Made by a program: the position numbers and the translations under genes
The notes under the pieces: model-generated
Databases searched by the model: none
Told to the model about the DNA's origin: nothing
What the model saw: only the letters and a program-made list of their open reading frames with translations
Part shown: positions 1-46,017 of the stretch, piece by piece
Numbering within the stretch: the stretch's first letter is position 1
Layout: each line of letters opens with the position of its first letter
Virus record (IMG/VR): IMGVR_UViG_3300028590_000033
Location: 1 to 46,017 of that record
DNA: 46,017 bases
Strand: one strand, 5' to 3'
Source of the DNA: a virus

Positions 1-107
1 ATCTATAACAGATAGGGCACCCCCTCCCCCAGGGGTGGGGGTCGGGCCTGGTTAATTAAACGGTTGTTTTATACCCCCGGGGAGGGGGTGCCCTATCTGT
101 TATAGAT
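1..107. repeat. Perfect 29-bp inverted repeat (large hairpin)
   Basis: Bases 1-29 are the exact reverse complement of 79-107, separated by a 49-base spacer. The arms end in an A/T-rich stretch and carry a C5TC4 / G4AG5 core. Inside the spacer, 37-42 can pair with 73-78, which extends the stem after a bulge, and there is a TTAATTAA palindrome at 52-59. The plus strand also carries closely spaced G runs at 32-46. It lies just downstream of the small-terminase-like gene. It lacks the U-tract of a typical intrinsic terminator, so it could be a transcription barrier, a packaging or recombination site, or an RNA structure. The arms start at the very first base of the window. Confidence 0.85.
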
Positions 108-129
108 AGTGCTTAGCCCTTGATTCTAT

Positions 130-660
130 TCAAGAAAAAGGGTCATCAATGGGGATTGTTCGCGCCTCACCAGGGATAGCGGACTGGTCTGCCTCGAGGT
201 CCAGCTTGGCCTTGTTCATCGACTCAATACGCTGCTGCAACTGGGAGAAAGTCAGCTCATTTAGGGACTTGCCATCCTCGCCACCGGCTGGCGCGCGACT
301 GACGTACCCGGCACGATCCAGCAGAGAGTTAGACGCGGCGACGCGGGCCGTCTTAGGCGCGCTCTTGTCCCCTGCAATCTCCATCAACGTGGCCAGGGCG
401 ATGGCCGGCGCCTCAACAACAAGCTGCTGCGCCATACGCTGGCGTATTGCTTGGGCCACGTGGGGGCGGCTGATTATGTCAAATACCCCCCTCTCGCTGA
501 CGCCGGCCCCAATTCCTACATCTATTTTTGAGTGGCCCAAAATGATAAGAGCCACGACCCTAGCCTCAATATCCGTCAGCACTGCGGCATAAGCGGCGGC
601 ACCATTCTCCCCAGCAGGAACCGGCGGCAGGGCCAGCTTGTTGGCGTACGGCTGTGACAT
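130..660 (-). CDS. Putative terminase small subunit
   Basis: 176 aa. Residues about 30-63 look like a recognition helix-turn-helix, followed by the R-P-hxxAIR pattern typical of small terminases and a C-terminal helical region (about 75-165). Small terminases bind pac/cos DNA and hand it to the large subunit. The start is supported by a GGAGG ribosome site just upstream (around 664-669). It is the only minus-strand gene in the left 22 kb. If the molecule is circular it lies upstream of the tailspike and the large terminase on the same strand, where a small terminase would be expected. The family assignment rests on fold-like motifs and context, not close sequence recognition; another HTH DNA-binding protein is possible. 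Confidence 0.6.
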   Translation of the reverse strand: MSQPYANKLALPPVPAGENGAAAYAAVLTDIEARVVALIILGHSKIDVGIGAGVSERGVFDIISRPHVAQAIRQRMAQQLVVEAPAIALATLMEIAGDKSAPKTARVAASNSLLDRAGYVSRAPAGGEDGKSLNELTFSQLQQRIESMNKAKLDLEADQSAIPGEARTIPIDDPFS

Positions 661-1330
661 AGACCCCTCCTTAATCCCAGGTGAATCCTACGCCAAACCC
701 CGCGCCGCCATCCACCACCGCGACAACCCACTAATTCCATTGAGAATTTCCCGGTGCAACAAGTTTTACTCCCTAGTCAAAACCATCTAACCCACTGATC
801 CGTTTGAGTTTTTCCACCACTGAAACTATTGCAAATCAACACTACTGTCTAATTAACATTTTAACTCTTTGTTTTTCTTATATTTTTCTATCTTTCTATA
901 TCTTCCAATATAAAATAGAGTTTTACGCCAAGAGATACTTTCCATAAATCCGGGCGCGGAGTTAATTACCTCAAAATTAAAGCTCGATTTTCCCTGAGCC
1001 ATGGCCACTCACCAAAATCTTCCGCCAAGAAACTTGAAACGAATATAGCGAATATAGTAAAGCCAGAATCGACCTGACAAATCAATGACTTAGCCTTTCC
1101 AATTAGACAGTCCTGTTGATTAGCGCCGTCCGACTACTGGAATTCATCATACATATCAGGCACTTAACCCCGTTCCACCACCCCTGATCCCGGCCCTATA
1201 TAGTAAAGTACAATTATTTATCACACAAAACCGTTAATTCTGTCCCCTTTTATCAATGACAAACCCCTTGACGCCGTAAGACACTATCCACCGCAGTACA
1301 GATTCACCCACGAACCCGCGAGGCCCGCAA
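661..1330. promoter_or_regulatory. AT-rich divergent control region
   Basis: 670 bases without a credible gene between the divergently oriented small terminase gene and the first early gene. The middle (about 830-1250) is far more AT-rich than the rest of the window. It holds a tandem 9-mer CGAATATAG (1040-1057), two copies of ATATAGTAAAG (1052-1062 and 1198-1208), a TATTGCA half-site at 827-833 overlapping a possible -35 TTGCAA, and a TTGACG at 1268-1273. No single promoter can be assigned confidently. It is the natural place for early and late promoters and possibly a replication origin. Confidence 0.55.
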
Positions 1331-1951
1331 ATGCACAAGCTCCCCGACGTTTATATCTTCGTTACCGCCGACCACGTTTCGGCGGCGCACCGGCGCGTCA
1401 ATGAACTTTACCGTTGCAGCCAGGATCGCTTTGACGGGCGTTGGTTCGCTTCCGGCATGGGTGGCTGCAGCAAGGGCGCGGACACTCCGGTCAACGCGAC
1501 CATGGGCCTGTTGTTCGACCACGCTTGCCAGCTGGCGGCCCTGCACGTCATGCCCGCCGGTGCGTTTGAGCTGCTGTTTGCTGGCATCGCCGCCGCTGTA
1601 GACGCGATCCGTGATGCCGCGTTCGCAGAGATTCCCGCGTTGTGCGATGCCATAGACGCGCACCTGCAAGCCGGTGACTGTCGCATGTTCATCGCCGCCG
1701 GTCTGCCCGCTATCGCCGATGCTGCCGCCTGCGCCGCTGCTGAGCGTATGACGGCGGATATGGAGCGCGAGGCGCACGAGGACGGCGGGAGCATTCGAAG
1801 CGTCAACGGCGCAGCGTTTCAGGTTCACGAGGACGCTTACTGTGTCTCTGTGCATCTGTATCACACGCCCCAGAATCCATACTGCACGCGTGAACACTTC
1901 GTAATCATCGCCGCGCGCGCCATTGCCAATGAAGCACGGGCGGCCCGCTAA
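1331..1951 (+). CDS. Hypothetical protein, first early gene
   Basis: 206 aa, not recognised. The centre (residues about 60-140) is very alanine-rich and helical with few charges; the C-terminus has a histidine/tyrosine-rich stretch. A GCGAGG stretch at 1318-1323 could act as a weak ribosome site. As the first gene behind the AT-rich control region it is probably among the earliest and most strongly expressed, a position where phages often carry host-takeover or anti-defence genes; that role is inference. Stop TAA lies one base before the next ATG. Confidence 0.65.
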   Translation: MHKLPDVYIFVTADHVSAAHRRVNELYRCSQDRFDGRWFASGMGGCSKGADTPVNATMGLLFDHACQLAALHVMPAGAFELLFAGIAAAVDAIRDAAFAEIPALCDAIDAHLQAGDCRMFIAAGLPAIADAAACAAAERMTADMEREAHEDGGSIRSVNGAAFQVHEDAYCVSVHLYHTPQNPYCTREHFVIIAARAIANEARAAR

Positions 1952-1952
1952 C

Positions 1953-2384
1953 ATGAATCCCCACAACCAAACCCCCAAGGGTTGGCACTACTCAGGCGAT
2001 TGCAATCTGGAGCATGGCGGTATGTTTTACCGCCTAGACGAATACGCCAATGGTTATGTCGATTGCGTCAAAGTCACCCCTTGCAGCGACGCGGGCGCAG
2101 AGGATAACCGCTACTGGATCGAATCCGGTTGCGTCAATCTTCAGCCGCTAGACGAGGCGAAGGCTATGCAGGAGTACAGCTTGCCGGAACTCCCAGACGC
2201 GGAAAGCCTGCGGCATATGCGAGTCGATTACAGCGCCAACTACTACGGGGTTGAGGTTAGTGAGTCGCTTGTCCTGCAAATCGGACCGGACCAGGAGTCG
2301 CGCGAATCGGTGGCCGCCGACCGCAAGGTCCGCGCGGGGACGGACCTTGCTAAGTACGTCGTCCGTAACTTCCTGGTGCGCTAA
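1953..2384 (+). CDS. Hypothetical early protein
   Basis: 143 aa, not recognised. Soluble, acidic, rich in tyrosine and asparagine. The ATG at 1953 follows the previous stop by one base; an in-frame ATG at 1923 would overlap the upstream gene by 29 bases and is less likely. Confidence 0.6.
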   Translation: MNPHNQTPKGWHYSGDCNLEHGGMFYRLDEYANGYVDCVKVTPCSDAGAEDNRYWIESGCVNLQPLDEAKAMQEYSLPELPDAESLRHMRVDYSANYYGVEVSESLVLQIGPDQESRESVAADRKVRAGTDLAKYVVRNFLVR

Positions 2385-2387
2385 CCA

Positions 2388-2546
2388 ATGACCGACCTTG
2401 AATTCATCGGTGCAGTCGTGATCCACGCGCTAGGCGTTGCCTTGCTCGCTGGATTCGCGGGCGCATGCCTGCACGATTACCGGATCATGCGCGCAGAACG
2501 CGCACGCCGTGCTAAGTACCGCCAGCTTTGGGAGGCTACCCCGTGA
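2388..2546 (+). CDS. Small membrane protein
   Basis: 52 aa. It has a short acidic start, one hydrophobic segment (about residues 6-28) and a strongly basic C-terminal half with repeated R/A pairs, so one membrane span with a cytoplasmic tail is likely. It starts three bases after the previous stop and its TGA overlaps the GTG of the next gene. No family recognised. Confidence 0.5.
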   Translation: MTDLEFIGAVVIHALGVALLAGFAGACLHDYRIMRAERARRAKYRQLWEATP

Positions 2547-2644
2547 CCGATTCCGAACTACTCGCCCTCGCGCAAGCCGCTGTAACCCTGCGCGCCCTTG
2601 AACAACACATAGCCCGCATGATCCTGCGCGGGCTGGGAAATTGA
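2543..2644 (+). CDS. Very small helical protein
   Basis: 33 aa from GTG, sharing GTGA with the upstream stop. It is predicted to be a single amphipathic helix rich in Leu/Ala. Supported only by the overlap pattern and by filling the gap between flanking genes. Confidence 0.35.
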   Translation: MTDSELLALAQAAVTLRALEQHIARMILRGLGN

Positions 2645-2648
2645 ACTG

Positions 2649-2846
2649 ATGAACATGCGCAAATGGTCTGCCGCCAAGCTGGCAAAAGAGGCATGCTTCG
2701 CGCGGGCTTGCCGTGAAGACTCTCCCGAATCATCGGATTGGGCCGACAGAGTAGAGGCGGAAGTCACCCGCCGCTATGGGTCCAGCCCCTGCCCCGAATG
2801 CCAGCGCAGCAACGGCCCGCACTATCGCGGCAAGTGTGAACACTGA
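2649..2846 (+). CDS. Small zinc-ribbon-like protein
   Basis: 65 aa (an alternative ATG lies two codons in). The C-terminus has CPEC (residues 48-51) and a final KCEH, which together could bind one zinc. Residues 1-40 are helical and charged. Function unknown. Confidence 0.5.
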   Translation: MNMRKWSAAKLAKEACFARACREDSPESSDWADRVEAEVTRRYGSSPCPECQRSNGPHYRGKCEH

Positions 2847-2856
2847 GGGATCGACA

Positions 2857-3072
2857 GTGGACCTATCCAGCATCCATGACATGTTCTGCCGCCTCACAAA
2901 CCTAGAGCCCGGCAGCACCGAACGCACGCGCACGCGAGAGCAACTGAAAGCCAATGATCCTGCCGGATTGGTGTACGCGAAAGCCTGCGCGACTCGCTAC
3001 GTTGAATTCGGCAAAGGCAACGCTCGCGACTGTGCGCGCAAGCTGTTGGCCGCTATCGAAGCACAAGCCTGA
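2857..3072 (+). CDS. Hypothetical early protein
   Basis: 71 aa from GTG. This start is chosen because GAGGGA sits six bases upstream (2845-2850); an in-frame ATG at 2776 would overlap the preceding gene by about 70 bases. Charged, helical, with two Cys; not recognised. Confidence 0.5.
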   Translation: MDLSSIHDMFCRLTNLEPGSTERTRTREQLKANDPAGLVYAKACATRYVEFGKGNARDCARKLLAAIEAQA

Positions 3073-3127
3073 TTCACCCCCGTACCCGAATATCCGCTGT
3101 ACCCACGAACCTAGCGAGGAAACGCAA

Positions 3128-3673
3128 ATGTACTACCACAACACTGTTACCGGTGAAGCGTACGAACTCCACTACGCGCCGACCGATCCGAACTGGATCA
3201 AGGTCAGCCGCGCGAAGTTCAAGCCGCTGCGCGCGGCCTACTGCGCGGCGGAATTGCGCAAGCTGCTTAAGCCGGGCGATACCGTGCATTGCATCATCCG
3301 TAGCGTCTCGCGGTCGGGCATGTCGCGGGTTATCTCCCTGTACGTGAAGCAAGGCGACGACATGCGGAATATTGATTCCTTGGCGTGCGATGCCATCGGA
3401 TCGGACGTTTACCCCTTGGGTCGCGACGGCCTGAAGGTCGGCGGTTGCGGAATGGATATGTGCTTCGCGGTCGTCTACCACCTGTCTCGCAGGCTGCTCC
3501 CTGATGGATTCGGGGTTGAAGGCGATCATCCGACGCGCGGCAAACTTCGCCCTGTATCCCGCGAAGCCGCTGCGAAGATGGTCGCCCTAGGCTGGACGTT
3601 CAGGGGCCGCAACGGGGACGCCAGCGGCTGGGACGATGACGGCGGATACGCCCTGCGCCACAACACCCTATAA
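3128..3673 (+). CDS. Hypothetical early protein
   Basis: 181 aa. The ATG has GAGGA upstream (3116-3120). Notable segments are a basic S-x-S-x-S-G-M-S-R stretch near residue 60, a G-G-C-G-M-D-M-C segment near 100 and a C-terminal W/G/D-rich tail. The shape (mixed alpha/beta, one domain) resembles small phage proteins annotated only as hypothetical. It is set apart from its neighbours by longer leaders with repeated CCCGAA stretches. Confidence 0.6.
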   Translation: MYYHNTVTGEAYELHYAPTDPNWIKVSRAKFKPLRAAYCAAELRKLLKPGDTVHCIIRSVSRSGMSRVISLYVKQGDDMRNIDSLACDAIGSDVYPLGRDGLKVGGCGMDMCFAVVYHLSRRLLPDGFGVEGDHPTRGKLRPVSREAAAKMVALGWTFRGRNGDASGWDDDGGYALRHNTL

Positions 3674-3738
3674 CCCGAACCTCTCCCGAACCCGAATCAC
3701 CACTGAACCTAAGCACCACTGTCCAAGGGGACAACACC

Positions 3739-4587
3739 ATGAAGACCACGAAAGAAGCATTCAAGGCATTGCGCCGCGCATATCCGACGTTCAACGCCTC
3801 CCACGCTATCGCGCAGGCCCGCGAAGCGTTGTCCGATGCCTTCAGCGATAAGCGCCCTGTGCATCGCGTCGCGCGCTACGGATACACGGCAGAGGGCGCG
3901 CCCTTCGGGGGTCGGGCCTTCACTGTCGGCGCCTACTCCCTCGTATGGGTGGAGCGTCCGGAGTATCACGGCATGCGGGACTGCGGCGACGCGCACAAGC
4001 TGACGCGCCTGGGTCATACCGGGTGGTACATCGACAGTGAAGGGCGCGAGACCGCTACGCCGTGCGTCTATCGCTGGGGACGCTTCTACATCCCGGCAAT
4101 CCGCGACCCCCACAATACCGGGCCGGTCATGTTGGCATGGGAGGATCGGGTTTTGTGTCGCGATGCTTCCGACGAACAGGACTCCGACAACACCACGTTG
4201 CGCGACTGCGCCCGCGCGGCCGACGGCGCGGCGGAGGCTTACGGCGAAAACTGCCGCGAATACTCCGATGCATGGGAGGCGGGCAGTCAGTACGCGCGGG
4301 AAGGCGAGGAAATGCAGACGCTACGCAAGGAAGCGCGCGAGCTGATCGCCGACATGCGTAAGGCGCAGGATTTCAAAGACGCGACCCCGACTATCTGCCG
4401 GACTCTGCGGTCTGCCGTGTCCGGTCTGCTGGCGCAGATTCAGGAATGCCGGGAGAAGCGCGCAAAGCTGGCGGCAGGCGAGCACGTGGCCGATTACCTG
4501 CCGGGGTTCTACACAGGGGACGCGCGCCTTCAAGCCGCACTCAATGACGGCGCCGGCTGCAACGTTTTCACGATCAAGGGAGCCTAA
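3739..4587 (+). CDS. Hypothetical early protein with coiled coil
   Basis: 282 aa. The N-terminal half (to about 140) is mixed alpha/beta with many aromatics; residues about 150-250 are rich in Ala, Glu, Arg and heptad-like, suggesting a coiled coil. Not recognised. AAGGGGA at 3724-3730 serves as the ribosome site. The 65-base leader contains three near copies of CCCGAAC. Confidence 0.6.
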   Translation: MKTTKEAFKALRRAYPTFNASHAIAQAREALSDAFSDKRPVHRVARYGYTAEGAPFGGRAFTVGAYSLVWVERPEYHGMRDCGDAHKLTRLGHTGWYIDSEGRETATPCVYRWGRFYIPAIRDPHNTGPVMLAWEDRVLCRDASDEQDSDNTTLRDCARAADGAAEAYGENCREYSDAWEAGSQYAREGEEMQTLRKEARELIADMRKAQDFKDATPTICRTLRSAVSGLLAQIQECREKRAKLAAGEHVADYLPGFYTGDARLQAALNDGAGCNVFTIKGA

Positions 4588-4591
4588 CGCC

Positions 4592-5056
4592 ATGCGCAAG
4601 TCAGTCAAACAGTTTATCCAAGCCTGTGAAGCGGGCAACACTTCTGCCGCTGCTATCTTGGGCATGCGTCGCACCCTCAAGTGGTCGGCGACGGACGAAG
4701 AGTTCCAGGCGGTAGTCGCGGCAGTCGAGAAGCACAAACCGGCTGTACCGGCGGCGCAGTGTGAAGAGGGGCGCGCGTGGCTCTTGAATCGCTCCCTGAA
4801 AAAGAACGGCGAGCCGCGAAAGAATCCCCTCATCCGGGCGCCTGAGTCGCTGGCCATCATTCGCGGCGCCTACTGCGCGCGTCTGATCGGCTGGGATGAG
4901 GTTTACCGGGGGCGCCGGTCCGACGGTCGCGGTATCTCCGATTGGTTCCCGATCTACCGCTACGAAATGGCGGGAGGCGCACATTTCGACTACTCCCCCC
5001 GTAGCTGGCAGTCGGGGCGGAAAACGGAAATTTACGGATGGGGGAATGGGGCATGA
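4592..5056 (+). CDS. Hypothetical early protein
   Basis: 154 aa. The ATG at 4592 follows the previous stop by four bases; longer in-frame starts would overlap the upstream gene. Basic N-terminal half, tyrosine/tryptophan-rich C-terminus. Its TGA overlaps the next ATG (ATGA). Not recognised. Confidence 0.55.
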   Translation: MRKSVKQFIQACEAGNTSAAAILGMRRTLKWSATDEEFQAVVAAVEKHKPAVPAAQCEEGRAWLLNRSLKKNGEPRKNPLIRAPESLAIIRGAYCARLIGWDEVYRGRRSDGRGISDWFPIYRYEMAGGAHFDYSPRSWQSGRKTEIYGWGNGA

Positions 5057-5535
5057 ACACTAGCGAACATATCCTGCGCGGCATGGCGCTCGCGTTCTTC
5101 GCATCGGCATGGGCCGACGCTGAAGAGGAAGCCGGACAGGCGAAGGGCGGGGAGATCATGGATAGGATTCCGGGCGACATTGACCCGGCCGCCCTCTCTG
5201 CGGCGCGCACGCTCTACATGCAAATGGAACAGGCAAACAAGAAAATCTTGTCTTTCCTCTACGCCGATTGCACTGCCCTGGACGCGGCAGGCGCCGACCG
5301 GCAGCTATCGCCAGAACTCTTCGGGCACTACTGCGCCATGCAGGCGATGGGCCACGGCGTCGGCCTGGAATCGTTCGGGCGTGCCGTGCGCGACAACGTG
5401 ACGGTGCCTTACGTGGAATTCGGCTCCCACTCCCTGGAGCGCGATTACTTTGAGGCGCATGACGCTGAACCGGAAGAGCACGCGGCCGATTGCCACTGGC
5501 ACTCAGGGAGTGCCTGCAACTGCGCCACCGACTGA
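5053..5535 (+). CDS. Hypothetical early protein
   Basis: 160 aa, started by the ATGA overlap with the upstream gene. Mainly helical and acidic; the C-terminus has a His/Cys cluster (ADCHWHSGSACNC) that could bind a metal. No family recognised. Confidence 0.55.
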   Translation: MNTSEHILRGMALAFFASAWADAEEEAGQAKGGEIMDRIPGDIDPAALSAARTLYMQMEQANKKILSFLYADCTALDAAGADRQLSPELFGHYCAMQAMGHGVGLESFGRAVRDNVTVPYVEFGSHSLERDYFEAHDAEPEEHAADCHWHSGSACNCATD

Positions 5536-5539
5536 CCCT

Positions 5540-5567
5540 CTGCTGAACCTTCAACCCTACTGGAGCA
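5540..5567 (+). repeat. Duplicated leader element, copy 1
   Basis: 28 bases matching 5988-6015 at 26 positions. It carries the GGAG ribosome site of the gene starting at 5576. The copies flank two small genes, suggesting a past segmental duplication or insertion of a gene pair with its leader. Confidence 0.7.
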
Positions 5568-5575
5568 TATAAGCC

Positions 5576-5743
5576 ATGAACACCGAACACCTGAATGCGG
5601 CTGCGCCCGACTTGCTCGCCGCCCTTACCCTGTTGGTCGAGTTCCGCGACGGGTACGGTACTGACTTTGACCACGCTGACGCGGATGCCTATTTCGCGCA
5701 GGCGCGTACGGCCATCGCCAAGGCTAAAGGGGAATCCCTGTGA
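5576..5743 (+). CDS. Small hypothetical early protein
   Basis: 55 aa, acidic and helical, preceded by the duplicated leader with GGAG eight bases or so upstream. The stop overlaps the following GTG (GTGA). Its pattern (leucine-rich helix, then D/Y-rich linker and helix) is common among tiny phage proteins, function unknown. Confidence 0.45.
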   Translation: MNTEHLNAAAPDLLAALTLLVEFRDGYGTDFDHADADAYFAQARTAIAKAKGESL

Positions 5744-5994
5744 GCGCCACCGCCCGCGACTACAGGCGCGTATCCCAGGCCATCCGCAACGCGCGCCCTA
5801 CCCCGCACTCCACCGGACCGGTTGACCCCTACGGCAGCATATCCGGCGGGGCCGCGCACGCCGTGTGCGACCGCATCGCCTTGGAGCTGGCGGACCACTT
5901 CGCAGAGACGAACGAAAAGTTCAAGCGTGACATCTTCCTGCGCGCCTGCGGCTGCAAAGGCGTCCAGGTGCCCGCTGACCCGACAACCTGCTGA
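5740..5994 (+). CDS. Small hypothetical early protein
   Basis: 84 aa from GTG, coupled by the GTGA overlap. It has a central helix and a Cys-rich C-terminal stretch (CGCKG ... C). Its stop lies inside the second copy of the duplicated leader. Confidence 0.5.
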   Translation: MSATARDYRRVSQAIRNARPTPHSTGPVDPYGSISGGAAHAVCDRIALELADHFAETNEKFKRDIFLRACGCKGVQVPADPTTC

Positions 5995-6015
5995 ACCTTC
6001 TACCCTGCTGGAGCA
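5988..6015 (+). repeat. Duplicated leader element, copy 2
   Basis: Matches 5540-5567 at 26 of 28 bases. It contains the stop codon of the upstream gene and the GGAG ribosome site of the gene starting at 6022. Confidence 0.7.
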
Positions 6016-6021
6016 ATCAAC

Positions 6022-6399
6022 ATGGCAAAGAAACTCCCCTTCAAGCTGCCCGTAAGGCTTGAGGTAAACGGCGATAAAGCCCCTATCGTCTTGTGCGCGG
6101 CCGATATGGAACTCATTGCAGAACTACACGGCGCAACGCGCGCAGAGGCGGAGGCGATTCGCGACGCAATCAACGTGCTCCCGAAACTGCGCCGCGCGTT
6201 GCTCAACGCTTCCGGCGCCCTGGACGCTGTGTCGCATGAAGTCGGACAGATGGAAGGTCTTTTCGACGACAAAGACGGCAACACAGCCGCGGCTAAAGAA
6301 GCGGCGCAGCAATCACAGGCAGAGGTGGACCGTGTCCTGTCGCAATCCATCATGCGGAATATCCGTGAACAGGAAGCCCGCAAGGGCAATCACATCTAA
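6022..6399 (+). CDS. Hypothetical early protein
   Basis: 125 aa, ribosome site GGAG in the duplicated leader. Residues 1-30 look like beta strands; the remainder is helical and coiled-coil-like with an acidic centre. Last gene before the internal promoter at 6405, so it may end a transcription unit. Not recognised. Confidence 0.6.
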   Translation: MAKKLPFKLPVRLEVNGDKAPIVLCAADMELIAELHGATRAEAEAIRDAINVLPKLRRALLNASGALDAVSHEVGQMEGLFDDKDGNTAAAKEAAQQSQAEVDRVLSQSIMRNIREQEARKGNHI

Positions 6400-6404
6400 A
6401 AGGC

Positions 6405-6434
6405 TTGACTTCCGTATTGCACTGAATGCAATAT
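6405..6434 (+). promoter_or_regulatory. Promoter with overlapping 19-bp operator
   Basis: TTGACT (6405-6410) and CAATAT (6429-6434) are spaced by 18 bases. The inverted repeat TATTGCACTGAATGCAATA (6415-6433; 7-bp perfect arms, 5-base centre) fills the spacer and overlaps the -10. It sits 39 bases before a Cro/YdaS-like gene, the usual layout of an autoregulated repressor. Confidence 0.65.
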
Positions 6435-6472
6435 CCGACTCTAGCCCCTACCTGCTTGCGCCCCCGTCCAAA

Positions 6473-6778
6473 GTGAAAAACCATACTCCGCTCTATACCC
6501 CCGGTCCCGATTCCAAGTCCCTGCCGGACTGCCAGGCGACGCGGCTGCTGGCGCTGCTGGGTGATCCCTACGCCGTGGCCAAGGCGCTCAAGATCAGCGC
6601 CCCGACGGTCTATCGCTGGACCTATGCGATCGCGGACCAGGGCACTGGCGGGGTGGTGCCTTTCGATCGCATGCCGCAAATCAAGCGCCTCGCGCGCAGG
6701 CAAGGGGTCATCATCCCGGCTGAACTGCTCATCCCGGGCGAGCGCGTCAAGAAGCGTTCAGCGAGGGCCGCGCGATGA
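6473..6778 (+). CDS. Cro/YdaS-like HTH regulator
   Basis: 101 aa from GTG; the reading frame is open further upstream but no better start lies between the promoter and this codon. Residues 33-52 form a clear helix-turn-helix (AVAKALKISAPTVYRW), followed by the proline/isoleucine pattern near residue 80 seen in YdaS/Cro-like proteins. The C-terminus is basic. No protease or dimerisation domain of the CI type is present. It is likely to bind the inverted repeat at 6415-6433 and repress its own promoter and possibly the site at 14432. It shares a LARRQG motif and spacing with the repressor at 22564. The stop overlaps the next ATG. Confidence 0.7.
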   Translation: MKNHTPLYTPGPDSKSLPDCQATRLLALLGDPYAVAKALKISAPTVYRWTYAIADQGTGGVVPFDRMPQIKRLARRQGVIIPAELLIPGERVKKRSARAAR

Positions 6779-6927
6779 TCCTCAGAATCGTGTGCGCGCT
6801 TGTGCCTCTTGTTGTCGTCATGCAAGCGGTCTATGAACACCATCTGTGGTGCGCTGCCGCCATGGCGGTTCTGAACCTCCTGGGGTTTGTCGAAGGCTAT
6901 TGGCGTTGCTCGGAGAAAACATCGTGA
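6775..6927 (+). CDS. Small two-span membrane protein
   Basis: 50 aa. Two hydrophobic segments (about 2-18 and 26-41) joined by a short E/H/W-containing loop. Starts on an ATGA overlap with the regulator and ends on a GTGA overlap with the resolvase. Role unknown; superinfection exclusion is one possibility. Confidence 0.5.
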   Translation: MILRIVCALVPLVVVMQAVYEHHLWCAAAMAVLNLLGFVEGYWRCSEKTS

Positions 6928-7418
6928 CCCCCCGCACCATCTACGCGGGCGCGGACCCCGGCCTGTCCGGCGCTATCGCTTTTTTCGAGCCGGTCAACGC
7001 GGGCAAGCTGGTCATCTACGACATGCCGACGCTACCCATCCGGCGCAATGACAAGGATAAGCGCGACATCGACCTGAAGCTGTTGGCCCGGATCGTCGAG
7101 CCCTACGGCCCGTTCGTCGCCCGCGCCCTGGTCGAGCAAGTCAATGCGATGCCGGACCAAGGCATCACCAGCGCCTTCACGTTCGGGCGCGCCTTCGGGA
7201 CCCTGGAAATGGCCTTGGCTTTTGCGGGCATGCCGATCGAATACATCGCCCCGGTGAAGTGGAAGCGGATGTATGGCCTCAGCAGCGATAAGGACGCCTC
7301 CCGCGCCTTGGCCATCCTGCGCTTCCCTAACTACGCCGAGCTATTCAAATCCGCGGGCGACGATGGTCGAGCCGAAGCCGCGCTGCTGGCGTTCTACGCA
7401 TCGAAAATGGAGGCCTGA
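6924..7418 (+). CDS. RuvC-like Holliday junction resolvase
   Basis: 164 aa from GTG (start fixed by the GTGA overlap). The N-terminus IYAGADPGLSGAIAFF is the RNase H-fold beta hairpin of RuvC with catalytic D11; E71 (in VEQV) and the D146-D147/E151 cluster supply the other acidic metal ligands. RuvC-type enzymes cut four-way DNA junctions; in phages they debranch replicative DNA before packaging. Length is typical for phage RuvC-like proteins. It is separated from the replication block by 6 kb of small genes. Confidence 0.85.
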   Translation: MTPRTIYAGADPGLSGAIAFFEPVNAGKLVIYDMPTLPIRRNDKDKRDIDLKLLARIVEPYGPFVARALVEQVNAMPDQGITSAFTFGRAFGTLEMALAFAGMPIEYIAPVKWKRMYGLSSDKDASRALAILRFPNYAELFKSAGDDGRAEAALLAFYASKMEA

Positions 7419-7421
7419 ACC

Positions 7422-7760
7422 ATGGCACTCGCTAACCGCCCCTACAACTTCACCCTCAGCATCGATTCGCCCGACGCTGCTGGCATCCTCGAAGCTTTCG
7501 ACCAGATCCGTGCGGAACTGGTCAAGGGCAAATACGAAGGCTACTACTTCGTCTGTCAGGCGGCTCGCGTCAGCTGGGAATTCCGCCAGCCTGACCTCAA
7601 GCCGAACGGCCACGCCAAGGGCCGCGCGTCGAGTGAGGCCCAGATCAACGTGCACAACCTGCCGCGCGGTCAAATGTCTGCCGAAGGCACCCTGGTCAGG
7701 GACGCCCTGGTGGAAACGATGCAGACCGCCTCTGTTGTATCCGAAGACCCCTTCGCTTAA
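7422..7760 (+). CDS. Hypothetical early protein
   Basis: 112 aa with a strong GGAGG site just upstream. One compact alpha/beta domain with a central helix (AGILEAFDQIRAELVKG) and a Y-Y-F-V strand. Not recognised. It directly follows the resolvase and may be co-regulated with it. Confidence 0.6.
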   Translation: MALANRPYNFTLSIDSPDAAGILEAFDQIRAELVKGKYEGYYFVCQAARVSWEFRQPDLKPNGHAKGRASSEAQINVHNLPRGQMSAEGTLVRDALVETMQTASVVSEDPFA

Positions 7761-7775
7761 GAGAGACCCAACACC

Positions 7776-7970
7776 ATGCGCAAAGACCACGCCCCGCAGT
7801 TCTCCCACCGGCATCCGCCGATGACCTGGCCCGTCTACAAGGTCGTCAGCAAGCGGCCCCGGACTACCGTCGAAAGCATCGGCGTCGCGCTCATGTCCGC
7901 TGCGGCCTGGGCTTTTGTGGTGTGCTTGATTGCGCATCTGGCTAGGGCGGTTCTCGGGGGTGTTCTGTGA
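7776..7970 (+). CDS. Small membrane protein
   Basis: 64 aa: a basic, histidine-rich N-terminal cytoplasmic segment, then one long hydrophobic span (about 35-62). The stop overlaps the next GTG. No family recognised. Confidence 0.5.
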   Translation: MRKDHAPQFSHRHPPMTWPVYKVVSKRPRTTVESIGVALMSAAAWAFVVCLIAHLARAVLGGVL

Positions 7971-8200
7971 CAATCAGCATTAGCGAACTCATCGCGGAGG
8001 TCGGGGACGGGAATGTCCGAGTCCAGTTCTTGGACGAAGACCTGACGAACCTGCAACTGGCGAAGGGGCATAACAGATTCACCTTCGGGAGCGCCCAGCC
8101 CTTCGGGCATGACGGCACGGTAGATTGTGGCGTCGTCGTTTGGATGCCGCGAGATGCCGTGAAGGCTGCCGCTGCCGCGATCAAAGCGAGGAAATCATGA
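7967..8200 (+). CDS. Hypothetical early protein
   Basis: 77 aa from GTG (GTGA overlap), ending in an ATGA overlap. Beta-rich N-terminal half and a basic alanine-rich C-terminal helix. Not recognised. Confidence 0.5.
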   Translation: MTISISELIAEVGDGNVRVQFLDEDLTNLQLAKGHNRFTFGSAQPFGHDGTVDCGVVVWMPRDAVKAAAAAIKARKS

Positions 8201-8397
8201 CCAAGAACATGCTCTCCGGCCTCATCTACGCCGGCCGGCTAACGTGGCTGGCCCTGTTCCTGATCGCGTCGTCAGCGGCGTTCCTGGGGGCGTTCCGGGC
8301 CTACGCTAGGGGGCAGCTGGGAATGTTCGCGGTGATCGTGGCCGTCGTGGTGCTGGCGGTCGGGATTGTCCATGTTGTGCAGAGGGCTTGCGAATGA
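8197..8397 (+). CDS. Small two-span membrane protein
   Basis: 66 aa. Two hydrophobic segments (about 10-31 and 41-61) separated by a short basic loop; starts and ends with ATGA overlaps. Function unknown. Confidence 0.5.
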   Translation: MTKNMLSGLIYAGRLTWLALFLIASSAAFLGAFRAYARGQLGMFAVIVAVVVLAVGIVHVVQRACE

Positions 8398-8657
8398 GTG
8401 ATCTGAAGACAAGTTTGTCCATCAAAGAGGCCATTTCCGCGATCAAGAGCAACTGGCCGCCTGAGAATTACACGATGCTGCGCGAGGCGCTGACCATGGC
8501 CGTTGCGGCGCTCGAAACGCTACCCAAGTACGAGGAACTTCTTTACGGGGTCAGCATGAAGCACCCGAACGAGACGCGCCACGAAACGGCACTGCGCTAT
8601 ATCCGTGGAGCCGAGAGCCTGTGCAACGGACCAGCACAAGTCGGAGACAAGCCATGA
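8394..8657 (+). CDS. Hypothetical early protein
   Basis: 87 aa, helical. The ATG at 8394 overlaps the upstream TGA, preferred over an in-frame TTG six bases earlier. Resembles small helical proteins common in phage accessory operons; not recognised. Confidence 0.5.
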   Translation: MSDLKTSLSIKEAISAIKSNWPPENYTMLREALTMAVAALETLPKYEELLYGVSMKHPNETRHETALRYIRGAESLCNGPAQVGDKP

Positions 8658-9028
8658 CCCCCACTCTTGAATCTCGGGTCGCCAAGGCGCTGGAGTTGGG
8701 GGAGGCTGCTACTCCGGGGCCGTGGCGAGTCGCTACGCAGAACGGGTGCCGCGTCTGGGTTGATGACGGACGCATCATTATTGCGGATGCCGGGCGCAGC
8801 CTGGAATTGCGGCAGTTGCACAAGAAGGCCAATGCCGCCCTGATCGCCGCCAGCCACGACCACCTTGCCCTAATCCGCGACCTTGCTGCCGAGGTTGAGC
8901 GGCTGGGGAAGTTGCTCGCCGGTCCGAAGTACACCGAGGGCCACTGCGACAACAAGAAAATGAAGGGCGGGTGCCCCATGCACAACCTGCAATGCGGCTA
9001 TCCGCAGTGCGACCGGAGGCCGGTATGA
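8654..9028 (+). CDS. Ead/Ea22-like small phage protein
   Basis: 124 aa. The pattern A-T-P-G-P-W, a short V-D-D-G-R-I-I-I-A strand, then N-A-A-L-I-A-A-S-H-D-H and a leucine-zipper-like helix is characteristic of the Ead/Ea22-like family carried by many temperate phages. Cys residues near the C-terminus (GHC, GCP, QCGY, QCD) may bind zinc. Starts and stops by ATGA overlaps. Function unknown. Confidence 0.55.
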   Translation: MTPTLESRVAKALELGEAATPGPWRVATQNGCRVWVDDGRIIIADAGRSLELRQLHKKANAALIAASHDHLALIRDLAAEVERLGKLLAGPKYTEGHCDNKKMKGGCPMHNLQCGYPQCDRRPV

Positions 9029-9195
9029 ATCGCGTCAAGCAATGGCTGCACGACACGTTAGGCTGGGCTTTCAGCTCCGGCGAACACCGCGACGGCGTGA
9101 CGATCTGCCGCTACTGCCAAGGTCGCTGCACGACAGACAGCAACGGCGACCTGTTCCACCTCGCAGCCCGCACCGGAGATAGCCATGAGCGTTGA
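9025..9195 (+). CDS. Small zinc-knuckle-like protein
   Basis: 56 aa; contains CRYCQGRC (residues 28-35) and a His later on. Starts on an ATGA overlap. Its end overlaps the next gene by 11 bases. Function unknown. Confidence 0.45.
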   Translation: MNRVKQWLHDTLGWAFSSGEHRDGVTICRYCQGRCTTDSNGDLFHLAARTGDSHER

Positions 9196-9394
9196 GAATC
9201 TGACGCTGGAAACGAATCATGTCGGCCGCGTAGGCTGGGCGCTTGCGGCTACGGAAGGTGCGTACCAGTTGTACAAGCAACGGTCGTACCCCCGGCGACA
9301 GTTCGCGCGTGGCTTGGCTGTCGTTGTCTTCGATCGCCTCATGACTGATCGAACCCAAGGTGTATGGCTTGTACAGGGCGGAGGTGCCAAGTGA
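9185..9394 (+). CDS. Small hypothetical early protein
   Basis: 69 aa, basic, with two hydrophobic stretches too short for certain membrane spans. Overlaps the upstream gene by 11 bases and shares GTGA with the next. Not recognised. Confidence 0.45.
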   Translation: MSVENLTLETNHVGRVGWALAATEGAYQLYKQRSYPRRQFARGLAVVVFDRLMTDRTQGVWLVQGGGAK

Positions 9395-9747
9395 CCGCCA
9401 CCGACGACGCGCTGCGGCAGCAGTTTGAGGCTTACTGCGGCGGGATGATCAACCTGAAACGGATCACCCCAGATGGCGACTACGCCACGTCCTACGCCGA
9501 TGCACTCTGGGAAGGGTTCAAGGCTGGTGCTGCCGCCCAATCCGCCGAGCTTGCCCGGCTGCGGGTTCTGGCTGGGCGGTATGAGTTCTTGCGCCAGGGC
9601 GATGATCCTGACCTGTGCGTGCGTGGCGAGGAAGAGGACTCCGGCTACGAGAGCTACGGCCCTCGCTCCATGTTCTGGGGCGATGAACTCGACGCCGCAA
9701 TCGATGCCGCCCTCGCATCAGGCAATGGGGGTGGAGACCGTGGCTAG
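9391..9747 (+). CDS. Hypothetical early protein
   Basis: 118 aa from GTG (GTGA overlap). The middle has a leucine/alanine helix (QSAELARLRVLAGRYEFLR) followed by an acidic Gly/Tyr-rich segment and D-E-L-D-A-A-I-D-A-A, a layout seen in many temperate phage accessory proteins. It ends in TAG, showing amber is used as a normal stop in this genome. Confidence 0.5.
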   Translation: MTATDDALRQQFEAYCGGMINLKRITPDGDYATSYADALWEGFKAGAAAQSAELARLRVLAGRYEFLRQGDDPDLCVRGEEEDSGYESYGPRSMFWGDELDAAIDAALASGNGGGDRG

Positions 9748-9748
9748 C

Positions 9749-9979
9749 ATGACTGAGATCACCTGCAAGTGCGGCTGCGGCAGGAAGCGCCAGGTTCGCA
9801 CTGCTGACGTGGCGCGCGGCTGGGGCAAGTTCTTCGATAAGAGTTGCAAGGCCAGGGTGCAGGAGCGCCGGACCGGGCAGTGCGCGGCGTACTACGCACT
9901 ACAGCGGCGCAGGGAAGAAGACCCCTTCCACATCGATGATGCCCACATTTTCAGCGAAGACGCGCTCGGGCAGAACTGA
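9749..9979 (+). CDS. Small zinc-binding protein
   Basis: 76 aa. CKCGCGRK near the start plus a later Cys (KSC) looks like a zinc site; the rest is basic and helical. An in-frame GTG at 9740 would add three residues and overlap the upstream stop. Function unknown. Confidence 0.45.
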   Translation: MTEITCKCGCGRKRQVRTADVARGWGKFFDKSCKARVQERRTGQCAAYYALQRRREEDPFHIDDAHIFSEDALGQN

Positions 9980-10014
9980 ACATGACACAGATAGCAGCAA
10001 CGGAGGTGAGAGCC

Positions 10015-10242
10015 ATGGATAAGGCAGAGGTGCTGAAGGTGGCGCGGGAGGAAGGGCTCATGTCTCCCGTATACGAGTCGCTGGTTTCTTTCAAAGCCGA
10101 GGCGGTTGTACTCGCCTTCGCCGCCCGCATTGAGGCGCTGGCCTTGGAGCGGGCAGAGGACGCCGTTCTTGCGTTGCCCAGCATCGGAAACGGCGCAGAG
10201 AATTTTGCCGCAGCCATCCGCGCCCTAGGAGAAGTGAAGTGA
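10015..10242 (+). CDS. Small hypothetical early protein
   Basis: 75 aa. The ATG at 10015 is chosen because of the strong GGAGGTGAG site at 10002-10010; an in-frame ATG at 9982 lacks one. Helical and alanine-rich, not recognised. GTGA overlap with the next gene. Confidence 0.5.
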   Translation: MDKAEVLKVAREEGLMSPVYESLVSFKAEAVVLAFAARIEALALERAEDAVLALPSIGNGAENFAAAIRALGEVK

Positions 10243-10487
10243 GCCGCGCCGAGAACCTTCGCAAGACGGCGATCCTGCCGAACCCCAGCAGCCGCCACAA
10301 GCCGCGCGGCTACGGCACCTACACCATGGAGCCGGATCAGCGTCAGTTCGTGCTGGAGCAATCCCTCGGCATCTTCGCGGACATGACCAACGCCGGCTTC
10401 ACCTTTCAGGAGGCGCTGTCGGCCATCTTCATGACCGGCATGCACTACGCAGTCAGCGCCCTAAACCCTAAGCAGCAGGAGAAGTGA
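10239..10487 (+). CDS. Small hypothetical early protein
   Basis: 82 aa from GTG. Basic N-terminus, then a helical region with aromatic residues. GTGA overlaps at both ends. Not recognised. Confidence 0.5.
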   Translation: MSRAENLRKTAILPNPSSRHKPRGYGTYTMEPDQRQFVLEQSLGIFADMTNAGFTFQEALSAIFMTGMHYAVSALNPKQQEK

Positions 10488-10795
10488 AGGTGAAATTCCG
10501 AAAGAAGCCCGTTGTCATTGAGGCAGTCCAGTTGCTTTGGACCACCTGGAACGAGATGTGCGAACACGCCAATGTCGGAAAGCTGGAGGATGGAAAGCCG
10601 ACCGGCTGTTACGTCGGGCCTGACGGGGCGGCCCTGCCAGAGGGGCAGACTTCCAATGAGTTGGGCTTGCTCATCCCCACGTTGGAAGGACTCATGCTCG
10701 CCCGACAGAATGATTGGATCATCCGTGGAGTGAAGGGCGAACTGTACCCCTGTAAGCCGGACATCTTCGAAGCGACCTACGAGGCCGTGCCATGA
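10484..10795 (+). CDS. Conserved small phage protein (KKPVVIEA type)
   Basis: 103 aa from GTG (a second GTG lies two codons on). The N-terminal FRKKPVVIEAVQ strand and the C-terminal pattern D-W-I-I-R-G-V-K-G-E-x-Y-P-C-K-P-D-I-F-x-x-T-Y-E are those of a small protein found very widely in tailed phages of both Gram types. Its biochemical role is unknown. This is the best-conserved member of the accessory operon. The stop overlaps the next ATG. Confidence 0.7.
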   Translation: MKVKFRKKPVVIEAVQLLWTTWNEMCEHANVGKLEDGKPTGCYVGPDGAALPEGQTSNELGLLIPTLEGLMLARQNDWIIRGVKGELYPCKPDIFEATYEAVP

Positions 10796-11538
10796 CCAAC
10801 AAAGCCGATACCGCAGACACCGTGGAGCGGATCGTGGCAGAGATGCGCCTTGCCGCAAAGGCCGAGCGTGAGCGCCGCTATGACATGGATCAGCAGATCA
10901 CCGATGCTGACGCCGACGAGTGGGCGTCTCGCCTCACTGCCCTCGTACCGTCCGGGGCGGCGGAGGCGCTGGAGGGGCACGTCTGCACGATCATCGAACA
11001 CGCCGAGCATGGGCGCATTCTCTCGTGGCGACAGGACTGGGGCGATCTACCCCTAGGCACACGGTTTTACACCACCCCACCCGCCGCTGGGGTATCGCAT
11101 GGCGAGGCGGTGGAGGGGCCGAGCTTCGATGAGTGGTGGGCGACACAAGTCCGCCCGGATAGCGGATGGACTACGCTGGAGCGACTTGCTGCGCTGGCGG
11201 CGTGGGAACACCTGAAGCGCCGATACGCCCAGCCTAAGGAAGAGGAAGTGCCGAGAAAAGCGGCGGACGACATGGACGAGCCCCGCTTCTTCGTGGAACA
11301 CGGAACGATCCATGATCGGCTGACCGGCAAGCACGTCACAGGTGATGTGGTCTTTGGGCAGAGCGTTGTTGACGAATCGCTCGCCGCGCTGAACGAACTT
11401 CACTTGGCGTTGCTGATCGCGGATGAAGTCCTGTCTTGCGATCCGGCTTACGACGACCACTACAAACTGTCCAAGGCCGCCATCCGCAAAGCGCTGCATG
11501 GCCAAACCAGGGACGCCCAGCCCGAGGAACCGAAATGA
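10792..11538 (+). CDS. Hypothetical early protein
   Basis: 248 aa, ATGA overlaps at both ends. It appears modular: an acidic helical N-terminus (1-50), a G-T-R-F-Y-T-T-P-P segment near 90 seen in many phage accessory proteins, a F-D-E-W-W segment near 110, and a C-terminal helical domain with acidic residues. Probably a mosaic protein; function unknown. Confidence 0.55.
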   Translation: MTNKADTADTVERIVAEMRLAAKAERERRYDMDQQITDADADEWASRLTALVPSGAAEALEGHVCTIIEHAEHGRILSWRQDWGDLPLGTRFYTTPPAAGVSHGEAVEGPSFDEWWATQVRPDSGWTTLERLAALAAWEHLKRRYAQPKEEEVPRKAADDMDEPRFFVEHGTIHDRLTGKHVTGDVVFGQSVVDESLAALNELHLALLIADEVLSCDPAYDDHYKLSKAAIRKALHGQTRDAQPEEPK

Positions 11539-12161
11539 GCAACGTGACCAAAGAGCAGGCCATTGAGGCGCTGCACGCCCTGATCGAAGCCACTCCTAAA
11601 GGTGCCACTCATCTCGCCACGTATGCGCTGACCCTGAGCGCCTTCATCGAGGCCGCGCCGGAGAAGGGAGGGGAGGCGGTGGCGTGGCGCTGGCGCTATC
11701 TGCTTGACCACGGCATCTACAGTCAGTGGAGACATTCCGCGACCATGGAGCATGTGAAAGCCAAAATCGCAGCGCAACGTGCGCTAGAGCCCTATCGCGG
11801 TTGGCGCGATCAGATTGAACCCCTCTACGCCCACCCCGCTGCCGCCAAGGAGCCGGGGGTGACGGACAAGGCGCTGCTGGACTTCATCGCGAGTGAGTAT
11901 TGCGACCTGCGCTGCTTCGACATTCCGACAGGCGCAGGAGACGGCGATGTCGGCTGGCGAGTCATCAAGCACTATGTGGCTAAGCCGCATGAGCGCACCG
12001 TGGGCGAGGTCTACCGCGATGATCCGCGCGCCGCCCTGGCCGCAGCCCTCGCGCAGCAGCAGGGGACGACGTTGCATACCGAGAAAGTCTCGTTCGACCC
12101 CGAACTAAACTCCGGCATCGCCATCCGCTGCACGGTGGATGGGTCGGGGAGCGACCTGTGA
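11535..12161 (+). CDS. Hypothetical early protein
   Basis: 208 aa, ATGA overlap with the previous gene. It contains W-R-W-R-Y near residue 52, P-L-Y-A-H-P near 97, and a D-K-A-L-L-D-F-I region, a mix of short motifs shared among phage accessory proteins. Not recognised. Confidence 0.55.
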   Translation: MSNVTKEQAIEALHALIEATPKGATHLATYALTLSAFIEAAPEKGGEAVAWRWRYLLDHGIYSQWRHSATMEHVKAKIAAQRALEPYRGWRDQIEPLYAHPAAAKEPGVTDKALLDFIASEYCDLRCFDIPTGAGDGDVGWRVIKHYVAKPHERTVGEVYRDDPRAALAAALAQQQGTTLHTEKVSFDPELNSGIAIRCTVDGSGSDL

Positions 12162-12466
12162 GTCCGAGGGCCGCTGCGCGACTCGCCAGGAAGCCGGATA
12201 TGTTCAAGGATCTGACGCGGCGCACGAAGGACAAATGGCTGGCTCGTGCGGTACATCATTGGCGCGAGGATCTGCGCGGGCGTTTGATCGAGGCACTGGA
12301 TTTTCTGGAGGGACGCGCCGTGATACCGAAGAAAGAAGACCACAAGCCTAAGCCGTTCATCGGCATGCTGCGCAGGGCGATGTACCCGGGTGGCGTGATC
12401 AAGCTGGAGCAGCTGAGCCCGGATGGAAAGTGGCGCGAAATACCCGAAGAGAGGATCGAAGCGTGA
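12158..12466 (+). CDS. Small basic protein
   Basis: 102 aa from GTG. Very basic (many Arg/Lys), helical in the first half, with a K-P-F-I-G-M-L-R-R-A segment; may bind nucleic acid. GTGA overlaps on both sides. Confidence 0.5.
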   Translation: MSPRAAARLARKPDMFKDLTRRTKDKWLARAVHHWREDLRGRLIEALDFLEGRAVIPKKEDHKPKPFIGMLRRAMYPGGVIKLEQLSPDGKWREIPEERIEA

Positions 12467-12675
12467 ACCCGCACCAGCTGGCCAAGACCTACGCGCATCA
12501 ACTGCAGCTGAGCGCCGACGAACGTCTGCTGGCTGCGGCGCTCGCCATCGCGGTCGACGGCGGGTACGAGCGCATCGACATCTGGACGCTGCACATGCCT
12601 GACATTGTGATTGCCTTAGAGAAATCCGGCATGACGGTGAAGGTGCAGCAAGTTGTGGACGATCCGTTTAACTGA
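12463..12675 (+). CDS. Small hypothetical protein
   Basis: 70 aa from GTG. Two helices and a short C-terminal strand; not recognised. Confidence 0.45.
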   Translation: MNPHQLAKTYAHQLQLSADERLLAAALAIAVDGGYERIDIWTLHMPDIVIALEKSGMTVKVQQVVDDPFN

Positions 12676-12688
12676 GCAGGAGAAGACC

Positions 12689-12847
12689 ATGGACGAACAG
12701 AACACTAAAATCATCATCGAGCAGCTGTGCCGCGAAAACGGCGTCGACGACAACAGTCGCGAGCATGGCTGGAGCATCCAGTTGCGGCAACGTAACGAAT
12801 TCCTCAAGGCTCTGCGCGACGGCAAACTCAAGGTGGTGCCCGCGTGA
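12689..12847 (+). CDS. Small hypothetical protein
   Basis: 52 aa. The start is set by GGAG at 12679-12682. Acidic N-terminus and a basic C-terminal helix. GTGA overlap with the next gene. Confidence 0.45.
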   Translation: MDEQNTKIIIEQLCRENGVDDNSREHGWSIQLRQRNEFLKALRDGKLKVVPA

Positions 12848-13110
12848 GCCTTCGTATCCAAGGCCGGCGCCGCGCGGCAGAGATGAGCGTGAAAAGGCTG
12901 CGGGGCGCTACGCTGTCTGCCTTGGCCGATGAGTACGTACTGAGCGTCGGCCGCGTCCATCAGATATGCCAGGATACTTTCCACAAATGCGGCGTCTACC
13001 TCCCGATGGACGTTCCGACTGCTTGCCGCAAAATTGTTTCGTATAGAGACCCCGTGCCTGAACCTGATACCCCGGAATGGTTCTATCGCTACGAGGCTGA
13101 CCGCCAGTGA
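12844..13110 (+). CDS. Small HTH protein
   Basis: 88 aa from GTG. Residues 21-45 (ATLSALADEYVLSVGRVHQI) look like a helix-turn-helix of sigma-factor region 4 type, with a basic N-terminus. It could be a transcription regulator acting on the adjoining replication genes. GTGA overlap with the helicase gene. Confidence 0.5.
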   Translation: MSLRIQGRRRAAEMSVKRLRGATLSALADEYVLSVGRVHQICQDTFHKCGVYLPMDVPTACRKIVSYRDPVPEPDTPEWFYRYEADRQ

Positions 13111-14429
13111 TCGAACTCTTTCCCCACCAGCACACCGGCATCGAGTTCCTGGCAGCACGGGAGGATGCGCTGCTGGCCGACGACATGGGCCTGGGCAAGT
13201 CCGCGCAGTGCGTCCGCGGGTTGGACAAGGTGCAGTCCCAGCGCGCGGTCATCTTCTGCCCGTCGTCAGCGCGCATGAACTGGAAGCATGAGATCGAGAT
13301 GTTCTCCCAGCACGAGCAGCTGGTGTCGGTGCTGTTGAGCGGCAAGGATACGATCCACCGCCACGCCACGGCCGTGGTCTGCGGCTATGACCTGGCAAAA
13401 CGCTTCGCGCCGCAGCTGCTGGCATACAACCCGGATTCGATGATCTGCGACGAGTTCCACTACTGCAAGGAGCCCAACAGCGCGCGGACCAAGGCGGTGA
13501 TGTCGAAAGAGGGGGTGGCACACAATGTCAAGCGCCGATGGCTGGTTACCGGCACCCCGATCCTCAACCACGCCGGGGAGTTGTGGGTGGCACTGAGGAC
13601 CGCGGGGCGTACCCCACTGGAATACGACGCCTTCATCCGGCGATACTGCCTCTACAAGAACACCCCTTTCGGCCTGAAGATCGTCGGCAACCGCCCCGAG
13701 ATGGTGGCCGAACTGCGCGGGCTGCTCGATGGATTCATGCTGCGACGAAAGAAGGAAGACGTGATGAAAGATCTGCCGAAGATCCGCTTTGGAGAAGTAG
13801 CCTTGTCGCCCGGCCGCGTCAAGCTGGGCGATCTGCCCTGCGACGAGACGGAGATCAAGCGGCAGACGCGGCTGGTCGAATCCTTGCTAGAAGGCCTCGA
13901 CGCCAATGGGCATACCGCCCCGGAAGCCCTCGCCGCTTTCGCCAACAGCACCATCTCGCTGCGCCAGTACACTGGGCTGCAGAAGGTCCAGCCCACCTTG
14001 GAACTGCTGAAGGACGAACTCGACAGCGGCCTGGACAAGATCGTCGTTTTCGCGATCCACAAGGCGGTGATCGAACAGCTGGCCGAAGGCTTCGCCGAGT
14101 ACAACCCGGTCGTGATCTCGGGTTCCACCCCCGCCATGGCCCGCGACAAGATCGTACAGCGCTTCCAGAACGACCCCACCTGCCGTGTATTCATCGGCAA
14201 CATCCACGCCGCGGGCACCGCCATCACCCTGACCGCGGCCGCGAGCGTCTTCTTCGCCGAGTACGACTGGGTGCCTGCCAACAATGCCCAGGCGGCCATG
14301 CGGGCACACCGCATCGGCCAGACGCGATCGGTGCTGGTCCGCTTCGGCGCGATCGCCGACAGCCTCGACCAGAAAATCCAGGCCATCGTGCGCCGCAAGA
14401 CGAAAGATATTTGCGCTGTCATCGATTGA
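13107..14429 (+). CDS. SNF2-family helicase/ATPase
   Basis: 440 aa from GTG. Two RecA-like domains: Walker A DDMGLGKS (25-32), DEFH motif II (115-118), TGTP motif III (148-151) and the C-terminal motif VI RAHRIGQT (399-406) with its glutamine-arginine finger region. This is the compact SNF2/DEAD helicase found in replication modules of many siphophages and podophages, beside the Cas4-like nuclease and ssDNA-binding protein. It probably remodels DNA or protein-DNA complexes during replication or recombination. No chromatin-type accessory domain is present. It is followed by a short regulatory gap. Confidence 0.88.
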   Translation: MIELFPHQHTGIEFLAAREDALLADDMGLGKSAQCVRGLDKVQSQRAVIFCPSSARMNWKHEIEMFSQHEQLVSVLLSGKDTIHRHATAVVCGYDLAKRFAPQLLAYNPDSMICDEFHYCKEPNSARTKAVMSKEGVAHNVKRRWLVTGTPILNHAGELWVALRTAGRTPLEYDAFIRRYCLYKNTPFGLKIVGNRPEMVAELRGLLDGFMLRRKKEDVMKDLPKIRFGEVALSPGRVKLGDLPCDETEIKRQTRLVESLLEGLDANGHTAPEALAAFANSTISLRQYTGLQKVQPTLELLKDELDSGLDKIVVFAIHKAVIEQLAEGFAEYNPVVISGSTPAMARDKIVQRFQNDPTCRVFIGNIHAAGTAITLTAAASVFFAEYDWVPANNAQAAMRAHRIGQTRSVLVRFGAIADSLDQKIQAIVRRKTKDICAVID

Positions 14430-14463
14430 CGTATTGCATTCACCGCAACTGCTGTTCTAGTAT
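14426..14463 (+). promoter_or_regulatory. Possible promoter with degenerate operator
   Basis: TTGCAT (14434-14439) and TAGTAT (14458-14463) are 18 bases apart. TATTGCATTCACCGCAACT (14432-14450) repeats the left half of the 6415 operator exactly and keeps GCAA of the right half. It would drive the replication genes from 14494 on. The AAGGAG ribosome site of the next gene is at 14477-14482. Confidence 0.45.
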
Positions 14464-14493
14464 CGACCCACCACCCAAGGAGTACACTGCGTC

Positions 14494-15033
14494 ATGGAAA
14501 TCACCATCCACGGAAATGAAACGCCCGTTCAATTGCTGGCTCTCAGCCGCTTTTTCGCCGATCTCTCCGGCCAACCGCACGCCATCAGTGCGCTGCCCCC
14601 GATGGGCGCCCCCGCGCAGACCGGCGTGCAGCACTTCACCGCGCACACCGAAGTCGCAACCCAGAACGTCCAGCAGCCCGCCGCGCCGCGCGGCCGTGGC
14701 CGACCCCCGGCGGTCAAGGACAAGGCCAGCACCGAGCAGGCCACGAAGGAAACGCTGCAGCAGACCGAGCAGGTGATCGAGAAGATCGAGCAGGAGAAGG
14801 CCCAGGTCAACGCCCCGGCCGTCACCGAGACCACCATCGTCAAGGCCACGAAGGACGACGTGACCAAAGCGCTGGAAACCCTGCGCGACACGTTCGAGGC
14901 TGAGGGCATCGGCAAGGTCCGCTCGCTGCTGCAGGAACTCGGCTTCAACAAGATCAGCGAACTGCCCGAGGACAAGTACGGCGACGTGATCGCTGCCGCT
15001 AACAAGGCGATCGCCGAGAAGAAGGCGGCTTAA
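14494..15033 (+). CDS. AT-hook-like phage protein
   Basis: 179 aa. Residues about 65-72 contain RGRGRPP, an AT-hook-like minor-groove binding motif, flanked by an alanine/proline-rich linker. The C-terminal half is an acidic Glu/Lys/Gln coiled coil then a small domain with L-Q-E-L-G-F-N-K-I-S-E-L-P. Probably a DNA-binding accessory to replication or recombination; it immediately precedes the Cas4-like nuclease (stop TAA abuts the next ATG). No known family name is claimed. Confidence 0.6.
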   Translation: MEITIHGNETPVQLLALSRFFADLSGQPHAISALPPMGAPAQTGVQHFTAHTEVATQNVQQPAAPRGRGRPPAVKDKASTEQATKETLQQTEQVIEKIEQEKAQVNAPAVTETTIVKATKDDVTKALETLRDTFEAEGIGKVRSLLQELGFNKISELPEDKYGDVIAAANKAIAEKKAA

Positions 15034-15324
15034 ATGGCCGCCCATTCCGAAATCGGCGCGTCCAGCATGGGCCGCTGGCGCGCCTGTCCGGGAAGTCGCA
15101 GACTCATCCGGACGCTGCCGCGCCAGAAGTCCGGCAAGGACGCGCTGCTGGGCACTGCGGCGCACCTGCTGGCCGAGGGGTGCTTGGCCCGGGATATGCC
15201 GGCCGAAGCGATGCTGGGCGAGACGCTGACGGTGGAGGGCCACGACTTTGTGGTTGACCAGGAGATGGTCGACGCGGTGCAGGTCTATCTCGACGCGGTG
15301 CGCGAGGCGGTGAATACGGTATGA
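15034..15324 (+). CDS. Cas4-like (DUF2800) nuclease, N-terminal part
   Basis: 96 aa. The sequence S-S-M-G-R-W-R-A-C-P-G-S and G-T-A-A-H-L-L-A-E-G-C is the start of the DUF2800 family of RecB/Cas4-like nucleases. It supplies Cys18 (first iron-sulfur ligand in Cas4/AddB-type proteins) and His44 (active-site histidine). The family is normally one chain of about 370-400 aa; here the chain ends at a TGA that overlaps the ATG of the next gene, which continues the family sequence in the -1 frame. Either a genuine two-subunit enzyme made by translational coupling, or a frameshifted gene. Confidence 0.75.
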   Translation: MAAHSEIGASSMGRWRACPGSRRLIRTLPRQKSGKDALLGTAAHLLAEGCLARDMPAEAMLGETLTVEGHDFVVDQEMVDAVQVYLDAVREAVNTV

Positions 15325-16196
15325 AAAACGAACTGCATATCGAACACCGCTTCGACCTGTCGGCCATGCACCCCGGCCTCTTCGGCACCTGCGACGCGCT
15401 GGTGTGGAACCCGCGCTCGCGCCTGCTCTCGGTCTTCGACTACAAGCACGGCGCCGGCCTGTACGTCGACGTGTACGAGAACCCCCAGCTGATGTACTAC
15501 GCGCTCGGCGCCCTGATCTCCAGCGGCTACAACGCGGCCGAGGTAGAGCTGGTCATCGTCCAGCCGCGGCACACGTTCTCCGAAGAAAAGGTGCGCCGCT
15601 GGCGGTTCTCGTCGCTCGAACTGGTCGACTTCGCAGCCGATCTGATCGAGGCGGCGAAGGCCACCGAGCAGCCCGACGCGCCGCTGGTGGTGGGCGATCA
15701 CTGCCGCAAGCACTTCTGCCCGGCGCAGGCCATCTGCCCGGCGCAGCAGGCGCACCGCAAGGCCATCGCCAAACTGGAGTTCGCGCCGGCTGTCGGCTAC
15801 GACCCGGCGGAACTGGCGTCGATCCTGGACGGCCTGCCCGTGCTGGAGGCCTGGATCAAGTCGGTGCGCGAGTTCGCCTACGCCGAAGCGGACCACGGGC
15901 GCCCGCCGCCAGGCTACAAACTGGTGGAGAAGCAGGCCCGGCGCCAGTGGAAGCACGAGGACAGCGTGGTTGCTGAACTGGTGGATCTCACCGGCATGTC
16001 GGCCAACTGCTTCACCGAGAAGCCTTCGCCGCTGTCTCCGGCGCAGGTGGAGAAGGTGCTGGGGAAGAAGAACTACCTCAAGCTGGCCGACCCGATGGTG
16101 CATTCGGTGTCGAGCGGATATACGCTGGTCCACGAGTCCGACAAGCGTACTGCCGTGAGGCTCGATGCGTTGACAGAGTTCGGGAGCGCGTCGTGA
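15321..16196 (+). CDS. Cas4-like (DUF2800) nuclease, C-terminal part
   Basis: 291 aa. It carries the PD-(D/E)XK core: D25 in FGTCD, D40-x-K42 in VFDYKHG, and the family signature N-P-Q-L-M-Y-Y-A-L-G-A-L. Cys128, Cys133 and Cys139 provide the three C-terminal iron-sulfur ligands. With the preceding gene it completes both the cluster (Cys18) and the active site (His44). Cas4-like phage nucleases process DNA ends for recombination. The start lies in the ATGA overlap; there is no independent ribosome site, so translation probably depends on the upstream gene. Its stop overlaps the following GTG. Confidence 0.78.
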   Translation: MKNELHIEHRFDLSAMHPGLFGTCDALVWNPRSRLLSVFDYKHGAGLYVDVYENPQLMYYALGALISSGYNAAEVELVIVQPRHTFSEEKVRRWRFSSLELVDFAADLIEAAKATEQPDAPLVVGDHCRKHFCPAQAICPAQQAHRKAIAKLEFAPAVGYDPAELASILDGLPVLEAWIKSVREFAYAEADHGRPPPGYKLVEKQARRQWKHEDSVVAELVDLTGMSANCFTEKPSPLSPAQVEKVLGKKNYLKLADPMVHSVSSGYTLVHESDKRTAVRLDALTEFGSAS

Positions 16197-16390
16197 GTTG
16201 GGACGACGACTTTGAGTTTGGCGGTCGAACCTGGCAGGCAAATAGTTCGGACGTTGCCTGTTTACGCTGTGGAAAAGACGGGTTGGAGTGGTACGACACT
16301 GGCCCGCAGCGAGTTCTGTGGGACCCCGTGAAGAACCGCAGGCACGAGTGCCCCAGGATCAGCGCCAAGGATGAGTTTGGACCGAAGTAG
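16193..16390 (+). CDS. Small zinc-ribbon protein
   Basis: 65 aa from GTG. C-L-R-C near residue 23 and a final H-E-C-P make a treble-like zinc site around W-Y-D-T-G and D-P segments, a small protein seen repeatedly in phage replication modules. Ends with TAG. Function unknown. Confidence 0.55.
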   Translation: MSWDDDFEFGGRTWQANSSDVACLRCGKDGLEWYDTGPQRVLWDPVKNRRHECPRISAKDEFGPK

Positions 16391-16438
16391 CGGCGGCTTC
16401 CGCTACAAAACACTGATGTACTGATTGGAGAAGCACAG

Positions 16439-16990
16439 ATGGCAAAGAGAATCATCACTCCGGAATTCACCGGTTCGTTCGTGAACATCCTGCAGCCGGC
16501 CAAGCCCATGCAAGGCCAGCCCGCAGGTGATCCGAAGTACACGATCACCATGCTCTTCGACAAGGACACGGATCTGTCGGCGCTCAAGGCCGACGCTGCC
16601 CGCGCCGCGACCGAGAAGTGGGGTGCCGACCAGTCCAAGTGGCCGAAGAACATGCGCTCGCCGTTCCGCGACCAGGGCGAGAAGGAGTACGAGGGCTACG
16701 TCGCCGGCAACATCTGCGTCACCGCCAGCACCAAGGACAAGCCGGAAACGGTCGACGAGAACAACAACCCGATCGTCGAGTCCCGGGAGATCTACAGCGG
16801 TGCGCGCTACGTCGCCAGCGTCAGCGCCTTCGCCTACGATGTCAACGGCAACAAGGGCGTTTCGTTCGGCCTCGGCAACGTCAAGAAGGTGAAGGACGGC
16901 AAGCCCCTCGGCGGCAAGACCCGCGCGTCCGACGACTTCGGGCCGGCGAAGACGCCGTCGGCAGGCACCGCGGCCGATGTGTTCGGCTAA
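16439..16990 (+). CDS. ssDNA-binding protein (DUF2815, gp2.5-like)
   Basis: 183 aa. The layout I-I-T-P-E-F-T-G-S-F-V-N-I-L-Q-P at the start, K-Y-T-I-T-M-L-F-D-K, N-I-C-V-T-A-S and Y-S-G-A-R-Y-V-A-S-V-S-A-F-A-Y-D-V-N-G-N-K-G-V-S is the DUF2815 family, an OB-fold single-stranded DNA-binding protein functionally like T7 gp2.5. The C-terminus ends in a flexible acidic tail with terminal D-V-F-G, as in SSB-type proteins that recruit partners. It lies between the nuclease and the polymerase and ends just before a terminator. Confidence 0.85.
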   Translation: MAKRIITPEFTGSFVNILQPAKPMQGQPAGDPKYTITMLFDKDTDLSALKADAARAATEKWGADQSKWPKNMRSPFRDQGEKEYEGYVAGNICVTASTKDKPETVDENNNPIVESREIYSGARYVASVSAFAYDVNGNKGVSFGLGNVKKVKDGKPLGGKTRASDDFGPAKTPSAGTAADVFG

Positions 16991-17002
16991 GTGAGCAGGC
17001 AG

Positions 17003-17018
17003 CTGTAGCGCGGTACAG
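17003..17018 (+). promoter_or_regulatory. Near-perfect 16-bp palindrome
   Basis: CTGTAGCGCGGTACAG matches its reverse complement at 14 of 16 positions. It sits directly before the terminator hairpin, so it may be an operator or part of an attenuator-like structure controlling the polymerase genes. Confidence 0.35.
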
Positions 17019-17019
17019 T

Positions 17020-17053
17020 CTTCACCCCCACGGGAACGTGGGGGTGAAGTTTT
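17020..17053 (+). terminator. Intrinsic terminator after the SSB gene
   Basis: A perfect 12-bp stem (17020-17031 with 17038-17049), a 6-base loop and TTTT. It separates the SSB gene from the polymerase genes and probably reduces their expression relative to the SSB. Confidence 0.85.
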
Positions 17054-17075
17054 GGACACGAAGGGAGCGAGCGCG

Positions 17076-17450
17076 ATGGATCAGCAACCGCGGTGTGAAG
17101 ACTGCAACGAACCGGTAAATACGGAAAGCTACGGCGGCATAGTCAAAGCCTGGCACTGCGTAAAATGTGGCAGCGGTGGCGCCGGCTTGCCCGGCCCGTT
17201 CAACCCAAACAGCTTGACGATGCGATTACTCGCGGAACGACACGATGCGGTCAACCACCCCCGGCACTACACCAACCATGCTTCCGGCGTCGAGTGCATT
17301 ACCGTCACCGAACACATGAACTTCTGTCGCGGCAACGCCGTGAAGTACATCTGGCGCGCCGGTGAGAAGGGCAACGAGATCGAGGATCTGAAGAAGGCCC
17401 GCTGGTACATCGACCGTGAAATCGCACGGCTGGAAAAGGCCAAGCCGTGA
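17076..17450 (+). CDS. DUF3310-family protein with zinc ribbon
   Basis: 124 aa. Residues 5-35 have two CxxC pairs (CEDC and CVKC), a zinc ribbon. The C-terminal part V-N-H-P-R-H-Y ... C-I-T-V-T-E-H ... F-C-R-G-N-A-V-K-Y-I-W-R-A-G-x-K-G-N-x-I-E-D-L-K-K-A is the DUF3310 signature, common beside phage replication genes and suspected to act in nucleotide metabolism or regulation. ATG preferred because AAGGGAG is eight bases upstream (17061-17067). Its TGA overlaps the polymerase GTG. Confidence 0.8.
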   Translation: MDQQPRCEDCNEPVNTESYGGIVKAWHCVKCGSGGAGLPGPFNPNSLTMRLLAERHDAVNHPRHYTNHASGVECITVTEHMNFCRGNAVKYIWRAGEKGNEIEDLKKARWYIDREIARLEKAKP

Positions 17451-19624
17451 ATATCACGATTGGCGGGGATTTTGAAAGTAAGAGCGTGGCCGACCTCCAG
17501 GAAGTCGGTCTCTACAACTACGCGCGGCATCCGACGACAGATGTATGGTGCTTCGCCTATCTCGTTGAGGATGAACCGCAACCTCGCATCTGGCACCCCG
17601 GCGCGGATGACGATGTGTTGTACCCGCTGTTCGACGGTCTGGCCGCGGGCGCGACCTTTCGTGCCTGGAACGCCCAGTTCGAAGTCGAGATCTGGAACGA
17701 GGTCTGCTCGAAGAAGTACGGCTGGCCGCTGCTGAAGATCGAGCAGGTGCGCTGCACGATGGCCGCGGCCTACGCCATGGCGCTGCCTGGCGCGCTGGAG
17801 AAGGCCGCCATCGCACTGGGTCTGTCTGAACAGAAGGACATGAAGGGCCACCGCCTGATGCTGCAGATGTGCAGGCCTCGCTCGTTGAACCCACTGGTCT
17901 GGTGGGATGCCGAAGACAAGCAGCTGGCCCTGCGCGCGTACTGCGGCCAGGACACCATCACCGAGCGCGCGGTCTCGAAGAAGATCCTGCCGCTGTCGCC
18001 CGAAGAGCAGGAGATGTGGCTGATCGACCAGCGGATCAACCGCCGCGGTGTTCGCATCGATCGCCCCGCCGTGGTGCGCGCGCTGGAGGTGATCGACCTG
18101 GAGCGCGAACGGCTGAACGCCGACATGAAGCGCGTGACCAACGGCTGGGTCAGTGCCTACACCAACGTCAACGAACTCACCCGTTTTATCCGCCTCGAAG
18201 GTATCGACACGGACGGCGTGGCCAAGGCCGACGTGCAGCGCATCCTGGCGCGCAACGACATTCCAGGCAGCGTGCGATCCGCCCTCGAAATCCGCCAGGA
18301 GGCGGGCAAGGCTTCGCTGGCCAAGCTGGAGCGGATGCTGGAGGTCGTCTCCGACGACGGCCGCGTGCGCAACACCACGCAGTACCACGCCGCGGCCACC
18401 GGCCGTTGGGGCGGTCGAAATCTGCAGGTACACAACTTCCCCCGTGGCGTGTTGAGCCCCGAGGATGTGGCCAAGATCCTCAACGCCTTGACCAGCAGCA
18501 AGACGGCGCGGGAAGCCGCGGACTACATCACGATGTTCTTCGACAGCGCACTGACCGCCCTCGTCTCGTGCCTGCGCGGGTTCATCATTCCGGACCCGGG
18601 TAAGGACATCGCCAACGCCGACTACGCCAACATCGAAGGCCGCGTGCTGGCGTGGCTGGCCGGCGAACAGTGGAAACTCGACGCCTTCGCCGAGATCGAC
18701 AACTCGCTGATCATCGACGCCAATACCGGCAAACCGGTGCGAGACAAGAAGGGCGAGAAGCAGTACACGATGCCGGACATGTACCGGCGCAGTTTTGCGC
18801 GCGCATTCAGCAAGCCTGTCGAAGAAGTGACCAAAGCCGATCGCCAAGTCGGCAAGGTGATGGAACTCGCGTTCGGCTTTCAAGGTGGCCTCGGCGCCTG
18901 GCGCACGATGGAGAAGCCCTACCCGGATCTGCCGCGCTTCAAGGACGATGAAGTCGAAGAGATCAAAAGCGCTTGGCGCAACGCGCACCCGGCGATCGTC
19001 GACTACTGGTATGCACTCGAACGAGCAGCACTCGCCGCCGTGAAGTACCCGGGAACCAAGGCCTCGGCCGGTGCAGAAGGGCGGCAGGTGACCTACAAGG
19101 TCTCCGGCTCTTTCCTGTGGTGCCAGCTGCCGAGCAAGCGTGTTCTTTGTTATGCGTTCCCGAGCATCGGCCAGCAGGCCTGGGTCTCGTTTGCCACCGA
19201 GAAGAAAACCTTCTCGACATCGATGTTTGCCCGGACCTTTGCCGACCTGGAAAAGAAGGCCGCGGCCTACGCCGAGAAGAACAAGCTGCGCCTGGTTGAA
19301 ATCGGGGGATCGAAGGACGTTGTGGTGTTCATGGGCGTCGACTCGACCACCAAGCAGTGGGTGCTGCAGGCCCTCTACGGCGGGCTGCAGGCCGAAAACA
19401 ACACCCAGGCCGTAGCAGCGGACATCTTGCGCCACGGTATCCGCTCGTTGGAGACCCACGACTACCCCGTGTCGTTGCATTGCCATGACGAAGCGAACGC
19501 CGAACTGCCAGCCGGCACTGGCGACCCGGATGAAATGGAGCGCATCATGTGCCTCGCCCCGGCGTGGGCGAAAGGCCTGCCGATCGTTGCTGAAGGCTGG
19601 ATTGCCGGACGTTACAGAAAGTAA
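17447..19624 (+). CDS. Family A DNA polymerase with 3'-5' exonuclease domain
   Basis: 725 aa from GTG. The exonuclease motifs are D8-x-E10 (GDFES), the exo II region N75-AQF-E79 and Y165xxxD169. The polymerase palm has motif A with D392 (ADYANIEGR), motif B R466xxxK470 followed by FGF (476-478), and motif C H680-D681-E682. This is the phage type of DNA polymerase I that lacks a 5'-nuclease domain; it copies the phage genome with the SSB, helicase and primase encoded nearby. A Glu sits where family A exo II normally has Asp, which could weaken proofreading. It is followed four bases later by a small zinc protein gene. Confidence 0.93.
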   Translation: MNITIGGDFESKSVADLQEVGLYNYARHPTTDVWCFAYLVEDEPQPRIWHPGADDDVLYPLFDGLAAGATFRAWNAQFEVEIWNEVCSKKYGWPLLKIEQVRCTMAAAYAMALPGALEKAAIALGLSEQKDMKGHRLMLQMCRPRSLNPLVWWDAEDKQLALRAYCGQDTITERAVSKKILPLSPEEQEMWLIDQRINRRGVRIDRPAVVRALEVIDLERERLNADMKRVTNGWVSAYTNVNELTRFIRLEGIDTDGVAKADVQRILARNDIPGSVRSALEIRQEAGKASLAKLERMLEVVSDDGRVRNTTQYHAAATGRWGGRNLQVHNFPRGVLSPEDVAKILNALTSSKTAREAADYITMFFDSALTALVSCLRGFIIPDPGKDIANADYANIEGRVLAWLAGEQWKLDAFAEIDNSLIIDANTGKPVRDKKGEKQYTMPDMYRRSFARAFSKPVEEVTKADRQVGKVMELAFGFQGGLGAWRTMEKPYPDLPRFKDDEVEEIKSAWRNAHPAIVDYWYALERAALAAVKYPGTKASAGAEGRQVTYKVSGSFLWCQLPSKRVLCYAFPSIGQQAWVSFATEKKTFSTSMFARTFADLEKKAAAYAEKNKLRLVEIGGSKDVVVFMGVDSTTKQWVLQALYGGLQAENNTQAVAADILRHGIRSLETHDYPVSLHCHDEANAELPAGTGDPDEMERIMCLAPAWAKGLPIVAEGWIAGRYRK

Positions 19625-19628
19625 CACC

Positions 19629-19832
19629 ATGCCCGACTTTATCGACGAAGCAGTTGCGGTAGATGCACTATTCCTGGAGGCGAGGATCGCCCTCCACCGA
19701 GAAAGCGTGGCCCCGATTGCCGGCACAGGAAGGTGCTGGGAGTGCGGGACGAAACTGGATGATCCGCGGCGGCGCTGGTGTTCGGCCCTCTGCCGCGACC
19801 TTCAAGAAGCTGGGAAGGGGAACCGTGGGTAA
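19629..19832 (+). CDS. Small zinc-ribbon protein
   Basis: 67 aa. The C-terminal CWEC ... R-R-R-W-C-S-A-L-C pattern is a treble-clef zinc ribbon seen in small phage proteins. N-terminal half acidic and helical. Its end overlaps the primase gene by 8 bases. Confidence 0.55.
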   Translation: MPDFIDEAVAVDALFLEARIALHRESVAPIAGTGRCWECGTKLDDPRRRWCSALCRDLQEAGKGNRG

Positions 19833-22014
19833 ACTAGACCAAGCGTTGAAACTGGCGGCCCAGGGGTTCCACATCTTCCCCCTGGAGCCCAACTCCAAGA
19901 TCCCGCATATCGACGGCTTCCCGCGCCGTGCCACTCGCGATCCGCAGCAGCTGCGCGCCTGGTGGACGTGCCCGGTCATGGAGATCGAGCAGGACTTCAA
20001 CATCGGGATCTCGACCAGCCACTACGGGGACGACGAGGCCCTGCTGGTGGTCGACATCGACAACAAGGGCACCAAGCACGGCGACGATACCGTGCTGGAA
20101 CTCGAACTGCAGGGCCTGGAACTGCCGCCGACGCGCATGCAGCACACCCCCACCGGCGGCCACCACATGGTCTACCGGGTGCCCACCGCGGTGAAGCAGG
20201 GGGTCGACATCTTCGGCAAGGGCTCGGGCCTGGACACGCGTAGCAGCGGCGGCTACATCGTCGCCGCCGGCAGCGAGATTGACGGCCGGCCCTACACCAA
20301 CGACGCGACGGTGATGCCGGCGTTGGCGCCGCGGTGGCTAGTCGAGAAGTGCGGCGCTGCGCCCGCACGACAGGCCGACGCCGATGTGCCCGTTGAGGGC
20401 GTCGACCCGAACCGAGCCCGCGAACGGGCCATTCACTATCTGCAAAATAATGCGCCGCAGTCGATCAAAGGCCAAGCTGGCGACCAGACGGCGCTCAAAG
20501 TCTGCATGCGTTTGAAGGACTTTGGTGTACCACAATCCGAGTGCCTGGATCTGCTGCTGGACCACTGGTTCGAGGGTAGCGGCTGGGCGCCCGACAAGCT
20601 AGAGCGCAAGGTGCGCAACGCCTACAAGTACGGCCAGGAGCGCCCGGGCGCCGCCGCCGCCGAGAGCGACTTTGGCGCGCCCGGTGAGCCCCCGGCCGGC
20701 GGTGCGCAGGGCGACGGGCCTGGCCATCCGTTCGCTGAACTCAATAAGGAGTTCGCCTTCGTCCTCTCCGGCGGCGGGCACCACATCCTGTGGGAAACCA
20801 CCGACGCCGACGGGCACCCGAAGCTGGAGCGCCTGCAGGAAGCCAGCTTCCACGCCATGCACGCCTCCAAAATGATGAGCATGGGCAAGAAGACCGAGCC
20901 CGTGACCAAACTGTGGATGGCCGATCCGCAGCGCCGCTCCTACAAGGGCGTCTGCTTCAAGCCGGCCGGTGGTGTCGGGCCCGAGTGGTACAACCTGTGG
21001 CGAGGCTTTGCCTTCGACCACGAAGGTGATCATTCGCCGCAGGCGCAGGCCGCCGTCGACCACTTCGTCCAGCACGTCACCGAGAACGTCTGTGGCGGCA
21101 ACGCGGCGCACGCCCGCTGGATACTGGGCTACTTCGCCCACATGATCCAACGCCCCCAGGAGAAGTACGGCGTGGCCTTGGTGCTGCGCGGCCGCAAGGG
21201 CGTAGGCAAGACCCTGATCTCCGACATCATCGGCAAGCTGTTGGGTGGGCACTATCTGTTGACCAGCAACCGCCGGTACCTGCTGGGCAACTTCAACGCC
21301 CACATGGAAAACCTGCTGATGCTGACGCTGGACGAGGCCTTCTGGTCCGGGGACAAGCAGGCCGAGGGCCAGCTGAAAGACCTGATCACCGGCGAGAAGC
21401 AGCTGATCGAACACAAGCACGCCGGCTCCTACAAGACCGACAACTTCATGCGCGTGCTGGTGCTGGGTAATGAGGACTGGGTGGTGCCTGCGTCCCACGA
21501 CGAACGCCGCTTCGCGGTGTTCGAAGTCGGCTCCAAGCGCCAGCAGGACCACAGCTACTTCGGCGAGATGATGGCCGGCATGAAAGCCGGCGGCTACGCG
21601 GCGCTGCTGGACTACCTGATGAAGTTCGACCTCAGCGGGCTGGATCTGCGCACCGCGCCGGACACCCAGGCGCTGCACGAGCAGAAGCAGGCGTCGCTCG
21701 AACCGCTGCAGCAGTGGTGGTTCGATTCGCTCGAAGAAGGCCGGGTTCTCGGCGCCGACTTCGACGGCCCCTGGCCCGAGAAGGTGGGTAAAGAGCGGCT
21801 GCGTTCCGCTTTCCGGCGCTACGCCCGCGATCGCAATATAAAATCCAGGTTGCCAGACGAGTACAGCATCGGCCGCATCTTGAAGAAGATCGCGCCATTC
21901 ATGACCACCCTGCGCGAAGGCACCGGCTATCTCTACCGCGTCCCCAGCCTGGTGGAATCACGCAAGGCATGGGAAGCCTACATCGGCCACAAGGCCGAGT
22001 GGGAACCTAGCTGA
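19825..22014 (+). CDS. Prim-pol / SF3 helicase
   Basis: 729 aa from GTG (GGAAGGGGA upstream). Residues 1-190 form a bifunctional primase-polymerase (AEP) domain, with the V-V-D-I-D metal motif, T-P-T-G-G-H-H and D-x-R-S-S-G-G-Y-I-V-A motifs. Residues about 215-290 form a helical linker (PriCT-like). The C-terminal half is an SF3-type helicase with Walker A GRKGVGKT (456-463) and Walker B D503-E504 in MLTLDEAFW, as in phage VapE/DUF5906-type proteins. It primes and unwinds the phage genome for the neighbouring polymerase. Its last codons overlap the convergent HU-like gene by 8 bases. Confidence 0.88.
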   Translation: MGKLDQALKLAAQGFHIFPLEPNSKIPHIDGFPRRATRDPQQLRAWWTCPVMEIEQDFNIGISTSHYGDDEALLVVDIDNKGTKHGDDTVLELELQGLELPPTRMQHTPTGGHHMVYRVPTAVKQGVDIFGKGSGLDTRSSGGYIVAAGSEIDGRPYTNDATVMPALAPRWLVEKCGAAPARQADADVPVEGVDPNRARERAIHYLQNNAPQSIKGQAGDQTALKVCMRLKDFGVPQSECLDLLLDHWFEGSGWAPDKLERKVRNAYKYGQERPGAAAAESDFGAPGEPPAGGAQGDGPGHPFAELNKEFAFVLSGGGHHILWETTDADGHPKLERLQEASFHAMHASKMMSMGKKTEPVTKLWMADPQRRSYKGVCFKPAGGVGPEWYNLWRGFAFDHEGDHSPQAQAAVDHFVQHVTENVCGGNAAHARWILGYFAHMIQRPQEKYGVALVLRGRKGVGKTLISDIIGKLLGGHYLLTSNRRYLLGNFNAHMENLLMLTLDEAFWSGDKQAEGQLKDLITGEKQLIEHKHAGSYKTDNFMRVLVLGNEDWVVPASHDERRFAVFEVGSKRQQDHSYFGEMMAGMKAGGYAALLDYLMKFDLSGLDLRTAPDTQALHEQKQASLEPLQQWWFDSLEEGRVLGADFDGPWPEKVGKERLRSAFRRYARDRNIKSRLPDEYSIGRILKKIAPFMTTLREGTGYLYRVPSLVESRKAWEAYIGHKAEWEPS

Positions 22015-22567
22015 ACGGGTCTCCGGGGGCGAGGTGTCGGTAGCGGCCGATACCCCGCCCACCGCCTTTGTGGTTGGGGTGGGGCCCGACGCGCTTCACC
22101 GCGGCGCCGAGAATACCGGTGGGTGCTGCAGCGGCGAGTTCCTGTTTCTGCTTCAGGGCCTCGGCGCGCTTGCGCTTGGTCTTGGCGCCCAGGGCCTCGG
22201 TGGCCTTGCGCGTGTACCAGCGTGGCGGCAGCGTACCGCCGTGCTGCAGGTGCCCCTTGACCGCTGGGGAGGGTTTGAATTTGATGCACCTGACGATTTC
22301 GAGATCCGTGCGCGGTTTGCCCGGCAATGCGCGGGTTAGACGGCCGTCCCTTTGTGTGGAGTGGAAGCGGCCGAAGCCCTCCCATTCCACGTCCTCCCCG
22401 CGGACCATGCAATCCACCACGATGGCCCGGATCGCTCCGAACATCGAGCGCGTAATCCGGCCGCAGGCCTGTTCATAAGCGGGGTTGCCGCGGGCCAGGC
22501 CGTCCAGCTGGTGGAGTTCGTGACGCAGCACCTTGCGCAGCAGCTGCGTCAGCTGTTTGGTGTTCAA
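22007..22567 (-). CDS. HU/IHF-like DNA-binding protein
   Basis: 187 aa starting at a TTG that overlaps the upstream TGA (TTGA). Residues about 30-107 resemble the HU/IHF fold: an N-terminal helix pair, R-G-x-x-V-x-W-E-G-F-G-R-F (57-68), a short arm region with L-P-G-K, then C-I-K-F-K-P-S-P-A-V-K-G-H-L (94-107). Residues 108-187 are a long basic Ala/Lys/Arg tail not found in standard HU. It forms a two-gene operon with the repressor upstream and is convergent with the primase gene. Probably bends DNA at operators, attachment or integration sites; its precise role is inference. Confidence 0.65.
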   Translation of the reverse strand: MNTKQLTQLLRKVLRHELHQLDGLARGNPAYEQACGRITRSMFGAIRAIVVDCMVRGEDVEWEGFGRFHSTQRDGRLTRALPGKPRTDLEIVRCIKFKPSPAVKGHLQHGGTLPPRWYTRKATEALGAKTKRKRAEALKQKQELAAAAPTGILGAAVKRVGPHPNHKGGGRGIGRYRHLAPGDPFS

Positions 22568-22779
22568 TCGGCCACCTGGAACTGCTCCGGGTTGAAGGCT
22601 CGCCCCTGGCGCCTGGCCAGGGCCTGCAGCTGCTCGATCCGTTCGGCCGAGAGGCTGGTGCGCTGGCGCCATTTCTCGACCGTCGCGTAGGGCGCGCTAT
22701 AGCCCAGCGACACAAGCGCCGCCGAGAGGTCGGCTACGCCCCCGAAATACTCCACGATCCTGCGGTTATCGAGTTTCAT
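22564..22779 (-). CDS. Cro-like repressor (leaderless)
   Basis: 71 aa from the ATG at 22779. A helix-turn-helix spans residues 14-40 (VADLSAAL ... YATVEKW), followed by the L-A-R-R-Q-G motif also found in the regulator at 6473. No CI-type cleavage domain. The start is chosen because a strong promoter ends exactly seven bases before this ATG, which leaves no room for a ribosome site and implies a leaderless mRNA, as for lambda cI. It faces the integrase and is followed by the HU-like gene. Candidate lysogeny repressor. Confidence 0.7.
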   Translation of the reverse strand: MKLDNRRIVEYFGGVADLSAALVSLGYSAPYATVEKWRQRTSLSAERIEQLQALARRQGRAFNPEQFQVAD

Positions 22780-22786
22780 GGCGGTC

Positions 22787-22815
22787 AGCATAGTGAGAGT
22801 TTGCGTTCCGGACAA
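22787..22815 (-). promoter_or_regulatory. Repressor promoter
   Basis: On the minus strand TTGTCC (22815-22810) and TATGCT (22792-22787) are spaced by 17 bases. The predicted transcription start coincides with the repressor ATG at 22779-22780. Confidence 0.65.
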
Positions 22816-22829
22816 GCCCTCTGTATATT
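22801..22829 (+). promoter_or_regulatory. Integrase promoter
   Basis: TTGCGT (22801-22806) and TATATT (22824-22829) are spaced by 17 bases on the plus strand. The element overlaps the repressor promoter, so polymerase at one would block the other. The transcript would have a leader of about 27 bases before the integrase ATG. Confidence 0.6.
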
Positions 22830-22844
22830 AGCCGTTAGATAATA
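22826..22844. promoter_or_regulatory. Operator candidate at the integrase promoter
   Basis: TATTAGCCGTTAGATAATA is 19 bp with 5-bp inverted arms (TATTA/TAATA). It overlaps the integrase -10. Length and outer bases match the 19-bp inverted repeat at 6415-6433. Confidence 0.45.
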
Positions 22845-22862
22845 CGCCCACGGAATACAATC

Positions 22863-23906
22863 ATGAAACTCAAGGCTGACCGCAGCGGTACTTACCATAT
22901 CCACTGGCGCGAAGGCGGGCGCAGCAAGCGCCGCTCGACGGGCACCAAGGACAAAGGCGAGGCCGCCGATCGCCTGGCCGAAGCGATCCTGGAGCAAGAA
23001 CTCAGCGCCGCGCCAGCACCGCGCGACTACCCCGTGTCCCGGGCGCTGACCGACTACTTCAAGGACCATGGCCAGAACCTGCCGTCGTCCCAGCAGATCG
23101 AAATCGCCAGCCGCCACCTGACGGCGCACTTCGGCCGCATGCTGCCCAAGAACATCCTGCGCAGCCACTGCGTCGAGTACCGCGAGGCCCGGGAAGAAGG
23201 GGAGATCGGCCGCCCGGCCACGGCGGGCACCATCCGGCGCGAGCTGGGCACGCTGGCCACCGCGCTGAACCACGCCGTGCGCGAGCGCCGCCTACCGGCC
23301 AGCAACATGCCCCACCTGCACCTGCCGGATGAGCCCCCGGCCAAGGACCGCTGGCTGACGCCGGCCGAGGCCGAGGCGCTGCGCGAGGCGGCCCAGTTCG
23401 CCCAGGTCAATGACCCGGTCAGCGGCACGTTCGGTCTGGCCCGGCAGGACGGCCTGACGCGCTGCCGGCTGTTCGTGGAGATCGCGCTGGCCACCGGCGC
23501 GCGGCGGCGCAGCATCGAGCAGCTGGAGTGGTCGCAGGTGGATCTGGCGCGCAAGCTGATCTACTTCAACAAGCCCGGCCGGGCCCAGACCGCCAAGAAG
23601 CGGCCGACGGTGCCGATCTCGGACGCGCTCTACACCTGGCTGGAGTGGGCACGCGCCGAGGCCAAGACCGATTTCGTGCTGCTGCACTCCGGATCCATCC
23701 GCACCACCTACGAAACTGCGGTGGCGCGCGCCGGCCTGCAGAACGTGACCCGTCACACCCTGCGCCACACCTGGGCCACCTGGGCGGCGCAGCGCGGCGT
23801 CAGCCTGTTCGACATCGCGGGGGTGCTGGGGGACAACCCGGTGACCGTGCAGAAGCGGTACGCCCACCACTGCCCGAACTACCTGCGCACTGCGGTCAAC
23901 TTCTAG
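22863..23906 (+). CDS. int: Tyrosine integrase
   Basis: 347 aa. N-terminal SAM-like core-binding region (about 55-150), then the catalytic domain with R in T-G-A-R-R-R-S-I-E-Q-L-E-W (about 215), a K in the beta-hairpin (A-K-K-R-P), H-x-L-R-H (about 300), and the final nucleophile in the motif V-T-V-Q-K-R-Y-A-H-H. It integrates and excises the prophage. It is divergent from the repressor and convergent with the lysis genes; its TAG shares the palindrome CTAG with the stop of the XhlA-like gene. The attachment site is not recognised. Confidence 0.9.
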   Translation: MKLKADRSGTYHIHWREGGRSKRRSTGTKDKGEAADRLAEAILEQELSAAPAPRDYPVSRALTDYFKDHGQNLPSSQQIEIASRHLTAHFGRMLPKNILRSHCVEYREAREEGEIGRPATAGTIRRELGTLATALNHAVRERRLPASNMPHLHLPDEPPAKDRWLTPAEAEALREAAQFAQVNDPVSGTFGLARQDGLTRCRLFVEIALATGARRRSIEQLEWSQVDLARKLIYFNKPGRAQTAKKRPTVPISDALYTWLEWARAEAKTDFVLLHSGSIRTTYETAVARAGLQNVTRHTLRHTWATWAAQRGVSLFDIAGVLGDNPVTVQKRYAHHCPNYLRTAVNF

Positions 23907-24253
23907 GGCGACAGCTTGGTCGCCGTGAGGACCACCTGGACGAACAGCAGGACGGCCGCGCCGGCCACGCTCAGCAGGATGGCCCACATGCGGCCGTCCT
24001 GCTGGTCGAGGCGGGCATTCAGGCCCACCCCCTGCCCCTCGGTGGTCTCTTTCAGCGCCTTCAACTCACCGCGCATTTCGGTGTGGTTGGTGGCGCATTC
24101 GATCAGGTGCTTGTTCTGGAGGCTCATGGCTTCTTTAGCCAGGTCCAGGGCTTGGGCCGACTGACGGGCTGCGGTGTGAACCATGTCGCGCAATTCATCT
24201 AGCTCCCGATCTTCGTTGCGGCGTTGCCCGCGCTGGCGGCGCTCCGTCTCCAT
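23903..24253 (-). CDS. XhlA-like membrane-anchored protein
   Basis: 116 aa. Residues 1-85 are charged and predicted coiled coil; residues about 89-114 form one strong C-terminal transmembrane span. This layout (coiled coil followed by a C-terminal span) is that of XhlA-like hemolysin/holin-associated proteins at the end of lysis cassettes. It follows Rz/Rz1. Its stop TAG overlaps the integrase stop within CTAG. Confidence 0.55.
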   Translation of the reverse strand: METERRQRGQRRNEDRELDELRDMVHTAARQSAQALDLAKEAMSLQNKHLIECATNHTEMRGELKALKETTEGQGVGLNARLDQQDGRMWAILLSVAGAAVLLFVQVVLTATKLSP

Positions 24254-24279
24254 TCTGGACCCCTTTCCTTAACCGCTTA

Positions 24280-24711
24280 TTAATCGGGAATCGGGCAGCC
24301 AGCCCGAACGTCGTTCTGCAGAGCGATCAGTTGCTCTTTGTTCTCTCGACAGGCGACAAGTTCTGCCGCGAGGTCATCTCGTCGATCAACGGTGTCGGCC
24401 GCGGGGGCCGCATCAGGATCTCCGCTGGGTAGTGGCAGATCGCCGCGGGGTGGCTCGCACACCCGCACAAGACGATCGCGCACGACAGGCACGCTCTTTT
24501 CCACCAGCTGGATACGATCGACATATTTGGTGACCTCCGTGACTTGGCCCTTGGCGGCCACGACCTGGCGCTGCAGCTGCGCCTTCTTGGCCTTCTCGAG
24601 CTTGTCTTCCCAGCCGCCCCGCTCGAAGACCATGCCGCGATGGAAGACAAAGCCTAGCACGGCGATGACCGCGCCGAGGATGAACAGCACCCGATAGGGC
24701 AGCGGGATCAT
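24280..24711 (-). CDS. Rz-like inner-membrane spanin
   Basis: 143 aa. Residues 6-26 form an N-terminal signal-anchor span; the rest is a periplasmic coiled coil rich in K, E, Q and R. With an embedded out-of-frame lipoprotein gene and an adjacent holin and lysozyme, it fits an i-spanin. Spanins fuse the inner and outer membranes in the last step of Gram-negative lysis. Confidence 0.8.
   Translation of the reverse strand: MIPLPYRVLFILGAVIAVLGFVFHRGMVFERGGWEDKLEKAKKAQLQRQVVAAKGQVTEVTKYVDRIQLVEKSVPVVRDRLVRVCEPPRGDLPLPSGDPDAAPAADTVDRRDDLAAELVACRENKEQLIALQNDVRAGCPIPD
24327..24524 (-). CDS. Rz1-like outer-membrane lipoprotein, embedded in Rz
   Basis: 65 aa, wholly inside the Rz gene in another frame. 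Residues 9-20 (KRACLSCAIVLC) are a short signal sequence leading to L-C-G-C, an acceptable lipobox with Cys22 as the acylation site. The mature part is small and proline-rich (RPPRPTP). This nested Rz/Rz1 layout is classic in lambda and relatives. Start ATG at 24524. Confidence 0.65.
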   Translation of the reverse strand: MSIVSSWWKRACLSCAIVLCGCASHPAAICHYPAEILMRPPRPTPLIDEMTSRQNLSPVERTKSN

Positions 24712-24986
24712 GCGCCACCGTCCGTTCGCGGTGTCTCTGCGGCCTTCGGCTCGGTGTCTTTTTTGAGGAACAGGAACGCACCGAGACCCGTCAGCACCGC
24801 GCCGAAGCCGATGCCGAAAGCCTGGAAATCGAACGCGCGCTCGGTCGGCGTCTTCACCAGTTCGAACCAGCCCATGGCCATATACAGCGGGATGATGAAC
24901 ACTGCGAATACGCGCGCCAGGTCGTAGGTCTCTCCATCCTCCAGCGTGCTGATGTGCTTGAGGATCTTGGCGGTCAGGCCTTTCAT
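24708..24986 (-). CDS. Holin
   Basis: 92 aa. Two hydrophobic segments (about 22-43 and 52-74) with a short charged loop and a basic/acidic C-terminal tail, as in class II holins. Starts on an ATGA overlap with the lysozyme stop. It would form the membrane lesion that releases the signal-less lysozyme. Confidence 0.72.
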   Translation of the reverse strand: MKGLTAKILKHISTLEDGETYDLARVFAVFIIPLYMAMGWFELVKTPTERAFDFQAFGIGFGAVLTGLGAFLFLKKDTEPKAAETPRTDGGA

Positions 24987-25459
24987 TGCCAAACTCCCGT
25001 CCGCATCTGGTCTGATAGCCGGCGAGCGCGCTTGCCTACCTGCGTGGCCCACTTGCTTTGCAGCATGGCCACCGCCGCGTCGTCCCACTTGTGCCCTTCT
25101 ATCAGCGCCAGGGTGTTCTTGAATTTCAGCAGGCCAGGGACGCCGAGGTTGAACGCCATGTTCTCCAGCACGCCGCGACGCGCGTCGTCCAGGCCCGTGT
25201 ACCACGGCAGCGACGCGGCCAAGCGGCTGCGCACGGATTTGATATGTTCTTCCAACAGCCGGTCCGACACCGCCTGTGAGATCGTGCAGTTCGTGGTGAT
25301 CTTTCCGGGGCCGTCTGGCCAGGTCATCTCAGCCGGCGGCTTGGCACCCTTCACCGGATCGATCAGGATGCCGACGCCGATGGTCCAGTAGCCGAGTGAG
25401 TCCTTGTAGGCCCGCAGGCGCTCCCCTTCGTCACGACGAAGTTGTCGGTTCAGATCCAC
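24983..25459 (-). CDS. T4-type lysozyme (GH24 endolysin)
   Basis: 158 aa from GTG. R-R-D-E-G-E-R-L-R-A-Y-K-D-S-L-G-Y-W-T-I-G-V-G gives catalytic Glu11, Asp20 and Thr26 at the same positions as T4 lysozyme; the C-terminal domain holds the conserved N-M-A-F-N-L-G and W motifs. No signal sequence, so it depends on the holin. Muramidase cutting the MurNAc-GlcNAc bond. Confidence 0.92.
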   Translation of the reverse strand: MDLNRQLRRDEGERLRAYKDSLGYWTIGVGILIDPVKGAKPPAEMTWPDGPGKITTNCTISQAVSDRLLEEHIKSVRSRLAASLPWYTGLDDARRGVLENMAFNLGVPGLLKFKNTLALIEGHKWDDAAVAMLQSKWATQVGKRARRLSDQMRTGVWQ

Positions 25460-25471
25460 CTTACACCCCCG

Positions 25472-25495
25472 TTACGGCAGCCCGATCACACCCAT
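25472..25495 (-). other. Seven-codon leader ORF before lysozyme
   Basis: A strong AGGAGGG site (25506-25500) is followed four bases later by ATG and a 7-residue frame (MGVIGLP) ending in TAA, 12 bases upstream of the lysozyme GTG. It lies between the terminator and lysozyme. It may help couple translation to the weak lysozyme GTG, or be a remnant; not proof of a product. Confidence 0.35.
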
Positions 25496-25509
25496 GACAC
25501 CCTCCTACC

Positions 25510-25532
25510 AAAAGGCCCCCTTGCGGGGGCCT
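25510..25532 (-). terminator. Intrinsic terminator before the lysis genes
   Basis: On the minus strand an 8-bp GC stem (25532-25525 with 25520-25513), a 4-base loop and TTTT. It follows the structural gene at 25544 and would reduce transcription into lysozyme, holin and Rz. Confidence 0.8.
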
Positions 25533-25543
25533 CCTGGAACCGC

Positions 25544-26797
25544 TTAGCCCGCGTACTGGGCGATGCCGGTGAAGCCCGCGTCAGGCAGATCCAGCAGGAT
25601 CTGGAAGACGATGTCGCCATCGGGATCGACCGTCGGCCGGAACGTGCCGCGCACGTCGCCGGTGGTGCTGGTGGAGCCGTTGGCGGTGCGGATGCCGGCC
25701 TGGAAAATGCCCTGACTGTTGAGTTCCACCTCGACGTTCAGCGCGCCGGCCGAGTCGAAGGCGGCGTCGCCGACGATCTCGATGGCGCCGCGCTGCGCGA
25801 ACTGGCCCGTGGCGTCGTTGCCCGCCAGCACCGCAGCCGCCGGCTGGTCGGTGTCCATGTCGCCGACCGAGGCCGCAGCCACCACCACGGCCAGGCCCGT
25901 CACCGCCACCGTCGCGTTCTCCACCGTCAGCGTGCCGCCGGTGGTGATCGCCGTGGTGCAGACGGTGGTCATGCGCTCGATGAAGCCGGCCTCCGGGGTC
26001 ACCAGGTAGACCGAGGTGCCCGCGTTGAGGCGGGTGGCGTCGATCTCGGTCTCCAGCACGGTGCGCGGCGGCAAGCGGCGGCCGTTCTGGAGGACCGCGG
26101 CGACACTGCCGTCGGACGGCAGGAACACCGGCAGGCCCAGCACGTTGCCCGAGCCGATCGTGGCCGAGGTGACGTTGGCGCTGAACGAGCAGCTGGTGAT
26201 GGTCTTGAAGGCCTTGAGGCCGGTGTGGCTGGTGCCGCTGGCGCTGACCTCGATCAGGGTGTCGCCGTAGACATCGGTGCCCGTGATGGTCAGCACCGCG
26301 GCGCCGGTCCAGGCGGCCACGACGTTGCGCGGGGTGTCCATGGTGGCCACGCCGCCGGAAGCCAGCGCGCCGTTGATCACTGCCAGCGGAGTGGTGGCCA
26401 CAACCACGGACTGTGAAGCGGCGACGCCGTCGGCATCGGCCACGTCGGGGGCCATGCTGACCACCAGGCGCTTGACCTCGGTGGCGGACGCCAGCAGGGC
26501 GCCGTTGCTGCGATCACTGCGGTAGGCGCGTGCGCCCTGCTCTTCCAGCTGCAGCTTGAAGGCCGAGCCCGAGGGCCAGGTCGCGCCGGTGCGGTTGGTG
26601 ATGGTGATGCTGGACGTGCCCAGCGTCACATCGAAGTCCTGCGGGAACGAATAGGCGTTGTTCTGCCCCAGGACGAGCTTGTGACCCATCGCCAGGTAGA
26701 AGTTGGACTCGTCCTTCCCGGTCGGGTAGGTGGCCGTGAAAGTGCCGGTGTCGACGACGGCGCTGGCGAGAGTGCCGCTGATTACGGAAAAGGTCAT
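25544..26797 (-). CDS. Putative virion structural protein
   Basis: 417 aa, low in Cys, rich in Thr/Val/Ala/Gly and predicted to be beta-rich, with repeated short strands. It is the last structural gene before the lysis cassette. Such proteins are often head-decorating or fibre proteins in short-tailed phages. No family is recognised with confidence. Confidence 0.6.
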   Translation of the reverse strand: MTFSVISGTLASAVVDTGTFTATYPTGKDESNFYLAMGHKLVLGQNNAYSFPQDFDVTLGTSSITITNRTGATWPSGSAFKLQLEEQGARAYRSDRSNGALLASATEVKRLVVSMAPDVADADGVAASQSVVVATTPLAVINGALASGGVATMDTPRNVVAAWTGAAVLTITGTDVYGDTLIEVSASGTSHTGLKAFKTITSCSFSANVTSATIGSGNVLGLPVFLPSDGSVAAVLQNGRRLPPRTVLETEIDATRLNAGTSVYLVTPEAGFIERMTTVCTTAITTGGTLTVENATVAVTGLAVVVAAASVGDMDTDQPAAAVLAGNDATGQFAQRGAIEIVGDAAFDSAGALNVEVELNSQGIFQAGIRTANGSTSTTGDVRGTFRPTVDPDGDIVFQILLDLPDAGFTGIAQYAG

Positions 26798-26869
26798 GCT
26801 GTTTTCTCCTGGCTACAAGTCGGGTGATACGGTTGTTGGTGCCCTTCAGGGCCCGTTCAGATATTGCTC

Positions 26870-27142
26870 CTACTCGGAGTCAATGTCCAACGCTTTGGCA
26901 CTTTCGATGTCATCGCTGAGGTCGACATCTTCACCCAGCAGATCCTGGGCCTGCTGCAGCAAACTGAGCGCTTTGTCGAGACGGCTCTTCACGCCTTTGG
27001 GCTCGGCCGGCGGGTTGCCAGCAGCAACGCCTGGGTCGGCCGGCGGCGCGGGCGCTTTCGGCGTCAGGCCGTTCTCGTTCGGCGGGGTCTTCCCCATAGC
27101 GCCGAACACGGCTTCCTTCATTGATTTCGGTTCAGTTTTCAT
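26870..27142 (-). CDS. Small hypothetical protein
   Basis: 90 aa; a proline/alanine-rich middle and an acidic helical C-terminus (L-D-K-A-L-S-L-L-Q-Q-A-Q-D-L-L). The ATG at 27142 is used because longer frames run antisense-like into the upstream gene; it overlaps the end of that gene by 11 bases. Possibly a minor virion or chaperone protein. Confidence 0.5.
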   Translation of the reverse strand: MKTEPKSMKEAVFGAMGKTPPNENGLTPKAPAPPADPGVAAGNPPAEPKGVKSRLDKALSLLQQAQDLLGEDVDLSDDIESAKALDIDSE

Positions 27143-29183
27143 TGCTCGGTCCCTTCTGCAATTCAGCTGCGATTTCCTGGAGTTCCGGGTCTTGCGACTG
27201 CGCCAGGGTGTTGATCTGCGCCGGCAGCGCACTGGCCGGCAAGCGCGTCTGCCGCGCCAGCCAGCGGACGAACGCCGGATTGGTCATGGCCCGCGCGGTG
27301 ACGTTGGCACCGCCGATCGCCGCGAGCGCCGGTACCGCGGCGCTAGGGCCGCCACCGGCAACACCCGACACCAGCGCCATGCCCGCGCCCAGGGCCGCTT
27401 CCGAGCCGGCGGTACCGGACGGGTTCGAAAAGACCTTCGAACCATCGCGCAAGTTGCTGGCCACCCCGGCCACCGCGCGCATGTCGCGCTGGAAATCCGG
27501 GCCGAAGGCGCCGAACAGCGTCTGCCGCGCCTCCGGCGACATCTTGTTCCAGTTGGTCAGGAAGGTGTTGGTCGAGAAAATCGCGCCGGTGTCATCCTGG
27601 TTGCCCGGTGTCGCCCGGCCCATACGGCGCACCACGGCAGAGACGAACTCGCGCTGGCTCTCGGGCGGCAGCGATTTCATGACCGCACGCACCGTCGTAG
27701 CGCCTTCGCCGCTACCCGCCAGCGCCGCGTTGTAGACCTTCTCCGGGCCGCCATTGCGGTTGATGACGTTCTCCAGAACATCCATCCGCCCATGAAACGC
27801 CCGGGTGTGCGCGTTGGCCCGGCGCACGGCTTGCGCGGCGCTGGGGCCAGCGGCCTGCGCCGCGGCCGTCAAATCGTCCGTCAGGGCGCCGTAGAGTCGG
27901 CGCAGTTCCTGCCCCGACACGTCCGGGCGCAGGCCGCCGTCAGCGATCATTTCGCCGAGTCGCGTCCGCAGCCCCTTCAAGGCCTCGTAACGCATCATGC
28001 CCCTGGGCGCGTCGGCCTGCAGGGCCACATACAGATCGCGCACGGTGGGGTTGCTGACCAACGCTGTGCCGCTGGTGGCCGGTGCGCCCGGGATGCCACC
28101 CACCAAGCGAGTCAGCATCGCGTCGTAATTGCTGACCTGAACCGGCGACTGCGGCGGGATCAACGAATCCACACGGGCGTACAGCTGGTTCTGCACAGCC
28201 CGCTGGCTGGGCATGAAATCCTGCGTGATGCCGCCCTGGATGGCTCGGCCCGCAGAAGTCTGCGTGCCCGTCGGCGACAACCCGCTCGCCACCCGGTCCA
28301 TGTTCGCACCCAACTGGGCCTGCTGCGCCTGCGCGGCGCCGGCCATGCGCCCAGCACCGCCGGGGAATTTCGACAACAGGCTCTCGGCCGCACGCGCCGC
28401 CCGGCCCTCTGTGGCCTGGCCGAACGACGGCGTCGTGCCGGCCCGTTCGAACTGCTGGATATTCCCTTGCATCGTCTGCGCGCCCTGCTGGCCACCCCGG
28501 GCCACGCCACGCACCGTAGCCGCAGCCACGGCCGGCAGCGCCGTAGGCGCGGCCGCACCGGCCACCCCGGCCACCATCTGCCCCACCGGACCGGCGCCGG
28601 CCTGGCGCGCGCCCTCGGCGGCCGTAGCGCCGGTAACACCGCCGGCCAGCTGCAGGCCCGGCTGCGCGGCCAGCTGCGCGCCGACATTCGACGCGGTGCG
28701 CCCGGCCACCTGCGCCAGCTGCTGGCTGGCGCCTACGCCCGTGCCCGCGCCCGTGATGCCCCGGGTGATCGCCGATCCCAGCTGCTCGGTGGAAGTCTCC
28801 GGTCGGGGCGCGCCCGCCATGTCCAGCATCGCCGCCACCGACTGGGACGGCGGCATGATGGTCTTGCCGGTGACCGCCTCCAGCGGGTAGTTGACCGCGT
28901 GGGTCAGCAGATCCCCGGCCAGCAGCGGCAGGCCCATGACGCCCTCGGCGGCGGCGCGGCCCGTCAGCGCGGTCGATCGCAGCGCCCGGTCGATGAAAGA
29001 CGGCTCGGCCGCCGTGGCGCGCACCGGGTCTTGGGCGTCGACAGCGGCCAGCTGCGCATCGACGGACACTGGCGTCGAGAACTGGTCGAGATCGTCGAAC
29101 TGGTCAAACGGGTTCGCCGGCTGCGGCCCGTTGGTCAGCGCGACTTGAGTGCGCGCGTCGAACTTATCGAACGGATTCGGCAT
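27132..29183 (-). CDS. Internal virion / DNA-ejection protein
   Basis: 683 aa. The start ATG at 29183 overlaps the upstream stop (TGATG). Strongly helical, Ala/Gly-rich with long low-complexity hydrophobic stretches (about 160-230), and mixed helices to the C-terminus. Position after the nozzle and adaptor genes, size and composition match the large internal or ejection proteins of podoviruses (T7 gp15/gp16-like role), which leave the capsid to form a channel across the cell envelope. Assigned by context rather than homology. Confidence 0.62.
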   Translation of the reverse strand: MPNPFDKFDARTQVALTNGPQPANPFDQFDDLDQFSTPVSVDAQLAAVDAQDPVRATAAEPSFIDRALRSTALTGRAAAEGVMGLPLLAGDLLTHAVNYPLEAVTGKTIMPPSQSVAAMLDMAGAPRPETSTEQLGSAITRGITGAGTGVGASQQLAQVAGRTASNVGAQLAAQPGLQLAGGVTGATAAEGARQAGAGPVGQMVAGVAGAAAPTALPAVAAATVRGVARGGQQGAQTMQGNIQQFERAGTTPSFGQATEGRAARAAESLLSKFPGGAGRMAGAAQAQQAQLGANMDRVASGLSPTGTQTSAGRAIQGGITQDFMPSQRAVQNQLYARVDSLIPPQSPVQVSNYDAMLTRLVGGIPGAPATSGTALVSNPTVRDLYVALQADAPRGMMRYEALKGLRTRLGEMIADGGLRPDVSGQELRRLYGALTDDLTAAAQAAGPSAAQAVRRANAHTRAFHGRMDVLENVINRNGGPEKVYNAALAGSGEGATTVRAVMKSLPPESQREFVSAVVRRMGRATPGNQDDTGAIFSTNTFLTNWNKMSPEARQTLFGAFGPDFQRDMRAVAGVASNLRDGSKVFSNPSGTAGSEAALGAGMALVSGVAGGGPSAAVPALAAIGGANVTARAMTNPAFVRWLARQTRLPASALPAQINTLAQSQDPELQEIAAELQKGPSNEN

Positions 29184-30535
29184 CAGCGGCCCCCGAGGAT
29201 CTTGGCCGCGGCGCCGGCACCGTACTTGGCGTCGAAGTCCTTGGCAAGCGCGGGATTCTGCTTCAGCATCTGCACGGCGCCCGGCGGGACAGTCGCAGCC
29301 GGAGCAGGAGCCGCGGGCGCCGCCGGTGCAGGCCCCCAACCCTTACCGCCGGTGGCTTCATCCACGGCCTCCGGATTGCGGTAGTTGATGGCGGTCGACC
29401 GCTTCAGCTTCGTCACCGCGCGCTGCGCCAGCACCTGCTGACGCTGCAGGTTACGCTTGATCTGATCCGGCGCCATGCCGGGTGTGATTGCGGCCTTGTC
29501 GAATTCCTCGCCTTCCTTGGCCGTCAGCGCGGAGCCAAAGAGATCGTTGCGCGTGATGTTCTTCCAACTCTGGTAGTCCTGCCACCACTGCGCCTGCCCT
29601 GGCGTAATACCGAGCGCGCCACCCGCGTCGTCACCCAGCAGTAGCCCCGCCCAGTTCTCCGCGCCGCCAAGCGCGGGATTACCGCCGAAGTCGTCCTTGT
29701 AGGTCGACACCAGTCGATCGAGCGTGTCGGCCATCCCGGACTGCTCGCCGAGCTTGGTCAGCATCGTGCCCGGGATGATGCGCGCCGGCCCCAGGCCAGC
29801 GCCCGGAACGCCCGCGGCCGCAGGGCCGGTCAAGGCCCCGGTCTTGGCCTGCGTTTCAGCCGTCTCAGCACGGTACTTGCCCGCCAGCGCACTCTGCGCA
29901 CCTGCTTGGGCGTTGTTCTCGTTGATCGTGGAGCGGCCGACATCCGTGGTCGTGAACGCGGCTTTCGGGTCGAACAAGTCGTAGATCGTCCCACCGCTTT
30001 CCTTAACCAGTTCATCACCTGCCAACGCGGCCTGCTCGCGGCCCACTTCCGCCGGCTGGGCCAGGCCCCCCTGCAATTCGTTGAACTGCTGCAGCCGGAT
30101 GCCGGAGTTGGTGATGTCGTCGACCTTCTGCTGCCCGCCGCCCAAGATGACGTTGCCGACGTTCTGCATCAGGGCCCGCGCACGCGCCGCCATGCGGGGG
30201 TCGATGCTGACCCCGGGCGGCAGCGGCTGTCCGGTCAGGAACGCTTCGGTGCCTGCCGGGTCCAGGCCCAGGCTGCTGGCGATCATGCCGTAGGGGCTCG
30301 CGCGCGCGTCCGTCGTCTGCCGGATCTGCCCGGCTTCCGCGCCCGCCTTACTGGCCTGGGCGCCGTAGAGATCACTCTGCGCCGCGCGCAGCGCCATCTC
30401 GGATTCCCGCGCGGCCGCATCGTTGGGACTTTCCCCGCCCAACAGCAGCGCGGCGATATTCTGCGCGCCGACGCCGAGCGCCGGGTCGTTGTAGCCGCCC
30501 GTGTAGAGCGGATTCTGAACCGTCCGACGAGCCAT
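29183..30535 (-). CDS. Internal virion / ejection protein
   Basis: 450 aa. Helical with Ala/Gln-rich segments; the last 35 residues ([13 protein letters not shown]-x-x-F-D-x-K-Y-G-x-G-A-A) match a short C-terminal motif found in internal or transfer proteins of other short-tailed phages. Both ends overlap their neighbours by four or fewer bases. Confidence 0.6.
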
Positions 30536-31326
30536 TATCGAATCCCCGCGTACATGGGTGGCACCCGCGTGGCGAACAGCCCCGTCAGCGGCGACAAACC
30601 CGAGAAACCGGCGGCCGTACCCACGGCCGGGACACCAGCGCCGAGCGTCATCGGCGTGGCACCACTGAGCCCGGCGGCGCTGCTCAGACTGGGCACGGTC
30701 GTCGCGGGGGTGGCGAGGCTCGCGCCCGCAGCGGCCGGCGCCATCGCCGTCAACCCATACAGACCTGCGGCCGTGCCACCCAGGCGCATCAGATCCGCGG
30801 CCGTGCGCCAGCCGCTACCTGCCTGGTTGGCCGCTTCCAGTTCGAACGGCAGGATACTGCTGCTGCCCTGCGAAAAGTTCTGAACGGTGCCGAGATCGCT
30901 CTGCGCCCGGTTGAGCGCCAACGAATTGTTGAACTGGTTGGCGCCGTAGGCCCCGAGCCGCGCCTGCGCGCCAATCTGTTGCCGGGCTTTGCCCAGCGCG
31001 TCCGCCATCTGCTCCGCGATAGCCCCTTTGACCTCAATCGGCGCGCTGCCGGAAGTCGGCAGTTCAGTGCCCACGTCCGCGGCCGGGGCCAGCGCACGCT
31101 CGCGAGACACCTGCTCGGTGGCGATGTTCTGTTTCTGCTGATCCGCCGCCTGGCCCTGCTGGGCTTCGGCATTAATCAGGTTGGCGTCCTGCTGGTAGCC
31201 CTTCTGCCGCAGGGCCTCGGCCGCCATGCGGCTGTTGCGCGCGCCCGTCACCTTGTTCGCGGCCACCTGGTTGGCGGCGATCGAGCCTACGGTCAGGACT
31301 GCAGCTGCACTGAGCGGGTCACACAT
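30535..31326 (-). CDS. Internal virion protein (T7 gp14-like role)
   Basis: 263 aa starting Met-Cys-Asp. The N-terminal 30 residues are hydrophobic Ala/Val/Ile; the middle is a Q-rich helix; the C-terminus is glycine/alanine-rich. Podoviral internal proteins that insert into the outer membrane have this layout. Starts with MC like the next two upstream genes. Confidence 0.58.
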
Positions 31327-31329
31327 GGC

Positions 31330-31662
31330 TTACCCCACGGAACGAACGGATGCGCCCGGTGCCCGGGCCTGAAACAGAGACGAAATGCTGCCCCGGTTAG
31401 CCATCGGCGAAGGGCTGGTAGCGGCTGCGGTCGGCGCTCGCGTCCGCTGAAAAAGGTCGATTGGCGGCAGCGGTGCGGCCTGAGACCCCGCGGGCGCGGG
31501 CAGCGGATCACCCGGGACCGGCGCATTGGGGTCGGACGAATACAGCCGCGGCTGCCCGACGCTGAGATAGGCCTGCCGCGTGTACTTGTTGTTGGGGTTC
31601 CGCTGGTAGGCCGCGTAGGCCTCTTCCGGGGTGCCCGTCAATATTTCACGGTTGTAGCACAT
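31330..31662 (-). CDS. Small virion-associated protein
   Basis: 110 aa starting Met-Cys-Tyr. N-terminal helix with P-E-E-A-Y-A-A-Y, then a proline-rich disordered tail. It lies between two internal-protein genes and so is likely a small internal or assembly protein. Not recognised. Confidence 0.5.
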   Translation of the reverse strand: MCYNREILTGTPEEAYAAYQRNPNNKYTRQAYLSVGQPRLYSSDPNAPVPGDPLPAPAGSQAAPLPPIDLFQRTRAPTAAATSPSPMANRGSISSLFQARAPGASVRSVG

Positions 31663-31671
31663 GCCGACTCC

Positions 31672-32271
31672 TTAGATCGTCCGGACTGAACGGGAGGGGT
31701 TGCGCTCGGTGAAGCGGCCGACGCCCACGCCCGGATAGCCCATCCCCTCCAGCTGCGCCGAATTGGCCAGGAACCCGGTGCCTTGGGCGAAGAGATCCGC
31801 CAGCGGTGAATACGGCGGCGGCGCCGACAGGGACTGCGCCCGCGCCGCGGCGGTCGTGGCGGTGCTGCCGACGCCGGCCCCCGCCTCAAGCATGCGGATC
31901 AGTTCCGAGCGGGTGTTGGCCACGTCCGCTCGAGCCTGCTGGCCTTCGCCAAGCGCCCGGTCGTAGATCTGGCCGCGCTGCAGGCTGTACGCCTTCGTCT
32001 GGTCCCCTGCTGCATCCGCACCCGCGCTGCTGTCGATGTTGCCGGTGCGCGCCAGGTTGAAGACCAGGTTCTCGTTGGCCTGCTTCCGCTGATCTTCCAG
32101 CTGGGGGAGGTAGTAATCCAGGTAGGACTGCTGCCGCCCCTTGTAGAAATCGTCGTCGAAACCCGCAAACGTACTGTCGATGCGCGCAGTGCCCGAGCGG
32201 ATATTCGCCTGACGCTCCTGCTCCTGCTGGCGCGCAATCTTGGCGGAATTGTCTTTCGGCGTCTTACACAT
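31672..32271 (-). CDS. Internal virion protein
   Basis: 199 aa starting Met-Cys-Lys. A long Glu/Arg/Gln coiled-coil-like N-terminal half and a helical, glycine-containing C-terminus. Third of three consecutive genes starting Met-Cys, an internal-protein trait. Role inferred from position. Confidence 0.55.
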   Translation of the reverse strand: MCKTPKDNSAKIARQQEQERQANIRSGTARIDSTFAGFDDDFYKGRQQSYLDYYLPQLEDQRKQANENLVFNLARTGNIDSSAGADAAGDQTKAYSLQRGQIYDRALGEGQQARADVANTRSELIRMLEAGAGVGSTATTAAARAQSLSAPPPYSPLADLFAQGTGFLANSAQLEGMGYPGVGVGRFTERNPSRSVRTI

Positions 32272-32300
32272 CCCCGTCTCCTAACCCTTGACAAATCCTA

Positions 32301-34658
32301 TCACGTTTCGGTATTTGCACCCGTGTGGTGAACCGCCACGTTGCTGATCCGAGCGTAACCTGCCTGACTGCAGACCAGCTGCGGCGCAAAATGAGTCACC
32401 GTAGCCTCTCCCGCGGTGTTGGCATAGGAGGGGGTATACGTCAGGCCCACCAGCGTGCCCATGTCGACATGCTCGGCCAGATCCTCCGGGTTGACCAAGA
32501 CCTTGACCGCCCAGGTGCCCTCCGCGTCAAAATCGAACCCCTTCAGATTCTTGGCGGTCGCCGGCTTATCCAAATGCTGGAAACCGAATTGCACCGTGAC
32601 GGTAGACGAATCATAGACCTCGCCGCTGTCACCGCCGTAGAGGTAGATCGTGTCGCCGGAGCGGCAATACAGCCGATCATCGATTTCGGCCGTATCGCTG
32701 ATCGTGAAGCCCGGTGTGTAGAACGACCACGCCGTCACCTGGCTGGCTCGGTAATAGGAGAACACGAAAATCGTGCCGCCCAGGATCAGCCAGTACCGTC
32801 CATCCCGCGGCTCTACCGCCGCGACCGCGGCCTCGACGACCGCCTGAGCCAGTGCGTTGGCAGTGGAACGGACCAGCGGGTCGATCGCCGTGCCCACGTC
32901 CTCGACGGCCGCGGCGTTCGATGAGTCGCGCGCGCGGAGGGACCGAATGCCGCTGTCCGAGAAATAGAGCACATCCTGGTCGGACACCGCAATCACGCCG
33001 CGCGGTGCCCGCAGGCCCGTTCGCTTCAGCGTCTGCAGCTGCCGGTTCTGTGTCGGGTCCGGATCGACGAATTCGATGATCGCGCTGCGCCGCGAGAAGA
33101 TCGCCAGGTTGCCCTGGTAGACCTCCATTCCGACAACATCCTGCGAGCCGGAGTCGTTGTTGGCCATGTTGACGAAACCGGCGCCGATGTCATTCTCCGA
33201 GTTCCACCCCGTCGCGGTGTTGACGCCGCTGAACTGCAACAAGCTGCCGGCGGTCGCGTAGACTTTCGACTTGTGCGTGAGCGCCGTGCGCGCCTTGGTC
33301 GTCGGGTTACCGACATAGCCGTAATTCACATCGTCGATCGAGATGTTGAACTTGTCGCCCACCTCAAACGTACCGCCCACCGTGGCCGTCCATACCTCGG
33401 CCACGCCGGTGACGCCCCCCGATACCGCCGAAACAGTCGTATCTACGAAAATCAGCGTCCCCACAGTGACATCACCGGCCGTCAAAACTTCAACCAGTCG
33501 ATCGTTTGGAAAAGTAGATGTTACCTGCTTTACGCCGATCAACACCCGGGAGCCGGCCGCCTTGGCGTTGTACGCACCGCCCACCGCGCGAATATCCGCA
33601 GCGATCGCCTCGGCGGTGTCCTCATTGCTCGTGGTCCAGTCGATAGCGCCACTGGTGATTACCACGCCCGCAACCTTTACCGACGTGACTTGATTCACGC
33701 CCGCGCTGGCGGTACCCCCGGTAACGGTAAACCCGCCCTCAGTGATGATCACATCGCCCGCGACTTCGACATACAACACAAAACCGTTGGTAGTCGAACC
33801 GGTACCCGGCAGTGCCGAAATAACAACGGTAGCTCCCTGCACGGACGCCGTATAGTCGGGGGTGCTAACCCCCGCATTGATGGCATCCGCTACGGACTGC
33901 GCGGTGACCTCAGCGCTAAGGCCGTAATCAATGTTGGTACACAGCGTAATAGACTGCAGCTTCACTTCGACAATTTTATTTACGCCCGCACTTACGGTGC
34001 CGTCGATGACAGTGAACTGGCAGGTACCCAGCACCTCATCCACCCCGACCGTGGTGCGCGCCAGCGTCAGCGTCTGGTCGTCGGTACCGCCGGTGACGTT
34101 CTGCGTTGAGGCTTCAATATCGAAGCCCCCGTTTGTGGATTTGGTGATCGTCAGCACCGAGCCCGCGCGCGACGCAGTGACCACGCCGCTGGCGTCCAAC
34201 AAAGTCTCCAGGTGCGCCGCGATACCATCGGTATCCGTCATGCTGGCGCGCACAACGCCCGCGTACCAATCCTGCACCAGGACACCGTCGTAGAAGTGGT
34301 AGACCACGCCCGCGCCGAACTCGGCGATCGCGTAGATCTTGCCGTCGAAGTTGGTCGCGTCGAGGAACGCCGTCATCGCCTGGCCATCCGGCGACTGCAG
34401 CCGCTGGTAGTTCACGCCGACCGGCACGCCGGGATCGGCCGCTGAACCGAACACGTACAGCATCGAGTTGATGCCCCAGGCGCCAAACGTACCTGCGGGC
34501 AGCGTGTACTTGCTGACGAAAGCCTTGCGCTTCTCGATGTCACCGCCGCGCGTGAAGTGCGCGTTCTCCACCGTGTAGAGTGCGCCTGTCTCCAGCGCGG
34601 AGATCGGGCGACGGCGGTCCATGCCCGTGCGAAAATCCTTGATGAAGGTGTAGCTCAT
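32301..34658 (-). CDS. Tail nozzle protein (gp12-like) with tandem insertions
   Basis: 785 aa. The ends (1-135 and about 425-785) look like the T7 gp12-type nozzle: F-R-x-G-M-D-R-R-R-P at the start, then S-K-V-Y-A-T-A-G-S-L-L-Q-F-S-G-V-N, F-S-R-R-S-A-I-I-E-F and W-S-F-Y-T-P-G strands. Between them are related units at about 215-310 and 310-405, plus a partial one at 140-200. Each carries G-T-x-S-A-G-V-N-x-V-x-x-V-K-type beta strands and a helix such as A-x-x-V-A-D-A-I. They probably hang outside the nozzle. The start overlaps the previous stop (TAATG). Confidence 0.7.
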   Translation of the reverse strand: MSYTFIKDFRTGMDRRRPISALETGALYTVENAHFTRGGDIEKRKAFVSKYTLPAGTFGAWGINSMLYVFGSAADPGVPVGVNYQRLQSPDGQAMTAFLDATNFDGKIYAIAEFGAGVVYHFYDGVLVQDWYAGVVRASMTDTDGIAAHLETLLDASGVVTASRAGSVLTITKSTNGGFDIEASTQNVTGGTDDQTLTLARTTVGVDEVLGTCQFTVIDGTVSAGVNKIVEVKLQSITLCTNIDYGLSAEVTAQSVADAINAGVSTPDYTASVQGATVVISALPGTGSTTNGFVLYVEVAGDVIITEGGFTVTGGTASAGVNQVTSVKVAGVVITSGAIDWTTSNEDTAEAIAADIRAVGGAYNAKAAGSRVLIGVKQVTSTFPNDRLVEVLTAGDVTVGTLIFVDTTVSAVSGGVTGVAEVWTATVGGTFEVGDKFNISIDDVNYGYVGNPTTKARTALTHKSKVYATAGSLLQFSGVNTATGWNSENDIGAGFVNMANNDSGSQDVVGMEVYQGNLAIFSRRSAIIEFVDPDPTQNRQLQTLKRTGLRAPRGVIAVSDQDVLYFSDSGIRSLRARDSSNAAAVEDVGTAIDPLVRSTANALAQAVVEAAVAAVEPRDGRYWLILGGTIFVFSYYRASQVTAWSFYTPGFTISDTAEIDDRLYCRSGDTIYLYGGDSGEVYDSSTVTVQFGFQHLDKPATAKNLKGFDFDAEGTWAVKVLVNPEDLAEHVDMGTLVGLTYTPSYANTAGEATVTHFAPQLVCSQAGYARISNVAVHHTGANTET

Positions 34659-35356
34659 TACAGCGAAACCTTCGGCACGCGGATGATCGTCTCACGACCG
34701 GTCCGCGGCTGGTTGCCGCAGAACACCAGGCGCTTCTGCGAGACCAGCCGGCCGCGCAGCGTGGCGATACGGTCCGCAGCCCGCGACAGTTTCACCTGCG
34801 CGTCCTTCTGGTTGTTGGCCATCAGGATCTCAGCCGCGGCCGACAGCACGATCACGATGTCGTCGATGTCGGCGCGAGAGTTCTCGTCGATCAGCGGCGT
34901 CAGCTTGCGCGTGCCTTCGAATCGCACCAGGCCGCCGTCGGACGCGGGCAACGGCCAGATTTCGAACTGCTGCCCGTCGGAGATGTCCCACTTGATCGCG
35001 GGGTCCGAGCGTTCGTCGGTGTCGCTGTCCTGCTCAGAGTATTCGGCCGGGCCCACACCTTGCGGCAACTGCGTCCAGATACCGCCGTACTTGTGCCACA
35101 GCGACAGCGCGCGCTCGACGTTGAGATCCGTCGGAAAATCGTAGTAGCGCTGCCCTGCCGCCAGTGTCTTGGTCGCGTCGTCCTTGTTGATCTTCAGATG
35201 CGGCCAGTCGTACTTGTCGTACAGTTCTTCCTGGGTACGCCGGATGATCTGCTCGACATTCGAACGGTTGTCGACGCTGCGGGAGTTGGCGGTCGAGATC
35301 CGCGACTCGGCGCGCACCCGCTCCACCAATTCGTTGAGTGTCACATTGCGGGCCAC
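34658..35356 (-). CDS. Head-tail adaptor / tail tubular protein A
   Basis: 232 aa from GTG with GGGAG upstream. Helical start E-L-V-E-R-V-R-A-E-S, R-R-T-Q-E-E-L-Y-D-K-Y-D-W-P-H-L, then D-F-P-T-D-L-N-V-E-R and W-D-I-x-D-G-Q-Q-F-E-I-W-P strands, and a helical C-terminus. This matches the adaptor ring beneath the portal of T7-like tails (gp11 type). It precedes the nozzle gene as in T7. Confidence 0.75.
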   Translation of the reverse strand: MARNVTLNELVERVRAESRISTANSRSVDNRSNVEQIIRRTQEELYDKYDWPHLKINKDDATKTLAAGQRYYDFPTDLNVERALSLWHKYGGIWTQLPQGVGPAEYSEQDSDTDERSDPAIKWDISDGQQFEIWPLPASDGGLVRFEGTRKLTPLIDENSRADIDDIVIVLSAAAEILMANNQKDAQVKLSRAADRIATLRGRLVSQKRLVFCGNQPRTGRETIIRVPKVSL

Positions 35357-35384
35357 ATTCTTCTCCCTGATCCCCTAACAGAAA

Positions 35385-35420
35385 CGGGGCTTCGACGCCA
35401 TCATAGCGCACGAAGCCCCG
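35385..35420 (-). terminator. Candidate terminator upstream of the adaptor gene
   Basis: A perfect 10-bp stem (35385-35394 with 35411-35420) around a 16-base loop, followed on the minus strand by a TTTCTGTT stretch. It lies between the 105-aa gene and the adaptor gene. Confidence 0.6.
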
Positions 35421-35437
35421 CTGGTCCTGCTACCGCC

Positions 35438-35755
35438 TTACTGCAGCGGGTTGTCCTCGGGCGCCTTCTGCTCGCGGTTGTTCAGCCAGTCGGTCGGCAC
35501 TTCCTCGGGCAGACCGGCGCCGAACGAACTGCCGAACGCTGCGGCCACCGGCTTGTCGCCGTAGGCGGCCACCAGGCGGTCGCGCTCGGCGTCGCGCTTG
35601 AATTTGGTGCTGGTCTTGGTCCGGCCCAGGTGCAGCACGGCGACGACGCCGTGGATGTGCCGGAGCAGGATGACCTCGGCAGCTGTCAGGTTGTCGCGCG
35701 GGACTTCGTGCGTGACCTGGCCGCCCGGGCGGATGGTAGCTTTGTACATTTGCAT
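35438..35755 (-). CDS. Small hypothetical structural-region protein
   Basis: 105 aa with a GGAG site seven bases before the ATG. Mixed alpha/beta, basic centre, acidic C-terminus. Bracketed by two terminator hairpins, so it may be expressed separately. Position between coat and adaptor is where phages often put a head-completion or decoration gene; not recognised. Confidence 0.55.
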   Translation of the reverse strand: MQMYKATIRPGGQVTHEVPRDNLTAAEVILLRHIHGVVAVLHLGRTKTSTKFKRDAERDRLVAAYGDKPVAAAFGSSFGAGLPEEVPTDWLNNREQKAPEDNPLQ

Positions 35756-35792
35756 GTCAGGACTCCTTGGGTGATGCGGGAGCCGAAAAAGA

Positions 35793-35819
35793 ACGGAGGG
35801 CGGGGCTACCGCCCTCCGT
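35793..35819 (-). terminator. Terminator after the coat gene
   Basis: Perfect 11-bp stem (35793-35803 with 35809-35819), 5-base loop, then TTCTTTTT on the minus strand. It lets the coat gene be expressed more strongly than downstream genes. Confidence 0.82.
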
Positions 35820-35840
35820 CAGATCCCCTGCTCCCACGGC

Positions 35841-36878
35841 TTACAGGATCGCGTACACGCCGCTGGTGTTCAGCTGGTTGGCGATGAGGCCGCCGGTGCT
35901 GGTCAGCGCGCGGTACAGGACGTACTTCTCGGGCGGACGCGCCGGCGTGTGCTTCTTCATCCACTCGCCGTCCATCGGACGCAGGCGGATGGCGTCGAGG
36001 TCCAGTGCGTAGCAGTACTTCGACTTGCTCAGGTCGTCCAAGATCGGCGTGTAGACGATCTCCAGGCCCTTGAAGGCGATGTCCGCGATGGACGCGTCGA
36101 TGCGCCCGCCCTTGGCCCAACCCTACAGGGTGTAGTTGCCCTTGGAGCGCAGTTCCTTCTCGAAGGCGTCCATGAAGTCGGAGCCCGCGAACATGTGGGT
36201 CGGGCCCTTGCCGTAGCGCCGCAGCTGGCGGAATTCCTTCTGCAGCACGTTGACCGTGTTCTGGTTGCTGGCCGTCGCGGCGTCGATCGCCACGTTGGCG
36301 CGGTTGCGCCACCAGGTGTTCACGGTGCGGTCGATGCCGAAGGTCGTGCCGGTCGTCGGAGCGTCCAGGATGAAGCTGGTGATGCCGGGGATCACCTTGC
36401 TGTCCTGAGTGCCGTCACGCCAGAAGATCTCGTCCATGGAGCGGGCGGTACCTTCCGACATGTCCTCCAGCTTGTCCTCGAACAGGCCGGTGAGAACGGT
36501 CAGTTCACGCTCGCTGTGGTTGGTCGTCTCGGCGCCGTCCATCGAGTCGACGACGGAGATGCCGTCGACCTTCAGTTCGGTGAGCGTGACGTTGATGCCC
36601 GAGTGCATTTCGTACCACTTGGCCTGGGCGCGCTTGATGTTCGCCGGGTTCTGGTAGGAAACCTCGTCGTCGTGCGAGTAGCCCTGCACCGTGGTGGTGT
36701 ACTGGCCCTTCACCGGCGTGGTGATGAACTCCTTGCCGCCGGGGAAAGTCTTCTTGCGGGACTCCAGCGCCTTGACCAGCGGGCGCGCCTGCAGGATGTT
36801 GGAGTGGGCACCGCCGCGGATGTGGAAATCGAGCGCGGCGTTGCCGATGTTGGTCAGCTGCTCAGCGGTAAAAGGCAT
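35841..36878 (-). CDS. Major capsid protein, interrupted by an amber codon
   Basis: An ORF of 345 codons with one in-frame TAG at codon 252 (36125-36123). Codons 1-251 and 253-345 form one continuous coat-like sequence: N-terminal arm, G-Y-S-H-D-D-E-V-S-Y-Q-N, the Y-E-M-H-S-G-I-N-V-T-L-T-E-L-K-V-D-G strand, then after the amber the F-K-G-L-E-I-V-Y-T-P, Y-C-Y-A-L-D-L, I-R-L-R-P-M and Y-V-L-Y-R-A-L-T-S-T-G strands that usually end such proteins. The upstream ribosome site is GGAG. A 251-aa product would lack about a quarter of the coat domain. CAG (Gln) fits the ancestral codon with a single C-to-T change. Confidence 0.75.
36123..36125 (-). other. In-frame amber codon in the coat gene
   Basis: The codon context is CTG TAG GGT TGG. 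The reading frame continues without further stops to 35841, with normal coat-protein composition on both sides. Other genes in the window (stops at 9745 and 16388, and the integrase) end in TAG, so TAG is not generally reassigned. Candidates: point mutation, suppression, readthrough, or sequencing error. Confidence 0.8.
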
Positions 36879-36891
36879 GGTTCATACTCCT

Positions 36892-37965
36892 TCAGGAAGA
36901 TTGGTACTGGCCCCGGGCCGCAAGCTGGATGGCTTCACCCATGGACTTCGGCTTCGGAGCGACGGTCGCAACAGTCGCACCGCCAGTTACCGTTCGCACT
37001 TCCTGCCTCTGCGGGAGCATCGTCTTCAGCCGGGCATCGACTTCCTTGCGGGCCTTCTCGGCCATCGCTGTCGCTGCCCTGGCGTCGGCCGGGTACCCCT
37101 CGGTCGTCATCAGGTAGTTGATCTCACGGACCACCAGCGGGTGCTTCTTCTGGAAATCCGGATCACTGCCCTGCCAAGCCTTTTCCCACTCGGACACCGC
37201 AGAAACCACCTGCTGCGTCCGGGCCTGCACCTGGCGGTCCTGCTCGGCCTGCATGTCCGCTTGGGACCGCGCCGCCGTGCGCTGCGTCAGATGCTGGTTC
37301 TGCCTCCGCTGCTGCTGGAGTTCGCGCGCCGTCGCCTCGTCTACCAGGCCGTCGTTGAACCGCTGCTGGAGATCCGGGTCGAGATTTCCTCGGCCGGTCG
37401 CCTGCAACAGTGCATCGTAGTAGGGCTGCAGCAGCTGCAGCGCCTGCTCCGGGTTGGATTTCATGGCGGCCATGATGGCAAAGCCGTCATTGACCTCCTG
37501 GGCTTCCAGACCCGTCTCCCGCACGGCCTGGGAAAACGCAGTGAAACGCTGCACGGCTTCCTGCTGCGTGCCGCCCGTCTTCTTGAGGTCCGCGTTCTCG
37601 GTTTCGAGCGCCTTGATACGCTCTTTGCCTTCGCGATCGGACTTCAGCAGCTGGCGGAACCGCGGATGCTGGGCAAAGGGCAGACCCTTGTAGGGGTCCA
37701 GTTCCTCGGCCGGCTGTTCTCCGGTTTTTCCAGTTTCGGCGTTCGGCGACTCCGCGGCCTGGGCCGGTGCTTGGGGTGCGGCGGCAGGTTCGCTTTTCAG
37801 CGCCTGCTGCACCGCGTCGAGCATCGACCCGGGTTGTTTTACGCCCTCGGAAGGATTGTCCTGACCGGTGGTGGTGCTGGTATCCGCTACTACTTCCGTA
37901 GTGGCGGGTGCAGCCCCTTCCACGTTCGTTACGTCACCATCGGTCACCGCTGACGAGTTCGGCAT
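36892..37965 (-). CDS. Scaffolding protein
   Basis: 357 aa, very acidic N-terminus with a disordered Pro/Ala/Glu-rich region, then a long Gln/Glu/Arg coiled coil (about 110-330) and a basic C-terminal tail. Position directly upstream of the coat gene and downstream of the gp13-like gene is the scaffold position in T7-like phages. It guides coat assembly and is lost on maturation. Confidence 0.72.
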   Translation of the reverse strand: MPNSSAVTDGDVTNVEGAAPATTEVVADTSTTTGQDNPSEGVKQPGSMLDAVQQALKSEPAAAPQAPAQAAESPNAETGKTGEQPAEELDPYKGLPFAQHPRFRQLLKSDREGKERIKALETENADLKKTGGTQQEAVQRFTAFSQAVRETGLEAQEVNDGFAIMAAMKSNPEQALQLLQPYYDALLQATGRGNLDPDLQQRFNDGLVDEATARELQQQRRQNQHLTQRTAARSQADMQAEQDRQVQARTQQVVSAVSEWEKAWQGSDPDFQKKHPLVVREINYLMTTEGYPADARAATAMAEKARKEVDARLKTMLPQRQEVRTVTGGATVATVAPKPKSMGEAIQLAARGQYQSS

Positions 37966-37993
37966 TACGTCCCCCTAAAACAGATGCGTTAGC

Positions 37994-38509
37994 TTATACC
38001 GTAGAGTTTCGTAAAGTGCAATGTTTCCGCACTTGGCGCTCCATGGCTTCCTGGTCCCACACATAGCGGATGAAGGCCTGGCCCTCGCGGCCGTATCCGG
38101 GCATGGTGGATTCAGCCCGGCCGCCCAGCCGCTCGATGAAGGCGTGGGCCTCGTTGTGCAGTGCGATAGAATCACACTGCGCGCGGTGGCCGCCTTCCGC
38201 CAACACCCCGGGGATCACGACGCGCCGGTAGTGCTTCATGATCGCGGCGCCCGCGGCCCAGCCGTAGAAATCGGTGGCGAACATCCACACGCCCCACACG
38301 CCTGGCCACATGTGCCCGGCACCGTGGGCGGCGATCGGCACGCCGCGGGACAAGGTCAGGAAACTGAAACGCGAACCGACCGCCGCCTGCGCCAGCCCGT
38401 CCGGATCCTCCCCCACCTGGGTGGCGTAGATCTCCTGCCGATCACGCTCGCGCATCGCCCGGGCCACGAAAACGAGGCCCTGCAGGTCCGCCTGCACAAT
38501 CTCGATCAC
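37994..38509 (-). CDS. gp13-like acetyltransferase-fold protein
   Basis: 171 aa from GTG (GTGA overlap with the portal stop). The V-G-S-R-F-S-F-L-T-L ... G-V-P-I-A-A-H-G-A-G strands, M-F-A-T-D-F-Y-G-W and the later helix-strand pattern are those of the GNAT-like DUF2833 proteins (T7 gp13), phage proteins located next to the portal. They are needed for virion assembly rather than acetylation as far as known. Confidence 0.65.
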   Translation of the reverse strand: MIEIVQADLQGLVFVARAMRERDRQEIYATQVGEDPDGLAQAAVGSRFSFLTLSRGVPIAAHGAGHMWPGVWGVWMFATDFYGWAAGAAIMKHYRRVVIPGVLAEGGHRAQCDSIALHNEAHAFIERLGGRAESTMPGYGREGQAFIRYVWDQEAMERQVRKHCTLRNSTV

Positions 38510-40599
38510 ACGGCCGCCGGAGTGGCCTCACCAGGCGCCGGCATCGCCGGCTGCGGACCGCCAGGCTGCCCCGGCGGCCGCGCCTGGTTGTCCCCGCCGG
38601 CCGGGCCCTGGCTCTCGGGGTCGTCGTCCAGCACCTGCTGCTGCCGGTTCATCGCCAGGATCGCGGGCGCGCCATCGAGAACCGCCTCTGCCATGTCGGC
38701 GCGGTCGTCCATGCGCTTGATCGTTTCCTTCGCCACCCAGTTCGGGGAGACGCCCGGGATCTGGATGAGCAGCGGCAGCATGCGCTCCCAATTGGCCAGT
38801 TCCTGCGCCTTGTTGGGCTTGCCGGAAGAACCCGCCTCGATGTCGAGATACAGTTCCTCGGAGATCTGCGCGTTGGTCATTTCCGGCCACACCGCGCCGA
38901 CACCGGCGATCTTCTGCGCGGTTTCCGCGCTGATCTCCTTGAGCAGGATCTGGCCGCCGGCACGCGCCAGCAGCGAGAACATGTCGTCGAAATCATCGAT
39001 TTCGCTGTTCTGCGTCGACATACGCGAGGACTCGGCAATCGACGACTCGGTGGCCGTCGCGTCGCTGGTTCCGCCCAAGTTGGCTTCCTGGGAGCCCACC
39101 GTACGCAGGATGTCCTCGAACACGAAGTTAGTGTCGTACAGCGCCGGATCGATCGGCGCCTTTTTGATGAACTGGATCAGCTCGTCGATTTTTGTTCCGG
39201 GTGCGAGCGCATTGAGCTTCAGGATCTCATGCGGTACCGCGGACATCAGCTTCGTCTCGTCGCCCCAGTCGGGGAACGCGCCGGCCGGCGCCGCGTAGTT
39301 CGGCTGGTTGGCGATACGGTGTTGCCGCAGCGCCTCCCGCGAGCGGTTGTACTCCATGCACTGGTGACGGACCAGTTCGACATCGGACGGCGGGTAGATG
39401 TCGTCTTCGTCCTCCACGTCGTTGAACGACAGCACGAAGAACGGGAAGAACTGCTCCACCTGGGCGGGCGGTGCGTGCGGCTCTTCAAGGAAATTGCAGT
39501 AGCCCTCGCAGGCCGTATACATCAGCCCGCTGCGCTTGTCGTAATACTCGAAGATGCACGCAAACTCCGGCCCTTCCTCGGCGCCCTTGACCTGGCCCAG
39601 GCGGTTGTACGGCGTGAAGCCGCCCGCCTTCAGGTCGACGCCGTAGATCTCCTTGACCTTGTCGACCGTGAAGTACATGCGCTGCACCACCGCGTCAGCG
39701 CCGACGAAGCCTTTGAGTTCGACGCAATCGCCGACCGGGAACACGTCCATCGATCGTGGGAAGTCGAAGATCAGGCCTTCCCGCAGCGTCACCTGAGGTT
39801 CGTTCTGCAGCGCCTGCATGCCGAGCTTCAGTTCCTCCAGACGCGCGCCGTTGCTTGCCTTGTCGGGGTCAGACTCGTCCGCGGCCAAGGACTCCAGATG
39901 CGCGATCTGCTCCTGGGCGTCCGCCAAACGTGCGTTCCAGTCCGGCGTGCGACCCATCGTACGCTGGAACCCGAGCTTCACATACCCGACGCCACAGGTA
40001 ACCGTTCGACGCACCAGCTGCTTGGCGCGCAGCTTGAACGGCGGCTGCCCTTCGGTCATGTAGTAGGTGAAGATGATCTCCAGCGTCTTGCCCAGCTTGT
40101 CCATCAGCTGCTGCTTCTGGCGGCCCTGCATGATGTCCTGCAGGAGCAAGGCGGCCGTTGCCAGCTGCTGCTGGATCTCCGGCGCCACCGGCATGCCCGC
40201 GACCGCCGAGCCGGCCAACTGCATGGCCTGCTTGGCGACATCGACGTTGCCGTCCCAGATCTTGTAGTCGAGCGTCTGACGCCGACGCGCCTTGACGGTC
40301 GGGTTCTTGGCGTAGAGCGCCGAGACGCGCTGCTTGATCAGGCGCTGCACCAGGTTCGCGGTGTACTTGGCATCCGCATCCCAGCCGGGCTCGGCGCCCT
40401 TGCGTGCAAACTTCATGTCCTCGCGCATGCGCTTGAAGCGTTTCTCGAACTTGCGATCGGCGGCCTTGATCTTGGCCAGGATCTCCTTGACCAACTCCTG
40501 CCGGTCCTCCGGCACTTCCTCAGAAGACACGCCCTGCCGCGTGGTCGGATCGACGCTCAATTGTCCCTGCGTCGGTTCGTAGACGGTCTCATCGTTCAT
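38506..40599 (-). CDS. Portal protein
   Basis: 697 aa; ATG at 40599 overlaps the terminase stop (TGATG) with GGGGGA five bases upstream. Long helical wing and stem regions, R-x-D-M-K-F-A near residue 60, K-Y-T-A-N-L-V-Q-R-L-I-K-Q-R-V-S-A-L-Y-A-K-N-P, F-P-F-F-V-L-S-F and a C-terminal disordered Pro/Gln/Gly tail typical of podovirus portals. The dodecameric portal is the DNA gate and the docking site for terminase and adaptor. Confidence 0.85.
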   Translation of the reverse strand: MNDETVYEPTQGQLSVDPTTRQGVSSEEVPEDRQELVKEILAKIKAADRKFEKRFKRMREDMKFARKGAEPGWDADAKYTANLVQRLIKQRVSALYAKNPTVKARRRQTLDYKIWDGNVDVAKQAMQLAGSAVAGMPVAPEIQQQLATAALLLQDIMQGRQKQQLMDKLGKTLEIIFTYYMTEGQPPFKLRAKQLVRRTVTCGVGYVKLGFQRTMGRTPDWNARLADAQEQIAHLESLAADESDPDKASNGARLEELKLGMQALQNEPQVTLREGLIFDFPRSMDVFPVGDCVELKGFVGADAVVQRMYFTVDKVKEIYGVDLKAGGFTPYNRLGQVKGAEEGPEFACIFEYYDKRSGLMYTACEGYCNFLEEPHAPPAQVEQFFPFFVLSFNDVEDEDDIYPPSDVELVRHQCMEYNRSREALRQHRIANQPNYAAPAGAFPDWGDETKLMSAVPHEILKLNALAPGTKIDELIQFIKKAPIDPALYDTNFVFEDILRTVGSQEANLGGTSDATATESSIAESSRMSTQNSEIDDFDDMFSLLARAGGQILLKEISAETAQKIAGVGAVWPEMTNAQISEELYLDIEAGSSGKPNKAQELANWERMLPLLIQIPGVSPNWVAKETIKRMDDRADMAEAVLDGAPAILAMNRQQQVLDDDPESQGPAGGDNQARPPGQPGGPQPAMPAPGEATPAAV

Positions 40600-42251
40600 C
40601 ACATTCCCCCTAGCGCCTTGCGGCGACGCTCTGCCGCTTCATCGAAGCGCGAGCGATTCTTGATCCACGCGATGGACCCGATCGGGACGACCTTCTGGTT
40701 GTCGGGCCGCGGCCGCGCGGCGCGGGTCTGCTGCATCAGCCCGATACCCAACCAGGAAAGCGCGTCGACAAAGTCGTCATGCGTCGCATTCGGAAATTTC
40801 AGCAGTTCATTCTGCGCGTCGCCCCACCAAGGTGCAAACACCGGAAAGCGAACCTGCTTCAACGACATCATGCCCTGAACACTGCGAGCGCGGGTCTTCT
40901 TATCGGTGCTGGGGACCATGGAGTCGTCGACTACGGTCTCCAGCACCTTCTCTTCGACCATGCGCTTGCGCAGGAACGGCAGGATGGACTTCGAGATATG
41001 GCCGCGCTCGGCCCACCAGTACAGTGGCCGGTGGCGGCGCATCATATCCAGCATCTCGTCGACGATCACGTTGGTGTCGTCCTCGCGCGCCCAGTAGATG
41101 TCGGGCAAGATCCACAGCACGCCCTCGTGATCGACACCGCCGGTCAGGAAACACGACATGTCGCGGTCCTCGGCCGTCGAGATCGCGTGGTCCGAGGTGG
41201 AGTACTTCATCAGGTTGCGCGGCAGTTCCTCGGGCTTGTACGGCACCAGCCACTCGCGCTTGAAGAAATCACCATCCTCTGGCGCCGGGTTGCCCATGTA
41301 CAGGGCCTCGAAGCCGCGCGGGTCCATGCTGCGCGCTTCGGCCAGGAACCGCAGTGGCTTGCGCTGCGGCCACAGCGCCGACATCGGCTGTGCCCCGAAC
41401 TGCTTGATCACCTGCGGGTCTGTCGGCATCTCCAGCGTGAGCCCGAGCGCGTCCGCCAACGCCTGGTCCTTCACCACGGCCGGCAGGTTGACATAGGTCC
41501 AGCGCTTGGCGATCTCCGGGTCGTGATCCGGGTGCGCGGGGTCCATCAACCGACCGATCAGGTCGTCTTCACTCCAGCGCGTATGCACGATGACGATAGC
41601 CGAGCCGACGTGACATCGGGTGAAGGTGACCTTGTTGAACCACTCCCACAGGTCGCGCCGGATCGTCGGCGATTCAGCCTCTTTGGCGTCCTTCAGCGGA
41701 TCGTCGATCACGAAGCAGTCTGCCGGCTTACCGGTGCCCGCGCCGCCACGGCCGAGGAACGCCAGCTTGCCGCCGCGGTTCGTGACCATCGCGTCCTTGG
41801 CGCGGCTACCGGTGCGGAACTTGAAATCCGGAAACACTTGGCGGAAGGTCGAACTGGTGCAGATCTCGCGGACCTCGCCGCCGAAGTCGTTGGCGAAATC
41901 CTGGTTGTAGGTGCCAAGCATGAAATGCTTGTACGGATTCTTGCCCATGAACCAGGCGGGGAACACGCGCGAGATCAGCTGGGATTTACCCAGCTGGGGC
42001 CCGATGGAGACGCACACGCGCAAGAGTTCGCCGCGCTCCACCTTCTCCAGCACCTCACACAGCAGCTTCGCTTGCGGCGTGATCTGGTAGAGACTCTTTT
42101 CGACATCATCGACATCTTCCGGATCGGGCATCAACAGCTTCGCCAGTTCGATCAGGCTGCCGCGCGACAACAGCACCGCACGCATGCGTTTGGCCAGCTT
42201 GAGTTCGATGTCAAGCTGTTCTGCTGCCGTCAGTTTCTTGGCTCGCGCCAT
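40599..42251 (-). CDS. Terminase large subunit
   Basis: 550 aa, ATG at 42251. N-terminal ATPase: Walker A GPQLGKS (84-90) and Walker B V-I-D-D-P (181-185). C-terminal nuclease: D354 in S-T-S-D-H-A-I, the E in W-W-A-E-R-G-H, and D-D-F-V-D-A-L-S-W near 515. Sequence length and motif spacing match phage packaging terminases. It is adjacent to the portal it docks on. Longer in-frame starts (to 42404) overlap the upstream gene and are disfavoured. Confidence 0.92.
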   Translation of the reverse strand: MARAKKLTAAEQLDIELKLAKRMRAVLLSRGSLIELAKLLMPDPEDVDDVEKSLYQITPQAKLLCEVLEKVERGELLRVCVSIGPQLGKSQLISRVFPAWFMGKNPYKHFMLGTYNQDFANDFGGEVREICTSSTFRQVFPDFKFRTGSRAKDAMVTNRGGKLAFLGRGGAGTGKPADCFVIDDPLKDAKEAESPTIRRDLWEWFNKVTFTRCHVGSAIVIVHTRWSEDDLIGRLMDPAHPDHDPEIAKRWTYVNLPAVVKDQALADALGLTLEMPTDPQVIKQFGAQPMSALWPQRKPLRFLAEARSMDPRGFEALYMGNPAPEDGDFFKREWLVPYKPEELPRNLMKYSTSDHAISTAEDRDMSCFLTGGVDHEGVLWILPDIYWAREDDTNVIVDEMLDMMRRHRPLYWWAERGHISKSILPFLRKRMVEEKVLETVVDDSMVPSTDKKTRARSVQGMMSLKQVRFPVFAPWWGDAQNELLKFPNATHDDFVDALSWLGIGLMQQTRAARPRPDNQKVVPIGSIAWIKNRSRFDEAAERRRKALGGM

Positions 42252-42258
42252 GTTGGTG

Positions 42259-42495
42259 TCAGCCCAGCTGCGCCTGCACCAGTGCCTCGGCCTGGGCGAT
42301 GATCGAACCGCCGTCCGGATCGTAGGCCCCGTGATAGCCGCGCGTTTCCATCTGCTCGCCGTTGAGCCGGAACGAGGCGATGCAGTCCAGGCGAATCGCG
42401 TCACCCGTGACCGCGGCGGTCGCCTGAAGGATGTACACGTCGACGCTAGGGGCGATGAGCCCGTTATCGGCGACGAAGTTGGTTTTGGTGAACAT
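42259..42495 (-). CDS. Small hypothetical protein beside terminase
   Basis: 78 aa, beta-rich with N-terminal F-T-K-T-N-F-V-A and a C-terminal helix. It starts nine bases after the tailspike stop and has GGAGG upstream (42498-42503). Many podoviruses carry a small unknown gene here. Not recognised. Confidence 0.55.
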   Translation of the reverse strand: MFTKTNFVADNGLIAPSVDVYILQATAAVTGDAIRLDCIASFRLNGEQMETRGYHGAYDPDGGSIIAQAEALVQAQLG

Positions 42496-42504
42496 GGTGC
42501 CTCC

Positions 42505-45500
42505 TTATGCGGGCCAGACGTGGGCGGTGAGAGTGCCGGAAGCGAGGTCTACTGCGGCCCCGACTGCACTGACGTGAACGGTCAAGGTGCCGGAAGCAAG
42601 GTTGATGTCGCCCGCCGTGCGGTTTCGCAGTGTAACCGTGACGGTATTCGTGGCCGTGACCTCGGCGTCCATCTCCAAGCCACTGAGTGCCTGCGAGAAG
42701 CCTGCCGTCACAGGATCACCGACCGCCGCGCCGGTTGCGGTGACGGTCGTGGTCGTGCTGCCGGTAGTTGCCACAATGTTCGGCGGGTCATACGTCGCCG
42801 AGCCGCTGATCACAAGGATCGGGTTGGTCAGCGTGGCCGTGACCGTGTTGGCGCTGGTTACCTCACCGCGCAAGGTGATGCCGGTCAGCGCGTTGGAGAA
42901 TCCGAGGCTGACCGTGTCGCCCACCGCGGCACCAGTAACAGTTACCGTCGTCGTGGCGCGACCGCCTGGGATGATGCTGGGCGGGTTGTAGGTCGCCGTA
43001 CCGCGCAGTGCGCCAACCGAGCGCCAGCCGGTATTCCCGGTGCCGCTGGTCTTCAGGTACAGCGAAGTCCCGATGCCGCCATCCGTGCGCCGACAGGTGC
43101 TGCCGATGCGAGCGGTGACCACGCCTTCGGGAGAACCCGTCAAGGTCACCGCATCCGCCATGCCGCCCGCGTTCCCGCCGATGAACCAGTGGGTCTGCCG
43201 GCCGGAGTGGTTGTTGGCAATCGGAGTGGTCGAGCCGACCCCGTACTGGATCATGCCCAACATCAGCTGCGGGAACGGCACCACAAGCAGAGGCGTTCCC
43301 GTCACCGCGCCGTTGTCGATGTTCAGGTTCGTGGTGACGTTGTCGAACTGCCAGCCGCTGTAATCCACATTGATGATCGGAGTCGCGGAGTTGGCCGTGC
43401 TGATCGTTGCGCCAGTGGTGAAGTTGGCGACGGAACCGTTTGCCTTCAGGTCCGAAACGATGACGCCGCTGTTGCTGGTTTGCCGAGCGATGAACCCGAT
43501 CGATCCGGTCGTGGTGGATTTGATGCGCAGGTTCTGCATCCGGTTGCCGCTGCCGAAGTTCTCGACGCGCATACCATCGCGGCCAACCGTGTCGATGACG
43601 ATATTGTCGGACAGGTCGCAGTAACTCATGCGATCGACCACCGTATCCCGGTTGTGGATCACGCGGCCGATCGCGGCGGACTTTCCGCCCGGAATTGCAG
43701 CAGACATCGTGATGGACGTTCCGGTGTGGGACTGCTGGGTGAACAGGTGGACCGTGTTGTCGTCCAGCAGCAGGCCAAGGGACGCACCATCGGCGAAGGT
43801 GTTGCCATTCGGATTGGCCAGCGTCAGCACCGTGTCCGTGGCCACCGCCGCGACGGAAATGCTGGTGACGGTGGGGGCCAAGCCGGTGACGTACAGTGCC
43901 GCCTCGTTGGCGACGTTGTGCGCGCCGACGATCTCGTTTCCAGAATAGTCGCAGTTCTCGTGATAGCGGTTGATCTCCAGGGCGCGGTAGCCGTTCTTGC
44001 CGATGAACGTGTTCCCCGTGATGATCGAGTCCTTCATCGCCTTCAGCTTCACACCGCCGGCAATGTGGCAGCCCGTCATCTTGAAGCGCTCCATCGGCAG
44101 CGCAGCCGTGAAGCCAGATGGCGCAGCCGTGAGCGTCAGGCCGTTGTCCGGCATGCGCACGCCTTCGAACACGATGTCGCTCGCCGGGCCAGCGCCGCCG
44201 GTCACTTCCTGATCGAAGGCCTGGCCGTTCGTGCTGGAGATTTCCGCAGCGCGCACCACCGCCTTGCGGATGAACCGCTGGAAGACGAGGCCGCCGTTGT
44301 AGTGACCGGTGAGCCGCGCCGTGGGCTCGATCACGAAGTCCTCGATGTACTCCGAGGTTCCAGAGTCACCGATGAAGTAGACGCCGGCAGAGGGGCCGTC
44401 GACGACCTTGCCGGCGATCTGGATGCCGTTACAGGCCCCGGCCACCTGACCGTAGGTCGCGAAGTTCGTGAAGCGCATCAGGTCGCTGTGCGCGATCGTT
44501 GCGCTGACCTGCTGGCTGACGACGGCGCCGACGGCCGCAAAACGGCCCACCGGAATCCCCGCGGAGATGGTGATGGTGTTGGCCGTGGCGCTGATCTGCG
44601 TCGGGTTGTGCAGCACCCCGTTGTCCAGCACGATCGTCAGCGCTTGCCCGTTGCGCGCAATGTCGCCGTTCACCACGCTGATGATCGTGTCGCCCGCATT
44701 TGCTTGAACGGTCAGCGTCGTCTGGATCTTGGCCAGGATCGCGGCGCGGCTGCCATCCAACGTGACGCCTTCGCCGAGGGTGAAGTCGCGCGTGCCGACA
44801 CCGAGCATCATGATCCAGTCCGGACCGGACAGGTCATTCCAGGCGAGATCGCTCGACAGCTTCAGGGTGCCCTCACCGTCGATGAGGATGCCTTGCGTAC
44901 CCGAGATGTTGAACAGCGGGCGGCTGACGGAAGTGTCGGCCGGGGCGCCGATCCAGGTGCCGCGCGGGATGATGACGCGCCCGCCGGGGTTGGCAACCAT
45001 CCACGGCCACGCGGTCGTGTTCCAGGCGTTGGAATTGGCCTGCTGTTCGGCAACCGTGGCCGCGTTGTTGACGAAACCCAGCTTGCGAAGGTCGAGTTCC
45101 GGTTTGATGCGCTTGTAGCGCCCCAGGTTGTTGGTCGGGACGACGGTCTGGAAATCGGCAGCGTCACTCGACGCCGCGTCGTAGCGGAACAGATCGCCAC
45201 CACCATCCAGCACCGTCGTGTGCCCGGCCGTCTGGATGACATCCTTGTCCTGGCTGTTGGTCAGCGCCTGCATGGCCGCGAACGTATCGGCGCTGCGCGA
45301 GGTCGGGTAGACCTCCAGCGCCATCCACTTGCCGCTTGCCAGGTCGGTCGCGAAGACGCCGGATGTGTGCGCCACCGCACAGATGTAGGTGCCGCTGCCG
45401 GAGACGCTGACCACGTCCTTGACCGCATACGCCGTCGCCGTCACCCAGGCGCCGCGAATGTTGGCGCCGGCAGCTGCGAACAGTCGGCGCACCGTGGGGT

Positions 45501-45690
45501 CGAGCGTGTCGATGCTCACCGACTGGTTGGCCAGCCTGCCGTCATCGCGCTGGATCAGCGCCAGGTTGCGGCAGATTTCGTCAACCGTAAGCTCGATGTC
45601 GTCGAACTCCTGGTCCAGGTTGATCCCGTGCTGGTTGCCGAGTTCTTCGGTGAAGTTGTGCGTGCGGTCGTACGGTGTCGGCTGCGCCAT
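42505..45690 (-). CDS. Tailspike with beta-helix and repeated modules
   Basis: 1061 aa, ATG at 45690. Residues 1-70 form the N-terminal particle-binding helical region (T-H-N-F-T ... E-F-D-D-I-E-L-T-V-D-E-I-C-R-N). Residues 75-125 resemble a small carbohydrate-binding domain. Residues about 230-800 have the repeating G-N-x-I, hydrophobic-strand pattern of a right-handed beta-helix, with P-G-G-R-V-I-I-P-R-G as the first rung. Two related units of about 70 residues are inserted (322-392 and 607-680). The C-terminus has T-S-L-Y-L-K-T-S-G-T-G-N-T-G-W and two tandem modules of about 70 residues (897-963, 963-1040). It recognises and probably degrades surface polysaccharide. Confidence 0.85.
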   Translation of the reverse strand: MAQPTPYDRTHNFTEELGNQHGINLDQEFDDIELTVDEICRNLALIQRDDGRLANQSVSIDTLDPTVRRLFAAAGANIRGAWVTATAYAVKDVVSVSGSGTYICAVAHTSGVFATDLASGKWMALEVYPTSRSADTFAAMQALTNSQDKDVIQTAGHTTVLDGGGDLFRYDAASSDAADFQTVVPTNNLGRYKRIKPELDLRKLGFVNNAATVAEQQANSNAWNTTAWPWMVANPGGRVIIPRGTWIGAPADTSVSRPLFNISGTQGILIDGEGTLKLSSDLAWNDLSGPDWIMMLGVGTRDFTLGEGVTLDGSRAAILAKIQTTLTVQANAGDTIISVVNGDIARNGQALTIVLDNGVLHNPTQISATANTITISAGIPVGRFAAVGAVVSQQVSATIAHSDLMRFTNFATYGQVAGACNGIQIAGKVVDGPSAGVYFIGDSGTSEYIEDFVIEPTARLTGHYNGGLVFQRFIRKAVVRAAEISSTNGQAFDQEVTGGAGPASDIVFEGVRMPDNGLTLTAAPSGFTAALPMERFKMTGCHIAGGVKLKAMKDSIITGNTFIGKNGYRALEINRYHENCDYSGNEIVGAHNVANEAALYVTGLAPTVTSISVAAVATDTVLTLANPNGNTFADGASLGLLLDDNTVHLFTQQSHTGTSITMSAAIPGGKSAAIGRVIHNRDTVVDRMSYCDLSDNIVIDTVGRDGMRVENFGSGNRMQNLRIKSTTTGSIGFIARQTSNSGVIVSDLKANGSVANFTTGATISTANSATPIINVDYSGWQFDNVTTNLNIDNGAVTGTPLLVVPFPQLMLGMIQYGVGSTTPIANNHSGRQTHWFIGGNAGGMADAVTLTGSPEGVVTARIGSTCRRTDGGIGTSLYLKTSGTGNTGWRSVGALRGTATYNPPSIIPGGRATTTVTVTGAAVGDTVSLGFSNALTGITLRGEVTSANTVTATLTNPILVISGSATYDPPNIVATTGSTTTTVTATGAAVGDPVTAGFSQALSGLEMDAEVTATNTVTVTLRNRTAGDINLASGTLTVHVSAVGAAVDLASGTLTAHVWPA

Positions 45691-46017
45691 GGAGAATCCC
45701 CGATGATCGTTAGATCTTGCGGGCGATTCTGAGGCCTGTGCGATTTGCTTGCAAATTGGGGCAGTTTGGGCTAGTGCCTCACCGCGCCCGAACCGCGAAG
45801 TTGACCGTGAAGAACGGCGGATGAACGCGACGAGTTCCATGTGGAACTACCCGCGGCGAGGCGCCAGGTAGACACCGGATCACAAGGGGGACTTGCTCCG
45901 GCTGCCGGGGTTTTTGCGTCCCACACTCGGCCGGCTGGTGGGTCTGGCCTATTCACCCCTGAAGGTGACCCCGCCAGCTGGGGGCTGTACGGGGTTGAAG
46001 GTAGCACAGTTGTTGGG
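45691..46017. promoter_or_regulatory. Intergenic region before the tailspike
   Basis: 327 bases without a credible gene; together with 1-129 it forms a gap of about 456 bases between small terminase and tailspike on a circular map. It contains two inverted repeats: ATTTGC-TT-GCAAAT (45743-45756) and AGTTCCA-TG-TGGAACT (45833-45848). A packaging (cos/pac) site or late regulatory site would be expected here; neither is proven. Confidence 0.5.

Follow-up and report, generated by a model that had tools for sequence, protein, structure and literature searches.

An in-frame amber codon in a phage major capsid gene is probably an isolated single-base nonsense change in a single assembled record

The major capsid gene of the virus record IMGVR_UViG_3300028590_000033 is interrupted by an in-frame TAG, which we read, with a probability of roughly 0.9, as an isolated nonsense change of one base, seen in this assembled record alone, and not as a programmed expression mechanism. 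The window that we analysed is the whole 46,017-base virus record. The capsid frame runs on its minus strand from 36878 to 35841, with an ATG start, 251 codons, the TAG, 93 further codons and a TAA at 35843-35841. The first-pass annotation had described a major capsid gene split into 251 and 93 codons by a TAG at codon 252, leaving the strand unnamed, and the sequence at 36123-36125 bears this out. The features of the locus are as follows:

35841-36878, minus strand: major capsid protein reading frame, HK97 fold, 345 residues with the TAG read through (PHROG 9953, 82 uninterrupted relatives, model match to solved HK97-fold capsids)
36126-36878, minus strand: codons 1-251, the N-terminal arm, E-loop, spine helix and first part of the A domain (domain names taken from the HK97-like model)
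36123-36125, minus strand: in-frame TAG, codon 252, in a predicted surface loop (residues 249-264 of the model, low confidence); a sense codon in 82 of 82 relatives
35844-36122, minus strand: codons 253-345, the rest of the strands of the fold, with constraint persisting (substitution comparison and model)
36887-36892, minus strand: AAGGAG, the ribosome-binding site of the capsid gene (from the sequence)
35792-35820, minus strand: terminator-like hairpin of 12 pairs followed by a T run, directly 3' of the genuine TAA (a consensus match only)

Given the AAGGAG site and a GC3 of 0.92 upstream and 0.96 downstream of the TAG, both parts of the frame look coding. We found no second intact copy of the capsid gene within the window.

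The homology of the frame spans the stop. When an amino acid is put in place of the TAG, residues 7-343 of 345 match the PHROG 9953 'major head protein' profile (positions 8-327 of 329, E = 4e-45), in keeping with the earlier naming of the gene, whereas the match of the 251-residue part alone is limited to positions 8-232 of the profile (E = 2.4e-30). This indicates that the ancestral product was a single chain of 345 residues. We aligned 82 related capsid frames, from 80 loci and two named phages, some of them near-identical to one another; identity to the studied capsid is about 44-79%. All 82 are uninterrupted at the position of the TAG, which shows that we are looking at one broken gene and not at a chance juxtaposition of two frames. 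The closest named relatives are Microcystis phage Mae-Yong1326-1 (OP028995.1, 46.7% identity) and Rhizobium phage RHph_N65 (MN988536.1, 44.2%), and uncultivated relatives reach 79%. The capsids of both named phages are full-length homologues in the same family as the PHROG 9953 major head protein but, unlike the studied gene, theirs are uninterrupted. Gene context agrees: terminase, portal-like and scaffold-position genes come before the capsid gene and tail-type genes after it, an order similar to that around the capsid gene of OP028995 (the portal-like call combines position with homology to the annotated portal of that phage). We conclude that the frame represents a major capsid gene of the HK97-fold type, ordinary and in one piece. 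PHROG gives no match for the frame of 1061 amino acids that adjoins the terminase gene (42505-45690, minus strand), and relatives of its first part occur in related contigs.

A structure model of the capsid protein, built with 25 aligned sequences (pLDDT 79, pTM 0.75), gave 327 matches in the PDB at E <= 0.001. Phage capsids were best among them, led by those of the cyanophages Mic1 and A-1(L) (E 2e-11 to 6e-11); a sequence-profile comparison of the capsid family with solved structures gave no match. The stop sits in a poorly ordered loop of the model, residues 249-264, and strands 272-276, 288-292, 297-302, 321-333 and 340-344 all lie downstream of it. On this model, a chain of 251 residues would be missing some of the core fold, and the 93-codon part would belong to the HK97 core instead of being a dispensable extension. 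The first-pass annotation had proposed both that the second part continues a coat-like fold and that the shorter chain is incomplete, and the modelled strands agree with it on each point.

Comparison of homologous coat genes at codon 252, a check proposed with the original observation, returned a sense codon in every case, and no stop was found elsewhere in the capsid gene of any of the 82 relatives. At this codon 41 relatives have Glu, 19 Thr, 9 Ser, 5 Asn, 3 Asp and 2 Gln; Arg, Ala and Gly occur once each. Every relative that shares the ELRSKGNYTL motif has Glu. Across the 82, the loop at 36095-36150 (minus strand) contains the variable codon 252, a constant glycine and then Trp, Phe or Tyr. 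Both that glycine and the one five residues before codon 252 are invariant. A single base change turns GAG into TAG. The Glu codon is GAA in the nearest relative, L002, and GAG in others; helped by the high GC3 of the studied record, we infer that its direct ancestor carried GAG and that the TAG arose in one step. The Gln codon of two relatives, CAG, is likewise one step from TAG.

With L004 as the outgroup, we counted 15 unique changes in the window and 19 in L002 before the stop, and 2 in the window against 8 in L002 after it. Against L002, dN was 0.163 and dS 0.59 before the stop, and dN was 0.251 and dS 0.79 after it. By these substitution counts, constraint on the 93 downstream codons has not relaxed, and the stop is therefore very recent, artefactual, or tolerated through suppression or readthrough. 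We also considered general decay of the genome and rejected it: the other structural genes (portal, tail and so on) show no consistent window-specific excess of changes relative to L002, and no other conserved gene is interrupted. Gene g48 alone leans that way, with 22 changes against 15.

The favoured reading, an isolated nonsense codon, could have come about in two ways. An error in the reads or the consensus that introduced the TAG into the capsid gene is somewhat better than an even bet. Otherwise, and distinctly less likely though still a serious candidate, the stop would be a real amber mutation that arose very recently in the template sequenced or in a prophage copy, and the copy carrying it would need complementation to build a capsid. 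Either way, the stop would be absent from the living population or would inactivate the copy that carries it. About 3% of the possible single substitutions in the capsid gene create a stop, and a survey of many contigs should therefore turn up such a case now and then. A G-to-T change is a recognised artefact of oxidised DNA, as described in PMC12390751, and such an artefact is compatible as the source of the TAG. Our literature search turned up no paper on nonsense errors in phages assembled from metagenomes. The window also encodes an integrase (22863-23906, plus strand; PHROG 1, E = 1.6e-49), which makes a temperate phage probable. The record may derive from a prophage copy, in which a nonsense mutation in the capsid gene would be tolerated.

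We looked for independent records of the same phage by an exact-pattern search with the stop base left open, which returned none, and by megablast against phages, which returned no near-identical record; a scan of a genome collection gave one distant, partial match only. With no near-identical record found, the evidence for a sequencing error is indirect. L002 and L003, which derive from different IMG samples, have identical capsid proteins over the compared stretches, indicating that this phage group recurs across samples. Counted against the favoured reading are that a consensus error usually implies low coverage and that, judging from the wide range of residues at codon 252, the structure should accommodate a suppressed stop.

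This last point bears on amber suppression, in which the host, or a tRNA gene lying outside the record, decodes UAG, so that the coat is still produced at full length and the stop is close to neutral. Several observations fit: the part beyond the stop is still constrained, codon 252 is permissive, with Gln or Ser in some relatives, and the cost should be low, given that TAG terminates only five of the 56 other predicted genes. On the other side, no tRNA gene was found by ARAGORN in the record, which may be incomplete, there is no second in-frame TAG in comparable conserved genes, and the same stop occurs in none of the 82 relatives. With so many residues accepted at codon 252, suppression in an unusual host would meet little structural obstacle, and we therefore keep suppression by the host on the list as unlikely, at long odds.

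Recoding of TAG across the genome (code 15) was rejected, since among comparable conserved genes a single one contains an in-frame TAG, and other genes terminate in TAG. When we compared the window in six frames with 17 related stretches, the capsid TAG was the sole stop to fall within any of its conserved genes; the remaining stops in these alignments were gene ends or antisense shadow hits. Past the five terminal TAGs, the frames continue for 2, 7, 7, 35 and 85 codons, the longest of these antisense to the next gene. The view that TAG ends other genes here and that the genome is not generally recoded thus holds. Code-15 phages of the crAss-like group are described as having TAG in many genes together with suppressor tRNAs (PMC9523058; PMC10607447). 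The studied record resembles them in having an in-frame TAG in a structural gene, but it differs in having a single such TAG, in the absence of a tRNA gene and in its use of TAG as a terminator.

Less probable still is programmed readthrough, where a fraction of ribosomes would pass the UAG to give 251- and 345-residue forms in a set ratio. Conserved sequence does continue in the same frame past the TAG, and dsDNA phages with two-form coats made by frameshifting exist (PMC5009743). However, the stop is shared by none of the 82 relatives, and RNA folding downstream of it is at chance level relative to shuffled sequence (z 0.32 over 90 nt and 0.73 over 120 nt, for pseudoknot-free folds). A downstream stimulatory structure is common, though not universal, at readthrough stops. 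The short form would lack core strands, and this defective form would be the major product, whereas coats of the T3 type extend a complete coat (PMC5009743). The two-form coats of T3, T7, A2 and Listeria phages arise by ribosomal frameshifting, which in T3 and A2 adds an Ig-like domain (PMC5009743). Like the studied gene, gene 10 of T3/T7 and the coat genes of Lactobacillus phage A2 and Listeria phages PSA, A118 and A500 are dsDNA phage coat genes with a potential second product; theirs comes from frameshifting and not from stop readthrough, and the studied stop lies inside the core fold and is unconserved. With a conserved stop, a downstream signal and a useful short form all unseen, programmed readthrough is disfavoured. 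The first-pass annotation had left four options unranked: sequencing error and a defective copy come out ahead, suppression by the host is unlikely, and two coat forms made by readthrough find no support. We give almost no weight to a split coat, in which a second chain made by re-initiation after the stop would co-assemble with the first: there is a 66-residue frame with a TTG start at 36041-35841, but the in-frame starts (TTG280, ATG302, ATG307 and GTG341) lie deep within the second part, their upstream sites, judged by eye, are all weaker than the AAGGAG of the gene, and the gene is split in none of the 82 relatives.

Should the stop nonetheless be genuine and fixed, which we consider improbable, the coat would be made only in amber-suppressing hosts or by readthrough, its supply set by UAG decoding; a fixed stop that is translated through would be an unusual instance of stop-codon decoding governing the coat of a dsDNA phage. 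On the favoured reading of an isolated nonsense codon, the practical consequence is that gene callers will misannotate the capsid protein as a chain of 251 amino acids, and the general one is a caution: when a single-base nonsense codon appears in a single uncultivated-virus contig, relatives should be compared before a mechanism is proposed.
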